The position numbers and the translations under genes were made by a program. A stretch of 40,553 nt of DNA from Clostridia bacterium (lineage in GTDB: Bacteria; Bacillota; Clostridia; Oscillospirales; Acutalibacteraceae), in the NCBI GenBank assembly GCA_017416285.1, contig JAFQCU010000027.1, positions 1 to 40,553 of the forward strand, given 5' to 3'. Positions 1-40,553 of the stretch are shown in pieces (within the stretch, counting starts at the first letter, position 1; every line of letters starts with the position of its first letter). The notes under the pieces were generated by a model. The model was not told the origin of the DNA. It was given only the letters and a program-made list of their open reading frames with translations, and did not search any database.

Positions 1-20
1 ATGTACAAACCATACAACTA

Positions 21-671
21 TTACTGCGGGACACGGTAGATTACCTCACTTTCGATTAAATTTCTGCAGGTTTTATCAGGGAAATACGGTATGTATTTAG
101 TGATTTGCCTTTGGGTGATTCGGTTTTCTGCGATATAGTCGGATATAAGTTTGCGTTTATACTCGTCTAGGGTTTCTACATCGATACCATTCATTAGTTC
201 AAGAAAGCAAAGAACGGGTGCATTAAATTTATCGATTTTAATTCTTGCAGTATGTAAGTAAAGTCTTTTGCCACCAACATTAGCAGTCCTTGCTCTTTTT
301 GTTTCGTTGTTAGTATAGATTTCAATAGTGTTTGGAGTGCCTTTAAATATACCGAGAAGATGTTGCAAATATCGTCCAGCAAAATAGCCCATTACATTTT
401 CGCCATCTTGAATATATTTCTTTTCAATGATTTTCATCGAATCAAAAATGGCGGTTCCAAATTTTGTGGTTCGTGGAATATAATAAGCATTTCTTTCAAA
501 ACGCATTATCTTGCCTTCTTCACAAAGTTTGGTAATACGTTTATATATCCATGCTCTTGAATAATCCTTATAGTCAATTTCCGAAATAGTAAATGGCTTA
601 TTATAGCCAAATATGTGAATCAAATAGTTTAACAAAAAATCTACCTCCTTTTTGTAGACAACTTTGGACAT
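21..671 (-). CDS. AbiEi/DUF6088-type antitoxin-like protein
   Basis: This 216-residue protein resembles AbiEi-like (DUF6088) antitoxins of type IV toxin-antitoxin systems, which repress their own promoter and counter a nucleotidyltransferase toxin (AbiEii). An N-terminal winged-helix-like part (about residues 15-70) contains the segment RFERNAYYIPRT, typical of the family. A C-terminal domain (about 90-200) follows. The ATG at 671 has AAAGGA upstream. The gene ends 20 bases from the window edge, so a co-transcribed toxin gene, if present, lies to the left and is not visible. An inverted repeat at 703-725 upstream could be its operator. The family call rests on overall pattern rather than a single diagnostic residue. 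Another winged-helix regulator is possible. Confidence 0.62.
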   Translation of the reverse strand: MSKVVYKKEVDFLLNYLIHIFGYNKPFTISEIDYKDYSRAWIYKRITKLCEEGKIMRFERNAYYIPRTTKFGTAIFDSMKIIEKKYIQDGENVMGYFAGRYLQHLLGIFKGTPNTIEIYTNNETKRARTANVGGKRLYLHTARIKIDKFNAPVLCFLELMNGIDVETLDEYKRKLISDYIAENRITQRQITKYIPYFPDKTCRNLIESEVIYRVPQ

Positions 672-702
672 AGTATGTTCCTTTTAGTCTACTGTTTTTT
701 GC

Positions 703-725
703 GTATTTTCGTGCTTTTAAAATAC
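703..725. promoter_or_regulatory. Inverted repeat upstream of the AbiEi-like gene, possible operator
   Basis: GTATTTT and AAAATAC form 7-bp perfect arms around a 9-nt spacer, about 32 bp before the start codon of the antitoxin-like gene. AbiEi proteins are known to bind inverted repeats in their own promoter, so an autoregulatory site is plausible. An AT-rich repeat of this length can also occur by chance. Confidence 0.3.
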
Positions 726-736
726 TTAAAAAGTGC

Positions 737-1441
737 TCAGAACCCCCTTAAATACGGGATTTGTGTGTAGAAAAAGACCATACCCTCGTGTGTTGGGTAT
801 GGTCTTATTTTAACATCATCAGGTGCCATTGCCGCACCCATATTATTTGCATCAGTTATGCCGAGGTCTTGTATTGCGCCAAATGAAATGGCATTAATAT
901 ATGGTTTGCTCTCCCCTTTGCCTAACACAAGTGCGCCCGAGCCGGTTACAGTCCATTGTGCAGTTGGGGTGCGCTGATTACCGTAACCGAGTGGAAAACG
1001 AAACTGGCGTTCTGCAGAACAAAAATGTGAGGATGTTACTGCAACAGTATGCTTTGAAACACTACAATTAACAAACAGTGCTGCGAGTGCCGTTGAAAGT
1101 GCCATTGTTGAACATGCACCATAGAGCCCGATAAATGGTATTTGGAAATCACGCAGTCCAAATGATGAGCTAATACATTGATTTAAGAGGTCGCCTGCAA
1201 AAATATTATCAATATCATCACTTTGAAGTCCCGCTCGCTTTAATGCAGTTTCAACTGCATTCTTTTGCAGCTTGCTTTCTGCCTTTTCATAGCTATCTTC
1301 ACCAAAATAGCTGTCTTCAATATACTCATCAAATTCGTTTGATAATGGTCCTTCGTGCTCTTTTTTACCAACGATTGAGCCATAACCAATAATTGACGGT
1401 TTGCTTTTTAAAAAGATTGTTTTGCCTATTCTTTCTGTCAT
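737..1441 (-). pseudogene. spoVAD: spoVAD, truncated (stage V sporulation protein AD)
   Basis: SpoVAD is a thiolase-fold protein that binds dipicolinic acid and helps load it into the forespore. The conserved family blocks are present in order: PSIIGYGSIVG near the N-terminus, DYFGED-like SYFGED, FAGDLLNQ, LYGACSTMALS, SSHFCSAERQFRFPLGYG, RTPTAQWTVTGSGA and NMGAAMAP. Homology stops abruptly after MAP (about position 821), roughly 207 codons in. Family members run about 335 residues, so some 120 C-terminal residues are missing. The last 27 residues are translation of a terminator. The ATG at 1441 fits GAGGTG six bases upstream; a GTG at 1450 overlaps that site. The expected operon partners are not adjacent: spoVAC lies 13 kb away and no spoVAE is seen. 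Probably non-functional unless a second copy exists elsewhere. Confidence 0.88.
770..811. terminator. Bidirectional hairpin terminator at the spoVAD break
   Basis: GACCATACCC pairs with GGGTATGGTC around a 9-nt loop. T-runs on both sides make it a plausible terminator in either direction. It begins about ten bases after the last spoVAD-homologous codon, so truncated spoVAD reads straight through the hairpin to its accidental stop at 737. Confidence 0.7.
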
Positions 1442-1488
1442 ATAATACACCTCGAATATATTATTTCAAAAAGGTGTAAAAATATAAC

Positions 1489-1512
1489 AAAGCCCACCGT
1501 TTGGTGGGCTTT
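1489..1512 (-). terminator. Terminator after the GH35 beta-galactosidase
   Basis: AAAGCCCACC and GGTGGGCTTT form a 10-bp stem with a short loop just past the stop of the galactosidase reading frame, followed on the minus strand by a T-rich stretch. It separates that gene from truncated spoVAD, so spoVAD would need its own promoter. Confidence 0.8.
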
Positions 1513-1516
1513 AAAA

Positions 1517-3350
1517 TTAAACAATAATTTCGGGTTTGTGATTTTCAATTCCGCAAATATCATTAATTATAACCTTTGGTTCGCCTTTAATACCATCAGT
1601 TTCAAAAATCACAATTTCATTTTCTTCTTTAAGCAAAGCTCCTGGAATATACAGAGCTTTCAACGGTCCAAAATCCCAATATCTTCCAATGTTAAAGCCA
1701 TTAATATAGATAACACCTTTTGTAAGGTTATCAAAATGAACAAAACAGGAATCCTGATTTTGGGCTTTAAATGTGCCTTTTAAAAATGCGGGGTTTTTAG
1801 TTGTAATACCGTTTTTAAATTTCACACCGCTTAAATTGTCAAGCTCAAGGCAGGTAACGTCCCAATTAAAGGTGATTTTACCTGGGTTACGTATGCCGTT
1901 GCCCTTGCGTTCTGTTAAAACAATAGCGCCGTCAATACCCTTTTTATCGCCAAAGAAGGTTTCTTGACCGTAGCAAATACGCCCCATATTTTCAACTAAA
2001 ACGTCTAGACGGTCACCAACCTCAACACGTTTTGGCAACTGAATAATAGCCATATCAGCATCTACACGGGAAGCTGTGTCAATATATTCGCCATTTAGAA
2101 ATACCTGCGCACGATCACGAATACCAATAAGTCTTACCATATCAAGATATGTATTGTGTTCAAAGGTTTTGCTATAAAGAATATAACCACTCCATTGGTC
2201 GAATTCTTCCATAGTTTCAACCGTAACGCTTTTGTGTGAATGTCCGATATGTAAATTATCGAATAGCTCTGCGCTTTGTGTGAGCATAACCTCGCCAATA
2301 TTTTGTAGAGTTGGCGTTTTGGGCACTGCTATGGGAGCCGGACTGTGGTCACGCTCCATCATTTCCTTGATAGCGAAATAACGGCGTGTATAACCGCCCG
2401 TTTCACTTATTGCGGCGTCATAATCATAGCTTGTAACAACAGGGTTATAATTTAGTGCGGTGGAATTCATAAATGCCTGTGCGCCATTGGTAAAACCAAA
2501 ATTTGTGCCGCCAAAAATCATATACATATTAAAACTTGCACCATATTTTTCCATCATATCAAGACTTTGTTGAAAAGCTTCGTCAGGAATATCTGTGCAA
2601 GCCTTATATCCCCAGTCAGTAAAGTTGCCAGCCCAATATTCGGCGATGAAATAAGGGCAATTTGGATCAAAGCGGTCCATAAATCTAAAGTGGCCGTCGC
2701 CTAAAGGCCAAATTCCGCCCTCATCAATACCTTGGACAATATGCGGACCGGTTCTGCCGGTAGAGGCATAATATTCATTGCCGCCATCCGCTGCAAAATA
2801 TAGACAGTCCATTTTTTCTTTTTTAAAAAACTCTTCAAGCTCACGCAAATAGTTGAAATCATCACCGAAAGAGCCGTATTCGTTTTCAATAGCCATGGCA
2901 ATAATCGGACCGCCGTTGACATCAAGAAACGGTCTGATTTTTTTCGAATAAAACGTGTAGCCATTCCTTTAAAAAGGTTAAATAAAGCTCGGTAGCACAG
3001 CGTGGACGCACGTTATATTCACGCTTTAAAAGCCACGAAGGCAACCCACCGTTTTCCCATTCTGCACAAATAAAAGGACCAGGTCTTATGATCACCTTAA
3101 GCCCCACCTTTTCGGCGGTTTTTATAAAGCGCTCAATGTCAAGCATACCCGAAAAATCATACTTTCCCTTGTGTTTTTCGTGCAAATTCCAACAAGTATA
3201 GGTTTCAACCGTGTTAAGACCGCAAGCCTTTATTTTAAGCATAATATCTTCCCAATATTCAGGCAAAGCCCTGAAATAATGAAAAGCACCGCTTTGTATC
3301 TTAAATTCTTCGCCATTTAAATAAAATTTTTTGTTTTTAAAAGTAAGCAT
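1517..3350 (-). pseudogene. GH35 beta-galactosidase, split by one frameshift
   Basis: Two reading frames make one glycoside hydrolase family 35 beta-galactosidase. The first, 2922-3350, opens with the TIM-barrel start (FYLNGEEFKIQSGAFHYFR, then IIRPGPFICAEWENGGLPSWLL). The second, 1517-2896, starts at MAIENEYGSFGDD, the IENEYG acid/base segment, and continues through FNMYMIFGGTNFGFTNGA and C-terminal beta domains ending GFNIGRYWDFGP...LYIPG. Between them sits a run of seven T on the plus strand (2938-2944). Removing one base joins the frames as FEKIRPFLDVNGGPIIAMAIENEYG, exactly the family consensus. Repaired length is about 610 residues, normal for bacterial GH35. The ATG at 3350 has AAGGTGGGA upstream. 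No signal peptide is seen, so the enzyme would be cytoplasmic. This is either a real pseudogene or a homopolymer sequencing error. Confidence 0.9.
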
Positions 3351-3379
3351 ATCTATCCCACCTTAATTTTGGTAACTAT

Positions 3380-3407
3380 ATTTTATCACAGTCTGATACA
3401 ATGTCAA
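3380..3407 (-). promoter_or_regulatory. Sigma-A promoter of the GH35 gene
   Basis: On the minus strand, TTGACA (3407-3402), a 16-bp spacer and TAAAAT (3385-3380) lie about 30 bp before the GH35 start codon. This is close to consensus for the vegetative sigma factor. Confidence 0.65.
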
Positions 3408-3414
3408 TATAAGA

Positions 3415-3438
3415 AAACCGACCATATTTCAGGTCGGT
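3415..3438 (-). terminator. Terminator after glgB
   Basis: AACCGACC and GGTCGGTT pair around an 8-nt loop immediately downstream of glgB on its strand, between that gene and the GH35 promoter. Confidence 0.75.
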
Positions 3439-3443
3439 TAAGG

Positions 3444-5423
3444 TTAAATTTTCTTTAAAACAAACGCACAACGTGAAGGAATATACAGCTTTATGCAATC
3501 ACGACCGTTGATATCCTCGGTTTTATAAACATATTCCTTATCAACACGGTTGTGACCGCCAAATTCACTGTCATCAGTCGATAAAATTACCTTATATTCC
3601 CCACTTTCAGCAGGAATTGCATAACCTTCAAAGGATTTATAAGGGTGGAAATTGAAAACAAACAAATTATCACCCTTTTTATATGCTAAAAGCTTATCAT
3701 CCTCGTGAATTAGTGATAGCTCGGACTTTTTGGAAAGAATTTTTTCTTTCTTTAAAAAGGCGATCATGGATTTATCAAAGTCATTAAGACCCATATACAA
3801 TAAATCCGGATTATCAACAAGCGACCATTGTCTGCGACAGTAATGATAGCTCCAACCGTTACCCTCTCTCGGAAAATCAATCCATTCAGGGTGGCCGAAT
3901 TCATTGCCCATAAAGTTAAGATAGCCGTCACCTGCTAATGATGAGGTTATAAGGCGAATCATTTTGTGAAGTGCAATACCACGGTATATCACAGAATCGT
4001 TATTTCCCTTATTCATTGAGGTATACATATTTGCATCACACAAGCGGAACATTATTGTTTTATCGCCCACAAGTGCTTGATCGTGTGATTCACAGTAACC
4101 GATAACCTTTTCTTTTGGGCGGCGGGAATTAAGCTCCCACCAAAGTGTTCCCATATTCCAAAAATCGTCCGAAACGTCTTTAAGATATTTAATCCACAAA
4201 TCAGGCACACCCATTGAAAGACGATAATCAAAACCGATACCACCATCCTTAATTGGCAAGCACATACCCGGCATACCCGACATATCTTCTGCTATCGTTA
4301 AAGCTTTTGGATTAATTTCCTTAATTAAATCATTGGCAAGCATTAAGTAGGTAATTGCATCTGTATCGGTATTCATTGAAAAATACATATCGTAATTTAC
4401 AAACGCACTGCCAAGACCGTGGTCGTGGTAAAGCATTGAGGTAACACCATCAAAACGGAAGCCGTCAAAATGGAATTCGTCAAGCCAATACTTAACATTG
4501 GACAAAAGAAAATGTAAAACTTCGTTTTTAGCGTAATTGAATAGCTTTGTACCCCAAGCAGGATGGTCACCCTTACCGCCGGAATGGAAATACTGATAAT
4601 CGGTGCCGTCAAATAAATTTAGACCTTCGTTTGTGTTGCCAACGGCGTGTGAATGAACAATATCCAAAAGCACGGCAATGCCCATTTTGTGGGCTTTATT
4701 TATAAGATATTTTAAATCGTCAGCTGTACCAAAGCGTGAAGATGGTGCAAAGAAATTAGAAACCTGATAACCAAACGAGCCGTAATACGGGTGCTCCATA
4801 ACAGCCATAATTTGAATTGTGTTATAGCCAAGCTTTTTAACACGTGGCAAAATATTATCAGCAAATTCACGATAGGTACCAATACCGTATTTATCTTGTG
4901 CCATACCAACGTGGCATTCGTAAATAAGCGGAGTTTTGGGCATTTTAAATTTTTCATCTTCCCAATCATATGGGTTGCTGATCTCGCAAACCTCGGCACA
5001 CCACAGATAGGTAACCTCATCTTGAACAACCTTAGTTGCGTATGATGGCACACGGCGAAGCGCCTGACCGTCCTTTTGGACAATAGCTTGTACCTTCATA
5101 CCCTTTTGCAGTTCATCACCGACAAACACCTCAAAAACGCCGTTATCCAAACGGGTCATTGGTGTTTTGTATATATCCCAACCGTTGAAATCACCGGTTA
5201 AAAACATATTATCGGCAGCGGGTGCCCACTCACGATATACCCAGCCGTCTTTTGTTTTATGAAAGCCAAAGAAATTATGACCGTTTGCAAAGTCAATAAG
5301 GCTTCCTTCCCCACAAAGCTCACGCTTTTTGTTAGAATAGTTATTTATTCTTAAAAGCAAATCATCTTTATAGGGAGTAAGATAGGGATCAATTTTAATA
5401 ATTTTCGGCGTCAAGCAATCCAC
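3444..5423 (-). CDS. glgB: 1,4-alpha-glucan (glycogen) branching enzyme
   Basis: This 659-residue enzyme makes alpha-1,6 branches in glycogen by cutting and transferring alpha-1,4 glucan chains in the cytoplasm. An N-terminal CBM48-like domain (about 60-150, WVYREWAPAADNMFLTGDFN) precedes the GH13 catalytic barrel. The four GH13 motifs are visible: region I DIVHSH, region II GFRFDG with the nucleophile Asp, region III IAEDMSG with the acid/base Glu, and region IV ESHDQ with the transition-state Asp. The arrangement and the segment IMAVMEHPYYGSFGYQVSNFFAPSSRFG fit the GH13_8, eukaryote-like branch rather than the E. coli type. A beta-sandwich domain ends the protein. The start is GTG at 5423 with only a weak ribosome site; a TTG three codons later is an alternative. 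No other glycogen genes are in the window, so it stands alone. Confidence 0.93.
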   Translation of the reverse strand: MDCLTPKIIKIDPYLTPYKDDLLLRINNYSNKKRELCGEGSLIDFANGHNFFGFHKTKDGWVYREWAPAADNMFLTGDFNGWDIYKTPMTRLDNGVFEVFVGDELQKGMKVQAIVQKDGQALRRVPSYATKVVQDEVTYLWCAEVCEISNPYDWEDEKFKMPKTPLIYECHVGMAQDKYGIGTYREFADNILPRVKKLGYNTIQIMAVMEHPYYGSFGYQVSNFFAPSSRFGTADDLKYLINKAHKMGIAVLLDIVHSHAVGNTNEGLNLFDGTDYQYFHSGGKGDHPAWGTKLFNYAKNEVLHFLLSNVKYWLDEFHFDGFRFDGVTSMLYHDHGLGSAFVNYDMYFSMNTDTDAITYLMLANDLIKEINPKALTIAEDMSGMPGMCLPIKDGGIGFDYRLSMGVPDLWIKYLKDVSDDFWNMGTLWWELNSRRPKEKVIGYCESHDQALVGDKTIMFRLCDANMYTSMNKGNNDSVIYRGIALHKMIRLITSSLAGDGYLNFMGNEFGHPEWIDFPREGNGWSYHYCRRQWSLVDNPDLLYMGLNDFDKSMIAFLKKEKILSKKSELSLIHEDDKLLAYKKGDNLFVFNFHPYKSFEGYAIPAESGEYKVILSTDDSEFGGHNRVDKEYVYKTEDINGRDCIKLYIPSRCAFVLKKI

Positions 5424-5448
5424 TTTCTTTCATTTTGTGATTATAGAT

Positions 5449-5477
5449 ATTATATCACAATTATAACATATTTTCAA
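5449..5477 (-). promoter_or_regulatory. Sigma-A promoter of glgB
   Basis: On the minus strand, TTGAAA (5477-5472), a 17-bp spacer and TATAAT (5454-5449) stand about 26 bp before the glgB start. Confidence 0.7.
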
Positions 5478-5499
5478 CGGAATAATTTGCCGAAAAGCG

Positions 5500-5528
5500 T
5501 TGCATTTTTATATTAATAATGCTATAAT
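5500..5528 (+). promoter_or_regulatory. Promoter of the esterase remnant / lipase operon
   Basis: TTGCAT (5500-5505), a 17-bp spacer and a perfect TATAAT (5523-5528) precede the collapsed esterase gene. Because that gene is gutted, this promoter now most likely drives the downstream lipase and FAD oxidoreductase. It lies back to back with the glgB promoter. Confidence 0.65.
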
Positions 5529-5559
5529 TTTCAATAAATAACCTTTTGGGGTGAGTTAT

Positions 5560-5804
5560 ATGAAATTAGCCGAAATTTTTAGGGACAATATGGTTCTTTA
5601 AAAAAGAAAAACACTGTGGCAATAATGCTTGCCAATGCTGTTTTAACAACCCTATACGGTCGTGACTTAGTATATACCGGCCCGGTATTTAATACTTGCG
5701 TTATAAAGCAAGACCATGCTGAAATCAGCTTTATTTTCCGTGAAAGTTTGCATTTTGAAAACAAACGGTGTAATTTTGCACGAAAACGATTTATAAGAAG
5801 GTGA
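5560..5804 (+). pseudogene. Sialate O-acetylesterase remnant with the middle deleted
   Basis: An ATG at 5560 with GGGGTGAG upstream begins MKLAEIFRDNMVL and then stops, matching the first residues of sialate O-acetylesterase (SASA) family proteins (xxPxIFSDNMVLQR). Fifteen bases later, in another frame, ANAVLTTLYGRDLVYTGPVF followed by CVIKQDHAEISFIF matches the family's C-terminal part (ALAxVYGKDVVYSGPxY...I.LSF). Everything between, including the SGNH catalytic residues and several hundred codons, is missing. The remnant keeps the gene's promoter and ribosome site. The family removes O-acetyl groups from sialic acids or other sugars. Loss here agrees with the damaged GH35 next door. The assignment depends on two short matches, but they lie in the right order and orientation. 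Confidence 0.6.
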
Positions 5805-5808
5805 AATT

Positions 5809-7140
5809 ATGGAACATAAATTGGCAAGGGTAAACGTTATATACGTTATTTTATTGTCATTTGCGGTCAACTCGTTTATGCTGATTAAATACGTTACACC
5901 TTGGCTTATTGCTGTTTTTGTGCCGATTTACGCCTTTGTATTTTTGTTTACCGGCATAAGAATTCCGAAAACCAAAAATATTCGCTGGATTATTTGTTTT
6001 CACGGCGCAGCAATGCTTTCTATATTTTTATATACCGCAATAATTTCGGTATTTTATCACATTGTACTCGCCTTTTTTACAATTCCTAATAATTACTGGA
6101 ACTTAATTTTCAGTCTTTCAATTTGCTATGCAGCTATGTCTATATTCTTTTTAGGTGCAGTAATTTGCGTTTATGCAACCTCAATCCAGCTTGGTATAAA
6201 GCTACGTGTTTTAGGTTTACTATTATGGCTTATCCCCGGCCCGAATTTAATTGTTCTGTATTACATACTTAAAACTGTATTTAAGGAAATTGAGTTTGAA
6301 ACCGCAAAGGAAGAAATTAACAACAAGCGCCGACATTTAAAAATGTGTGCTACAAAATATCCGATTTTATTGGTGCATGGCGTGTGCTTTCGTGACCAAA
6401 AGCATCTTAACTATTGGGGAAGAATTCCTAACGAATTATTTATTAACGGCGCAAGAGTGTTTTACGGCAATCAGCAGTCAGCCATTGCTATTAAAGACAG
6501 TGCTGAGGAGCTTATTGTAAGGGTTAAGGAAATCTGCGAAACCTTTGGCTGTGAAAAATTGAATATTATCGCCCATTCTAAAGGTGGACTTGATTGCCGT
6601 TATGCTATTGAAAATTTGGGTATGGGTCAATACGTCGCTTCACTTACAACGGTCAGCACACCGCATAAGGGTTGCGAATATGCCGACTATCTATTAACCA
6701 AAATACCTGAAAAAACCAAGAATTTTATTGCTGCACGTTACAATAACACCCTTAAAAAGCTGGGTGACCATAAGCCCGACTTTTTGGCGGCTATGCAGGA
6801 CCTTACCGCCTCTGCCTGTGCAGAATTTAACGAAAATACGCCCACACCCGATTATTTCTTTACTCAAAGCATTGGTTCACTAATTCCCAAAAATGCACGC
6901 TTTGGCGACCCGTTTGACGTTATTACACGCTTTATTCGTAAATCTGATGGCACAAACGATGGCCTTGTTGGCGAGGATTCTTTTCCGTTTGGCGAAAAAT
7001 TTACACTTATTTCTTCACGCAAGAATTATGGTATTTCGCACTGTGACATAACTGACCTGTTCCAAAAGAATATCGAAGGCTTTGATGTGCGTGAGTTTTA
7101 TGTTGATTTAGTATACGACCTTAAAAAACGTGGTCTTTAA
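5809..7140 (+). CDS. Membrane-anchored alpha/beta-hydrolase, lipase-like
   Basis: A 443-residue protein with an N-terminal membrane part and a C-terminal hydrolase domain. Four or five hydrophobic segments lie within about residues 10-155. The hydrolase domain begins around 183 with PILLVHGVCFRD, the strand-plus-oxyanion HG motif of lipases. The nucleophile elbow is AHSKGG (GxSxG-type with Ala in the first position, as in many triacylglycerol lipases), followed by DCRYAI and VSTPHKGCEYADYL. The catalytic Asp could be in NDGLVGEDSF and the His in YGISHCDITDL near the C-terminus. An esterase acting on lipids or other acyl esters is likely; the substrate is unknown. The RBS GAAGGTGA lies 7 bp before the ATG. 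An FAD oxidoreductase follows 13 bp later, suggesting one transcript. Confidence 0.8.
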   Translation: MEHKLARVNVIYVILLSFAVNSFMLIKYVTPWLIAVFVPIYAFVFLFTGIRIPKTKNIRWIICFHGAAMLSIFLYTAIISVFYHIVLAFFTIPNNYWNLIFSLSICYAAMSIFFLGAVICVYATSIQLGIKLRVLGLLLWLIPGPNLIVLYYILKTVFKEIEFETAKEEINNKRRHLKMCATKYPILLVHGVCFRDQKHLNYWGRIPNELFINGARVFYGNQQSAIAIKDSAEELIVRVKEICETFGCEKLNIIAHSKGGLDCRYAIENLGMGQYVASLTTVSTPHKGCEYADYLLTKIPEKTKNFIAARYNNTLKKLGDHKPDFLAAMQDLTASACAEFNENTPTPDYFFTQSIGSLIPKNARFGDPFDVITRFIRKSDGTNDGLVGEDSFPFGEKFTLISSRKNYGISHCDITDLFQKNIEGFDVREFYVDLVYDLKKRGL

Positions 7141-7153
7141 AGGGTGATTTTTT

Positions 7154-8413
7154 ATGATAAACAATTATAAAATTAAAACTGACGTTTTGGTTTTAGGAAG
7201 CGGTCCTGCGGGCTTTGCTGCGGCTTATACTGCTGCTAAAAACGGTGCCGATGTTATTATTGTTGAGCAATGCGGTGATATTGGCGGTATTTCCACAAGC
7301 GGTATGATGAGCCATTGGACAGGTACCTGCGGTAGTCCGCTTTATTATGAGATTTTACGCCGCAGTGCAGAGCTAAACGACGGCGAACAAAAAGGAAAAA
7401 TTACCATTAACATTGACCCCGAAAAGCTTAAAACCCTATATCTAGAAATGCTTTGTGAAGTCGGCTGTAAAATTATGCTTTACACATTTGCTTATGACGC
7501 TATTTGCGACGGCGACAAGGTTTTGGGTGCAACTGTTATTAATAAAAGCGGTAAAACCGATATTTACGCTAAAATAACCATTGATGCAACAGGTGACGGC
7601 GATATTGCCGCTCGTGCCGGCGCTGAATTTGTTTTGGGGCGTGAAGAGGATAATAAAATGCAGCCCGCAACACTTATGTTTAAGGTAGGCGGTGTTGATT
7701 ACAGCCGTGCGGCGTTTTTGGGTTCCTTTGAATCGAAAATGCAGACCGAAAAAGGTGAACTTCAAGCCCTTGCAAAAGAGCATATTCCCCACCCCGCAGG
7801 TCATATTTTGACCTATCGCACAACGCTGCCGGGGGTTGTTACCTGTAATATGACAAACTGTATTGACGTTGACGGAACTAATGCTGATGACCTAACAAAA
7901 GCAACACTTACCTGCCGCAAACAAATGGACAGCATTGTTAAGTATTTACGAGAATTCGTACCCGGTTATGAAAACTGCTTTATTTTATCATCGGCTTCAC
8001 TTATCGGTGTGCGTGAGACCCGCCACTTTAAAGGTAAATACACTTTAAATGAACAGGATATTTTAGAAGCCAGAGTATTCGATGATTACGTTGTAAAGGA
8101 TGCACACTTTAATTTTGACGTACATAATATTACGGGTGCAGGACTTGATAAAACCGGCGTACAGCATCATTTTACACAGCAAAACGGGTATACAATTCCC
8201 TACCGTTGCTTATTGCCTGCCGCTAAAGAGAATCTACTACTATGCGGTCGCAATATTTCGGGCACGCATATCGCCCACTCAAATTTCCGTGTAATGCCCA
8301 TTTGTGTTGGCATTGGTGAAGCTGCAGGTACTGCCGCTGCAATATCTGTTAAGAAAAATTGCGCTTTGACAGATATAACCGCAAATGAAATCAGAAAAAT
8401 GGTTGGAATATAA
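7154..8413 (+). CDS. FAD-dependent oxidoreductase (PF12831-type)
   Basis: This 419-residue protein starts with a Rossmann FAD-binding fold, VLVLGSGPAGFAAAYTAAKNGA (GxGxxG), ending in the ribose-binding acidic residue of VIIVEQ. IDATGDGDIAARAGAEF follows, the second FAD-contact motif typical of the FAD_oxidored family. Near the C-terminus LLLCGRNISGTHIAH and VMPICVGIGEAAGTAAAISVK form the last FAD-binding block. Such proteins are common in gut Firmicutes and often sit among carbohydrate genes; their substrates are mostly unproven. No signal peptide is evident. AGGGTGA precedes the ATG by 8 bp. It shares a transcript with the lipase-like gene and ends at a strong terminator. Confidence 0.85.
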   Translation: MINNYKIKTDVLVLGSGPAGFAAAYTAAKNGADVIIVEQCGDIGGISTSGMMSHWTGTCGSPLYYEILRRSAELNDGEQKGKITINIDPEKLKTLYLEMLCEVGCKIMLYTFAYDAICDGDKVLGATVINKSGKTDIYAKITIDATGDGDIAARAGAEFVLGREEDNKMQPATLMFKVGGVDYSRAAFLGSFESKMQTEKGELQALAKEHIPHPAGHILTYRTTLPGVVTCNMTNCIDVDGTNADDLTKATLTCRKQMDSIVKYLREFVPGYENCFILSSASLIGVRETRHFKGKYTLNEQDILEARVFDDYVVKDAHFNFDVHNITGAGLDKTGVQHHFTQQNGYTIPYRCLLPAAKENLLLCGRNISGTHIAHSNFRVMPICVGIGEAAGTAAAISVKKNCALTDITANEIRKMVGI

Positions 8414-8424
8414 AATAATTATTT

Positions 8425-8452
8425 AAGCACACCTTCTCGGTGTGCTTTTTTA
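8425..8452 (+). terminator. Terminator after the FAD oxidoreductase
   Basis: AAGCACACC and GGTGTGCTT with a TTCTC-type loop, followed by a T-run. Confidence 0.88.
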
Positions 8453-8472
8453 AAATATTATAACTGTTTTGT

Positions 8473-8500
8473 TTGCAATAACAGAAATGTGTGGTATAAT
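8473..8500 (+). promoter_or_regulatory. Promoter of the L-serine dehydratase gene
   Basis: TTGCAA (8473-8478), a 16-bp spacer ending in TGTGG and TATAAT (8495-8500). A start near 8507 would leave the ATG at 8469 outside the transcript, which rules out the longest reading frame. Confidence 0.65.
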
Positions 8501-8513
8501 AATAAGTAAAATA

Positions 8514-9734
8514 ATGGAAGCGGTGATAATTATAAAATCAATTAAAAGTGTTTTTAAAATTGGATACGGTCCATCAAGCTCACATACGATGGGGCCAAGC
8601 TTTGCCGCAGCTGATTTTATGGCGAAATTCCCCACAGCCGATTTCATAAAGGTAATACTTTATGGCTCGCTTGCGAAAACCGGTAAGGGTCACGGTACTG
8701 ACCGTGCTATTATTGATACTCTTTCAAATATTAAAAACGAAGTTGTTTTTGATATTGACACCCCGACTGATTTTCACCCCAATACTGTTGATTTTATTGC
8801 CTTTGAAAACGAAAAAGAAATTGGTAGTAAGCGATATTACAGTATTGGCGGCGGCGAAATTGCGACTGATGACCGTAAGGACGTTATAAATAAAGAAGTA
8901 TATATTGAAAAGAATTTTACCGAAATTGCTGAATATTGCAAAACTCATAATATTCGTTTAAGTGATTATGTTTTTCAGCGTGAGGGTGATGACATTAAGC
9001 CCTTTTTATATTCGGTTTGGTGCACTATGCAAAATGCTATTGAAGAGGGTCTTTCAAAGCGTGGCATACTACCGGGTGGTCTTAACGTTGAGCGCAAGGC
9101 ACAGTTTTTGTATAATCAAAAGCATATTGATGAAAGCCCGCAAACACGTGAAAACCGTCTTGTTTGTTCATACGCATTTGCTGTGAGTGAACAAAACGCC
9201 GATTGCGGTATTATCGTAACTGCCCCCACTTGCGGTTCGTGTGGTGTTGTTCCAGCTGTGTTAAAATATATGAAAGACAAAAACCACTTTAGCGATGATG
9301 ATATTATCCGTGCGCTTGCTGTTGCGGGTCTTATCGGTAATATTGTTGCCACTAACGCTTCAATAAGTGGTGCGGAATGTGGTTGCCAAGCGGAAATCGG
9401 CACCGCCTGCTGTATGGCTTCTGCCGCCTTGTGTGAGCTTTTCGAAATGGGTATAGACCAGATTGAATACGCCGCAGAAGTCGCTATGGAGCACCATTTA
9501 GGCCTCACCTGTGACCCTGTTGGCGGTTTGGTGCAAATACCCTGCATTGAAAGAAACGCCGTTGCGGCAATGCGTGCAATTAACGCTTTAAGCCTTGCAA
9601 ATTTCTTGTACGGAAGCCGTAAAGTTTCGTTTGACGTGGTTATTGAAACCATGTATCAGACCGGTAAAGACCTTTCGCATTTGTACCGTGAAACAAGCGA
9701 GGGCGGTCTTGCAAAGCTTTATATTCATAAATAA
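8514..9734 (+). CDS. sdaA: L-serine ammonia-lyase (single-chain, iron-sulfur)
   Basis: The enzyme deaminates L-serine to pyruvate and ammonia with an oxygen-sensitive [4Fe-4S] cluster. The beta domain comes first, with GPSSSHTMGP near the N-terminus. The alpha domain follows with APTCGSCGVVP, SGAECGCQAEIGTACCMASAAL and LTCDPVGGLVQIPCIERNA, which supply the cluster cysteines. Both domains are in one chain of about 400 residues, unlike the separate SdaAA/SdaAB subunits of Bacillus. The start is uncertain. ATG 8514 lies about 7 bp after the predicted transcription start with no ribosome site, and GTG 8523 has its SD too close. The family consensus MKSI aligns with an ATA at 8532, correctly spaced from GGTGAT. 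I give 8514 as the most upstream transcribed option. Confidence 0.9.
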   Translation: MEAVIIIKSIKSVFKIGYGPSSSHTMGPSFAAADFMAKFPTADFIKVILYGSLAKTGKGHGTDRAIIDTLSNIKNEVVFDIDTPTDFHPNTVDFIAFENEKEIGSKRYYSIGGGEIATDDRKDVINKEVYIEKNFTEIAEYCKTHNIRLSDYVFQREGDDIKPFLYSVWCTMQNAIEEGLSKRGILPGGLNVERKAQFLYNQKHIDESPQTRENRLVCSYAFAVSEQNADCGIIVTAPTCGSCGVVPAVLKYMKDKNHFSDDDIIRALAVAGLIGNIVATNASISGAECGCQAEIGTACCMASAALCELFEMGIDQIEYAAEVAMEHHLGLTCDPVGGLVQIPCIERNAVAAMRAINALSLANFLYGSRKVSFDVVIETMYQTGKDLSHLYRETSEGGLAKLYIHK

Positions 9735-9772
9735 TAATTTATACTATGGCAATTTTTAAGGAGAGTATTTTT

Positions 9773-11044
9773 ATGAAAAAATTTACTGCTGTTTTACTTT
9801 GTTTTATTATGCTTTTCAGCCTTGGTGCCCTTACAGTCAGCGCCGCTGAAAAGGATGACGTTAAATTAGCGCAAGCTAAAGCCGATTATGCCGACTATTT
9901 TTATGGCGGCTATACTGTTGAATATGTTGTGAATTACGTTGCAGGTATGTTCGTTAATGAAGAGGACGAGATTTTTGATAAGGATACAATGACACATCCC
10001 TTTAATGGTGACACGATTAATAAGTATTTAGATGAAAACTTTGTATTTTCCGGCGATATGTTCAGTGAAGTTCAGAAGGGACTTGGCTATGACGCTGACA
10101 CAAACATTTACCATCTCCCCTTTGTTGGCGGCTTCGGTGGTATGAACAAGCCCAGAGAATACGTAAGCTACGTTAAAAATAATGGAAAATACACCCTTTA
10201 TTATCAAACTATTGATTGGTTGTATCTGCCTGATGATGAGCTTAAAAAGATTGAGCAAGAGGATGAATGGCCCTCAAAGGTTACTTACAACGGTAAAACC
10301 TATGAAAACTCGGCAGACGGTTATGTTTGTAATGCCGGCTACAAGGATGGCGGCTTAGCCCACACCTTTGACATTAAAAACGGTATTGCACGTTTTATTT
10401 CAACAGAAAAATACACAGGTAATAAGGTTCCCGTACAAAAACCTGCGGATAAGGAAGAAAACAAAACCGAAGATAAAACTGAAAGCGAAAGCACCACACC
10501 CGAACCTTCAAAGCCCGAACAAACCGTAACCCAAACTGAAGGTCTTGTTCTTTCGGCTGTAGAAAATACCTTTGATAAAGACACAGTTGTAAAGGCTGAA
10601 ATTATTACGGAAAGTGCCGAAAAATTTGAAAAGGTAAACACCGCACTTAAAGAGGTTGCAAACAAGTTCGTTGCATATGAAATTACAGCAACAAAAAATA
10701 ACGTTACCGTTCAGCCAAACGGTACAGTTACCGCAACGTTTGATATTCCTAAGGATTTTGACCTAGAAAAAATTGCTGTATTTTACGTTTCAAATGACGG
10801 CAAAACCGAAGAACTTAGTTCTAAAGTTGATGCTGCCAATGGTAAGGTTACAGCAACTTTAACACACTTTAGCACTTACGTCGTTGCTGAAAAAATTGTT
10901 GTAGAAACAAATGATATTACTACAGATGATGGTGATATTGAAAAACAACCTATTTCACCTTGGCTAATCATTGCAATTGTTGTTTTTGTTTTAGCTACAG
11001 CAGCACTTGTGGTTATTTTGGTTATCAAATTTAAGAAAAAGTAA
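9773..11044 (+). CDS. Secreted, C-terminally membrane-anchored surface protein
   Basis: I recognise no family with certainty. The ATG at 9773 follows AAGGAGAG and opens a signal peptide (MKKFTAVLLCFIMLFSLGAL, probable cut after VSAA, about residue 24). The mature part has a first domain rich in Tyr, Asp and Gly (about 25-215). A low-complexity linker rich in Lys, Glu, Thr and Pro follows (about 220-255), then a beta-rich domain (about 260-385) with ATFDIPKDFDLEKIAVFYV and GKVTATLTHFSTYVV. This repeat-like module is common in clostridial surface proteins. One transmembrane helix (PWLIIAIVVFVLATAALVVI) and a basic tail end the protein, so it should be anchored in the membrane and face outward. 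An upstream ATG at 9746 reads through the ribosome site and is rejected. Confidence 0.75.
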   Translation: MKKFTAVLLCFIMLFSLGALTVSAAEKDDVKLAQAKADYADYFYGGYTVEYVVNYVAGMFVNEEDEIFDKDTMTHPFNGDTINKYLDENFVFSGDMFSEVQKGLGYDADTNIYHLPFVGGFGGMNKPREYVSYVKNNGKYTLYYQTIDWLYLPDDELKKIEQEDEWPSKVTYNGKTYENSADGYVCNAGYKDGGLAHTFDIKNGIARFISTEKYTGNKVPVQKPADKEENKTEDKTESESTTPEPSKPEQTVTQTEGLVLSAVENTFDKDTVVKAEIITESAEKFEKVNTALKEVANKFVAYEITATKNNVTVQPNGTVTATFDIPKDFDLEKIAVFYVSNDGKTEELSSKVDAANGKVTATLTHFSTYVVAEKIVVETNDITTDDGDIEKQPISPWLIIAIVVFVLATAALVVILVIKFKKK

Positions 11045-11056
11045 ATAAATAATTAT

Positions 11057-11090
11057 ACCGCCCTGACTGTTGTCAAGGCGGTTTGTGTTT
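11057..11090 (+). terminator. Terminator after the surface protein gene
   Basis: ACCGCCCTGAC pairs with GTCAAGGCGGT (one G-U pair) around a short loop, followed by a T-rich tail. Confidence 0.75.
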
Positions 11091-11097
11091 TATATGC

Positions 11098-11280
11098 TGT
11101 GGTAAATTAGGGATTATCTGTCAAGGCTTCCCCTTGTGGGGAAACTGGCACCAAAGGTGACTGATGAGGTGTAATTTGCAGCAAGTAAACGGTTTTCCAC
11201 CTCATCCGCTTCGTAACCTCGGCACCTTCTCCGCTGGAGAAGGCTCAAATCATACCAATTAAATCCCCGATAAACTACAA
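11098..11280. repeat. MITE-like palindromic repeat element
   Basis: About 180 bp of imperfect palindrome. The left arm contains GGCTTCCCC..GGGGAAACTGG, CACCAAAGGTG and CTGATGAGGTG. The right arm contains CCACCTCATCCGCTTCG, CGGCACCTTCTCC and GGAGAAGGCTC, the reverse-complement counterpart. Outer ends TGTGGTAAATTAGGGATT and, on the other strand, TGTAGTTTATCGGGGATT match at 13 of 18 positions. There is no reading frame. Elements with this CTTCCCC...CTGATGAGG signature are, from memory, widespread in Clostridia genomes, usually between genes. It could fold as one long hairpin in either transcript and sits between two 3' gene ends. Confidence 0.7.
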
Positions 11281-11289
11281 TTTGAAAAT

Positions 11290-12150
11290 TTAATATCTTA
11301 AATATTTATTCAAAAAATTAAGTGTCTTCTTTTTATCTGCCGACCAAAGCGGAGCAATTAAATCTTTTTTAGCACCATCACCCGTTATGCGGTGAACGAT
11401 AACGTCATTTGGCAAAACTGAAATACACCTTTTCAAAATTTCAGCATATTCTTCTAGTTCTAAAGGTTTAACGGTTCCCTTTTTGTATTCTTCGGCTAAT
11501 TTAGTATTTTTAAGTATATGCAAAAGGTGAAATTTAACCCCATTAGTACCGCAATTTACAGCAAATTTGGTTGTCAAAACGGGGTCATCATTTGGTAAAC
11601 CAATTATAATATGGGTTATAACCTCAATTCCTGCGGCTTTAAGGCGTGAAACGGCATCTTTGTATATTTCACTCTTATAACCACGGTTCATATAAACGGC
11701 CACCGCATCATTTGATGTTTGAAGCCCTAATTCTATGGTTACAGGCTTAATTTTATTCAATTCTTTTAACAATTCTATTACGTCATTTGGTAAACAGTCG
11801 GGACGTGTGCCGATGTTTATGCCAACAATGTAATCCGGCTTTATTGCTTCATAAAACAGCTCTTTTAAACGGTTTACAGAGGCGTAGGTGTTTGTGAAGG
11901 ACTGAAAGTATGCAATATATTTACCGTTTTTTATCTTCGCTTCTACCCTGCTTTTTGCACGTTCTAGCTGTTCGGTTATATTAGTGCCGCTTTCGGCAAA
12001 TTCGCCGCCACCTAAAGCAGAACAAAAAATACAGCCGCCCACACCAACAGCGCCGTCACGATTGGGGCAAGTAAACCCACCGTCAAGTGATAATTTATAA
12101 ACCTTACAACCGTATTTTTCTTTGTAATAATCATTAGCTGTTTTATACAC
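11290..12150 (-). CDS. Radical SAM protein, YtqA/TIGR01212 family
   Basis: A 286-residue radical SAM enzyme. The N-terminus KLSLDGGFTCPNRDGAVG leads to GGCIFCS, giving the three cluster cysteines in the wide-spaced Cx(n)CxxC form typical of the TIGR01212 (YtqA, elongator-like) family. GINIGTRPDCLPNDVIELL, ELGLQTSNDAVAVYMNRGY and GIEVITHIIIGLPNDD are the family's barrel motifs. The C-terminus has KFHLLHILKNTKLAEEYKKG, also family-typical. The biochemical role is unproven in most species; a tRNA-related or cofactor role has been suggested from the Elp3 likeness. The start is GTG at 12150 with GAGGTGATATT upstream. The promoter at 12173-12201 abuts the last spoVAC tail fragment. Confidence 0.88.
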   Translation of the reverse strand: MYKTANDYYKEKYGCKVYKLSLDGGFTCPNRDGAVGVGGCIFCSALGGGEFAESGTNITEQLERAKSRVEAKIKNGKYIAYFQSFTNTYASVNRLKELFYEAIKPDYIVGINIGTRPDCLPNDVIELLKELNKIKPVTIELGLQTSNDAVAVYMNRGYKSEIYKDAVSRLKAAGIEVITHIIIGLPNDDPVLTTKFAVNCGTNGVKFHLLHILKNTKLAEEYKKGTVKPLELEEYAEILKRCISVLPNDVIVHRITGDGAKKDLIAPLWSADKKKTLNFLNKYLRY

Positions 12151-12172
12151 AATATCACCTCACTATAAGGTG

Positions 12173-12201
12173 ATTATATAATAGTTTTGCAGAAAAAACA
12201 A
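12173..12201 (-). promoter_or_regulatory. Promoter of the radical SAM gene
   Basis: On the minus strand, TTGTTT (12201-12196), 17 bp, TATAAT (12178-12173). The -35 box ends 3 bp from the stop codon of spoVAC tail fragment A, so the boundary between the array and the neighbouring gene is very tight. Confidence 0.6.
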
Positions 12202-12204
12202 CGT

Positions 12205-12324
12205 TTATATCATTTTCATTATCCAATAAATAACCCCATACACCACACTCGCAACTGTACCGTATAAAATCACCGGTCCTGCAATGGTGAACATTTTAGC
12301 GCCGACACCCAAGACAAACCCCTC
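12205..12324 (-). pseudogene. spoVAC 3'-end fragment A
   Basis: This 120-bp piece encodes EGFVLGVGAKMFTIAGPV...YGVIYWIMKMI and a stop, matching the last 39 residues of the intact spoVAC at 14852-15298. Apart from its last six codons, which differ (IMKMI in place of VTTIL), about 9 of 102 bases differ from the intact gene by eye. It starts at exactly the same codon (Glu of the KSEG motif) as fragments B and C. It has no start codon or upstream gene body. As the copy farthest from the intact gene it may be the original spoVAC end, displaced leftward. Confidence 0.88.
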
Positions 12325-12364
12325 TGCTGCTGTCAATATAGGACACACCTTTTTTGCAAAAACA

Positions 12365-12393
12365 TTTACATTTAATCAGCGGTGTGGTATAAT
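12365..12393 (+). promoter_or_regulatory. Cassette promoter A
   Basis: TTTACA (12365-12370), 17 bp, TATAAT (12388-12393), followed by AAATAAAGCGAGGTGT as a ribosome site. The segment 12325-12410 is nearly the same as those before the other two cassette genes, although the genes are unrelated. Confidence 0.8.
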
Positions 12394-12414
12394 GAAATAA
12401 AGCGAGGTGTAACT

Positions 12415-12936
12415 ATGAAGAAAACAATATTATCTGCTTTTGTTATATTACTAATAATCTCTTTATGCGGTTGCAATAAATTAGTAGGAGGAAATCTTTT
12501 AGAGATGTCAGGAATGGAATTTGATTCGCAAATAGAAATGATGGAAGAATGTTTATCCATTGATCTCGAAGATTTAACGGACAATTTTATAGAAACAATA
12601 TATTCAGAAACAGACCCAAACGGAAATAGTGTAAGTATTCAGTTTATTTCGCTTGAAGGTGCCGGAGATGTTGTTGAACCCAAAATCAAAGAATCCAATA
12701 GATGGTCAGCATTACCGCTAAATGATGCTGTTGATAATGTGTTTTTATCAAATGACATATACGATCAATATAGTTTTGAAGATGTAAACGGGTATTTTAC
12801 CATAAGCGGTGTCTTGCCGAATGGAGAGGGCTTTGATTTTGATCAAAGCAATATGGATAAATGGGAAGTTTATGAGATAGGGATTTGGGATACCTATGAC
12901 GAAACTCTTTATTTCATTTCAATTACAAAACAATAA
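12415..12936 (+). CDS. Cassette gene A: putative lipoprotein of unknown function
   Basis: I do not recognise the family. The ATG at 12415 lies 4 bp after GAGGTGT. The longer frame from 12382 starts inside the promoter and cannot be transcribed from it. The product has 173 residues with a lipoprotein signal: basic start MKK, hydrophobic stretch ILSAFVILLIISL and the lipobox LCGC. The mature part is acidic, rich in Asp, Glu, Ser and Asn, with no other membrane segment (contains EDVNGYFTISGVLPNGEGFDF). A surface-exposed single-domain protein is likely. It forms a self-contained unit: own promoter, one gene, own terminator, bounded on both sides by spoVAC tail fragments. Its function may be accessory, but nothing in the sequence identifies it. 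Confidence 0.75.
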   Translation: MKKTILSAFVILLIISLCGCNKLVGGNLLEMSGMEFDSQIEMMEECLSIDLEDLTDNFIETIYSETDPNGNSVSIQFISLEGAGDVVEPKIKESNRWSALPLNDAVDNVFLSNDIYDQYSFEDVNGYFTISGVLPNGEGFDFDQSNMDKWEVYEIGIWDTYDETLYFISITKQ

Positions 12937-12942
12937 GTTATG

Positions 12943-12967
12943 GCGGGTGATATCACACCCGCTTTTT
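12943..12967 (+). terminator. Terminator of cassette gene A
   Basis: GCGGGTG and CACCCGC stem (with TATCA-type loop) and TTTTT tail, ending 4 bp before the stop codon of spoVAC fragment B on the other strand. Confidence 0.85.
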
Positions 12968-12970
12968 GCG

Positions 12971-13090
12971 TTAAAATAATGTTGTTATCCCATAAATTAG
13001 CCCATATACCACACTGGCGCTTACACCGTAGACGATGACAGGTCCTGCTATTGTGAACATTTTTGCGCCCAGACCGAGGATATATCCTTC
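12971..13090 (-). pseudogene. spoVAC 3'-end fragment B
   Basis: This 120-bp piece reads EGYILGLGAKMFTIAGPV...YGLIYGITTLF and a stop. It has the same start codon position and length as fragments A and C, with no indels. It is the most diverged copy, yet many of its differences from the intact gene are silent or conservative (F/Y, V/I, V/L), the pattern of a coding sequence that evolved under selection and not of a free pseudogene. Confidence 0.88.
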
Positions 13091-13127
13091 TGCTGCTGTC
13101 AATATAGGACACAGTATTTTTAAAATA

Positions 13128-13156
13128 TTTACATTAAAACAGCGGTGTGGTATAAT
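13128..13156 (+). promoter_or_regulatory. Cassette promoter B
   Basis: TTTACA (13128-13133), 17 bp, TATAAT (13151-13156), then AAATAAAGTGAGGTGT. The 83 bp from 13091 to 13173 are almost the same as 14318-14400. Confidence 0.8.
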
Positions 13157-13178
13157 GAAATAAAGTGAGGTGTGATTT

Positions 13179-14162
13179 ATGTTAGATAACTTAAAGTGGC
13201 ACGAATCTATGTTTATGATGATGCACAACAATCCGACAGAAAAGGTTAATGCAGAATACATTGATGATGTTAAAGCATACTTAAAAGTTCCCGTTAGTCC
13301 TTGCGATAAAAAACAATCCTTAAAACTTTTAAAGCAATTTGCAAGAAAAGATTTTGCGGATTTTTGGAATGAATCTATTAACTCATATCTACCTGCAATC
13401 AGCGAAGGCACAATGAAACTATCGGAAAAAGTATATTCTCACAATGATGCGATTCGTTATGCCAAGGAATTAATTCAAACTCTTGATAAAAAAGAACTGG
13501 CTCGTGCGTTTTTACATGGTGTTGCTAATAATGCTCCTGAATATCGCACTGCCCTTGCCTGCTATTTCTTTATTAAAAATCTGCCCGAGCATCAATTTGA
13601 AAAGAAATATATCGGTACAAATTCAACGGGTGACGTTTATTCCGAAAACACTTGCGAAATATGTAAATATAACAGCAAATTGAGTGACGAGCCAAAAATG
13701 CAGTTTTGGCATATCAATGTTGATATGGAACATTTTTATTTCAAAGCTTTAGTTCCTTTTTGTTTTAATTTGAATACAGCAATTGTTTATTTGGAAGAAT
13801 ATAAAACATTACCAACACCCAATTATACATCCGGAGATTTGCAATTCTTTAAAGAGGTAATTGCCCTTATTGAAACACTTCCTGAAAACACGCCGCCCTC
13901 TAAACTTCGCAAAGAGTTAAAAAGTTCCAAATTGCTTAAAATGACGATTGAACAAATCGATGCATTTATTGATATGCTTGGATATTTAAATATCTTGCAC
14001 ACCGAGGATTCCTTTGGCGTTACCGTAGGTCACACTTGTGAAAGAGATATGCTCTATCCGTTGAGTGACCGTTCATACTTTGCTCATCCGGTAAATCGTT
14101 GGACAAGAAAATGCGGTATCGACTACCAAATGTTTGATATGCTATTTGGGGATTTATATTGA
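13179..14162 (+). CDS. Cassette gene B: protein of unknown function
   Basis: I do not recognise the family. The 327-residue product starts at an ATG 5 bp after GAGGTGT. It has no signal peptide or membrane helix and looks cytoplasmic. The N-terminal half is helical and charged (LKLLKQFARKDFADFWNESI; LDKKELARAFLHGVANNAPEY). A CEIC motif near residue 159 and single Cys residues (LACYFF, HTCERD, RKCGID) could bind a metal, but the spacing does not match a zinc finger I know. A middle segment KMTIEQIDAFIDMLGYLNIL resembles a small helical domain. It fills one cassette alone, with its own promoter and terminator, between spoVAC fragments B and C. An immunity-type or phage-related role is conceivable from context only. 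Confidence 0.7.
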   Translation: MLDNLKWHESMFMMMHNNPTEKVNAEYIDDVKAYLKVPVSPCDKKQSLKLLKQFARKDFADFWNESINSYLPAISEGTMKLSEKVYSHNDAIRYAKELIQTLDKKELARAFLHGVANNAPEYRTALACYFFIKNLPEHQFEKKYIGTNSTGDVYSENTCEICKYNSKLSDEPKMQFWHINVDMEHFYFKALVPFCFNLNTAIVYLEEYKTLPTPNYTSGDLQFFKEVIALIETLPENTPPSKLRKELKSSKLLKMTIEQIDAFIDMLGYLNILHTEDSFGVTVGHTCERDMLYPLSDRSYFAHPVNRWTRKCGIDYQMFDMLFGDLY

Positions 14163-14165
14163 CGA

Positions 14166-14194
14166 AAAGGCTTGACCAATCGGTCAAGCCTTTT
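14166..14194 (+). terminator. Terminator of cassette gene B
   Basis: AAAGGCTTGACC pairs with GGTCAAGCCTTT around a 4-nt loop, with T-run, 3 bp before the stop codon of spoVAC fragment C. The bases after it (TTTTGCGTTAAAATAATG) are shared with the end of cassette A. Confidence 0.9.
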
Positions 14195-14197
14195 GCG

Positions 14198-14317
14198 TTA
14201 AAATAATGTCGTCGCCCAGTAAATAATCCCATACACCACGCTTGCCACCACGCCGTATACAATTACAGGACCTGCTATGGTAAACATCTTCGCGCCGACA
14301 CCCAAGACAAAGCCCTC
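14198..14317 (-). pseudogene. spoVAC 3'-end fragment C
   Basis: This 120-bp piece reads EGFVLGVGAKMFTIAGPV...YGIIYWATTLF and a stop, with six amino-acid differences from the intact tail in 39 residues. It has the same length and break point as A and B. Beyond the break, the minus strand reads through cassette DNA (GCAGCAGAGGG at the junction), not through spoVAC. Confidence 0.88.
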
Positions 14318-14354
14318 TGCTGCTGTCAATATAGTACACAGTATTTTTAAAATA

Positions 14355-14383
14355 TTTACATTAAAACAGCGGTGTGGTATAAT
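14355..14383 (+). promoter_or_regulatory. Cassette promoter C
   Basis: TTTACA (14355-14360), 17 bp, TATAAT (14378-14383), then AAATAAAGCGAGGTGT ending at 14400. Confidence 0.8.
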
Positions 14384-14404
14384 GAAATAAAGCGAGGTGT
14401 TTTT

Positions 14405-14818
14405 ATGAGCAAAAAAGGGATAGAGGCTGCGGTAAAAAAGCTCGAAGAATATTACGCGCAGTTTCCGGATTGGTACTGGAAATATGGACTTCACGACGCT
14501 GTTATTCTCTCTGTTTCTGAATTACAATTAGCACCTGACTATAAAGAAAAACCGTTAAAGTACAATTGTTTAGAAATTGAATTGAACAGCAAAAACGCTT
14601 TGTACGAACGAAACATTAAAACAATTCGGTTATACAACTATAAAATCAAAACGCCCGATATTGATATAAATAGTATTGATAAACCCTGGTGGATAAGTGA
14701 TACTATTGAGAAACTTGGCAACGGACGGTATTTACTCGAAATCAAAATTGAATCAGCAAAAGGTAGTCGAAAGAATTTTGTAGTGGAATTTGAGATTCCC
14801 GAAATAGAAAGAAAATAA
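14405..14818 (+). CDS. Cassette gene C: small protein of unknown function
   Basis: I do not recognise the family. The ATG at 14405 is 4 bp after GAGGTGT, giving 137 residues; the frame opening at 14372 lies within the promoter. There is no signal peptide. The N-terminal helix is followed by FPDWYWKYGLHDAVILSVSE, and the rest looks like alternating beta strands (YNCLEIELNSKNALYE, IKTIRLYNYKI, GRYLLEIKIES, KNFVVEFEI). Size, beta-rich fold and a single-gene cassette remind me of immunity proteins in polymorphic-toxin arrays, but this is context only and no toxin is visible here. The gene lies next to the intact spoVAC, tail to tail, separated by a terminator that overlaps the spoVAC stop codon. 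Confidence 0.72.
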   Translation: MSKKGIEAAVKKLEEYYAQFPDWYWKYGLHDAVILSVSELQLAPDYKEKPLKYNCLEIELNSKNALYERNIKTIRLYNYKIKTPDIDINSIDKPWWISDTIEKLGNGRYLLEIKIESAKGSRKNFVVEFEIPEIERK

Positions 14819-14824
14819 AAAGCT

Positions 14825-14853
14825 AAACAGGCGGTCATTGACCACCTGTTTTT
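14825..14853 (+). terminator. Terminator of cassette gene C
   Basis: AACAGG/CCTGTT and GGTC/GACC pair around a small loop, with a T-run that overlaps the last bases of spoVAC on the opposite strand. It may also work for spoVAC. Confidence 0.75.
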
Positions 14854-15298
14854 ATAGTATAGTTGTTACCCAATAAATAACCCCATACACCACACTTGCC
14901 ACAGTACCATAAAGAATTACCGGTCCTGCAATGGTGAACATTTTAGCACCGACACCCAAGACAAAGCCCTCGCTTTTAAATTCGATTGCGGGTGAAACAA
15001 CGGCATTTGAAAAGCCTGTGATAGGCACCAAGGTCCCAGCCCCTGCATATTTTGCGATTTTTTCAAATATGCCGAAACCCGTTAAAATTGCCGCAATAGT
15101 AATTAAGGTTACCGGCACAAGCATTTTTACAATTTCGGGTTTTAGGTTAAAATATTCTGTATAAACAAAGGTGAGTGTTTCACCTAAAGAACAAATAAAA
15201 CCACCCACCAAAAAAGCAAGAATACAGTTTTTCAGTTTTGGTGACGGCGGCGATGCTTTTTTAGTCATTTTATCATAAGTTTTTTTATTAATTTCCAT
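14852..15298 (-). CDS. spoVAC: Stage V sporulation protein AC
   Basis: SpoVAC is a membrane channel protein that carries Ca-dipicolinic acid into the developing spore and out during germination. The 148-residue product has the family hallmarks: a short basic N-terminus with PPSPKLKNCILAFLVGGFICSLGE, then hydrophobic helices, FAGAGTLVPITGF-like YAGAGTLVPITGFSNAVVSPAIEFKSEGFVLGV and the final helices KMFTIAGPVILYG and VVYGVIYW. Length is normal. The ATG at 15298 has GAGGTG seven bases upstream; the frame from 15331 is longer but lacks a ribosome site. In most relatives spoVAD and spoVAE follow directly. Here three cassettes with spoVAC tails follow, and truncated spoVAD is 13 kb away. Its ribosome site is inside the hairpin that ends luxS. 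Confidence 0.93.
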   Translation of the reverse strand: MEINKKTYDKMTKKASPPSPKLKNCILAFLVGGFICSLGETLTFVYTEYFNLKPEIVKMLVPVTLITIAAILTGFGIFEKIAKYAGAGTLVPITGFSNAVVSPAIEFKSEGFVLGVGAKMFTIAGPVILYGTVASVVYGVIYWVTTIL

Positions 15299-15302
15299 AA
15301 TA

Positions 15303-15344
15303 AAACACCTCTTCAGTGCTATTTTTAACACTAAAGAGGTGTTT
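15303..15344 (-). terminator. luxS terminator hairpin that contains the spoVAC ribosome site
   Basis: On the minus strand, AAACACCTCTTTAGTG pairs with CACTGAAGAGGTGTTT (one mismatch) around a 10-nt loop. The 3' arm includes the GAGGTG used by spoVAC. In read-through transcripts from luxS the site would be paired and spoVAC translation weak; a transcript starting inside the hairpin would free it. Confidence 0.7.
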
Positions 15345-15350
15345 ATTCAT

Positions 15351-15818
15351 TTAATTGGGATATTCTAAACGCTTATTTTCTAAAAGCTCGTTTTTATATT
15401 TTTTGATATAAAACTTTGCCATATTCAAATTTTGTTCAGAATAGTTTCCGCATTCCTCGGGCTTTGCACCGGGGATATCCCCCTCAAAACCGATAATAAA
15501 ATCACACATATTAAGTACCTTATCATAAATATCGGCTGAAGTTAAATCGCCGAACATAACAAGATAACAACCCGTTCTGCAGCCCATTGGACCGAAGTAT
15601 ACGACCTCATCTTTAAAATCACTGTTGCGAAGATAGGTTGCGGCAAGATGCTCAATAGTATGAAGTGCGGGCACGTCAATGACCGGCTCACGATTAGGGG
15701 CAGTTATTCTTAAATCAAAGGTGGTAACAGTAACACCGTTACAGGTGTCCTTGCGTGAAACGTAAATGCCCGAAAATAATTCCAAATGATTAATTGTAAA
15801 GCTTGTAATTTTTTCCAT
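15351..15818 (-). CDS. luxS: S-ribosylhomocysteine lyase (LuxS)
   Basis: LuxS splits S-ribosylhomocysteine into homocysteine and the precursor of autoinducer-2, in the activated methyl cycle. The 155-residue product has the family's normal length. The metal site HTIEH is at residues 53-57, the catalytic Cys is in GPMGCRTGCY (Cys84), and the third metal ligand is probably the Cys of EECGNY near residue 123. RKDTCNGVTVTTFDLR near the N-terminus is also conserved. It starts 9 bp after the cyclophilin gene with AGGTGT as ribosome site, so the two probably share a transcript. A hairpin terminator follows. No pfs/mtnN gene is in the window. Confidence 0.95.
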   Translation of the reverse strand: MEKITSFTINHLELFSGIYVSRKDTCNGVTVTTFDLRITAPNREPVIDVPALHTIEHLAATYLRNSDFKDEVVYFGPMGCRTGCYLVMFGDLTSADIYDKVLNMCDFIIGFEGDIPGAKPEECGNYSEQNLNMAKFYIKKYKNELLENKRLEYPN

Positions 15819-15826
15819 ATTACACC

Positions 15827-16423
15827 TTAAATTTCGATAATTTCAATGCTTTCAATTATAACGTCAAACATAGGCTTGTCGTTCATACCAACCTTACAGT
15901 TTGCGATTTTGTCAACAACGTCCATACCTTCATACACTTGACCGAAAACGGTGTGACGGAAGTCAAGCCAAGGGGTTCCACCCATTTCGGCATAGGCCTT
16001 AGCACACTCAGGCGGGAAAGCGTCGGGCAAATCCTCCATTTGTTCAAGCATATTTGCGGGACAAGTGTCTGCCTGAACAATAAAGAACTGACTGCCGTTT
16101 GTATTAGGACCGGCATTAGCCATTGACAAAGCGCCACGTAAATTGTGAAGCTCGGGTGTAAATTCATCTTGGAATTTTCTGCCCCAGATTGATTCACCGC
16201 CCATGCCGTTACCCATGGGGTCACCGCCTTGAATCATAAAATCCTTGATTACACGGTGAAAAATAAGGCCGTTATAATAGCCGTTTTTGGCGTGTGTTGT
16301 GAAGTTTTCAAAGGTTTTAGGTGTTTCGTTTTTGAAAAGTTTAATCTTAATATCACCCATTGTGGTATGCATAATTGCAACAGTATCACCGGTAACGGGT
16401 TTTTCTAACTGAAAATATGACAT
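15827..16423 (-). CDS. Peptidyl-prolyl cis-trans isomerase, cyclophilin type
   Basis: A cytoplasmic cyclophilin that speeds proline isomerisation in protein folding. The 198-residue product has no signal peptide. Motifs appear in order: [47 protein letters not shown] (with the catalytic Arg of FHRV), [19 protein letters not shown] and a late [17 protein letters not shown]. An insert of about 30 residues after FIVQ ([20 protein letters not shown]) is longer than in minimal cyclophilins but known in Firmicute members. The ATG at 16423 has GGAGGG 8 bp upstream; the frame from 16465 runs into the promoter. Its promoter overlaps that of nrdR on the other strand. Confidence 0.93.
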
Positions 16424-16451
16424 AAAAAGCCCTCCAGATTGAAATTTATAC

Positions 16452-16484
16452 TTGTATTTTACCACTATATATTGTATAATACAA
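16452..16484. promoter_or_regulatory. Superimposed divergent promoters of nrdR and the cyclophilin gene
   Basis: Plus strand: TTGTAT (16452-16457), 17 bp, TATAAT (16475-16480) towards nrdR. Minus strand: TTGTAT (16484-16479), 17 bp, TAAAAT (16461-16456) towards the cyclophilin and luxS. Each -35 box overlaps the other promoter's -10 box, and the outer bases CTTGTAT and ATACAAG form a near-palindrome. RNA polymerase could occupy only one direction at a time. Confidence 0.72.
16462..16477. promoter_or_regulatory. Candidate NrdR box
   Basis: CCACTATATATTGTAT matches the NrdR-box consensus ACACWATATATTGTGT at 14 of 16 positions by eye. It lies between the boxes of the two overlapping promoters and touches the nrdR -10 box. 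NrdR is the repressor of ribonucleotide reductase genes, and autoregulation would follow. A right half-site TTGTAT 20 bp upstream (16452-16457) might be part of a weak second box. Confidence 0.5.
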
Positions 16485-16524
16485 GTAAATTATGGATAAT
16501 TTTTAAAATAAGGGGTAATATCTT

Positions 16525-16980
16525 ATGAAATGTCCGTTTTGCAACTATGAAGAAAGCAAGGTAATCGACTCACGCCCCACTGACGAAGGTCAACGTATTC
16601 GCCGCAGACGTGAATGTCTCCAATGCACCAAGCGCTTCACAACCTATGAAATTATTGAAAGCTTACCTATTATCGTTATCAAGAAGGACAAGTCACGTGA
16701 ATCCTTTAACCGTGATAAGCTTATGACCGGTCTTTTACGTGCTTGTGAAAAGCGTCCGGTATCAATCGACCAGCTTGATAATATGATTGATGAGATTGAA
16801 ACCATTATTCAAAATTCACTTGACCGTGAAGTTAGCAGTGAAAAAATTGGTGAGCTTGTTATGGATAAGCTTAAGGGTATTGACGAGGTTGCTTACGTTC
16901 GTTTTGCTTCGGTATATCGCCAGTTTAAGGATATTAACACCTTTATGAACGAGCTTAACAAGCTTTTAGGAAAAGATTAA
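16525..16980 (+). CDS. nrdR: Transcriptional repressor NrdR
   Basis: NrdR senses ATP/dATP and represses ribonucleotide reductase genes. The 151-residue product has the normal length. An N-terminal zinc ribbon [17 protein letters not shown] with a second Cys pair in [16 protein letters not shown] is followed by an ATP-cone domain from about residue 49 ([26 protein letters not shown]...[31 protein letters not shown]). AGGGGTAA precedes the ATG. No nrd reductase gene is nearby; those would be trans targets. The gene ends at a strong terminator, so gltX needs its own promoter or read-through. Confidence 0.96.
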
Positions 16981-16986
16981 TAACTG

Positions 16987-17018
16987 ACAAAGGGTATTGA
17001 ACGATACCCTTTGTTTTT
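16987..17018 (+). terminator. Terminator after nrdR
   Basis: ACAAAGGGTAT pairs with ATACCCTTTGT around a short loop, followed by TTTTT. Confidence 0.88.
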
Positions 17019-17038
17019 GAGTTTACAGGAGTTTTTGT

Positions 17039-18688
17039 ATGACAGATTATAACGCACTTGCCGAGCTTTTGCTACCTAATATAGACAAAACGCCCGAATA
17101 CTATGAAAACCTTTACCCTGCCCGCAATTTACCTGAAGGCGCAAGGGTTGTTCGTGTTGCCCCCAGCCCCACAGGCTATTTACATTTGGGCACACTTTTT
17201 GCGGGTTTAGTTAACCGCATTACCGCAACCTCTTCGGGCGGTGTGTTCTTTACCCGTATTGAAGACACCGACAAAAAGCGTGAAATTGAAGGCGGTATTG
17301 AAAATATTATTGACGGCTTTGCACGTTTTGGTATTACCGTTGATGAAGGCTTTTACAGCGGTCGACAGGAAAAGGGCGATTACGGTCCTTACCAGCAAAG
17401 CCACCGTGCTGAAATTTACCAGACCTATGTTAAGGATTTAATTAAAAAAGGCTACGCTTACCCATGTTTTTGCACCGCTGAGGAATTAGAGGCTGTTCGT
17501 GAAATTCAGGAAGCGCAGAAAATCCGCACAGGCTACCACGGTAAATGGGCAAAACACCGCAACATTACTGTTGAAGAAGCAAAAGCGCTTATTGATGAAG
17601 GCAAACCCTTTGTTATTCGCCTAAAATCCCCCGGTAGTGAAGAAAACAAGGTTGTATTTGAAGACGGCATTAAGGGTAAAATTGAAATGCCCGAAAACGA
17701 TGAAGATTTTGTGCTTTTAAAATCTGACGGTATTCCAACCTACCACTTTGCACACGCTATTGATGACCATTTAATGCACACCACACACGTTATGCGTGGC
17801 GATGAGTGGATTTCATCTGTACCCAAGCATATTCAGCTTTTCAAGCTTTTAGGCTTCAAGGTGCCCAAATTTGCGCATATTTCACCTATAATGAAATTAG
17901 ACAACGGCGCAAAGCGTAAGATTTCAAAGCGTAAGGACCCCGAGGCGGCAGTTCACTTCTTTGCTGAACAAGGCTTCCCGAGTGAAAACGTTATTGAATA
18001 CCTTATGACTATTGCCGCAAGCGATTTTGAAGATTGGCGCCGTGCTAACCCCACCGCCTCTTATAAAGACTTTAAGTTCAACTTAAAGAAAATGAGCGTT
18101 TCGGGCGCATTGTTTGATGAGGTTAAATTACTTGACGTTTCTAAAAATCGCATTTGCCTTTTATCAAGTCAACAGGTTTATGACTATGTAACCGAATGGG
18201 CAAAGGAATTCGACCCCGAATTCTATGAAATTTTGGTTAAAAACCCCGAATACACAAAGGCTGTTTTTGCTATTGACCGTGACGTTCCCAAACCCCGTAA
18301 GGATATTGCAAAATGGAACGAGGTTAAGGATTATTTCTCTTATATGTTTGATGATCTCTATGTTCCCTGCTTTGAATTGCCCGAAAATATCCAAAAGGCT
18401 GATGCTCTTGCATTTTTAGAAAGCTATAAAGCGGTTTATAGTGCTGATGACGACAAGCAAGAATGGTTTAATAAGATTAAAGCTATTGCTCCCACGCTTG
18501 GTTTTGCGGCCGAAACTAAGGAATATAAAGCTAACCCCGATGCTTATAAAGGCAGCGCAGGTGATTTGTCTACAGTATTGCGTCTTGCAATTACCGGCCG
18601 CCGTAACACACCCGACCTTTGCAGTATAATGCAGGTTTTAGGTCAGGATGAAGTTATTAACAGAATTGATACCATTTTAAGAGGTTAA
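17039..18688 (+). CDS. gltX: Glutamate-tRNA ligase
   Basis: Class I synthetase that charges tRNA-Glu. VRVAPSPTGYLHLGTLFAGL carries the HIGH-type signature (HLGT). FTRIEDTDKKREIEGG follows, and KISKRKDPEAA is the KMSKS loop. The length of 549 residues exceeds the usual 470-490; this longer form, with an extended C-terminal anticodon-binding part, occurs in some Clostridia. CAGGAG lies 8 bp before the ATG. glnS begins 3 bp after its stop, so the two synthetases are a coupled pair. With a dedicated GlnRS downstream, this GluRS is expected to be discriminating (tRNA-Glu only), which is an inference. Confidence 0.94.
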   Translation: MTDYNALAELLLPNIDKTPEYYENLYPARNLPEGARVVRVAPSPTGYLHLGTLFAGLVNRITATSSGGVFFTRIEDTDKKREIEGGIENIIDGFARFGITVDEGFYSGRQEKGDYGPYQQSHRAEIYQTYVKDLIKKGYAYPCFCTAEELEAVREIQEAQKIRTGYHGKWAKHRNITVEEAKALIDEGKPFVIRLKSPGSEENKVVFEDGIKGKIEMPENDEDFVLLKSDGIPTYHFAHAIDDHLMHTTHVMRGDEWISSVPKHIQLFKLLGFKVPKFAHISPIMKLDNGAKRKISKRKDPEAAVHFFAEQGFPSENVIEYLMTIAASDFEDWRRANPTASYKDFKFNLKKMSVSGALFDEVKLLDVSKNRICLLSSQQVYDYVTEWAKEFDPEFYEILVKNPEYTKAVFAIDRDVPKPRKDIAKWNEVKDYFSYMFDDLYVPCFELPENIQKADALAFLESYKAVYSADDDKQEWFNKIKAIAPTLGFAAETKEYKANPDAYKGSAGDLSTVLRLAITGRRNTPDLCSIMQVLGQDEVINRIDTILRG

Positions 18689-18691
18689 GAT

Positions 18692-20377
18692 ATGGAAGAA
18701 AATATTTTAAATAATGCGGAGGTTAAGCCCTCCAACTTTATACACGATTTTATTGATGAGGATTTAGCCGAAGGCGTTTACGAAAAGGTTCAAACCCGTT
18801 TTCCGCCCGAGCCTAACGGTTATCTTCATATCGGTCACGCAAAGGCTATTTGCATTGACTTTGCAACCGCTGAAAAATACGGCGGTAAGTGTAATTTGCG
18901 CCTTGATGACACCAACCCCACTAAAGAAGACGTTGAATACGTTGACGCCATTAAAGAAGATATAAAGTGGCTTGGCTTTAATTGGGATAACGTATATTAC
19001 GCAAGTGATTATTTTGATTATATTTATGAATGTGCATTAAAGCTTATTGATAAGGGTGTTGCTTATATTGATGAATCCACCCCCGAACAAATTAAGGAAA
19101 TGCGTGGAACATTAACTGAAGCGGGTGTTAATTCACCCTACCGTGACCGCCCGATCGAAGAAACCAAGGATTTATTCGCAAGAATGACCGCAGGCGAATT
19201 TGAAAACGGCGCAATGGTGCTTCGTGCCAAGATTGATATGGCATCCTCTAACCTTAATATGCGTGACCCGATTATCTACCGCATTATGAAGGCTACCCAC
19301 CACCGTACAGGTGATAAGTGGTGCGTTTACCCGATGTATGACTTTGCACACCCCTTAAGTGATGCTAAGGAAGGCGTTACCCACTCACTTTGCTCACTTG
19401 AATTTGAAAATCACAGACCCCTTTACAACTGGTTCTTACAGGTTTTGGATATTCCCACACCTCCCCGCCAGATTGAATTCGCACGTATGAACGTAAACTA
19501 CACCTTAACAAGTAAGCGCAAGTGCTTAAAGCTTGTTAATGATGGTTTAGTTAGCGGTTGGGATGATCCCCGTATGGCAACTATCTGCGGTATGAGAAGA
19601 CGTGGTTATCCTGCAGAGGCTGTGCGTGCATTTGTTGATAAAATCGGTGTATCTAAAGCTTACAGCGTAATTGACTATGCTTTACTTGAGTCCTGTGTGC
19701 GTGATTATCTTAACGAAAATGCCGATCGTGCAATGGCAGTTCTTCGCCCCTTAAAGATTGTTATTGATAACTATCCCGAGGATAAAATCGAAAATATTGA
19801 GGTTGATATTAACCCCAACAAGCCCGAGCTTGGCAAAACCACCGTTGAATTTTCCAAGGAAATATACATTGAAGCCGATGACTTTATGTTAGACCCACCA
19901 GGCAAATATTTCCGTCTTTGCCCTGCAAAAGAGGTTCGTTTAAAGAGCGCTTATTATATTAAGTACGCTTCACACGAAACCGATGAAAACGGTAATATTA
20001 CTGTTGTTCACTGCACCTATGACCCCGAGTCTTTCGGCGGTGAAACACCCGACGGCAGAAAGGTTAAAGGCACACTCCATTGGGTTAGCGCACATTCTGC
20101 TATTGATTGTGAAGTTCGCCTTTACGAGCGTTTATTTAACGTTCCCAACCCAAGTGATGAAGAAGGCGTTTCATCCTTTGCGGACAACCTTAATCCCGAA
20201 TCGCTAACTGTTCTTAACGGCTGTAAGATTGATAAGTCCTATAAGAATGTTAAAGTTGGTGACACCTTCCAGTTTATGCGTCAGGGTTATTTCTGTGTTG
20301 ATAACGATTCTACTGCAGATAATATTGTATTTAACCGTACAGTTGCCCTTAAAGATTCATTTGTTAAGAAGGCATAA
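18692..20377 (+). CDS. glnS: Glutamine-tRNA ligase
   Basis: GlnRS charges tRNA-Gln directly. VQTRFPPEPNGYLHIGHAKAICIDF has the HIGH motif, LRLDDTNPTKEDVEYV the tRNA/ATP contact, and LTSKRKCLKLV the KMSKS equivalent. GWDDPRMATICGMRRRGYPAEAVR is GlnRS-specific. The C-terminal beta-barrel anticodon domain is complete (KVGDTFQFMRQGYFCVDNDS). The 561-residue length is normal. Many Firmicutes lack GlnRS and use GatCAB transamidation, so its presence marks a clade that acquired it. It sits 3 bp after gltX and 3 bp before the Nif3-family gene, and tRNA-Gln(TTG) is in the same window at 37631. Confidence 0.96.
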   Translation: MEENILNNAEVKPSNFIHDFIDEDLAEGVYEKVQTRFPPEPNGYLHIGHAKAICIDFATAEKYGGKCNLRLDDTNPTKEDVEYVDAIKEDIKWLGFNWDNVYYASDYFDYIYECALKLIDKGVAYIDESTPEQIKEMRGTLTEAGVNSPYRDRPIEETKDLFARMTAGEFENGAMVLRAKIDMASSNLNMRDPIIYRIMKATHHRTGDKWCVYPMYDFAHPLSDAKEGVTHSLCSLEFENHRPLYNWFLQVLDIPTPPRQIEFARMNVNYTLTSKRKCLKLVNDGLVSGWDDPRMATICGMRRRGYPAEAVRAFVDKIGVSKAYSVIDYALLESCVRDYLNENADRAMAVLRPLKIVIDNYPEDKIENIEVDINPNKPELGKTTVEFSKEIYIEADDFMLDPPGKYFRLCPAKEVRLKSAYYIKYASHETDENGNITVVHCTYDPESFGGETPDGRKVKGTLHWVSAHSAIDCEVRLYERLFNVPNPSDEEGVSSFADNLNPESLTVLNGCKIDKSYKNVKVGDTFQFMRQGYFCVDNDSTADNIVFNRTVALKDSFVKKA

Positions 20378-20380
20378 TTT

Positions 20381-21124
20381 ATGACAGTACAAAATATTTT
20401 TGATTTTTTGAATAATAAGTTCCCTGTTGATACCGCTTGTGGCTTTGATAATGTTGGCACTTTGGTTGGTGACCGTAACAAAACAGTTACCAAAGCTATT
20501 GTTGCGCTTGACTGTACAATGCCTGTTATAAACGAAGCGGTCAAAAACGGATGCGAGCTTATTATCACACACCACCCGATTATTTTTAACGGTCTTAAGT
20601 CGGTGCTTGATGACACTCTTGTTTTTGAAATTATTAAAAACGGCTTGTCGGTTATTTCAATGCACACAAACCTTGACCAAGGTAACGGTGGTGTTAATGA
20701 TGCTTTGTGTGGGGTAATTGGTCTTAAAAATATTGAAGCAGTAGAAGCACCTGATAAATATTTGCTTAAAAAGGGTGAGATTTATCCCCTTTCGGCTGAT
20801 GATTTCGCAAAGCATTTAAAAGCAGTTTTAAATTATCCGGTTAAATACGTTGGTGATACTATAATTAAAAGCGTGCTTGTCTGCAGTGGCTCGGGCGCAC
20901 AATATCATACGCTGGCAAAGGCAATCGGTTGTGATGCTTTAGTAACGGCTGACGTTCGCCACAATAACTTTTTAGATGCCGCACAAAACGGTGTTGCACT
21001 ATTTGAGTGTGGTCACTTTAACACAGAGGTTGTAGTTATCAAGCCACTATGTGAGCTGCTTTCAAAAGAATTTAATAATATCAAATTTATTGCCAATACA
21101 GATTCACAAATAAAAACCGCTTAA
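20381..21124 (+). CDS. Nif3-like dinuclear metal-centre protein
   Basis: This 247-residue member of the NIF3/YqfO family forms hexameric rings with a two-metal site; its cellular role is unsettled, and it is often misnamed GTP cyclohydrolase I type 2. The metal-binding segments are visible: LIITHHPIIFNGLKS (two His), SMHTNLDQGNGGVND (His and Asp) and LFECGHFNTE (His and Glu). The N-terminus FDNVGTLVGDRNKTVTKAIVALDC is also family-typical (usually DNxGLxVG). It lacks the extra middle domain of the Bacillus protein. It starts 3 bp after glnS; a terminator follows. Confidence 0.92.
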   Translation: MTVQNIFDFLNNKFPVDTACGFDNVGTLVGDRNKTVTKAIVALDCTMPVINEAVKNGCELIITHHPIIFNGLKSVLDDTLVFEIIKNGLSVISMHTNLDQGNGGVNDALCGVIGLKNIEAVEAPDKYLLKKGEIYPLSADDFAKHLKAVLNYPVKYVGDTIIKSVLVCSGSGAQYHTLAKAIGCDALVTADVRHNNFLDAAQNGVALFECGHFNTEVVVIKPLCELLSKEFNNIKFIANTDSQIKTA

Positions 21125-21141
21125 ATGCGGTTTTTATTTTT
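21112..21141 (+). terminator. Terminator after the Nif3-family gene
   Basis: AAAAACCGC and GCGGTTTTT with a short loop, overlapping the gene's own stop codon, then a T-run. Confidence 0.88.
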
Positions 21142-21169
21142 TTATGGGTATAATATTTTTGGTGATAAA

Positions 21170-21841
21170 ATGATAACAGTAATTTTACGAACGGCGATTA
21201 TTTTTATTTTTGTAACGCTTGCAATCAGAATTATGGGAAAACGCCAAATTGGCGATATGCAGCCTAACGAGCTGGTTATTACAATTTTGCTTTCTGAAAT
21301 TGCCGCAATACCTTTGCAGGATACCACACAGCCACTTTTAAACGGTATTATTGCAATAATGGTTTTGGTTGTTTTAGAGGTTTTGATTTCGGTTTTAGTT
21401 TTAAAAAGCGCATGGGTTCGTAAAATTATGAACGGACAATCGGTTGTTATAATTAAAAACGGTGTAATTGACCAGCACGCCATGAAAAGAGTCAGAATGA
21501 CGGTATTGGATTTAATTGAGCTTTTACGTATTCAAAACGTTTTTGATATCTCAACTGTTGCTTTTGCCGTTCTTGAAGTGAACGGCGATTTAAGTGTTCT
21601 ACTAAAAAGTAAGCACCAACCCGCCACTGTTAAGGATTTAGAAAAAACGAAAATAGAAGCGGCGCTTCTTCCCTTGCCGGTAATTACAGATGGCAAGCTT
21701 ATTCAAGAAAGTATTCAGGCATTAGAAATAACAGCAGAAGAAATTGAAAAAATCCTTAAAAATAACAATACACAGGTCAATAAGGTTTTTCTGTTAACCC
21801 TTGACCGCAAACAAAATATGACACTTATTAAAATGAGGTAA
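21170..21841 (+). CDS. DUF421 membrane protein (YetF/YrbG-like)
   Basis: A 223-residue inner-membrane protein of the DUF421 family. Three N-terminal membrane helices (about 2-20, 35-55 and 60-80) include the family motif IRIMGKRQIGDMQPNELVITILLSEIAAIP. A cytoplasmic domain follows with VIIKNGVIDQHAMKRVRMTVLDLIELLRIQ and FAVLEVNGDLSVLLK. The ATG at 21170 has TTGGTGA upstream; the frame from 21125 begins in the preceding terminator. Function is unproven; Bacillus relatives are tied to spore or membrane properties. It is followed 3 bp later by a DUF4363 gene, its common partner. Confidence 0.9.
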   Translation: MITVILRTAIIFIFVTLAIRIMGKRQIGDMQPNELVITILLSEIAAIPLQDTTQPLLNGIIAIMVLVVLEVLISVLVLKSAWVRKIMNGQSVVIIKNGVIDQHAMKRVRMTVLDLIELLRIQNVFDISTVAFAVLEVNGDLSVLLKSKHQPATVKDLEKTKIEAALLPLPVITDGKLIQESIQALEITAEEIEKILKNNNTQVNKVFLLTLDRKQNMTLIKMR

Positions 21842-21844
21842 TTT

Positions 21845-22219
21845 ATGAAACGCATTATACCTGCAATTATTATTTTATTAATTTTGGTTGGAGGTTATTT
21901 GGGAAGCTATGTTTATATAAATAATGTATGCGATACCGCCACCGAAGGTATTGAAGCCTGCTTAAAGGAATATGAAGCACATGGTACTGCAAAAGCCGAT
22001 GCCGATTGGTTAAAAAATTATTGGGATGAAAATGAAAAAATTTTATCATTTTTTGTTAATCACGAATTAATTGACCGTGTTGAAATGTCGATTACAAATA
22101 TAAAGCTTCACTCCGCTTTTAAAGAAAATTATATGTTTTATGATGCTTGTGACACCGCAAAAACCCTTTTACACCAGATAATGGAAGATACAAAAATATC
22201 CGCACATTCGGTTTTTTAG
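21845..22219 (+). CDS. DUF4363 family protein
   Basis: A 124-residue protein with one N-terminal membrane helix (IIPAIIILLILVGGYLGSYVY) and a helical domain outside or at the membrane (residues 30-124) with DADWLKNYWDENEKILSFFVNHELIDRVEMSITNI, the core of DUF4363. The family nearly always sits next to DUF421, as here (3 bp gap, ATG after GAGGTAATTT). The pair presumably acts together at the membrane; the biochemical role is unknown. Confidence 0.85.
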   Translation: MKRIIPAIIILLILVGGYLGSYVYINNVCDTATEGIEACLKEYEAHGTAKADADWLKNYWDENEKILSFFVNHELIDRVEMSITNIKLHSAFKENYMFYDACDTAKTLLHQIMEDTKISAHSVF

Positions 22220-22233
22220 TAATTTTATGCACA

Positions 22234-22264
22234 AATTCATTTATATTTTGCATAAAAATGAATT
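22234..22264. promoter_or_regulatory. AT-rich inverted repeat with ARG-box-like site upstream of the ABC transporter
   Basis: AATTCATTT and AAATGAATT form 9-bp arms with a 13-nt spacer. Within it TGCATAAAAATGAA (22249-22262) matches the ArgR pattern TGMATAWWWWTKCA at 13 of 14 positions. TTATGCA-type half sites recur on both sides (22226 and 22308). ArgR control of a basic or polar amino-acid importer would make sense, but the region is so AT-rich that chance matches are easy, and it could instead be a weak terminator. Confidence 0.3.
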
Positions 22265-22311
22265 ATTTTGCAAAAAAAATTAAAATAATAAAATATTTAT
22301 GCAAAAAAGTG

Positions 22312-22340
22312 TTGACTTATTTGTTTTTAGGTGCTATACT
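22312..22340 (+). promoter_or_regulatory. Promoter of the amino-acid ABC transporter
   Basis: TTGACT (22312-22317), 17 bp, TATACT (22335-22340), then a 58-nt leader with the small hairpin AGTTGC..GCAACT and AAAGGAGA before the ATG. Confidence 0.8.
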
Positions 22341-22398
22341 TGCAACATACCAAATAACATAAGTTGCTTTGCAACTAATTTAAAGGAGATTTTTAAAA

Positions 22399-23178
22399 AT
22401 GAAAAAACTTATTGCTATTGCCCTTATGGCACTTATGCTCATCGGCTGTTTTGCCGGCTGTGGCTCATCAAAGAAATTGTTGGTTGCTACCAACGCAGAA
22501 TTTGCACCATTTGAAAGCCTTGACGAAGATGGTAACATTGTTGGTTTCGACGTTGACCTTATCAAAGCTATTGCCGAAAAGATGGGTTATGAAGTTCAGT
22601 TCGAAAACATGGAATTTGACGGCGTAGTTGCTGCTGTTGCTAACGGCACTACCGACCTTGCAATTTCCGGTCTTACCATTAACGCCGGTCGTGCAAAGTC
22701 TGTTAACTTCTCTGACGCATACTACAGTGGTGCTGCTCAGATTCTTATTGTTGGTAAAAATGATACATACTATACCGGTACCGACAAGGCCGCTCTTGAC
22801 GAACAGCTCAAGGGTCAAAACATTGGCGTTTGCTCTGGTTACACCGGCGAATTCTATGCTAAAGGCGATGAAGAATGGGGCTTTGAAGCTATTGAAGGCG
22901 CTAACGTAAAGATTTATGAAAACATCAGCCTTGCAATTGCTGACCTTAAGGAAGGCAACATCAATGCTATCATTATGGACGATTCAGTTGCTAAGGAAGC
23001 TGTTGCTGCTAACTCTGATGTTGCTAAGGTAATCGATGTTGCTCTTACCGTTGAACAATATGGTATTGCTATTGATAAAGCAAATACCGAACTTAAGGAA
23101 AAGGTTGACGCTGCCCTCGCTGAACTCGTAGCAGACGGTACCGTTGATAAGCTTCTTGAAAAATACGATTTAAAATAA
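22399..23178 (+). CDS. Amino-acid ABC transporter, substrate-binding lipoprotein
   Basis: A 259-residue solute-binding protein of the polar amino-acid family. A lipoprotein signal (MKKLIAIALMALMLIGCFAGCGSS) ends in two possible lipobox cysteines, the second more likely. The mature domain has the family's LLVATNAEFAPFESLDEDGNIVGFDVDLIKAIAEKMGY start, FDGVVAAVANGTTDLAISGLTI and the GRAKSVNFSDAYY segment; an Arg in NAGRAKSV and an Asp in IIMDDSV are the usual contacts to the amino-acid carboxyl and amino groups. Substrate cannot be fixed by eye (Gln, Arg or cystine-type). Codon use is rich in favoured codons, suggesting high expression. A terminator-like hairpin separates it from the permease gene. 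Confidence 0.93.
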   Translation: MKKLIAIALMALMLIGCFAGCGSSKKLLVATNAEFAPFESLDEDGNIVGFDVDLIKAIAEKMGYEVQFENMEFDGVVAAVANGTTDLAISGLTINAGRAKSVNFSDAYYSGAAQILIVGKNDTYYTGTDKAALDEQLKGQNIGVCSGYTGEFYAKGDEEWGFEAIEGANVKIYENISLAIADLKEGNINAIIMDDSVAKEAVAANSDVAKVIDVALTVEQYGIAIDKANTELKEKVDAALAELVADGTVDKLLEKYDLK

Positions 23179-23194
23179 TTAATTAACTAACTGA

Positions 23195-23229
23195 CAAAGC
23201 ACCGTCGGTAAAGGCGGTGCTTTGTTTTT
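23195..23229 (+). terminator. Hairpin between binding protein and permease genes
   Basis: CAAAGCACCG.C and G.CGGTGCTTTG form a stem with T-run. Partial termination here would give more binding protein than permease, as is common for such operons. Confidence 0.8.
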
Positions 23230-23257
23230 CTGATTTTATTAAAGGTTGTGTTAAAAC

Positions 23258-23962
23258 TTGTTTGACAATTTTTTCGAAATTTTTTACGATATATTCATAG
23301 TAAAAAAAGCATATTTGCTCATGCTTGAAGGTTTGGGCTTTACAATTATTATTGCTATTTTTGCTGTATTGTTAGGTATTATCCTTGGCGCTTTATTAGC
23401 TGTGTGCAAGGTTATACCGCAGAAAAATGTTATTGCAAAGTTCTTTAACGGTTTGGCAAACGTATATATTACTGTATTCCGTGGCACTCCCGTTATGGTG
23501 CAGTTATTGCTGTTTTATTTTGGTATTTTCTCACGTGTAATGCGTGGCTTTGAATACAAAGCATTATTTATTGCAATACTTGTTTTCGGTCTTAACAGCG
23601 CCGCATACGTTGCAGAAATTATCCGTTCGGGTATTTTATCAATTGACAAAGGTCAAATGGAAGCTGGTCGTTCACTCGGCTTTACATATTCACAAACAAT
23701 GATGAAGATTATCCTTCCGCAAGCAATTAAAAACATTTTACCTGCTTTAGGTAATGAATTTATTGTTATGGTTAAGGAAACTTCTGTTGCAGGCTTTATC
23801 ACCGTGTTTGACATCACTCGTGCGGCACGTTCTATTGTTGCGCAATCCTACAACGCCTTTGTTCCCTATCTTACTCTGGCAGTTGTATATTTAATTGTTG
23901 TTTTGATATTTACGTTCTTCTTAAATATGTTCGAAAAGAGGTTGAGAAAGAGTGACCACTAA
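23258..23962 (+). CDS. Amino-acid ABC transporter, permease
   Basis: A 234-residue HisM/GlnP-type permease with about five membrane helices. The N-terminal [23 protein letters not shown] block, [21 protein letters not shown], and the EAA loop that contacts the ATPase ([30 protein letters not shown]) are all present. The start is a TTG at 23258, since an in-frame stop (TAA) lies two codons upstream and the next ATG would cut the first helix. The ribosome site (AAAGG) is weak. The end overlaps the ATPase gene by 11 bp. Confidence 0.93.
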
Positions 23963-24692
23963 TGAAGTATTAATTAAGGTCGATGGCTTAGAAAAGTCTT
24001 TCGGCGAAATTAAAGTTTTAAAGGGTATATCTACCGAAATTAAACGTGGCGAAGTTGTTTGCGTTATCGGTGCATCCGGTAGTGGTAAATCAACTTTTTT
24101 GCGTTGTCTTAACCTTTTGGAAGCACCCTCCGGCGGTAATATTTATTTCAATGACGTTGATATCACTGATCCTAAAACTGATATCAACCTTCACCGCCAA
24201 AAAATGGGTATGGTATTCCAGCAGTTTAATTTATTTCCACATATGACGGTTCTAAAGAATATGACAATCGCCCCTATAAAGGTTTTAGGTATTGCTAAAG
24301 AAGAAGCTGAAGACCGTGCAATGAAGCTTTTAGAGCGTGTTGGTCTTGCCGACAGAGCTGATTCATACCCATCACAGTTATCAGGCGGACAAAAACAGCG
24401 TGTTGCTATTGTTCGTGCACTATGTATGCAGCCCGACGTTATGCTCTTTGACGAACCTACTTCTGCTTTAGACCCCGAAATGGTTGGCGAAGTTTTAGAC
24501 GTTATGAAGCAGCTCGCTAAAGAAGGTATGACAATGGTTGTTGTTACACACGAAATGGGCTTTGCTCGTGAGGTTTCTGACCGTGTATTATTTATTGATG
24601 AGGGTATTATTATGGAAGAAGGTGCCCCAAAAGAGGTATTTGACAATCCCAAGTCCCCTCGCCTTCAGGATTTCTTGAGTAAAGTTATATAA
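23952..24692 (+). CDS. Amino-acid ABC transporter, ATP-binding protein
   Basis: A 246-residue GlnQ/HisP-type ATPase. Walker [11 protein letters not shown]-loop [17 protein letters not shown], signature [15 protein letters not shown], Walker [21 protein letters not shown] and the switch His in [10 protein letters not shown] are all intact. It powers import through the permease encoded just before it. The start is GTG at 23952 inside the end of the permease gene, an 11-bp overlap that suggests coupled translation. A strong terminator ends the operon. Confidence 0.95.
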
Positions 24693-24698
24693 AAAATT

Positions 24699-24730
24699 AA
24701 GGTTCTCATTCATTGAATGAGAACCTTTTT
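24699..24730. terminator. Bidirectional terminator between convergent operons
   Basis: AAGGTTCTCATTC and GAATGAGAACCTT form a 13-bp perfect stem with T-run on the plus strand and A-run before it. It serves the ABC operon and probably the convergent uvrB-led operon, whose last gene stops at 24729. Confidence 0.93.
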
Positions 24731-25256
24731 ATTTAAGTATTTTATGAAGCTTTGGTTGAATTATAGCAAAATAAAATGCCGCCATTTTTGATACGGTAAT
24801 ATCATAAACCACAAATACAGCATTTCCAACTGCTAGTACAATATAAACAGTATATTTTCCAAAATCGTTTGTATTGGTTAGATGAACGCCAAAAAGCTCG
24901 GCAATAAAGCTATAAACCAAAACGACAACAACATTAAAGAAAATAATTTTTATCGGCCACTCTAAAAACGGCTTATTAATGCGTTCAATAACTGCTTTAA
25001 ATATTGGGTAATATCCGAATATGAAAACATACATAAGCATTGCCTCAGGCTCGCAAAACAGTACTGTAAGTATTGCCGAAGTAATATAAGCAGAAATTGC
25101 CCATTTTGCACCGATTTCAAGTAAAACTACCATAATGCAAAGCCCAGCAAAGGCGGGTATCGTATAAGTCAGATACGGAAAATACGCCAAAAGCATAAAT
25201 ACAACAGCTAACGCCGCCATTAAAGCGCAAAGTGTAATTTTATTTGTGCGTTTCAT
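24729..25256 (-). CDS. Multi-pass membrane protein, ECF S-component-like
   Basis: A 175-residue protein with about five membrane helices. The N-terminus MKRTNKITLCALMAALAVVFMLLAYFP has the basic start and small-residue-rich first helix (AxxxA) that ECF-transporter S-components use to bind the shared EcfT subunit. Charged residues are few inside the membrane parts. Substrate is unknown, and a non-transporter membrane protein is possible. The ribosome site AAGGTG is within the end of the J-domain gene just upstream, and the start codon follows that stop directly, so translation is probably coupled. No ecfA or ecfT gene is in the window. Confidence 0.6.
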   Translation of the reverse strand: MKRTNKITLCALMAALAVVFMLLAYFPYLTYTIPAFAGLCIMVVLLEIGAKWAISAYITSAILTVLFCEPEAMLMYVFIFGYYPIFKAVIERINKPFLEWPIKIIFFNVVVVLVYSFIAELFGVHLTNTNDFGKYTVYIVLAVGNAVFVVYDITVSKMAAFYFAIIQPKLHKILK

Positions 25257-25257
25257 A

Positions 25258-25863
25258 TCAGCAACACCTTATAAGGTCACCGCCCATACATTCGCAGCAG
25301 CAATCAGCACAAATTAGCGCTTGACACATATCACAAGCATCGCAGTTTCCGCCGTTATAGGTACGGTATGGGTTGTGCTGTCCACGATTTGCTTGACGTT
25401 GTGCATTATTTACAGCATTACGGTATTCCGGATTACCGGGGTCCATACGTGACGCTGTTGCAAAGCTCGTAAATGCCTGATCAAACCAACCACGTCTGTA
25501 AAGAACAGTGCCGTTTAAAAAATACCATTCGGCGTTGCGATTTTGAACAGGAGTACCGTCCAATAATTCCTGTGCTTCCTCAAGTCGATTTTGGTTAATA
25601 AGCGTGCGGATTTCAGGGAAATTAGTAGATGCCGAATTTGTAGCGCCATAATTCGTACCACCCTTTTTACCGCTTTTGCGTGTAGCCATGATTGAGTCGT
25701 AGGCTTCATTAATTTCCTGCATTTTTTCCTCAGCCAAATCTGCCAAAGGATTATCACCGTAGCTATCGGGATGATATTTACGTGCCATACTGCGATATGC
25801 CGCTTTTACCTCATCGTCGGTGGCGTTACGGTCAATACCTAAAATCTGATAGGGGTCTTTCAT
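25258..25863 (-). CDS. J-domain (DnaJ-like) protein with Cys-rich tail
   Basis: Residues 1-65 form a J-domain: DPYQILGIDRNATDDEVKAAYRSMARKYHPD with the HPD motif that stimulates Hsp70, then EINEAYDSIM. A Gly/Ser/Thr-rich linker follows. About 90-150 looks like two or three TPR-type helical hairpins (RLEEAQELLDG, AEWYFLNGTVLYRRGWFDQAFTSFATASRMDPGN). The last 30 residues hold eleven cysteines (CDACDMCQALICADCCCEC...CC), probably a metal-binding or membrane-interacting tail. It lacks the Gly/Phe and zinc domains of true DnaJ, so it is a specialised co-chaperone. The ATG overlaps the stop of the DUF5685 gene by 4 bp. Confidence 0.85.
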   Translation of the reverse strand: MKDPYQILGIDRNATDDEVKAAYRSMARKYHPDSYGDNPLADLAEEKMQEINEAYDSIMATRKSGKKGGTNYGATNSASTNFPEIRTLINQNRLEEAQELLDGTPVQNRNAEWYFLNGTVLYRRGWFDQAFTSFATASRMDPGNPEYRNAVNNAQRQANRGQHNPYRTYNGGNCDACDMCQALICADCCCECMGGDLIRCC

Positions 25864-26684
25864 TTGTTAATCTCCTTCAAAAATGTATCCTCAAGTCCTA
25901 AATATAATATGTTTCCAAGAATATTTTTGTATTTTTTAATATCTAAAAGCTCAAAAGCCTTACACGCCTCATTAATAGAAAAATATAGCTGTTGTGAAAT
26001 TAATTCTTTCGGGTTTTCACGCTTTTTTAACGGGTTAAATGAATCATTCTTAATGTCATCATCTAAATCGCAATAAGCATCAATTAAATAGATATATCTG
26101 CCCATACAATAACCCAAACGGTCAAGCACACGCTTTTCAGACTTATCATTACTCAGCAGCATAAATAATTCTGACAGCATTTTTGCAGTTGGGTCTGCCG
26201 CCATATCCAAATCACAATCAGGATTATGTTCTGCCGCATTTTGTGCGGTGATATAATTTGCCACAAGTTCATCAATTAGCGGATACTTTTTAGCCGCTTT
26301 TTTATACGGAGCTTTAAAAAAGGGTTTAGCTAATATGAAACCTAGCTTTTTAATTCCCTTTTCATCTGAAATATTATCTAATACCTTATAATAATTCAGT
26401 ATTACAGCACAGGCGGCAGGTAATTTTATATCATTATCACTTTGGCAAAATACGCATTTTTTAAGCGGATTAAAAACACAATGCTTTTTCTCAACCGCAT
26501 CACAGCCATCCTTTAGTGACATATTAAGCAATGCCAAAAAAGTAAAATCGTAGCTTAAAGTAAAGCGTGAAAGAAGGCTGTATTCCCTGCCCATAGTTTT
26601 ACAAAGCGTGCAATATACCGCCTTGTAAAATTCGTATTCTTTAACTTTAAGCTCGCCCTTTGCAATACGAATATAACCGAACAA
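25860..26684 (-). CDS. DUF5685 family protein
   Basis: A 274-residue mostly helical protein. MFGYIRIAKGELKVKEYEFYKAVYCTLCKTMGREYSLLSRFTLSYDFTFLALL is the start typical of DUF5685. CTLC, KHCVFNPLKKCVFC and later Cys residues suggest a metal site. The first residue is coded by TTG at 26684 with GAGGGGTG upstream. Function is unknown; the all-helical middle with DD pairs (IYLIDAYCDLDDDIKND) vaguely recalls isoprenoid-synthase or phage-shock helices, which I do not press. Its 4-bp overlap with a J-domain gene is a recurrent pairing in Clostridia, as far as I know, and suggests that the two work together. Confidence 0.82.
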   Translation of the reverse strand: MFGYIRIAKGELKVKEYEFYKAVYCTLCKTMGREYSLLSRFTLSYDFTFLALLNMSLKDGCDAVEKKHCVFNPLKKCVFCQSDNDIKLPAACAVILNYYKVLDNISDEKGIKKLGFILAKPFFKAPYKKAAKKYPLIDELVANYITAQNAAEHNPDCDLDMAADPTAKMLSELFMLLSNDKSEKRVLDRLGYCMGRYIYLIDAYCDLDDDIKNDSFNPLKKRENPKELISQQLYFSINEACKAFELLDIKKYKNILGNILYLGLEDTFLKEINK

Positions 26685-26743
26685 GAAAACACCCCTCTTT
26701 CATTTTAATTGGATTTTTCAAAAATTAGTGAATAATCTGTAAA

Positions 26744-29581
26744 TTAGAGTACGTTTTTAAGAAATTTACCTGTGTAAGACTCTTTGCAGGCCGCAACGTC
26801 TTCAGGTGTACCTGTGCAAACAACTGTACCGCCCTTATTACCGCCTTCGGGACCTAAATCAATAATATGGTCAGCGGTTTTAATAACGTCAAGATTGTGT
26901 TCAATAACCAAAACAGTATTACCGGCATCTGCAAAGCGCTGCAAAACTTCAATTAACTTGTGAACATCAGCAGTGTGAAGCCCAGTTGTGGGCTCGTCAA
27001 GAATATAAATGGTTTTACCGGTAGAACGCTTTGAAAGCTCTGTAGCAAGCTTTACACGCTGTGCCTCACCACCTGAAAGGGTTGTTGCCGGCTGACCGAT
27101 TTTAACGTATCCAAGTCCAACATCGCATAGCGTTTTAAGCTTACGGCTGATTTTGGGAATATTTTCAAAGAAGTACATACCTTCTTCTATGGTCATTTCC
27201 AGAACGTCGTAAATGCTCTTGCCTTTATATTTAACGCTAAGCGTTTCACGATTAAAGCGTGTACCGCCGCAAACCTCACACGGAACGTAAATATCGGGTA
27301 AAAAGTGCATTTCAATCTTCAAAATACCATCACCCTGACACGCTTCACAACGACCGCCCTTAACGTTAAAGGAAAAGCGACCTGCATTATATCCGTGCAT
27401 TTTTGCATCCTTTGTAGAGGCGAATAACTCACGAATATCATTAAATACACCCGTGTATGTTGCGGGGTTAGAACGTGGAGTGCGACCAATAGGTGCTTGG
27501 TCGATGTTAATAACCTTATCAAGATGATCTATACCGTCGATAGATTTATATTCACCCGCAATAGTCTTCGCACCATTTAATTTATTTGCCAAAACCTTAT
27601 AAATAATATCATTAACAAGCGACGATTTACCACTTCCCGAAACACCGGTTACACAAGTAAATGTGCCAAGTGGGATTTTAACATTGATTTTTTTAAGGTT
27701 ATTTTCAGCCGCACCTGTCACTTTAAGATAATTGCCGTTACCCTTTCGGCGTTCTTTGGGTACGGGAACGCATTTTCTGCCAAAAAGATAATCTGATGTA
27801 ATTGAATTTTCGCATTTTTCAAGTGAATCAAGATCACCCGAAAATACCACGTGACCGCCGTGTATACCCGCCCCCGGACCAATATCCAAAATATGGTCTG
27901 CTGCACGCATTGTGTCCTCATCGTGTTCAACTACAATTACGGTATTACCTAAATCACGCAGTCGCTTAAGTGTTGCAATCAGGCGTTCGTTATCACGCTG
28001 ATGAAGACCGATACTTGGCTCGTCAAGAATATACAAAACACCCATAAGCGAAGAACCTATTTGTGTCGCTAAACGAATACGTTGGCTTTCACCGCCCGAC
28101 AGTGTGCCCGCCGAACGAGAAAGATTTAAATATTCAAGACCAACACTTTGTAAGAAGGTAAGTCTTTCACGAATTTCCTTTAAAATGGGCTTTGCAATCA
28201 TACCGTCACGCTGACCAAACTCAAGACCGTTTATAAACGCAAGCTCATCATCAATCGACAAATCGCAAAAATCCATAATATTCTTATCACCGACAGTAAC
28301 AGCCAAATATTCAGGCTTTAGACGTCTGCCACCACACACCCCACAGGGCGATTCGGTCATATAGCTTTCGATTTCATTACGGGAATAATCGCTTGCTGTG
28401 TTCTTATAACGACGTTCAAGATTGTTTATAACGCCCTCAAATTCGCTGTAATAGGTGCCACCGCCAAAATCAGTATTACGAACAAGCTTTATCTTTTCGC
28501 CCTGTGTGCCGTAAAGCACGGCATCTTGAGCGGGCTTTGGGATATCTTTCCAAGGAAGATTAATATCAAAACCAAATTTATCTGCAATACCGTTATAGTA
28601 CATTTCAGCAATTGTTGAGGCATCGGGATTAAACCAGCTGTTTACGCCCCAGCCCGAAGCCTTGATAGCGCCTTCTAAAAGCGACTTGTTTTCATCGTTT
28701 ATTACAAGCTTGGGATTAACCTTCATAAACACACCAATGCCCATGCAATGAGGACAAGCACCCATTGGATTATTAAAGGAAAACATTGTTGGTGTAAGCT
28801 CGGGTATGCTGATACCATGCTCCTCACAAGCATAGGTTTGCGAAAACTTTAGCTCTTCACCGCCGATTACATCAACAGCAACCAAGCCGCCCGATAAATT
28901 GACAGCTGTTTCAATACTGCCCGCAAGGCGCGACTGAATATCTTCCTTTATAACAAGGCGGTCAACCACAATTTCGATAGTGTGTTTTTTGTTCTTTTCA
29001 AGCTTGATTTCTTCCGAAAGGTCGTAAACAATACCATCTATTCTAGCCCTTACGTAGCCCTGCTTGCGAGCGTGTTCAAGCTCTTTGACGTGCTCACCCT
29101 TACGGTTCATAATAACAGGTGATAAAACTTGTATTTTACTGCCAATATCAAGCTTCATAACCGTATCAACAATTTGGTCGGTTGTTTGTTGGCTAATTTC
29201 CTTGCCACAAACAGGACAGTGCGGCACACCGACACGGGCATATAAAAGTCGTAAATAGTCATAAATCTCGGTAACAGTACCGACAGTTGAACGTGGATTT
29301 TTAGAGGTCGTTTTTTGGTCAATAGAAATTGCAGGTGAAAGCCCCTCAATAACCTCAACATTAGGCTTTTCCATCTGTCCCAAAAACTGACGTGCGTAAG
29401 AAGACAGCGATTCAACGTAACGGCGCTGCCCTTCGGCATATATTGTATCAAACGCAAGTGAGGATTTACCGCTGCCTGAAAGCCCCGTAAAAACAATAAG
29501 CTTGTCACGGGGAATTTCAACATCGATATTTTTTAAATTATGCTCACTTGCACCTTTAATAATAATTTTATCAGAAGCCAA
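26744..29581 (-). CDS. uvrA: UvrABC system protein A
   Basis: The damage-recognition ATPase of nucleotide excision repair. The 945-residue length is normal. Two ABC-type halves: Walker A at residues 33-40 (GLSGSGKS) and again in the second half ([13 protein letters not shown]), signatures [14 protein letters not shown] and [15 protein letters not shown], and Walker [17 protein letters not shown] and [16 protein letters not shown]. Zinc-binding Cys groups CPVCG (first half), [12 protein letters not shown] and CEACQGDG...CEVCGGTR are present. The start is TTG at 29581 with GAGAGG in the end of uvrB as ribosome site, 4 bp after the uvrB stop. Confidence 0.97.
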
Positions 29582-29585
29582 TTTG

Positions 29586-31541
29586 TTATTTTACCTCTCT
29601 TAATTCGTTAATCTTGTCACGAAGTTTTGCCGCATATTCAAATTCCAAAATTTTAGCGGCTTGTCTCATTTCTGCAGTTAGTCGCTTGATTTCAGCCTCA
29701 CGCTGAGCACGGCTAAGGTTTTTAACAGGTAAATCCTTAACCTTGGTGCCAATTTCAAGCACATCACGAACGTCCTTAATAATTGTTTTAGGCACAATAC
29801 CGTTTTTAATATTATAGTCGTTTTGAATTGCCCTTCTGCGTTCGGTTTCACGGATTGCATTTTCCATCGAACGTGTAACCGAATCGGCATACATTATAAC
29901 CGTACCCTCGGCGTTACGTGCGGCACGACCGATTGTCTGAACAAGCGACGTTTCACTACGTAAAAAGCCTTCCTTATCAGCATCTAAAATTGCAACAAGT
30001 GACACTTCGGGAATATCCAAGCCCTCACGTAAAAGGTTAATACCAACCAAAACGTCAAATTCACCAAGGCGCAATCCACGAATAATTTCCATACGTTCAA
30101 TAGTATCAACATCATGATGCATATAACGTACCTTTATACCCGCTTGGTTTAAAAATTCAGTTAGGTTTTCAGCCATTTTTTTGGTAAGCGTAGTTACAAG
30201 AACACGCTGTTTTTTAGCAATTCTAGCGTTGATTTCACCAATAAGGTCATCAATCTGACCCTCTGTGGGTCTTACAGAGATTTCGGGGTCTAAAAGTCCC
30301 GTCGGGCGAATAACCTGTTCAACGATTTGTGTTGCACGGTCTTTTTCAAAGTCACCCGGTGTTGCAGAAACAAACACCGCTTGCTTTATGTGACTGTAAA
30401 ATTCATCAAAATTTAGTGGGCGGTTATCAAAGGCAGATGGCAACCGAAAGCCATATTCCACCAAATTTTCTTTGCGTGCCCTGTCGCCACCATACATGCC
30501 ACGCACCTGTGGTAATGTAACATGCGACTCATCAACAAATAGCACGAAATCATCGGGAAAATAATCAATCAAGGTCGAGGGGACGCTACCCTTTGGTCGG
30601 CGAGCCATAACACGGGAATAGTTTTCAACGCCCTTACAGGTGCCGATTTCCCGCAGCATTTCAACGTCGTATTCGGTGCGCTGACGAATTCGCTGTGCTT
30701 CAATTAAGCGTTCATTATCAATAAAGAACTTAACACGCTCTTCCATTTCGTCAAGAATTTCTTTTAATGCGTCCTGCATCTTGTCTTGAGGGACAATATA
30801 ATGTGAAGCAGGATAAATTGCCACGTGAGATAATACAGCCTTAATTTCACCTGTCAGAGTATTAATTTCACAGATTCGGTCAATTTCATCGCCAAAAAAC
30901 TCAACACGAATTGCATTATCCATTGAGTATGCAGGAAAAATTTCGACCGTGTCGCCACGAACACGAAACTTGTTACGCACAAAGTTAATATCGTTCCGTT
31001 CGTATTGCAAATCAACCAGCTTTGCAATAAGCTCATCCCTGCTTTTTTCCATACCCTGTCGAAGCGATATAACCATGCTACGGTAATCAATAGGGTTACC
31101 CAAAGAATAAATACACGAAACAGAAGCAACAATTATAACGTCACGTCTTTCAGAAAGTGCACAGGTTGCGCTGTGGCGAAGCTTATCTATTTCATCATTA
31201 ATCGCACTGTCTTTTTCAATATAGGTATCACTTCCGGGTATATAAGCTTCGGGCTGATAATAATCATAATAGGAAACAAAATATTCCACCGCATTGTCGG
31301 GGAAAAACTCCTTAAACTCGGTACAAAGTTGTGCGGCAAGAGTTTTATTGTGAGCAAGAACGAGTGTTGGGCGGTTAACCTGTTCAATGATATTCGCCAT
31401 GGTAAAGGTTTTACCACTACCTGTAACACCCAGCAAAACCTGCTCCTTATCACCTCTTTCAAGACCTTCGACAAGTTGTCTTATCGCTTGCGGTTGGTCA
31501 CCGGTTGGCTTATATTCTGACTTTAAGACAAATTTTTCCAT
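29586..31541 (-). CDS. uvrB: UvrABC system protein B
   Basis: The helicase-like subunit that verifies damage and recruits UvrC. Walker A GVTGSGKT is at residues 38-45. The beta-hairpin [25 protein letters not shown]-type [10 protein letters not shown] and helicase motifs [33 protein letters not shown] and QTIGRAARN follow. A C-terminal UVR domain ([32 protein letters not shown]) ends the protein. Length of 651 residues is normal. ATG at 31541. It is first in an operon-like run uvrB-uvrA-DUF5685-J-domain-membrane protein. I see no LexA/DinR box near its promoter, so SOS control is not evident. Confidence 0.97.
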
Positions 31542-31572
31542 TCTTACTCACCACCCTAGTATAATTTTATAT

Positions 31573-31601
31573 ATTATATCACATAAATTTGCTACTGTAA
31601 A
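31573..31601 (-). promoter_or_regulatory. Promoter of uvrB
   Basis: On the minus strand TTTACA (31601-31596), 17 bp, TATAAT (31578-31573), then GGGTGGTGAG before the ATG. Confidence 0.75.
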
Positions 31602-31664
31602 CTCAATAAAAATTAAATATTGTTACAAAATTTTAGCATTTGACAATTATTTAACAAATTTCCC

Positions 31665-31692
31665 TTGATATTTTTTAAATTTGTGATATAAT
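31665..31692 (+). promoter_or_regulatory. Promoter of hppA
   Basis: TTGATA (31665-31670), 16 bp, TATAAT (31687-31692); a TTGACA lies 25 bp farther upstream but is too distant for this -10. A leader of about 60 nt follows, with TAGGAGAT before the ATG. Confidence 0.6.
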
Positions 31693-31762
31693 AATCGTTA
31701 TAAAAAACTAATAATTAATAATACATATTTTTATCATTAAATACTAATTATAGGAGATTGTT

Positions 31763-33847
31763 ATGGAAAAATTACTAGTCATCTTAACATTTAGTGGCGC
31801 TATAATCGCTTTGCTCTTTGCTTTTATTATGTCACGAAGAGTACTTAAATTTTCTGAAGGCACCGACCTTATGAAAAAAATATCACAATCAATCCGAAAA
31901 GGTGCTAATGCATATTTAAAGCGTCAATACAAAATTGTTATAATTTTCTTTGGTATTATGTTTTTAATACTTTCAGTTATGGCAATTTTCAAACTTTTAA
32001 CACCATACGTACCTTTTGCCTTTATAACAGGCGGCTTCTTCTCTGCTCTTTCAGGTTTCATTGGTATGAAAATCGCCACTCTTGCTAATGCAAGAACCGC
32101 TAACGCTTGCCGTGACGGTCTTAATAAAGGCTTGCGCATCGCATTTTCTGCCGGTAGTGTTATGGGCTTTACGGTTGTAGGTCTTGGTCTATTAGATATT
32201 TCAGTTTGGTTTTTCCTTTTAAAATTCGTTTTCGACCTTTCACCCGAAGCAATTACAAGCGCAATGCTCACCTTTGGTATGGGTGCTTCATCAATGGCGT
32301 TATTTGCACGTGTTGGTGGCGGTATCTTCACAAAGGCTGCCGATGTAGGTGCCGACCTTGTTGGTAAGGTTGAAGCAGGTATTCCCGAAGATGACCCCCG
32401 TAATCCCGCTGTTATCGCTGATAATGTTGGTGATAATGTTGGTGACGTTGCAGGTATGGGTGCCGACCTTTATGAATCATACGTTGGCTCGATTATTTCA
32501 GCTTCTGCCCTTGGCGTTGCAGCTTTTCATTCACTTGAAGCTATGGCCTTGCCAATGCTTTTGGCAGCTATCGGTGTTGTATGTTCGATTATTGGTACCT
32601 TCTTTGTAAGGACTAAAGAGGGCGCAACTCAAAAACAATTACTATCTGCCCTTTCCCGTGGTACTAACTTTTCAGCAATTACAATCGGTATTCTTTCATT
32701 ACCCTTGATTTACTTTGTTTTAGGTAAATCAAATTGGCCAATTTACTTTGCAATTTTAGCAGGTCTTATAGCTGGTGTACTTATTGGTAAAGCAACCGAA
32801 TATTACACTTCGGACGGATTCAGACCAACAAAAAATCTTGCCGCAACAAGTGAAACCGGCACTGCCACCATTATTATTGGCGGTCTTTCGGTTGGTATGC
32901 TTTCAACATTATTACCTATTGTAATAATCTCAATCTGCGTTTTAATTGCTTTCTTTGTTTCAAACGGTGCAAATGATGCAGCACAAGGCCTTTACGGTAT
33001 TGGCTTATCTGCTGTTGGTATGCTTTCAACACTTGGCATTACACTTGCAACTGATGCTTATGGTCCCGTTGCTGATAATGCGGGCGGTATTGCACAAATG
33101 GCAGGCCTTGAAGAAGAGGTTCGCCAGCGTACTGATGCACTTGATTCGCTTGGTAACACCACCGCTGCGACCGGTAAGGGCTTCGCTATTGGTTCTGCTG
33201 CTTTGACCGCTTTAGCACTTATGGCTTCCTATATTGATAAGGTTAAAACCATTGATGGCGGTTTAGAAAAAATTGCCGATTTAAGTATCACTAATCCCAC
33301 CGTTTTAACAGGTTTATTTATTGGTGCTTGTCTCCCCTTTGTTTTCGCTGCAATCACCATGAACTCTGTTGGCCGTGCCGCACAAAGCGTAGTTAAAGAG
33401 GTTCGCCGCCAGTTTAAAGAAATTGCCGGCCTTATGGATGGTAAAACTGATCCTGATTACGCAAGTTGTGTTGACCTTTGCACAAAAGCAAGCCTAAAAG
33501 AAATGATATTACCTACCATAGTTGCTGTTGTTGTTCCGGTAGTTGTTGGCCTTACTCTCGGTTGCTCGGGTGTTGTTGGTATGCTTGCAGGTGCTACTGC
33601 TTCAGGCTTCTTAATGGCTGTATTTATGTCAAATTCGGGTGGTGCTTGGGATAACGCTAAAAAGTACATTGAAAGCGGTGTACACGGTGGCAAAGGCTCA
33701 GAAAACCACAAGGCTGCAGTTGTTGGTGATACTGTTGGTGACCCTTTCAAAGACACCTCAGGCCCCGCAATCAATATTTTAATAAAGTTACTTTCAATGG
33801 TATCTATCGTATTTGCAGCAGTTGTTGTGAGCTTCTCTATTTTATAA
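31763..33847 (+). CDS. hppA: Membrane-bound K+-stimulated pyrophosphatase
   Basis: An ion-pumping pyrophosphatase that couples PPi hydrolysis to H+ or Na+ export. The 694-residue protein has some 15-16 membrane helices. The catalytic cytoplasmic motifs are complete: DVGADLVGKVEAGIPEDDPRNPAVIADNVGDNVGDVAGMGADLYES, DAYGPVADNAGGIAQMAG and GDTVGDPFKDTSGPAINILIKL. The segment GNTTAATGKGFAIGSAALTAL has Ala where K+-independent enzymes carry Lys, which marks the K+-dependent class. In anaerobic Firmicutes such enzymes are often Na+ pumps, but I cannot settle the ion. Single-gene unit with its own promoter and terminator. Confidence 0.96.
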   Translation: MEKLLVILTFSGAIIALLFAFIMSRRVLKFSEGTDLMKKISQSIRKGANAYLKRQYKIVIIFFGIMFLILSVMAIFKLLTPYVPFAFITGGFFSALSGFIGMKIATLANARTANACRDGLNKGLRIAFSAGSVMGFTVVGLGLLDISVWFFLLKFVFDLSPEAITSAMLTFGMGASSMALFARVGGGIFTKAADVGADLVGKVEAGIPEDDPRNPAVIADNVGDNVGDVAGMGADLYESYVGSIISASALGVAAFHSLEAMALPMLLAAIGVVCSIIGTFFVRTKEGATQKQLLSALSRGTNFSAITIGILSLPLIYFVLGKSNWPIYFAILAGLIAGVLIGKATEYYTSDGFRPTKNLAATSETGTATIIIGGLSVGMLSTLLPIVIISICVLIAFFVSNGANDAAQGLYGIGLSAVGMLSTLGITLATDAYGPVADNAGGIAQMAGLEEEVRQRTDALDSLGNTTAATGKGFAIGSAALTALALMASYIDKVKTIDGGLEKIADLSITNPTVLTGLFIGACLPFVFAAITMNSVGRAAQSVVKEVRRQFKEIAGLMDGKTDPDYASCVDLCTKASLKEMILPTIVAVVVPVVVGLTLGCSGVVGMLAGATASGFLMAVFMSNSGGAWDNAKKYIESGVHGGKGSENHKAAVVGDTVGDPFKDTSGPAINILIKLLSMVSIVFAAVVVSFSIL

Positions 33848-33863
33848 TTAGTGCAAAAATTTA

Positions 33864-33892
33864 CGCCTAGTCAAATGTGACTAGGCGTTTTA
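33864..33892 (+). terminator. Terminator after hppA
   Basis: ACGCCTAGTCA and TGACTAGGCGT form an 11-bp stem with short loop and T-run. Confidence 0.93.
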
Positions 33893-33899
33893 CTTACTA

Positions 33900-34245
33900 C
33901 CTTTAGGTGCGGGGATTGACCACTGTTCTACAAGGTGGAGAAAAAAGAGCGAAGCTACCCATTAAATAGGTCCCGAGGATCGAAAAGACTCAACTGGTCA
34001 CTTTGTTGGTCGTGCTATAATTGGTTTGAGATATATTCCTTTATGGCTTTGATCTTTTTACTTGCGGTATCTACGTAATATCCCTTACACCAAAATTCGC
34101 GGTTTCGGTATGCGAACTTCATATTGCCCCATTTATGTGATAAACTATTTGTACTGATTTCATCTATTTTCATTTATTAATTCTCCATTTGTGTTTTAGC
34201 TTGACTGGCAGGTCTTTGCTATTTTATCACAAATGGAGGATGTTG
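33900..34245 (-). mobile_element. IS200-type insertion element remnant
   Basis: This fills most of the 549-bp gap between hppA and the next gene. It holds an internally deleted IS200-family transposase frame (34015-34173) and, upstream of it on the minus strand, an 11-bp inverted repeat (CTCCATTTGTG at 34183-34193, CACAAATGGAG at 34228-34238) that would pair with the transposase ribosome site, as in the translation-blocking leader of IS200. Downstream, 33900-34010 carries structured sequence (TCCCGAGGATCGAAAAGACT) such as follows tnpA in related elements. Exact ends are not determined because IS200 elements have no terminal inverted repeats. Confidence 0.6.
34015..34173 (-). pseudogene. IS200-family transposase TnpA, in-frame internal deletion
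   Basis: The 52-codon frame starts MKIDEISTNSLSHKW, the normal beginning of one IS200 TnpA group. It jumps directly to GNMKFAYRNREFWCKGYYVDT followed by KKIKAIKEYISNQL, the C-terminal part with the catalytic Tyr region. About 75 codons containing the HUH metal site are missing, and so is the usual last stretch. The frame is kept across the deletion. It is too short for the ORF threshold used by most tools. Catalysis is impossible without HUH, but the element could still be moved by a related transposase elsewhere. Confidence 0.75.
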
Positions 34246-34304
34246 TTTTGTTCATCGGTTAACCTCTTTAGAATCACGCTACTATCGCGTAGTTTTCATT
34301 ATAC

Positions 34305-34338
34305 AAAAAAGACAGCCGCTCACGTACGGCTGTCTTTT
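34305..34338. terminator. Bidirectional terminator after the GH-A lipoprotein gene
   Basis: AAAAGACAGCCGT and ACGGCTGTCTTTT (with GAGCGG variant in the stem) form a hairpin with A- and T-runs on both sides, about 60 bp past the stop of the minus-strand glycosidase gene. Confidence 0.85.
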
Positions 34339-34396
34339 AATCAACTATTATAGTGGTGGAGCACACCGTCGGTAAACCGATGGTTATGATTTGCAA

Positions 34397-35983
34397 TTAT
34401 TTAATTACAACTTGATATGCTTTACCGGATTTAGCAGTAAAGGTGTTGCCACTAACTTCAACACTACCGCTTTCAATCCATTCACCGTTTACATAGCTAC
34501 CTTCTGTTACTTTTTCAATATTACTGTTAAACATAAACTGTGCATCTTGTGAAGAATAAAGATAGAAATTACCGTCTTCTGCACCGATAGCAAGACCACT
34601 TGAACCATATTTTTCATCTGGACGGTTGCAAATGTATGTTATTCTTTCCTTATCGCAAATTTTGCCTGTAGTAACAACATTTTTCATGTTGTTGTTAAAG
34701 GCTATAATATTACTTAACTTTTGCGTAGCGATGAGTTCACGTAAAGCTCGAATTGACTGATTAACAGCAATAACCTCAAAAGCTTTTAATTCTTCCTTAC
34801 CACCCTGTGTATCAAATTGATTTATGGGAACAATTTCAGTACCATCTCGCACTTCAATGCCCGAAATAGCGGTTTTATAACGATAAAAACCGTTATTTGA
34901 AGTAGTATCAGGAACATTTAAAAACATATAAAATCCTAAACCATAACCGTTACTCAAACAATAACTTATCTGTCCGGGAACGCTGTATGCACAAATGCCC
35001 ATTTCTGCAAACACTGGTAAATTATTACCATATTCAATATTTTTCTCACGTGGAGTCGTACTGTTAGTATAAAGATCCCAACCAACAATATCAATATATT
35101 CTTGTTGGATAAGTTTGCGAACTCTACCTTTCATATCATAACCTTCGACAACTTGCGTATTACCTGCGTTGCAAAGATTAACGTATGTAATCATAGAATA
35201 AGGACTTTCCTTAACAGCTTTACCAAGATTATTTATATGATTAACAATGTTAGTAAATTGGCTCATCCAAAGACCATTGCCGCCTTCAGAGTTACCGGGT
35301 TCGTTTTCAAGCTGAATCGCAACAGTTCTACGGTCGGTATCGTTGACGTTAAGCCAAGCACAAACTTGCTGAATGGCATCATAAGCCTCATCAAGGAAAA
35401 TTTGCTGTGAAAAATCAGGTATGTATTCATTATTATCACTGATAAGCGGTGAACCGTCCATACCGTGGAGTGGCGGATATTTTTCTAAATTATCCTTTTG
35501 CCAAGGCATATAACCACCATATCCACAAACATCGTAACCAAACCAGTTCAGGTGAACTTTTAAATCATATTTTTTAGCGATTTCATACTGAAATTCCAAA
35601 TCGCTAAAGTCATATTTTTCGCCGTCGAAAATGCGTTTCCAATTGATATAAGCTATCATAGTGTCCCAACCATCTTCTTTTAGCTGTTTAGCATAGGTTT
35701 CAAATGTTTCTCTGACAAATTCTTCCTCACCAAAACAACTTCTCAGATGGTCAATTCTTAAATGCATAGCATAGTAGAGATAAGGTTGACCCTTATGATA
35801 CATTACACGCCTACCATTTTCGTTCTTAACAACAGACGCACGTACAGGACTAAGCATTGAAAGATTATACGAACCATCTGCATTAACTAAAGCGTTCTTT
35901 TTGTCTGAACAACCGCTAAAGATTGAGATTGACAAAACGAGAACTAAAACAGTTGAAATAATTCTTAAAATTTGTTTTTTCAT
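34397..35983 (-). CDS. Clan GH-A glycoside hydrolase, lipoprotein
   Basis: A 528-residue surface lipoprotein. The ATG at 35983 lies 6 bp after GAGGTG (a GTG at 35992 overlaps that site). Signal peptide MKKQILRIISTVLVLVLSIS ends in lipobox FSGC. The barrel domain (about 60-400) has LRIDHLRSCFGEEEFVRETFETYAKQLKEDGWDTMIAYINWKR at its start, VAIQLENEPGN with the likely acid/base Glu and LPVFAEMGICAY with the likely nucleophile Glu, the clan GH-A pattern also seen in GH35 and GH42. A C-terminal beta domain ends ESGSVEVSGNTFTAKSGKAYQVVIK. A beta-galactosidase-like or related exo-enzyme is likely; the family cannot be fixed by eye. Confidence 0.8.
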   Translation of the reverse strand: MKKQILRIISTVLVLVLSISIFSGCSDKKNALVNADGSYNLSMLSPVRASVVKNENGRRVMYHKGQPYLYYAMHLRIDHLRSCFGEEEFVRETFETYAKQLKEDGWDTMIAYINWKRIFDGEKYDFSDLEFQYEIAKKYDLKVHLNWFGYDVCGYGGYMPWQKDNLEKYPPLHGMDGSPLISDNNEYIPDFSQQIFLDEAYDAIQQVCAWLNVNDTDRRTVAIQLENEPGNSEGGNGLWMSQFTNIVNHINNLGKAVKESPYSMITYVNLCNAGNTQVVEGYDMKGRVRKLIQQEYIDIVGWDLYTNSTTPREKNIEYGNNLPVFAEMGICAYSVPGQISYCLSNGYGLGFYMFLNVPDTTSNNGFYRYKTAISGIEVRDGTEIVPINQFDTQGGKEELKAFEVIAVNQSIRALRELIATQKLSNIIAFNNNMKNVVTTGKICDKERITYICNRPDEKYGSSGLAIGAEDGNFYLYSSQDAQFMFNSNIEKVTEGSYVNGEWIESGSVEVSGNTFTAKSGKAYQVVIK

Positions 35984-36017
35984 TTTTTGCACCTCTGCTA
36001 ATTTTAATTATATATTA

Positions 36018-36074
36018 TTAAATAATAACCCGATAAGCTTTGCCCGATTGGGCAATAATCGTTTCTTTTAACCT
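36018..36074 (-). pseudogene. Last codons of a lost paralogue of the GH-A lipoprotein
   Basis: Minus-strand translation ending at 36018 reads KETIIAQSGKAYRVII and stop. It aligns with the very end of the neighbouring glycosidase, NTFTAKSGKAYQVVIK and stop. Nothing else of the gene is present: the next gene's stop codon (36085) follows 10 bp away. This is most simply the 3' stub of a tandem glycosidase gene deleted upstream of the surviving copy. The match is short (about 16 codons), but the position, strand and stop codon agree. Confidence 0.55.
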
Positions 36075-36084
36075 CACAATTCGG

Positions 36085-36489
36085 TTATATGTTACGCTTT
36101 TTAAAAATCAATTTCATTATCAACTGCAATAATAAAAGTGTGATTGTCGGTACAAGGGTAAAAATCGCAAAAATAATTGAAACCCCTAATAAAACATCGT
36201 TATTATACACATAAAAACCTGAAAAAGCTGCGGTATAATAATCGGTGACAAATAAAAAAACAAACATAATAACCGCAAAGCAAACTACCGGTATGGCAAA
36301 CTTGCGGGTATTTTTATATGTAAACCATGAATAAAAAATTAAAAACACAGGTAGAAGATATAAAAAGATATCCCCAGTTTCATTTGTATTAATATGTGTT
36401 GCAGCTTCCAATATGATTGCGCCACAGAAAAATCCAAAAAAGAATATATTTGGCAAAATTGAATACAGCCAAGGTTTTAATTTATCCAT
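36085..36489 (-). CDS. Small multi-pass membrane protein, unknown function
   Basis: I recognise no family. The 134-residue product has four membrane helices (roughly 7-27, 42-58, 66-84 and 100-125) and a basic C-terminus (KLIFKKRNI). The ATG at 36489 follows AGGTGT by 5 bp; a GTG at 36498 overlaps that site. The loop between helices 1 and 2 has THINTNETGD, and YYTAAFSGFYVYNND lies before helix 4. It has its own small transcription unit; no clear promoter was found in the AT-rich 36490-36580. Confidence 0.6.
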   Translation of the reverse strand: MDKLKPWLYSILPNIFFFGFFCGAIILEAATHINTNETGDIFLYLLPVFLIFYSWFTYKNTRKFAIPVVCFAVIMFVFLFVTDYYTAAFSGFYVYNNDVLLGVSIIFAIFTLVPTITLLLLQLIMKLIFKKRNI

Positions 36490-36581
36490 TAAATACACCT
36501 AAAATAGTTATATGATAATTATAACATAATTGAAGAAGCGTTGCAATATCAAATTGTGACAATAATATGATTTTTTATAAC

Positions 36582-36608
36582 AAAAAACAACCAGCGAAGC
36601 CGTTGTTT
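36582..36608 (-). terminator. Terminator after the DUF5684-like gene
   Basis: On the minus strand AACAACGGC.TCGC.TGGTTGTT forms a hairpin followed by TTTTTTG, 8 bp beyond the stop codon region of the gene at 36616. Confidence 0.8.
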
Positions 36609-36615
36609 AATATAA

Positions 36616-37353
36616 TCAGTTTTCGATCGGTGTATCTTCAGAAGCGGTAACAGTTTCAGGTGTGTTTTCAACCACAATTTCAGATACAGGTAACGGTTGC
36701 TTTTTCATAAGGGTGAACAAATAGCAGGTTCTAACGAAATCACCAACAAGAATTGCATCAATAACCGTCACAACAATAGCAGCTGTATTGTTAGCTTTCT
36801 TATCCTCTTTAAAAATATCAATTACGTCACGCAAATATACGTATTCAATAATTGCACAAGCCACGGCAGGAACCAAACCTAAAATAATTGAAAAAGAACC
36901 GACAATAGGTAAAATTGCGCTTAAAACTGTAACAACTGTACTTACAATAGTGCCGCCCAAATACTTAATCAAAATGTGGGCCAAAAATGACATTTTTCTG
37001 CTTTCAATTTTAAACTTACCGATATTGGGAACAAAAGGTTTGTTGCCGGCGATTTCACTAAGTACGAATAAACGGAAATAATCGTGGAAAATCGGTACCC
37101 AAGTAAGCCAAGCATGTTTAAGACCAACCTTTTTTGCAAGTGAATAAACCGGAATTGAGTACAATATGTATGCAACAATGGCGACAATACCTGCAACAAT
37201 CAAGGCAAAAATCGCAAAAATCAATGAAGCGCCCATAGAAGCAAAACCAAAAATACCGACTATGCTACTAAGAATACTTTCAATATCGCCAAGCATACCG
37301 CTGGACTGCTCTAAAGCTGAACCGAAATCCTCCATGGTGCCAAAACTATTCAT
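36616..37353 (-). CDS. DUF5684-like membrane protein
   Basis: A 245-residue protein with about five membrane helices. The ATG at 37353 has GGGGG seven bases upstream; the frame from 37368 overlaps that site. The middle segment YSIPVYSLAKKVGLKHAWLTWVPIFHDYFRLFVLSEIAGNKPF is the recognisable block: similar AWxxxIPxxNxyxlxxiAG segments occur in DUF5684 proteins, often annotated as signal-peptidase-associated. The acidic C-terminal tail (VVENTPETVTASEDTPIEN) is cytoplasmic or disordered. Function unknown. Confidence 0.65.
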   Translation of the reverse strand: MNSFGTMEDFGSALEQSSGMLGDIESILSSIVGIFGFASMGASLIFAIFALIVAGIVAIVAYILYSIPVYSLAKKVGLKHAWLTWVPIFHDYFRLFVLSEIAGNKPFVPNIGKFKIESRKMSFLAHILIKYLGGTIVSTVVTVLSAILPIVGSFSIILGLVPAVACAIIEYVYLRDVIDIFKEDKKANNTAAIVVTVIDAILVGDFVRTCYLFTLMKKQPLPVSEIVVENTPETVTASEDTPIEN

Positions 37354-37385
37354 AAAATTAACCCCCAAAATTAGATTACGTAAGA

Positions 37386-37414
37386 ATTATATAATATTTG
37401 TCATAAAAAGTCAA
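37386..37414 (-). promoter_or_regulatory. Promoter of the DUF5684-like gene
   Basis: On the minus strand TTGACT (37414-37409), 17 bp, TATAAT (37391-37386). Confidence 0.75.
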
Positions 37415-37454
37415 ATAATAGATAAAAAATTCAATAAAAAAGTGAAAATTATTG

Positions 37455-37482
37455 TTGACAAAATTAAATAATATGGTATAAT
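37455..37482 (+). promoter_or_regulatory. Promoter of the tRNA genes
   Basis: TTGACA (37455-37460), 16 bp, TATAAT (37477-37482), 15 bp before the tRNA-His gene: both hexamers are perfect, as expected for stable RNA. Confidence 0.85.
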
Positions 37483-37496
37483 AATTTTTGCGCTAT

Positions 37497-37574
37497 GGTG
37501 GATGTAGCTTAGTTGGTTAAAGCGCCAGTTTGTGGCACTGGAGACCGTGGGTTCGAGTCCCATCTTCCACCCCA
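37497..37574 (+). tRNA. tRNA-His (anticodon GTG)
   Basis: Full cloverleaf with encoded CCA. The extra G at -1 (37497) faces C73, the His identity pair. The acceptor stem GTGGATG/CTTCCAC has one T-T mismatch. D-loop AGTTGGTTAA, anticodon loop TTGTGGC with GTG, and T-arm GGGTTCGAGTCCC are present. A terminator hairpin follows at 37576. Confidence 0.95.
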
Positions 37575-37575
37575 C

Positions 37576-37612
37576 AAATTTTAACTGTGCTTTCGGGCGC
37601 AGTTAAAATTTT
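37576..37612 (+). terminator. Hairpin after tRNA-His
   Basis: AAATTTTAACTG.GC and GC.CAGTTAAAATTTT form a long stem with a TTTCGGG loop, followed by T-poor but AT-rich sequence. It may terminate or mark processing between the two tRNAs. Confidence 0.75.
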
Positions 37613-37630
37613 ATAAATTAAATAACCCAT

Positions 37631-37705
37631 TGGGGTGTCGTCAAGCGGTAAGACACAGCACTTTGACTGCTGCATTCGTAGGTTCGAATCCTGCCACCCC
37701 AGCCA
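37631..37705 (+). tRNA. tRNA-Gln (anticodon TTG)
   Basis: Acceptor TGGGGTG/CACCCCA is perfectly paired, discriminator G, CCA encoded. Anticodon loop CTTTGAC has TTG, and T-arm AGGTTCGAATCCT is normal. The first pair is U1-A72, the weak pair typical of tRNA-Gln recognised by GlnRS, which is encoded at 18692-20377. Confidence 0.95.
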
Positions 37706-37710
37706 ATTTA

Positions 37711-37739
37711 TTAAAGCACTTCTTAACGAAGTGCTTTAA
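37711..37739 (+). terminator. Terminator after tRNA-Gln
   Basis: TTAAAGCACTTC and GAAGTGCTTTAA pair perfectly around a TTAAC-type loop. Confidence 0.85.
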
Positions 37740-37764
37740 TTATAAAATTTTGTTAGGTGATTTT

Positions 37765-38460
37765 ATGAAAAAAATAGCTTCAATTTTACTTGTGCTCGTT
37801 ATACTGTTGTCATTTTCCGGTTGCAAAAAGGAAGAACTTAATGAGGATAATATTGTTGACACCTGGAAGGCTGAAATTAGTGTCGAGAATTTTTCTTTAA
37901 TTACAGGAATGAAAATTGCAGGTAATGGTACAGAATTACCAAGCGAATATATTAAGAAAATCAACAGCTTTGAATTGCCGCTATACATTATTTTTAATGA
38001 AAACGGTAAATGCGATAAAAAAGTTTTAAAAGCTGACATTGATAAGCTATATGAACATATGCTTAATGTTGTAATGGACTTTTTTGAAAACCAAGGCTTA
38101 TTATTAAAGTATCAAGCAGAGGGCGCTAAAGTTAATTCAAACGAACAACTCAAAGAGTATTTTATAAGCAATTCAACCACATTTGAAAAAGTTTTAGCTG
38201 AATTTAAAGAAACATTTAAAAAAATAATTAAGGACGAAAAAGCAAAATACGGCTTTTTAAAAGCCGATAAAAACGGTTTTTACACCATAACTCAAAAACC
38301 CGAAAAATATATTGTTAGTGAAACTTCAATTACCTTTATAAACGAAAAAGAAATCGCAACATTTTCTGAATTGACCGATAAAAACACCATTTTAATAACC
38401 AAAGTGTTCGACGGTGAAAAGGAACATAACGTATCGATTACATTTAAAAGGACTAAATAA
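37765..38460 (+). CDS. Putative lipoprotein of unknown function
   Basis: The 231-residue product starts at an ATG with TTAGGTGA upstream; the longer frame from 37630 runs through the tRNA gene. Signal peptide MKKIASILLVLVILLSF ends in lipobox SFSGC. The mature part is rich in Lys and Glu, probably helical, with NIVDTWKAEISVENF near the start, and it ends with ITFKRTK. The form (DTWK..., then a final domain KYIVSETSITFINEKEIATFSEL) recalls lipocalin-like or DUF-type calycin lipoproteins of Firmicutes, where xGxW/DTWK marks the first strand, but I cannot assign the family. Downstream terminator at 38463. Confidence 0.75.
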   Translation: MKKIASILLVLVILLSFSGCKKEELNEDNIVDTWKAEISVENFSLITGMKIAGNGTELPSEYIKKINSFELPLYIIFNENGKCDKKVLKADIDKLYEHMLNVVMDFFENQGLLLKYQAEGAKVNSNEQLKEYFISNSTTFEKVLAEFKETFKKIIKDEKAKYGFLKADKNGFYTITQKPEKYIVSETSITFINEKEIATFSELTDKNTILITKVFDGEKEHNVSITFKRTK

Positions 38461-38462
38461 CA

Positions 38463-38495
38463 AAAACGGTAGAGCCATGTACGACTCTACCGTTT
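38463..38495. terminator. Terminator between convergent genes
   Basis: AAACGGTAGAG and CTCTACCGTTT form an 11-bp stem with A-run on one side and T-run on the other, serving both the lipoprotein gene and the aminotransferase gene. Confidence 0.9.
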
Positions 38496-38497
38496 AA

Positions 38498-39670
38498 TTA
38501 TTTAATTTCCTCTAAAAATTCACCAATGCGTTTGATTGCTTCAGTAATATGTTCAACCGAATAACAGTAAGAAGCACGTATAAAGCCCTCACCCGAATCA
38601 CCAAATGCGGTACCGGGTACAACTGCAACATTTTTGGCGTATAAAAGCTTTTCGCAAAACTCCTCACTAGTCATACCTGTTGATTTTATTGAGGGGAATG
38701 TATAAAATGCGCCCTTCGGCTCGTTACAAGTAAGACCGATATCGTTAAAGCCTTTAACCATTATTCTGCGACGCATATCATATTGCTTAACCATATAAGC
38801 CACATCGTCATCACAGTTTTTAAGTGCTTCAATAGCGGCATATTGGCTTGTTGTTGGCGCACACATAATTGCATATTGATGGATTTTAGTGATTTGAGAA
38901 ATAATTTCCCTCGGGCCACAAGCCCAACCCATACGCCAACCGGTCATTGAATAGGCCTTTGAAAAACCGTTTACTACAACAGTACGTTCCTTCATACCTT
39001 CAATACAAGCGGGTGAAATATGTGATTTGCCACCAAAAGTAAGCTCGGAATAAATTTCGTCTGATAATACGATTATGTTTTTGTCCTTAATAACCTTATA
39101 AAGTGCCTCAAGGTCTTCCCTTTCCATAATTGCGCCTGTAGGGTTGCAAGGATAAGGTAATATAAGAAGCTTGGTTTTATCTGTAATCGCTTTAGAAAGC
39201 TCATCAGCGGTCACTTTAAAGTTATTTTCGGCCTTAACGTTAATTACTACGGGCACGCCGCCTGCAAGCTCTGTCATAGGCTCGTAACAAACATAGCTCG
39301 GCTGTGGAATTATAACCTCGTCACCTATTTCAACAACCGCACGGATACAAGCATCAATTGCTTCACTACCGCCGACCGTAACCAAAACCTCGTTATCGGG
39401 ACAATACTTTAAATTAAGCTTTCGTTCCATATATTTGGAAATTTCTTCACGAAGCTTTACAAGACCCCAGTTTGAAGTATATTTGGTTTTTCCTTTTTGT
39501 AGGGATTCAATACCTGCTTTTCTAATTGACCAAGGTGTCGGAAAATCAGGTTCACCCACACTTAAAGAAATTACGTCATCCATAGTAGCGGCAATATCAA
39601 AAAACTTACGTATACCAGACGGTTTCATATCGGTAACGGTTTTGTTTAATATCTTGCCGTAATCTATCAT
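38498..39670 (-). CDS. PLP-dependent aminotransferase, class I/II
   Basis: A 390-residue fold-type I aminotransferase of the aspartate/aromatic group. VISLSVGEPDFPTPWSIR, the LILPYPCNPTGAIME motif with the NPTG, SDEIYSELTF with the Asp that pairs with the PLP ring nitrogen, GFSKAYSMTGWRMGW with the PLP Lys, and a late FIRASYC with the carboxyl-binding Arg are all present. Substrate is not fixed. The ATG at 39670 overlaps the stop of the upstream regulator gene by 4 bp (ATGA), so the two are translated in a coupled way, and the regulator probably controls amino-acid use through this enzyme. Confidence 0.94.
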   Translation of the reverse strand: MIDYGKILNKTVTDMKPSGIRKFFDIAATMDDVISLSVGEPDFPTPWSIRKAGIESLQKGKTKYTSNWGLVKLREEISKYMERKLNLKYCPDNEVLVTVGGSEAIDACIRAVVEIGDEVIIPQPSYVCYEPMTELAGGVPVVINVKAENNFKVTADELSKAITDKTKLLILPYPCNPTGAIMEREDLEALYKVIKDKNIIVLSDEIYSELTFGGKSHISPACIEGMKERTVVVNGFSKAYSMTGWRMGWACGPREIISQITKIHQYAIMCAPTTSQYAAIEALKNCDDDVAYMVKQYDMRRRIMVKGFNDIGLTCNEPKGAFYTFPSIKSTGMTSEEFCEKLLYAKNVAVVPGTAFGDSGEGFIRASYCYSVEHITEAIKRIGEFLEEIK

Positions 39671-40149
39671 ACCCAAATTTGCCCCCTGTCATCATCCATC
39701 GGGGAAATAAGCTGAACGTCCATTTCCTTATATCTACGCATTACAAAATGGGTTGCGGTAGAATTTACCGAATCAATAGTAGCAAGCTCCTTAGCAACAA
39801 AGCGTGCAACGTCTTGCAAAGTCTTACCCTTAACAAGAACATTAAGGTCATAGTTACCGGACATTAAATAAACAGACTCAACTTCCTTATAAGCCATTAC
39901 CTTTTCGGCAACCTCTTCAAAGCCTAAACCCGCCTTGGGAACAACTGTAAGCTCAACAACAGCCGAAACGTAAGCGGCATCGGTTTTATCCCAGTCAATG
40001 ACTGCTTTATAGCCACGGATAAAACCATCCTTTTCAAGCTCTTTTATATTATTTTCAACTTCTGCCTCATCAGCGCCAAGCATTGTCGCAATTTCACAAG
40101 ATGTATATTTTGCATTTTTTGATAATAATTTTAAAATTTCATATTTCAT
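39667..40149 (-). CDS. Lrp/AsnC family transcriptional regulator
   Basis: A 160-residue regulator. The N-terminal winged helix (about 1-55) reads LKLLSKNAKYTSCEIATMLGADEAEVENNIKELEKDGFIRGYKAVID. The C-terminal RAM ligand-binding domain (70-150) has GFEEVAEKVMAYKEVESVYLMSGNYDLNVLVKGKTLQDVARFVAKEL with the GxYD-type motif. The ATG at 40149 lies 5-6 bp after AGGTGA; a GTG at 40158 overlaps that site. It leads the bicistron with the aminotransferase. Family members bind amino acids and control their metabolism. Confidence 0.93.
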   Translation of the reverse strand: MKYEILKLLSKNAKYTSCEIATMLGADEAEVENNIKELEKDGFIRGYKAVIDWDKTDAAYVSAVVELTVVPKAGLGFEEVAEKVMAYKEVESVYLMSGNYDLNVLVKGKTLQDVARFVAKELATIDSVNSTATHFVMRRYKEMDVQLISPMDDDRGQIWV

Positions 40150-40220
40150 AAAGTTCACCTAACCTTTATTAAATAATACTATTAATTAAATATTATGTCA
40201 AGAAATTTAGCAAAAAAGGC

Positions 40221-40249
40221 TTGCAAATTTGCGATATTGGTGTTATTAT
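40221..40249 (+). promoter_or_regulatory. Promoter of the T-box leader
   Basis: TTGCAA (40221-40226), 17 bp, TATTAT (40244-40249), just before the structured leader. Confidence 0.65.
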
Positions 40250-40257
40250 AAATAAGT

Positions 40258-40508
40258 TAAATGCGATGACAAAGGAAAGTAAGTGTCTTTCACCTTTCAG
40301 AGAGTGTCCGCCTTGGCTGAAAGCGGTCATAAGTGCTGAATTTCACCGAAGTTCCCTTTTGAGCAGCAACCTTGAAATTACAGTAGGGGTTGACGGGTAA
40401 TCCCGTTACAGGTTACAAGAGTGTTTGCTTTTGGCAAAAATTACGGGTGGTACCGCGGATTAATTGTATTTTTTACTCCGTCCTGTTTTACAGGGCGGAG
40501 TTTATTTA
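40258..40508 (+). ncRNA. T-box riboswitch, phenylalanine-specific
   Basis: Leader that senses uncharged tRNA and controls pheS. The invariant T-box GGGTGGTACCGCGG is at 40445-40458. A Stem I region with AGAGAGTG and an apical loop is upstream. In the specifier region GAATTTCACC the codon TTC (40342-40344) is followed by ACC as usual, specifying tRNA-Phe. The terminator is CTCCGTCCTG...CAGGGCGGAG (40476-40500) plus T-run. Binding of uncharged tRNA-Phe should favour the antiterminator and allow pheS transcription. Confidence 0.93.
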
Positions 40509-40525
40509 TTTTTGGAGGAATTTTA

Positions 40526-40553
40526 ATGAAAGCACAACTTGAAGCAATTAAAT
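40526..40553 (+). CDS. pheS: Phenylalanine-tRNA ligase alpha subunit, first codons only
   Basis: GGAGGAATTTTA precedes an ATG at 40526 and the frame MKAQLEAIK runs off the window. This is the normal PheS N-terminus, and the Phe-specific T-box before it supports the call. The downstream partner would be pheT. Confidence 0.85.

Follow-up and report, generated by a model that had tools for sequence, protein, structure and literature searches.

The window analysed here, a stretch of 40,553 nucleotides from a member of the Clostridia, raises the question of why the 3' end of a core sporulation gene is found four times in succession, once in the intact gene and three times alone. The intact gene, spoVAC (14852..15298, minus strand), is an open reading frame recognised by the Pfam model PF03862 (SpoVAC_SpoVAEB, E 3e-40) and would be both host gene and integration platform. 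Its product shares 88% of its amino acids with that of G027, and 58-76% with those of other genus members that have a near full-length match. Behind spoVAC lie three units, each made of a promoter-driven gene on the plus strand, a 20-bp arm and a spoVAC tail. The three displaced tails, 120 bp each and on the minus strand, comprise the last 39 codons of spoVAC plus the stop codon; the three begin with one and the same Glu codon, and each is joined to TGCTGCTGTCAATATAG (plus strand). The active tail runs from the breakpoint, GA|GG, to the stop codon (14852..14971, minus strand).

A hairpin terminator (14825..14851, minus strand) lies in the interval between spoVAC and cassette 1. The latter consists of a gene for 137 aa counted from ATG (14405..14818, plus strand), its promoter (14355..14383, plus strand), an arm of type A (GTaCTATATTGACAGCAGCA) with one mismatch (14318..14337, minus strand) and displaced tail 1 (14198..14317, minus strand). 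Cassette 2 carries a gene for 327 aa (13179..14162, plus strand) with a promoter (13128..13156, plus strand), an exact arm of type A (13091..13110, minus strand) and displaced tail 2 (12971..13090, minus strand). Cassette 3 encodes a lipoprotein-like product of 173 aa from ATG, with a signal and a Cys recognised by eye (12415..12936, plus strand), and has its own promoter (12365..12393, plus strand) and terminator (12942..12963, plus strand); its arm, again type A and exact (12325..12344, minus strand), joins displaced tail 3, the distal end of the array (12205..12324, minus strand). The full repeat measures about 203-213 bp; with the copy at 14198 as reference, the others show 83-85% identity. 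In the genome from which the window derives (1.45 Mb, 85% complete), the tail and repeat occur in these four places only. The first-pass annotation had described three minus-strand tail copies broken at one Glu codon and joined to the same cassette sequence, in repeats of 203-206 bp, and the observation was confirmed in the window.

The promoters at 12365, 13128 and 14355 are of the sigma-70 type (11/12) and have the form TTTACA-17-TATAAT with a TG. They are the best 3 of 14 promoter-like sites in the region; this total is close to the level of shuffled sequence (12.8), but the placing of the best three is not as in shuffles. The genes of cassettes 1 and 2 had no match in Pfam, NCBIfam or PADLOC, that of cassette 3 had only a sub-threshold Pfam match, and Rfam detected nothing at gathering scores in window positions 10500-17000.

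Tail and arm at spoVAC were also found in other Clostridia, in which the first-pass annotation had suggested a search. Isolated matches to the spoVAC tail, starting at residues 89-109 of 148, were present in 12 of 60 genomes (that of the window included), and their alignment revealed one common breakpoint. A scan of the genus gave a match in 15 of 70 genomes. Exact arms of type A or B were detected in 12 of 394 genomes of the order, spread over 8 families, and an arm-pattern search of the genome collection yielded 114 stretches. Most unique arm sites (117/137) run into a spoVAC tail at an identity of at least 50% over 30 aa; another 13 of the 137 do so at 20-50% tail identity, and 7 fall below. 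Because the same breakpoint and arm recur in many other genomes, chance is excluded, and the array at spoVAC is confirmed not to be local to the window genome. The idea put forward for the window, that units insert again and again at one site in the spoVAC 3' end and displace the previous tail, is supported in many species.

Altogether, 124 unique cassettes were extracted, with a median size of 1.04 kb and a single ORF in 89. The initial impression that units are under 1.3 kb holds in the window but not elsewhere, as the largest unique cassettes reach 6.4 kb and carry catabolic genes. The arm-proximal ORF is oriented opposite to spoVAC in 102 of the 123 cassettes with an ORF. A loose promoter expression matched 102/124 cassettes but also 41/124 shuffled and 37/119 neighbouring sequences, and for this reason the exact form was used for the count: TTTACA/TTGACA-17-TATAAT was present within 200 nt before the arm in 71/124 cassettes, and in 0/117 over the next 400 nt. 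A cassette holds a single gene (or a small operon), which usually has a promoter to itself, and ends in a conserved arm that meets the spoVAC tail exactly at GA|GG. Cassette genes encode, among others, a retron-type reverse transcriptase and small proteins of lipoprotein-like or membrane type, and there are sugar genes as well.

Comparison of cassettes revealed core identities of up to 98.6% between hosts with spoVAC bodies (the gene without its tail) that are 56-74% identical. The highest value belongs to cassette 1 of the window and its counterpart in L177, with spoVAC bodies 64% identical. In L031 (G058, another family), relatives of cassette 1 (84% identical) and cassette 3 (89% DNA identity) were also detected. 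Since near-identical cores sit in hosts with distant spoVAC bodies, cassettes move, and they do so between families of Clostridia. As to the right boundary of what moves, among the 16 listed of 30 pairs divergence begins just beyond the arm and GAGGG. Arm type was equal in 12 of the 14 pairs with core identity of at least 94% (expected 0.43; the pairs are not independent and represent 16 cassette families at an identity of at least 87%), and in 10 of 25 pairs at 80-87%; L101 is scored as "other" in this comparison owing to a one-base shift in the placing of its site. Hence, in close pairs the arm travels with the core, while the tail behind the arm does not. A different picture was obtained for the window and L177, and for L180 compared with L225, L199 and L213, in which the cores are close and yet divergence begins already between the -10 box and the arm.

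The first-pass annotation had found no integrase, and this stands for the window; recombinases are, however, present in other members, at the very same breakpoint. L229 carries three complete tandem genes for large serine recombinases (LSRs) of 550, 566 and 535 aa, all three with Resolvase and Recombinase domains (PF00239, PF07508). In G138 there are also three tandem LSR genes, the third cut by the contig end, and the arm is diverged. L229, L098 and L152 share the LSR end together with its arm at 96-98% identity over about 450 nt, and identity drops to 63-72% in the 105 nt beyond GA (values for L233 were left out of this comparison). The same LSR end, 84-114 nt long, was detected at the contig edges of L031 and L099; L098 and L099, which belong to one genus, show a weak contrast at GA (94% before, 87% after). 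The L098 piece (127 aa) has no Pfam recombinase match by itself, and is considered an LSR because it is 98% identical to the third LSR of L229. Directly after the displaced tail, L152 and G138 have spoVAD, and L229 has behind its LSRs a tail that is identical over 85 nt to the active tail of L210. Three LSRs in tandem terminate an element that bears this same arm and sits at this same breakpoint. Towards the element, the available LSR contigs stop within the LSR genes or immediately after them.

Arms linked to a recombinase are of type B only, plus the diverged arm of G138; types A and C, which make up the majority, were never found beside a recombinase in the DNA examined. The genome of the window (85% complete) had no arm-associated LSR in searches with the C-terminus of the third LSR at E 1e-12 and with the second LSR at E 1e-40. 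Elsewhere, the third-LSR C-terminus at E 1e-12 was detected in 2/394 genomes of the order, the LSR element in 1/12 genomes of the family of G125, and the third LSR at E 1e-140 in 0/391 genomes of the class, a set without a known positive. Viral contigs returned L229 itself only. In a plasmid collection 376 records were retrieved, all of them relatives below 60% identity, some annotated as TndX. The three tandem LSRs with the same arm at the same breakpoint support the model of a recombinase acting in trans put forward in the first-pass annotation, and the LSRs are the likely machine of cassette movement.

The tails tell a less simple story. None of 54 homologous cassette pairs share a tail at an identity of at least 90%, and neither the preceding nor the following tail is kept by a given cassette. 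In 62 carriers, local identity along spoVAC correlates with the rest of the gene at 0.37-0.51 for windows within codons 20-109 and at 0.13-0.18 beyond; the same correlation in 42 non-carriers is 0.44-0.63 and 0.38-0.52, respectively. Active tails are therefore decoupled from the spoVAC body in carriers, and repair of the tail by host alleles is disfavoured on this ground. Where the preceding and the following tail are both intact (99 of 124 cassettes), they differ from one another by 1160 synonymous and 316 nonsynonymous codons, so that the tails have the appearance of working C-termini from different lineages. In 70 listed native spoVAC genes, 61 of which have an arm-tail site downstream, the active tail is open to a stop codon after 38-43 residues. 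The earlier idea that each cassette brings a replacement tail is not supported as worded: it is in keeping with the decoupling and with the lineage-like C-termini, but a given cassette does not keep a given tail. Plain integration of the Campbell type by an LSR, with a cassette-carried tail, was rejected, as it predicts that the preceding tail travels with the gene and this does not occur. The distal tail, expected to be the host's original, does not track the spoVAC body (rho -0.04, n=50).

Our favoured reading, which we consider probable, is that the array is a serine-recombinase-dependent gene-cassette system whose integration site is the 3' end of spoVAC. The LSRs would recombine the arm-GA-tail of a circular cassette with the body-GA-tail of spoVAC. 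Integration would add a cassette beside spoVAC, with the incoming tail keeping the gene open and the former tail parked behind the arm; as the target would be rebuilt after each event, the array would grow at the spoVAC end. Cassettes that lack LSR genes would use LSRs in trans. The usual exit may be by homologous recombination between adjacent tails at their final codons, where conservation is highest; at each hop one tail would be left behind and the next one taken. Exit of this kind would explain that tails stay with neither cassette nor host, and tails are perhaps reassorted in this manner. On the same view, the tail preceding a cassette in one host should match the one that follows the cassette in another host; nothing above 0.85 was found in the 54 pairs.

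Other explanations can be envisaged. The mobile unit might extend from the last spoVAC codons to the arm, with insertion copying about 105 bp of host tail on both sides, a long target duplication that bears a loose likeness to the copying of a repeat in CRISPR adaptation. Several observations fit such a process: the core travels with neither tail; adjacent tails at least 90% identical over 85 nt (21 of 146 pairs, 18 distinct) are simpler to explain in this way; rare tail motifs recur within single arrays (L126, L150, L199 and L221); and in L228, with 99% identity between its two tails, the cassette-type ending YWITTLF belongs to the active gene and EWLAVQI to the displaced copy. Most adjacent tails, however, differ mainly synonymously, as expected for different lineages and not for duplicates in decay; in carriers, moreover, the active tail is decoupled from the gene body, and we know of no enzyme that makes cuts staggered by 105 nt. 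We regard this explanation as unlikely. Slightly less probable still is homologous recombination alone, in which DNA imported from other cells would replace cassettes in pre-existing arrays, with the conserved blocks (promoter-arm and terminator) as regions of exchange. The genes are indeed flanked by conserved blocks, identity ends as early as the -10 region in the pairs window/L177 and L180/L225, and arm type is reassorted over longer times. Such swapping does not account for the creation of arrays, and is at odds with divergence beyond GAGGG and shared arm type in the close pairs listed, and with the identical junction of the LSR element.

Stepwise duplication of spoVAC followed by deletions, another model of the first-pass annotation, has a single point in its favour, namely that every tail is a partial copy of the same gene. 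A breakpoint and arm common to 8 families, and an LSR element at the same point, speak against it. It was rejected on account of the shared breakpoint and of cores 97.8-98.6% identical in distant hosts (spoVAC bodies 59-72% identical), and we deem it highly improbable.

A serine-recombinase-dependent cassette system invites comparison with known mobile elements. SCC and SCCmec elements of staphylococci and ECC elements of enterococci can form composite arrays that include recombinase-free members. The spoVAC system resembles them in its large serine recombinase (a predicted integrase, linked to type B arms only), its location within the 3' part of a conserved gene that stays intact, and its end repeats. 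Differences are that the target is spoVAC instead of rlmH, that the repeat consists of 120 coding bp, that most cassettes are a single gene of 0.5-2 kb under its own promoter, and that three LSRs replace ccrAB; NCBIfam Ccr models gave 33-123 bits on the LSRs, far below cut-offs of 700-900. ECCs of enterococci are described as islands of 21-78 kb that carry large serine recombinases, insert into the 3' part of a conserved gene and have direct repeats of about 50 bp at their ends, with several attR sites in 16 of 32 ECCs (PMC6222049). In Streptococcus, ICEs with a serine-integrase triplet target mutT, traG or hsdM, which are disrupted with repeats of 2-8 bp (PMC4701971). The likeness lies in three serine recombinase genes in one orientation beside the target gene (L229, G138); unlike the ICE targets, spoVAC stays open, and small LSR-free cassettes share its site.

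With integrons, the spoVAC system has in common a single-gene cassette array that grows at one end by a fixed platform, a recombination site per cassette, and genes of varied, often unknown function. Integrons, which rely on a tyrosine recombinase, are the chief known home of such arrays. In contrast, the enzymes linked to spoVAC cassettes are serine recombinases, the site is partly coding sequence of a core gene, and the exact promoter consensus precedes the arm in over half of the cassettes whereas integron cassettes are promoterless. No IntI was noticed among the listed ORFs. No description of spoVAC cassettes was found among the listed results of the literature searches, which covered mostly open-access journal papers. 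A tentative proposal, to which we give somewhat less than even weight, is that they represent a separate kind of gene capture: an integron-like array run by serine recombinases, with the coding end of a core sporulation gene as site, in which each capture would reassort the SpoVAC C-terminus. As products and substrates would be the same (arm-GA-tail and body-GA-tail), the reaction could run both ways without a directionality factor.

A family of serine recombinases appears to do an integron-like job in gut Clostridia. The spoVAC arrays are a ready catalogue of mobile genes, and they would tie gene capture to the tail of a dipicolinic acid channel protein.

The array of single-gene cassettes that the first-pass annotation had described at 12205-15298, separated by copies of the spoVAC 3' end, was borne out, coordinates included, when the window sequence was re-read. 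The intact gene on the minus strand (14852-15298) is SpoVAC by Pfam. Followed in the direction of spoVAC, each unit consists of a spoVAC tail (the last 39 codons and the stop), a terminator-like hairpin, a gene on the opposite strand, the promoter of that gene and a conserved arm of about 20 bp that leads into the next tail. The promoters of the three cassettes rank best among 14 promoter-like sites of the array region. No convincing family was found for the three cassette genes in Pfam (one sub-threshold match), NCBIfam or PADLOC. A palindrome-like intergenic repeat (CTTCCCCTTGTGGGGAAAC...GGTGACTGATGAGGTG) was spotted by eye at 11100-11250 of the window, and an Rfam search gave no family for it.

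With the SpoVAC protein as query, 12 of 60 genomes, the window's own included, proved to contain isolated tails, which, once aligned, have one breakpoint in common. An arm pattern for types A (found in the window) and B, with type C outside its reach and one mismatch tolerated, gave matches in 15 of the 70 genus genomes and, across the order, in 21 of 394 genomes. Twelve of the latter matches are exact and spread over eight families; the other nine carry a one-mismatch arm, and the sole one of these inspected (G073) lacks a tail. When types A, B and C were included in the pattern, 114 stretches of the genome collection matched; of the 80 titles listed, 77 name Clostridia, Clostridiales, Oscillospiraceae or Ruminococcus, two Bacillota and one a bacterium only, and many mention ruminant gut samples. 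Arms of types A, C and B account for 74, 31 and 24, respectively, of 139 unique sites in the genome collection and viral contigs. Leaving out viral contigs, 137 unique sites were classified as having a good tail (117), a poor tail (13) or none (7). In contigs L026 and L027 (genome G033), L029 (G011) and L031 (G058), a tail lies no more than about 1 kb from the contig end; therefore, these arrays probably extend past the assembled contigs.

A set of 124 unique cassettes was cut from the loci, excluding sites more than 15 kb apart. Their median size is 1,043 bp (range 450 to 6,357 bp), and 89 contain a single ORF of at least 60 aa. An exact promoter consensus precedes the arm in 71/124 cassettes, compared with 0/117 in the following 400 nt. 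Catabolic genes occur in larger cassettes. They encode L-rhamnose isomerase accompanied by a sugar kinase, a glycyl radical enzyme, and a zinc-type dehydrogenase paired with an aminotransferase-fold enzyme (by eye, threonine dehydrogenase and its ligase). One G058 cassette encodes a retron-type reverse transcriptase (L031 10961-11872; PADLOC RT_Ec107-like, E 6e-126), adjoining an arm A tail. Locus L106 has a further tail pair 6.9 kb apart, and a recognisable arm is absent at its last site.

Cassette cores up to 98.6% identical were found in hosts whose spoVAC bodies (the gene without its tail) are 56-74% identical; the top core pair (99.4%) has no spoVAC body to compare. Relatives of window cassettes 1 and 3, at 84% and 89%, occur in G058, which belongs to another family. 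Judged by these identities, cassettes are moving between hosts. Thirty close pairs reach at least 87%, and in the 16 listed, divergence sets in just past the arm and GAGGG, although four of the 16 already differ in the stretch from the -10 box to the arm. The arm type is the same in 12/14 pairs at ≥94% core identity and in 11/17 at 87-94%, with the chance level below. On the opposite side, identity starts at the tail's last codons or stop, at scattered points. Homologous cassettes have a tail in common on neither side (54 pairs; maximum 0.85 of 85 nt).

Candidates for the integration enzyme are large serine recombinases (LSRs). Locus L229 contains three complete tandem LSRs that end in the same arm (B) as an LSR fragment in L098, which stops about 87 bp ahead of it. 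Across about 450 nt that cover the LSR end and the arm, L229, L098 and L152 share 96-98% identity; contig edges of G058 and G201 carry short pieces of this end. Past the GA joint between arm and tail, identity drops to 59-81%, with L098 and L099, from one genus, as the exception (87%). In both L152 and G138 the displaced tail leads directly into spoVAD, the arrangement that insertion into a standard spoVAC-spoVAD operon should give. G058 has an LSR-element end and cassettes within a single array. SpoVAD and a second SpoVAC/SpoVAEB-family gene are found at the other end of its contig (L031 1509-2965), about 9 kb from the array; hence, the spoVA operon was possibly divided by the insertion. By sequence, arm B is tied to LSRs, and arms A and C appear linked to them through arm likeness, arrays held jointly with B and the common breakpoint.

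Taken descriptively, identity over codons 110-149 in 62 carriers, defined by an arm in the downstream DNA available, hardly tracks the remainder of spoVAC (rho 0.13-0.18, versus 0.37-0.51 inside codons 20-109). In 42 non-carriers, a status based for up to 35 short loci on absent tail matches in the SpoVAC protein search, codons 110-149 do track the rest (rho 0.38-0.52); an earlier version of the test had entered G004, with an arm but no tail, as a non-carrier. Across 50 arrays, rho with the body is 0.25 for the active tail (Mantel p 0.002) and -0.04 for the distal tail. The weak tie of active tails to the body, together with the mostly synonymous differences of flanking tails, makes exchange among functional genes seem likely. 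Many exchanges look local because 21/146 adjacent pairs (18 distinct) are at least 90% alike and rare motifs recur inside arrays. A tail of L041 type in the L178 array (96.5%) points to interspecies transfer. If cassettes left by recombination between the ends of adjacent tails and then entered at GA, all tail patterns seen would follow; a direct test found no donor-recipient pair among 54 pairs. A displaced tail of L195 (arm site 2477 of the reverse complement) reads EGMI-HWLTTLF*, its middle lost in frame and its start and last codons kept, and may be a recombination footprint. Several tails in L151, L165, L173, L177 and L181 are interrupted by GC-rich inserts resembling one another (..CGCGGCCACTCGCTC..), which may represent a small repeat element.

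Altogether, the case for cassettes that are mobile and site-specific at spoVAC is strong, and there is a good case that the LSR family of the triplet would carry out integration. Duplication of the target may have a role as well. Compared by membership features, the spoVAC system is no member of the cassette chromosomes, and it differs from integrons, where cassettes are promoterless. By how it appears to work, it stands between cassette chromosomes and integrons.
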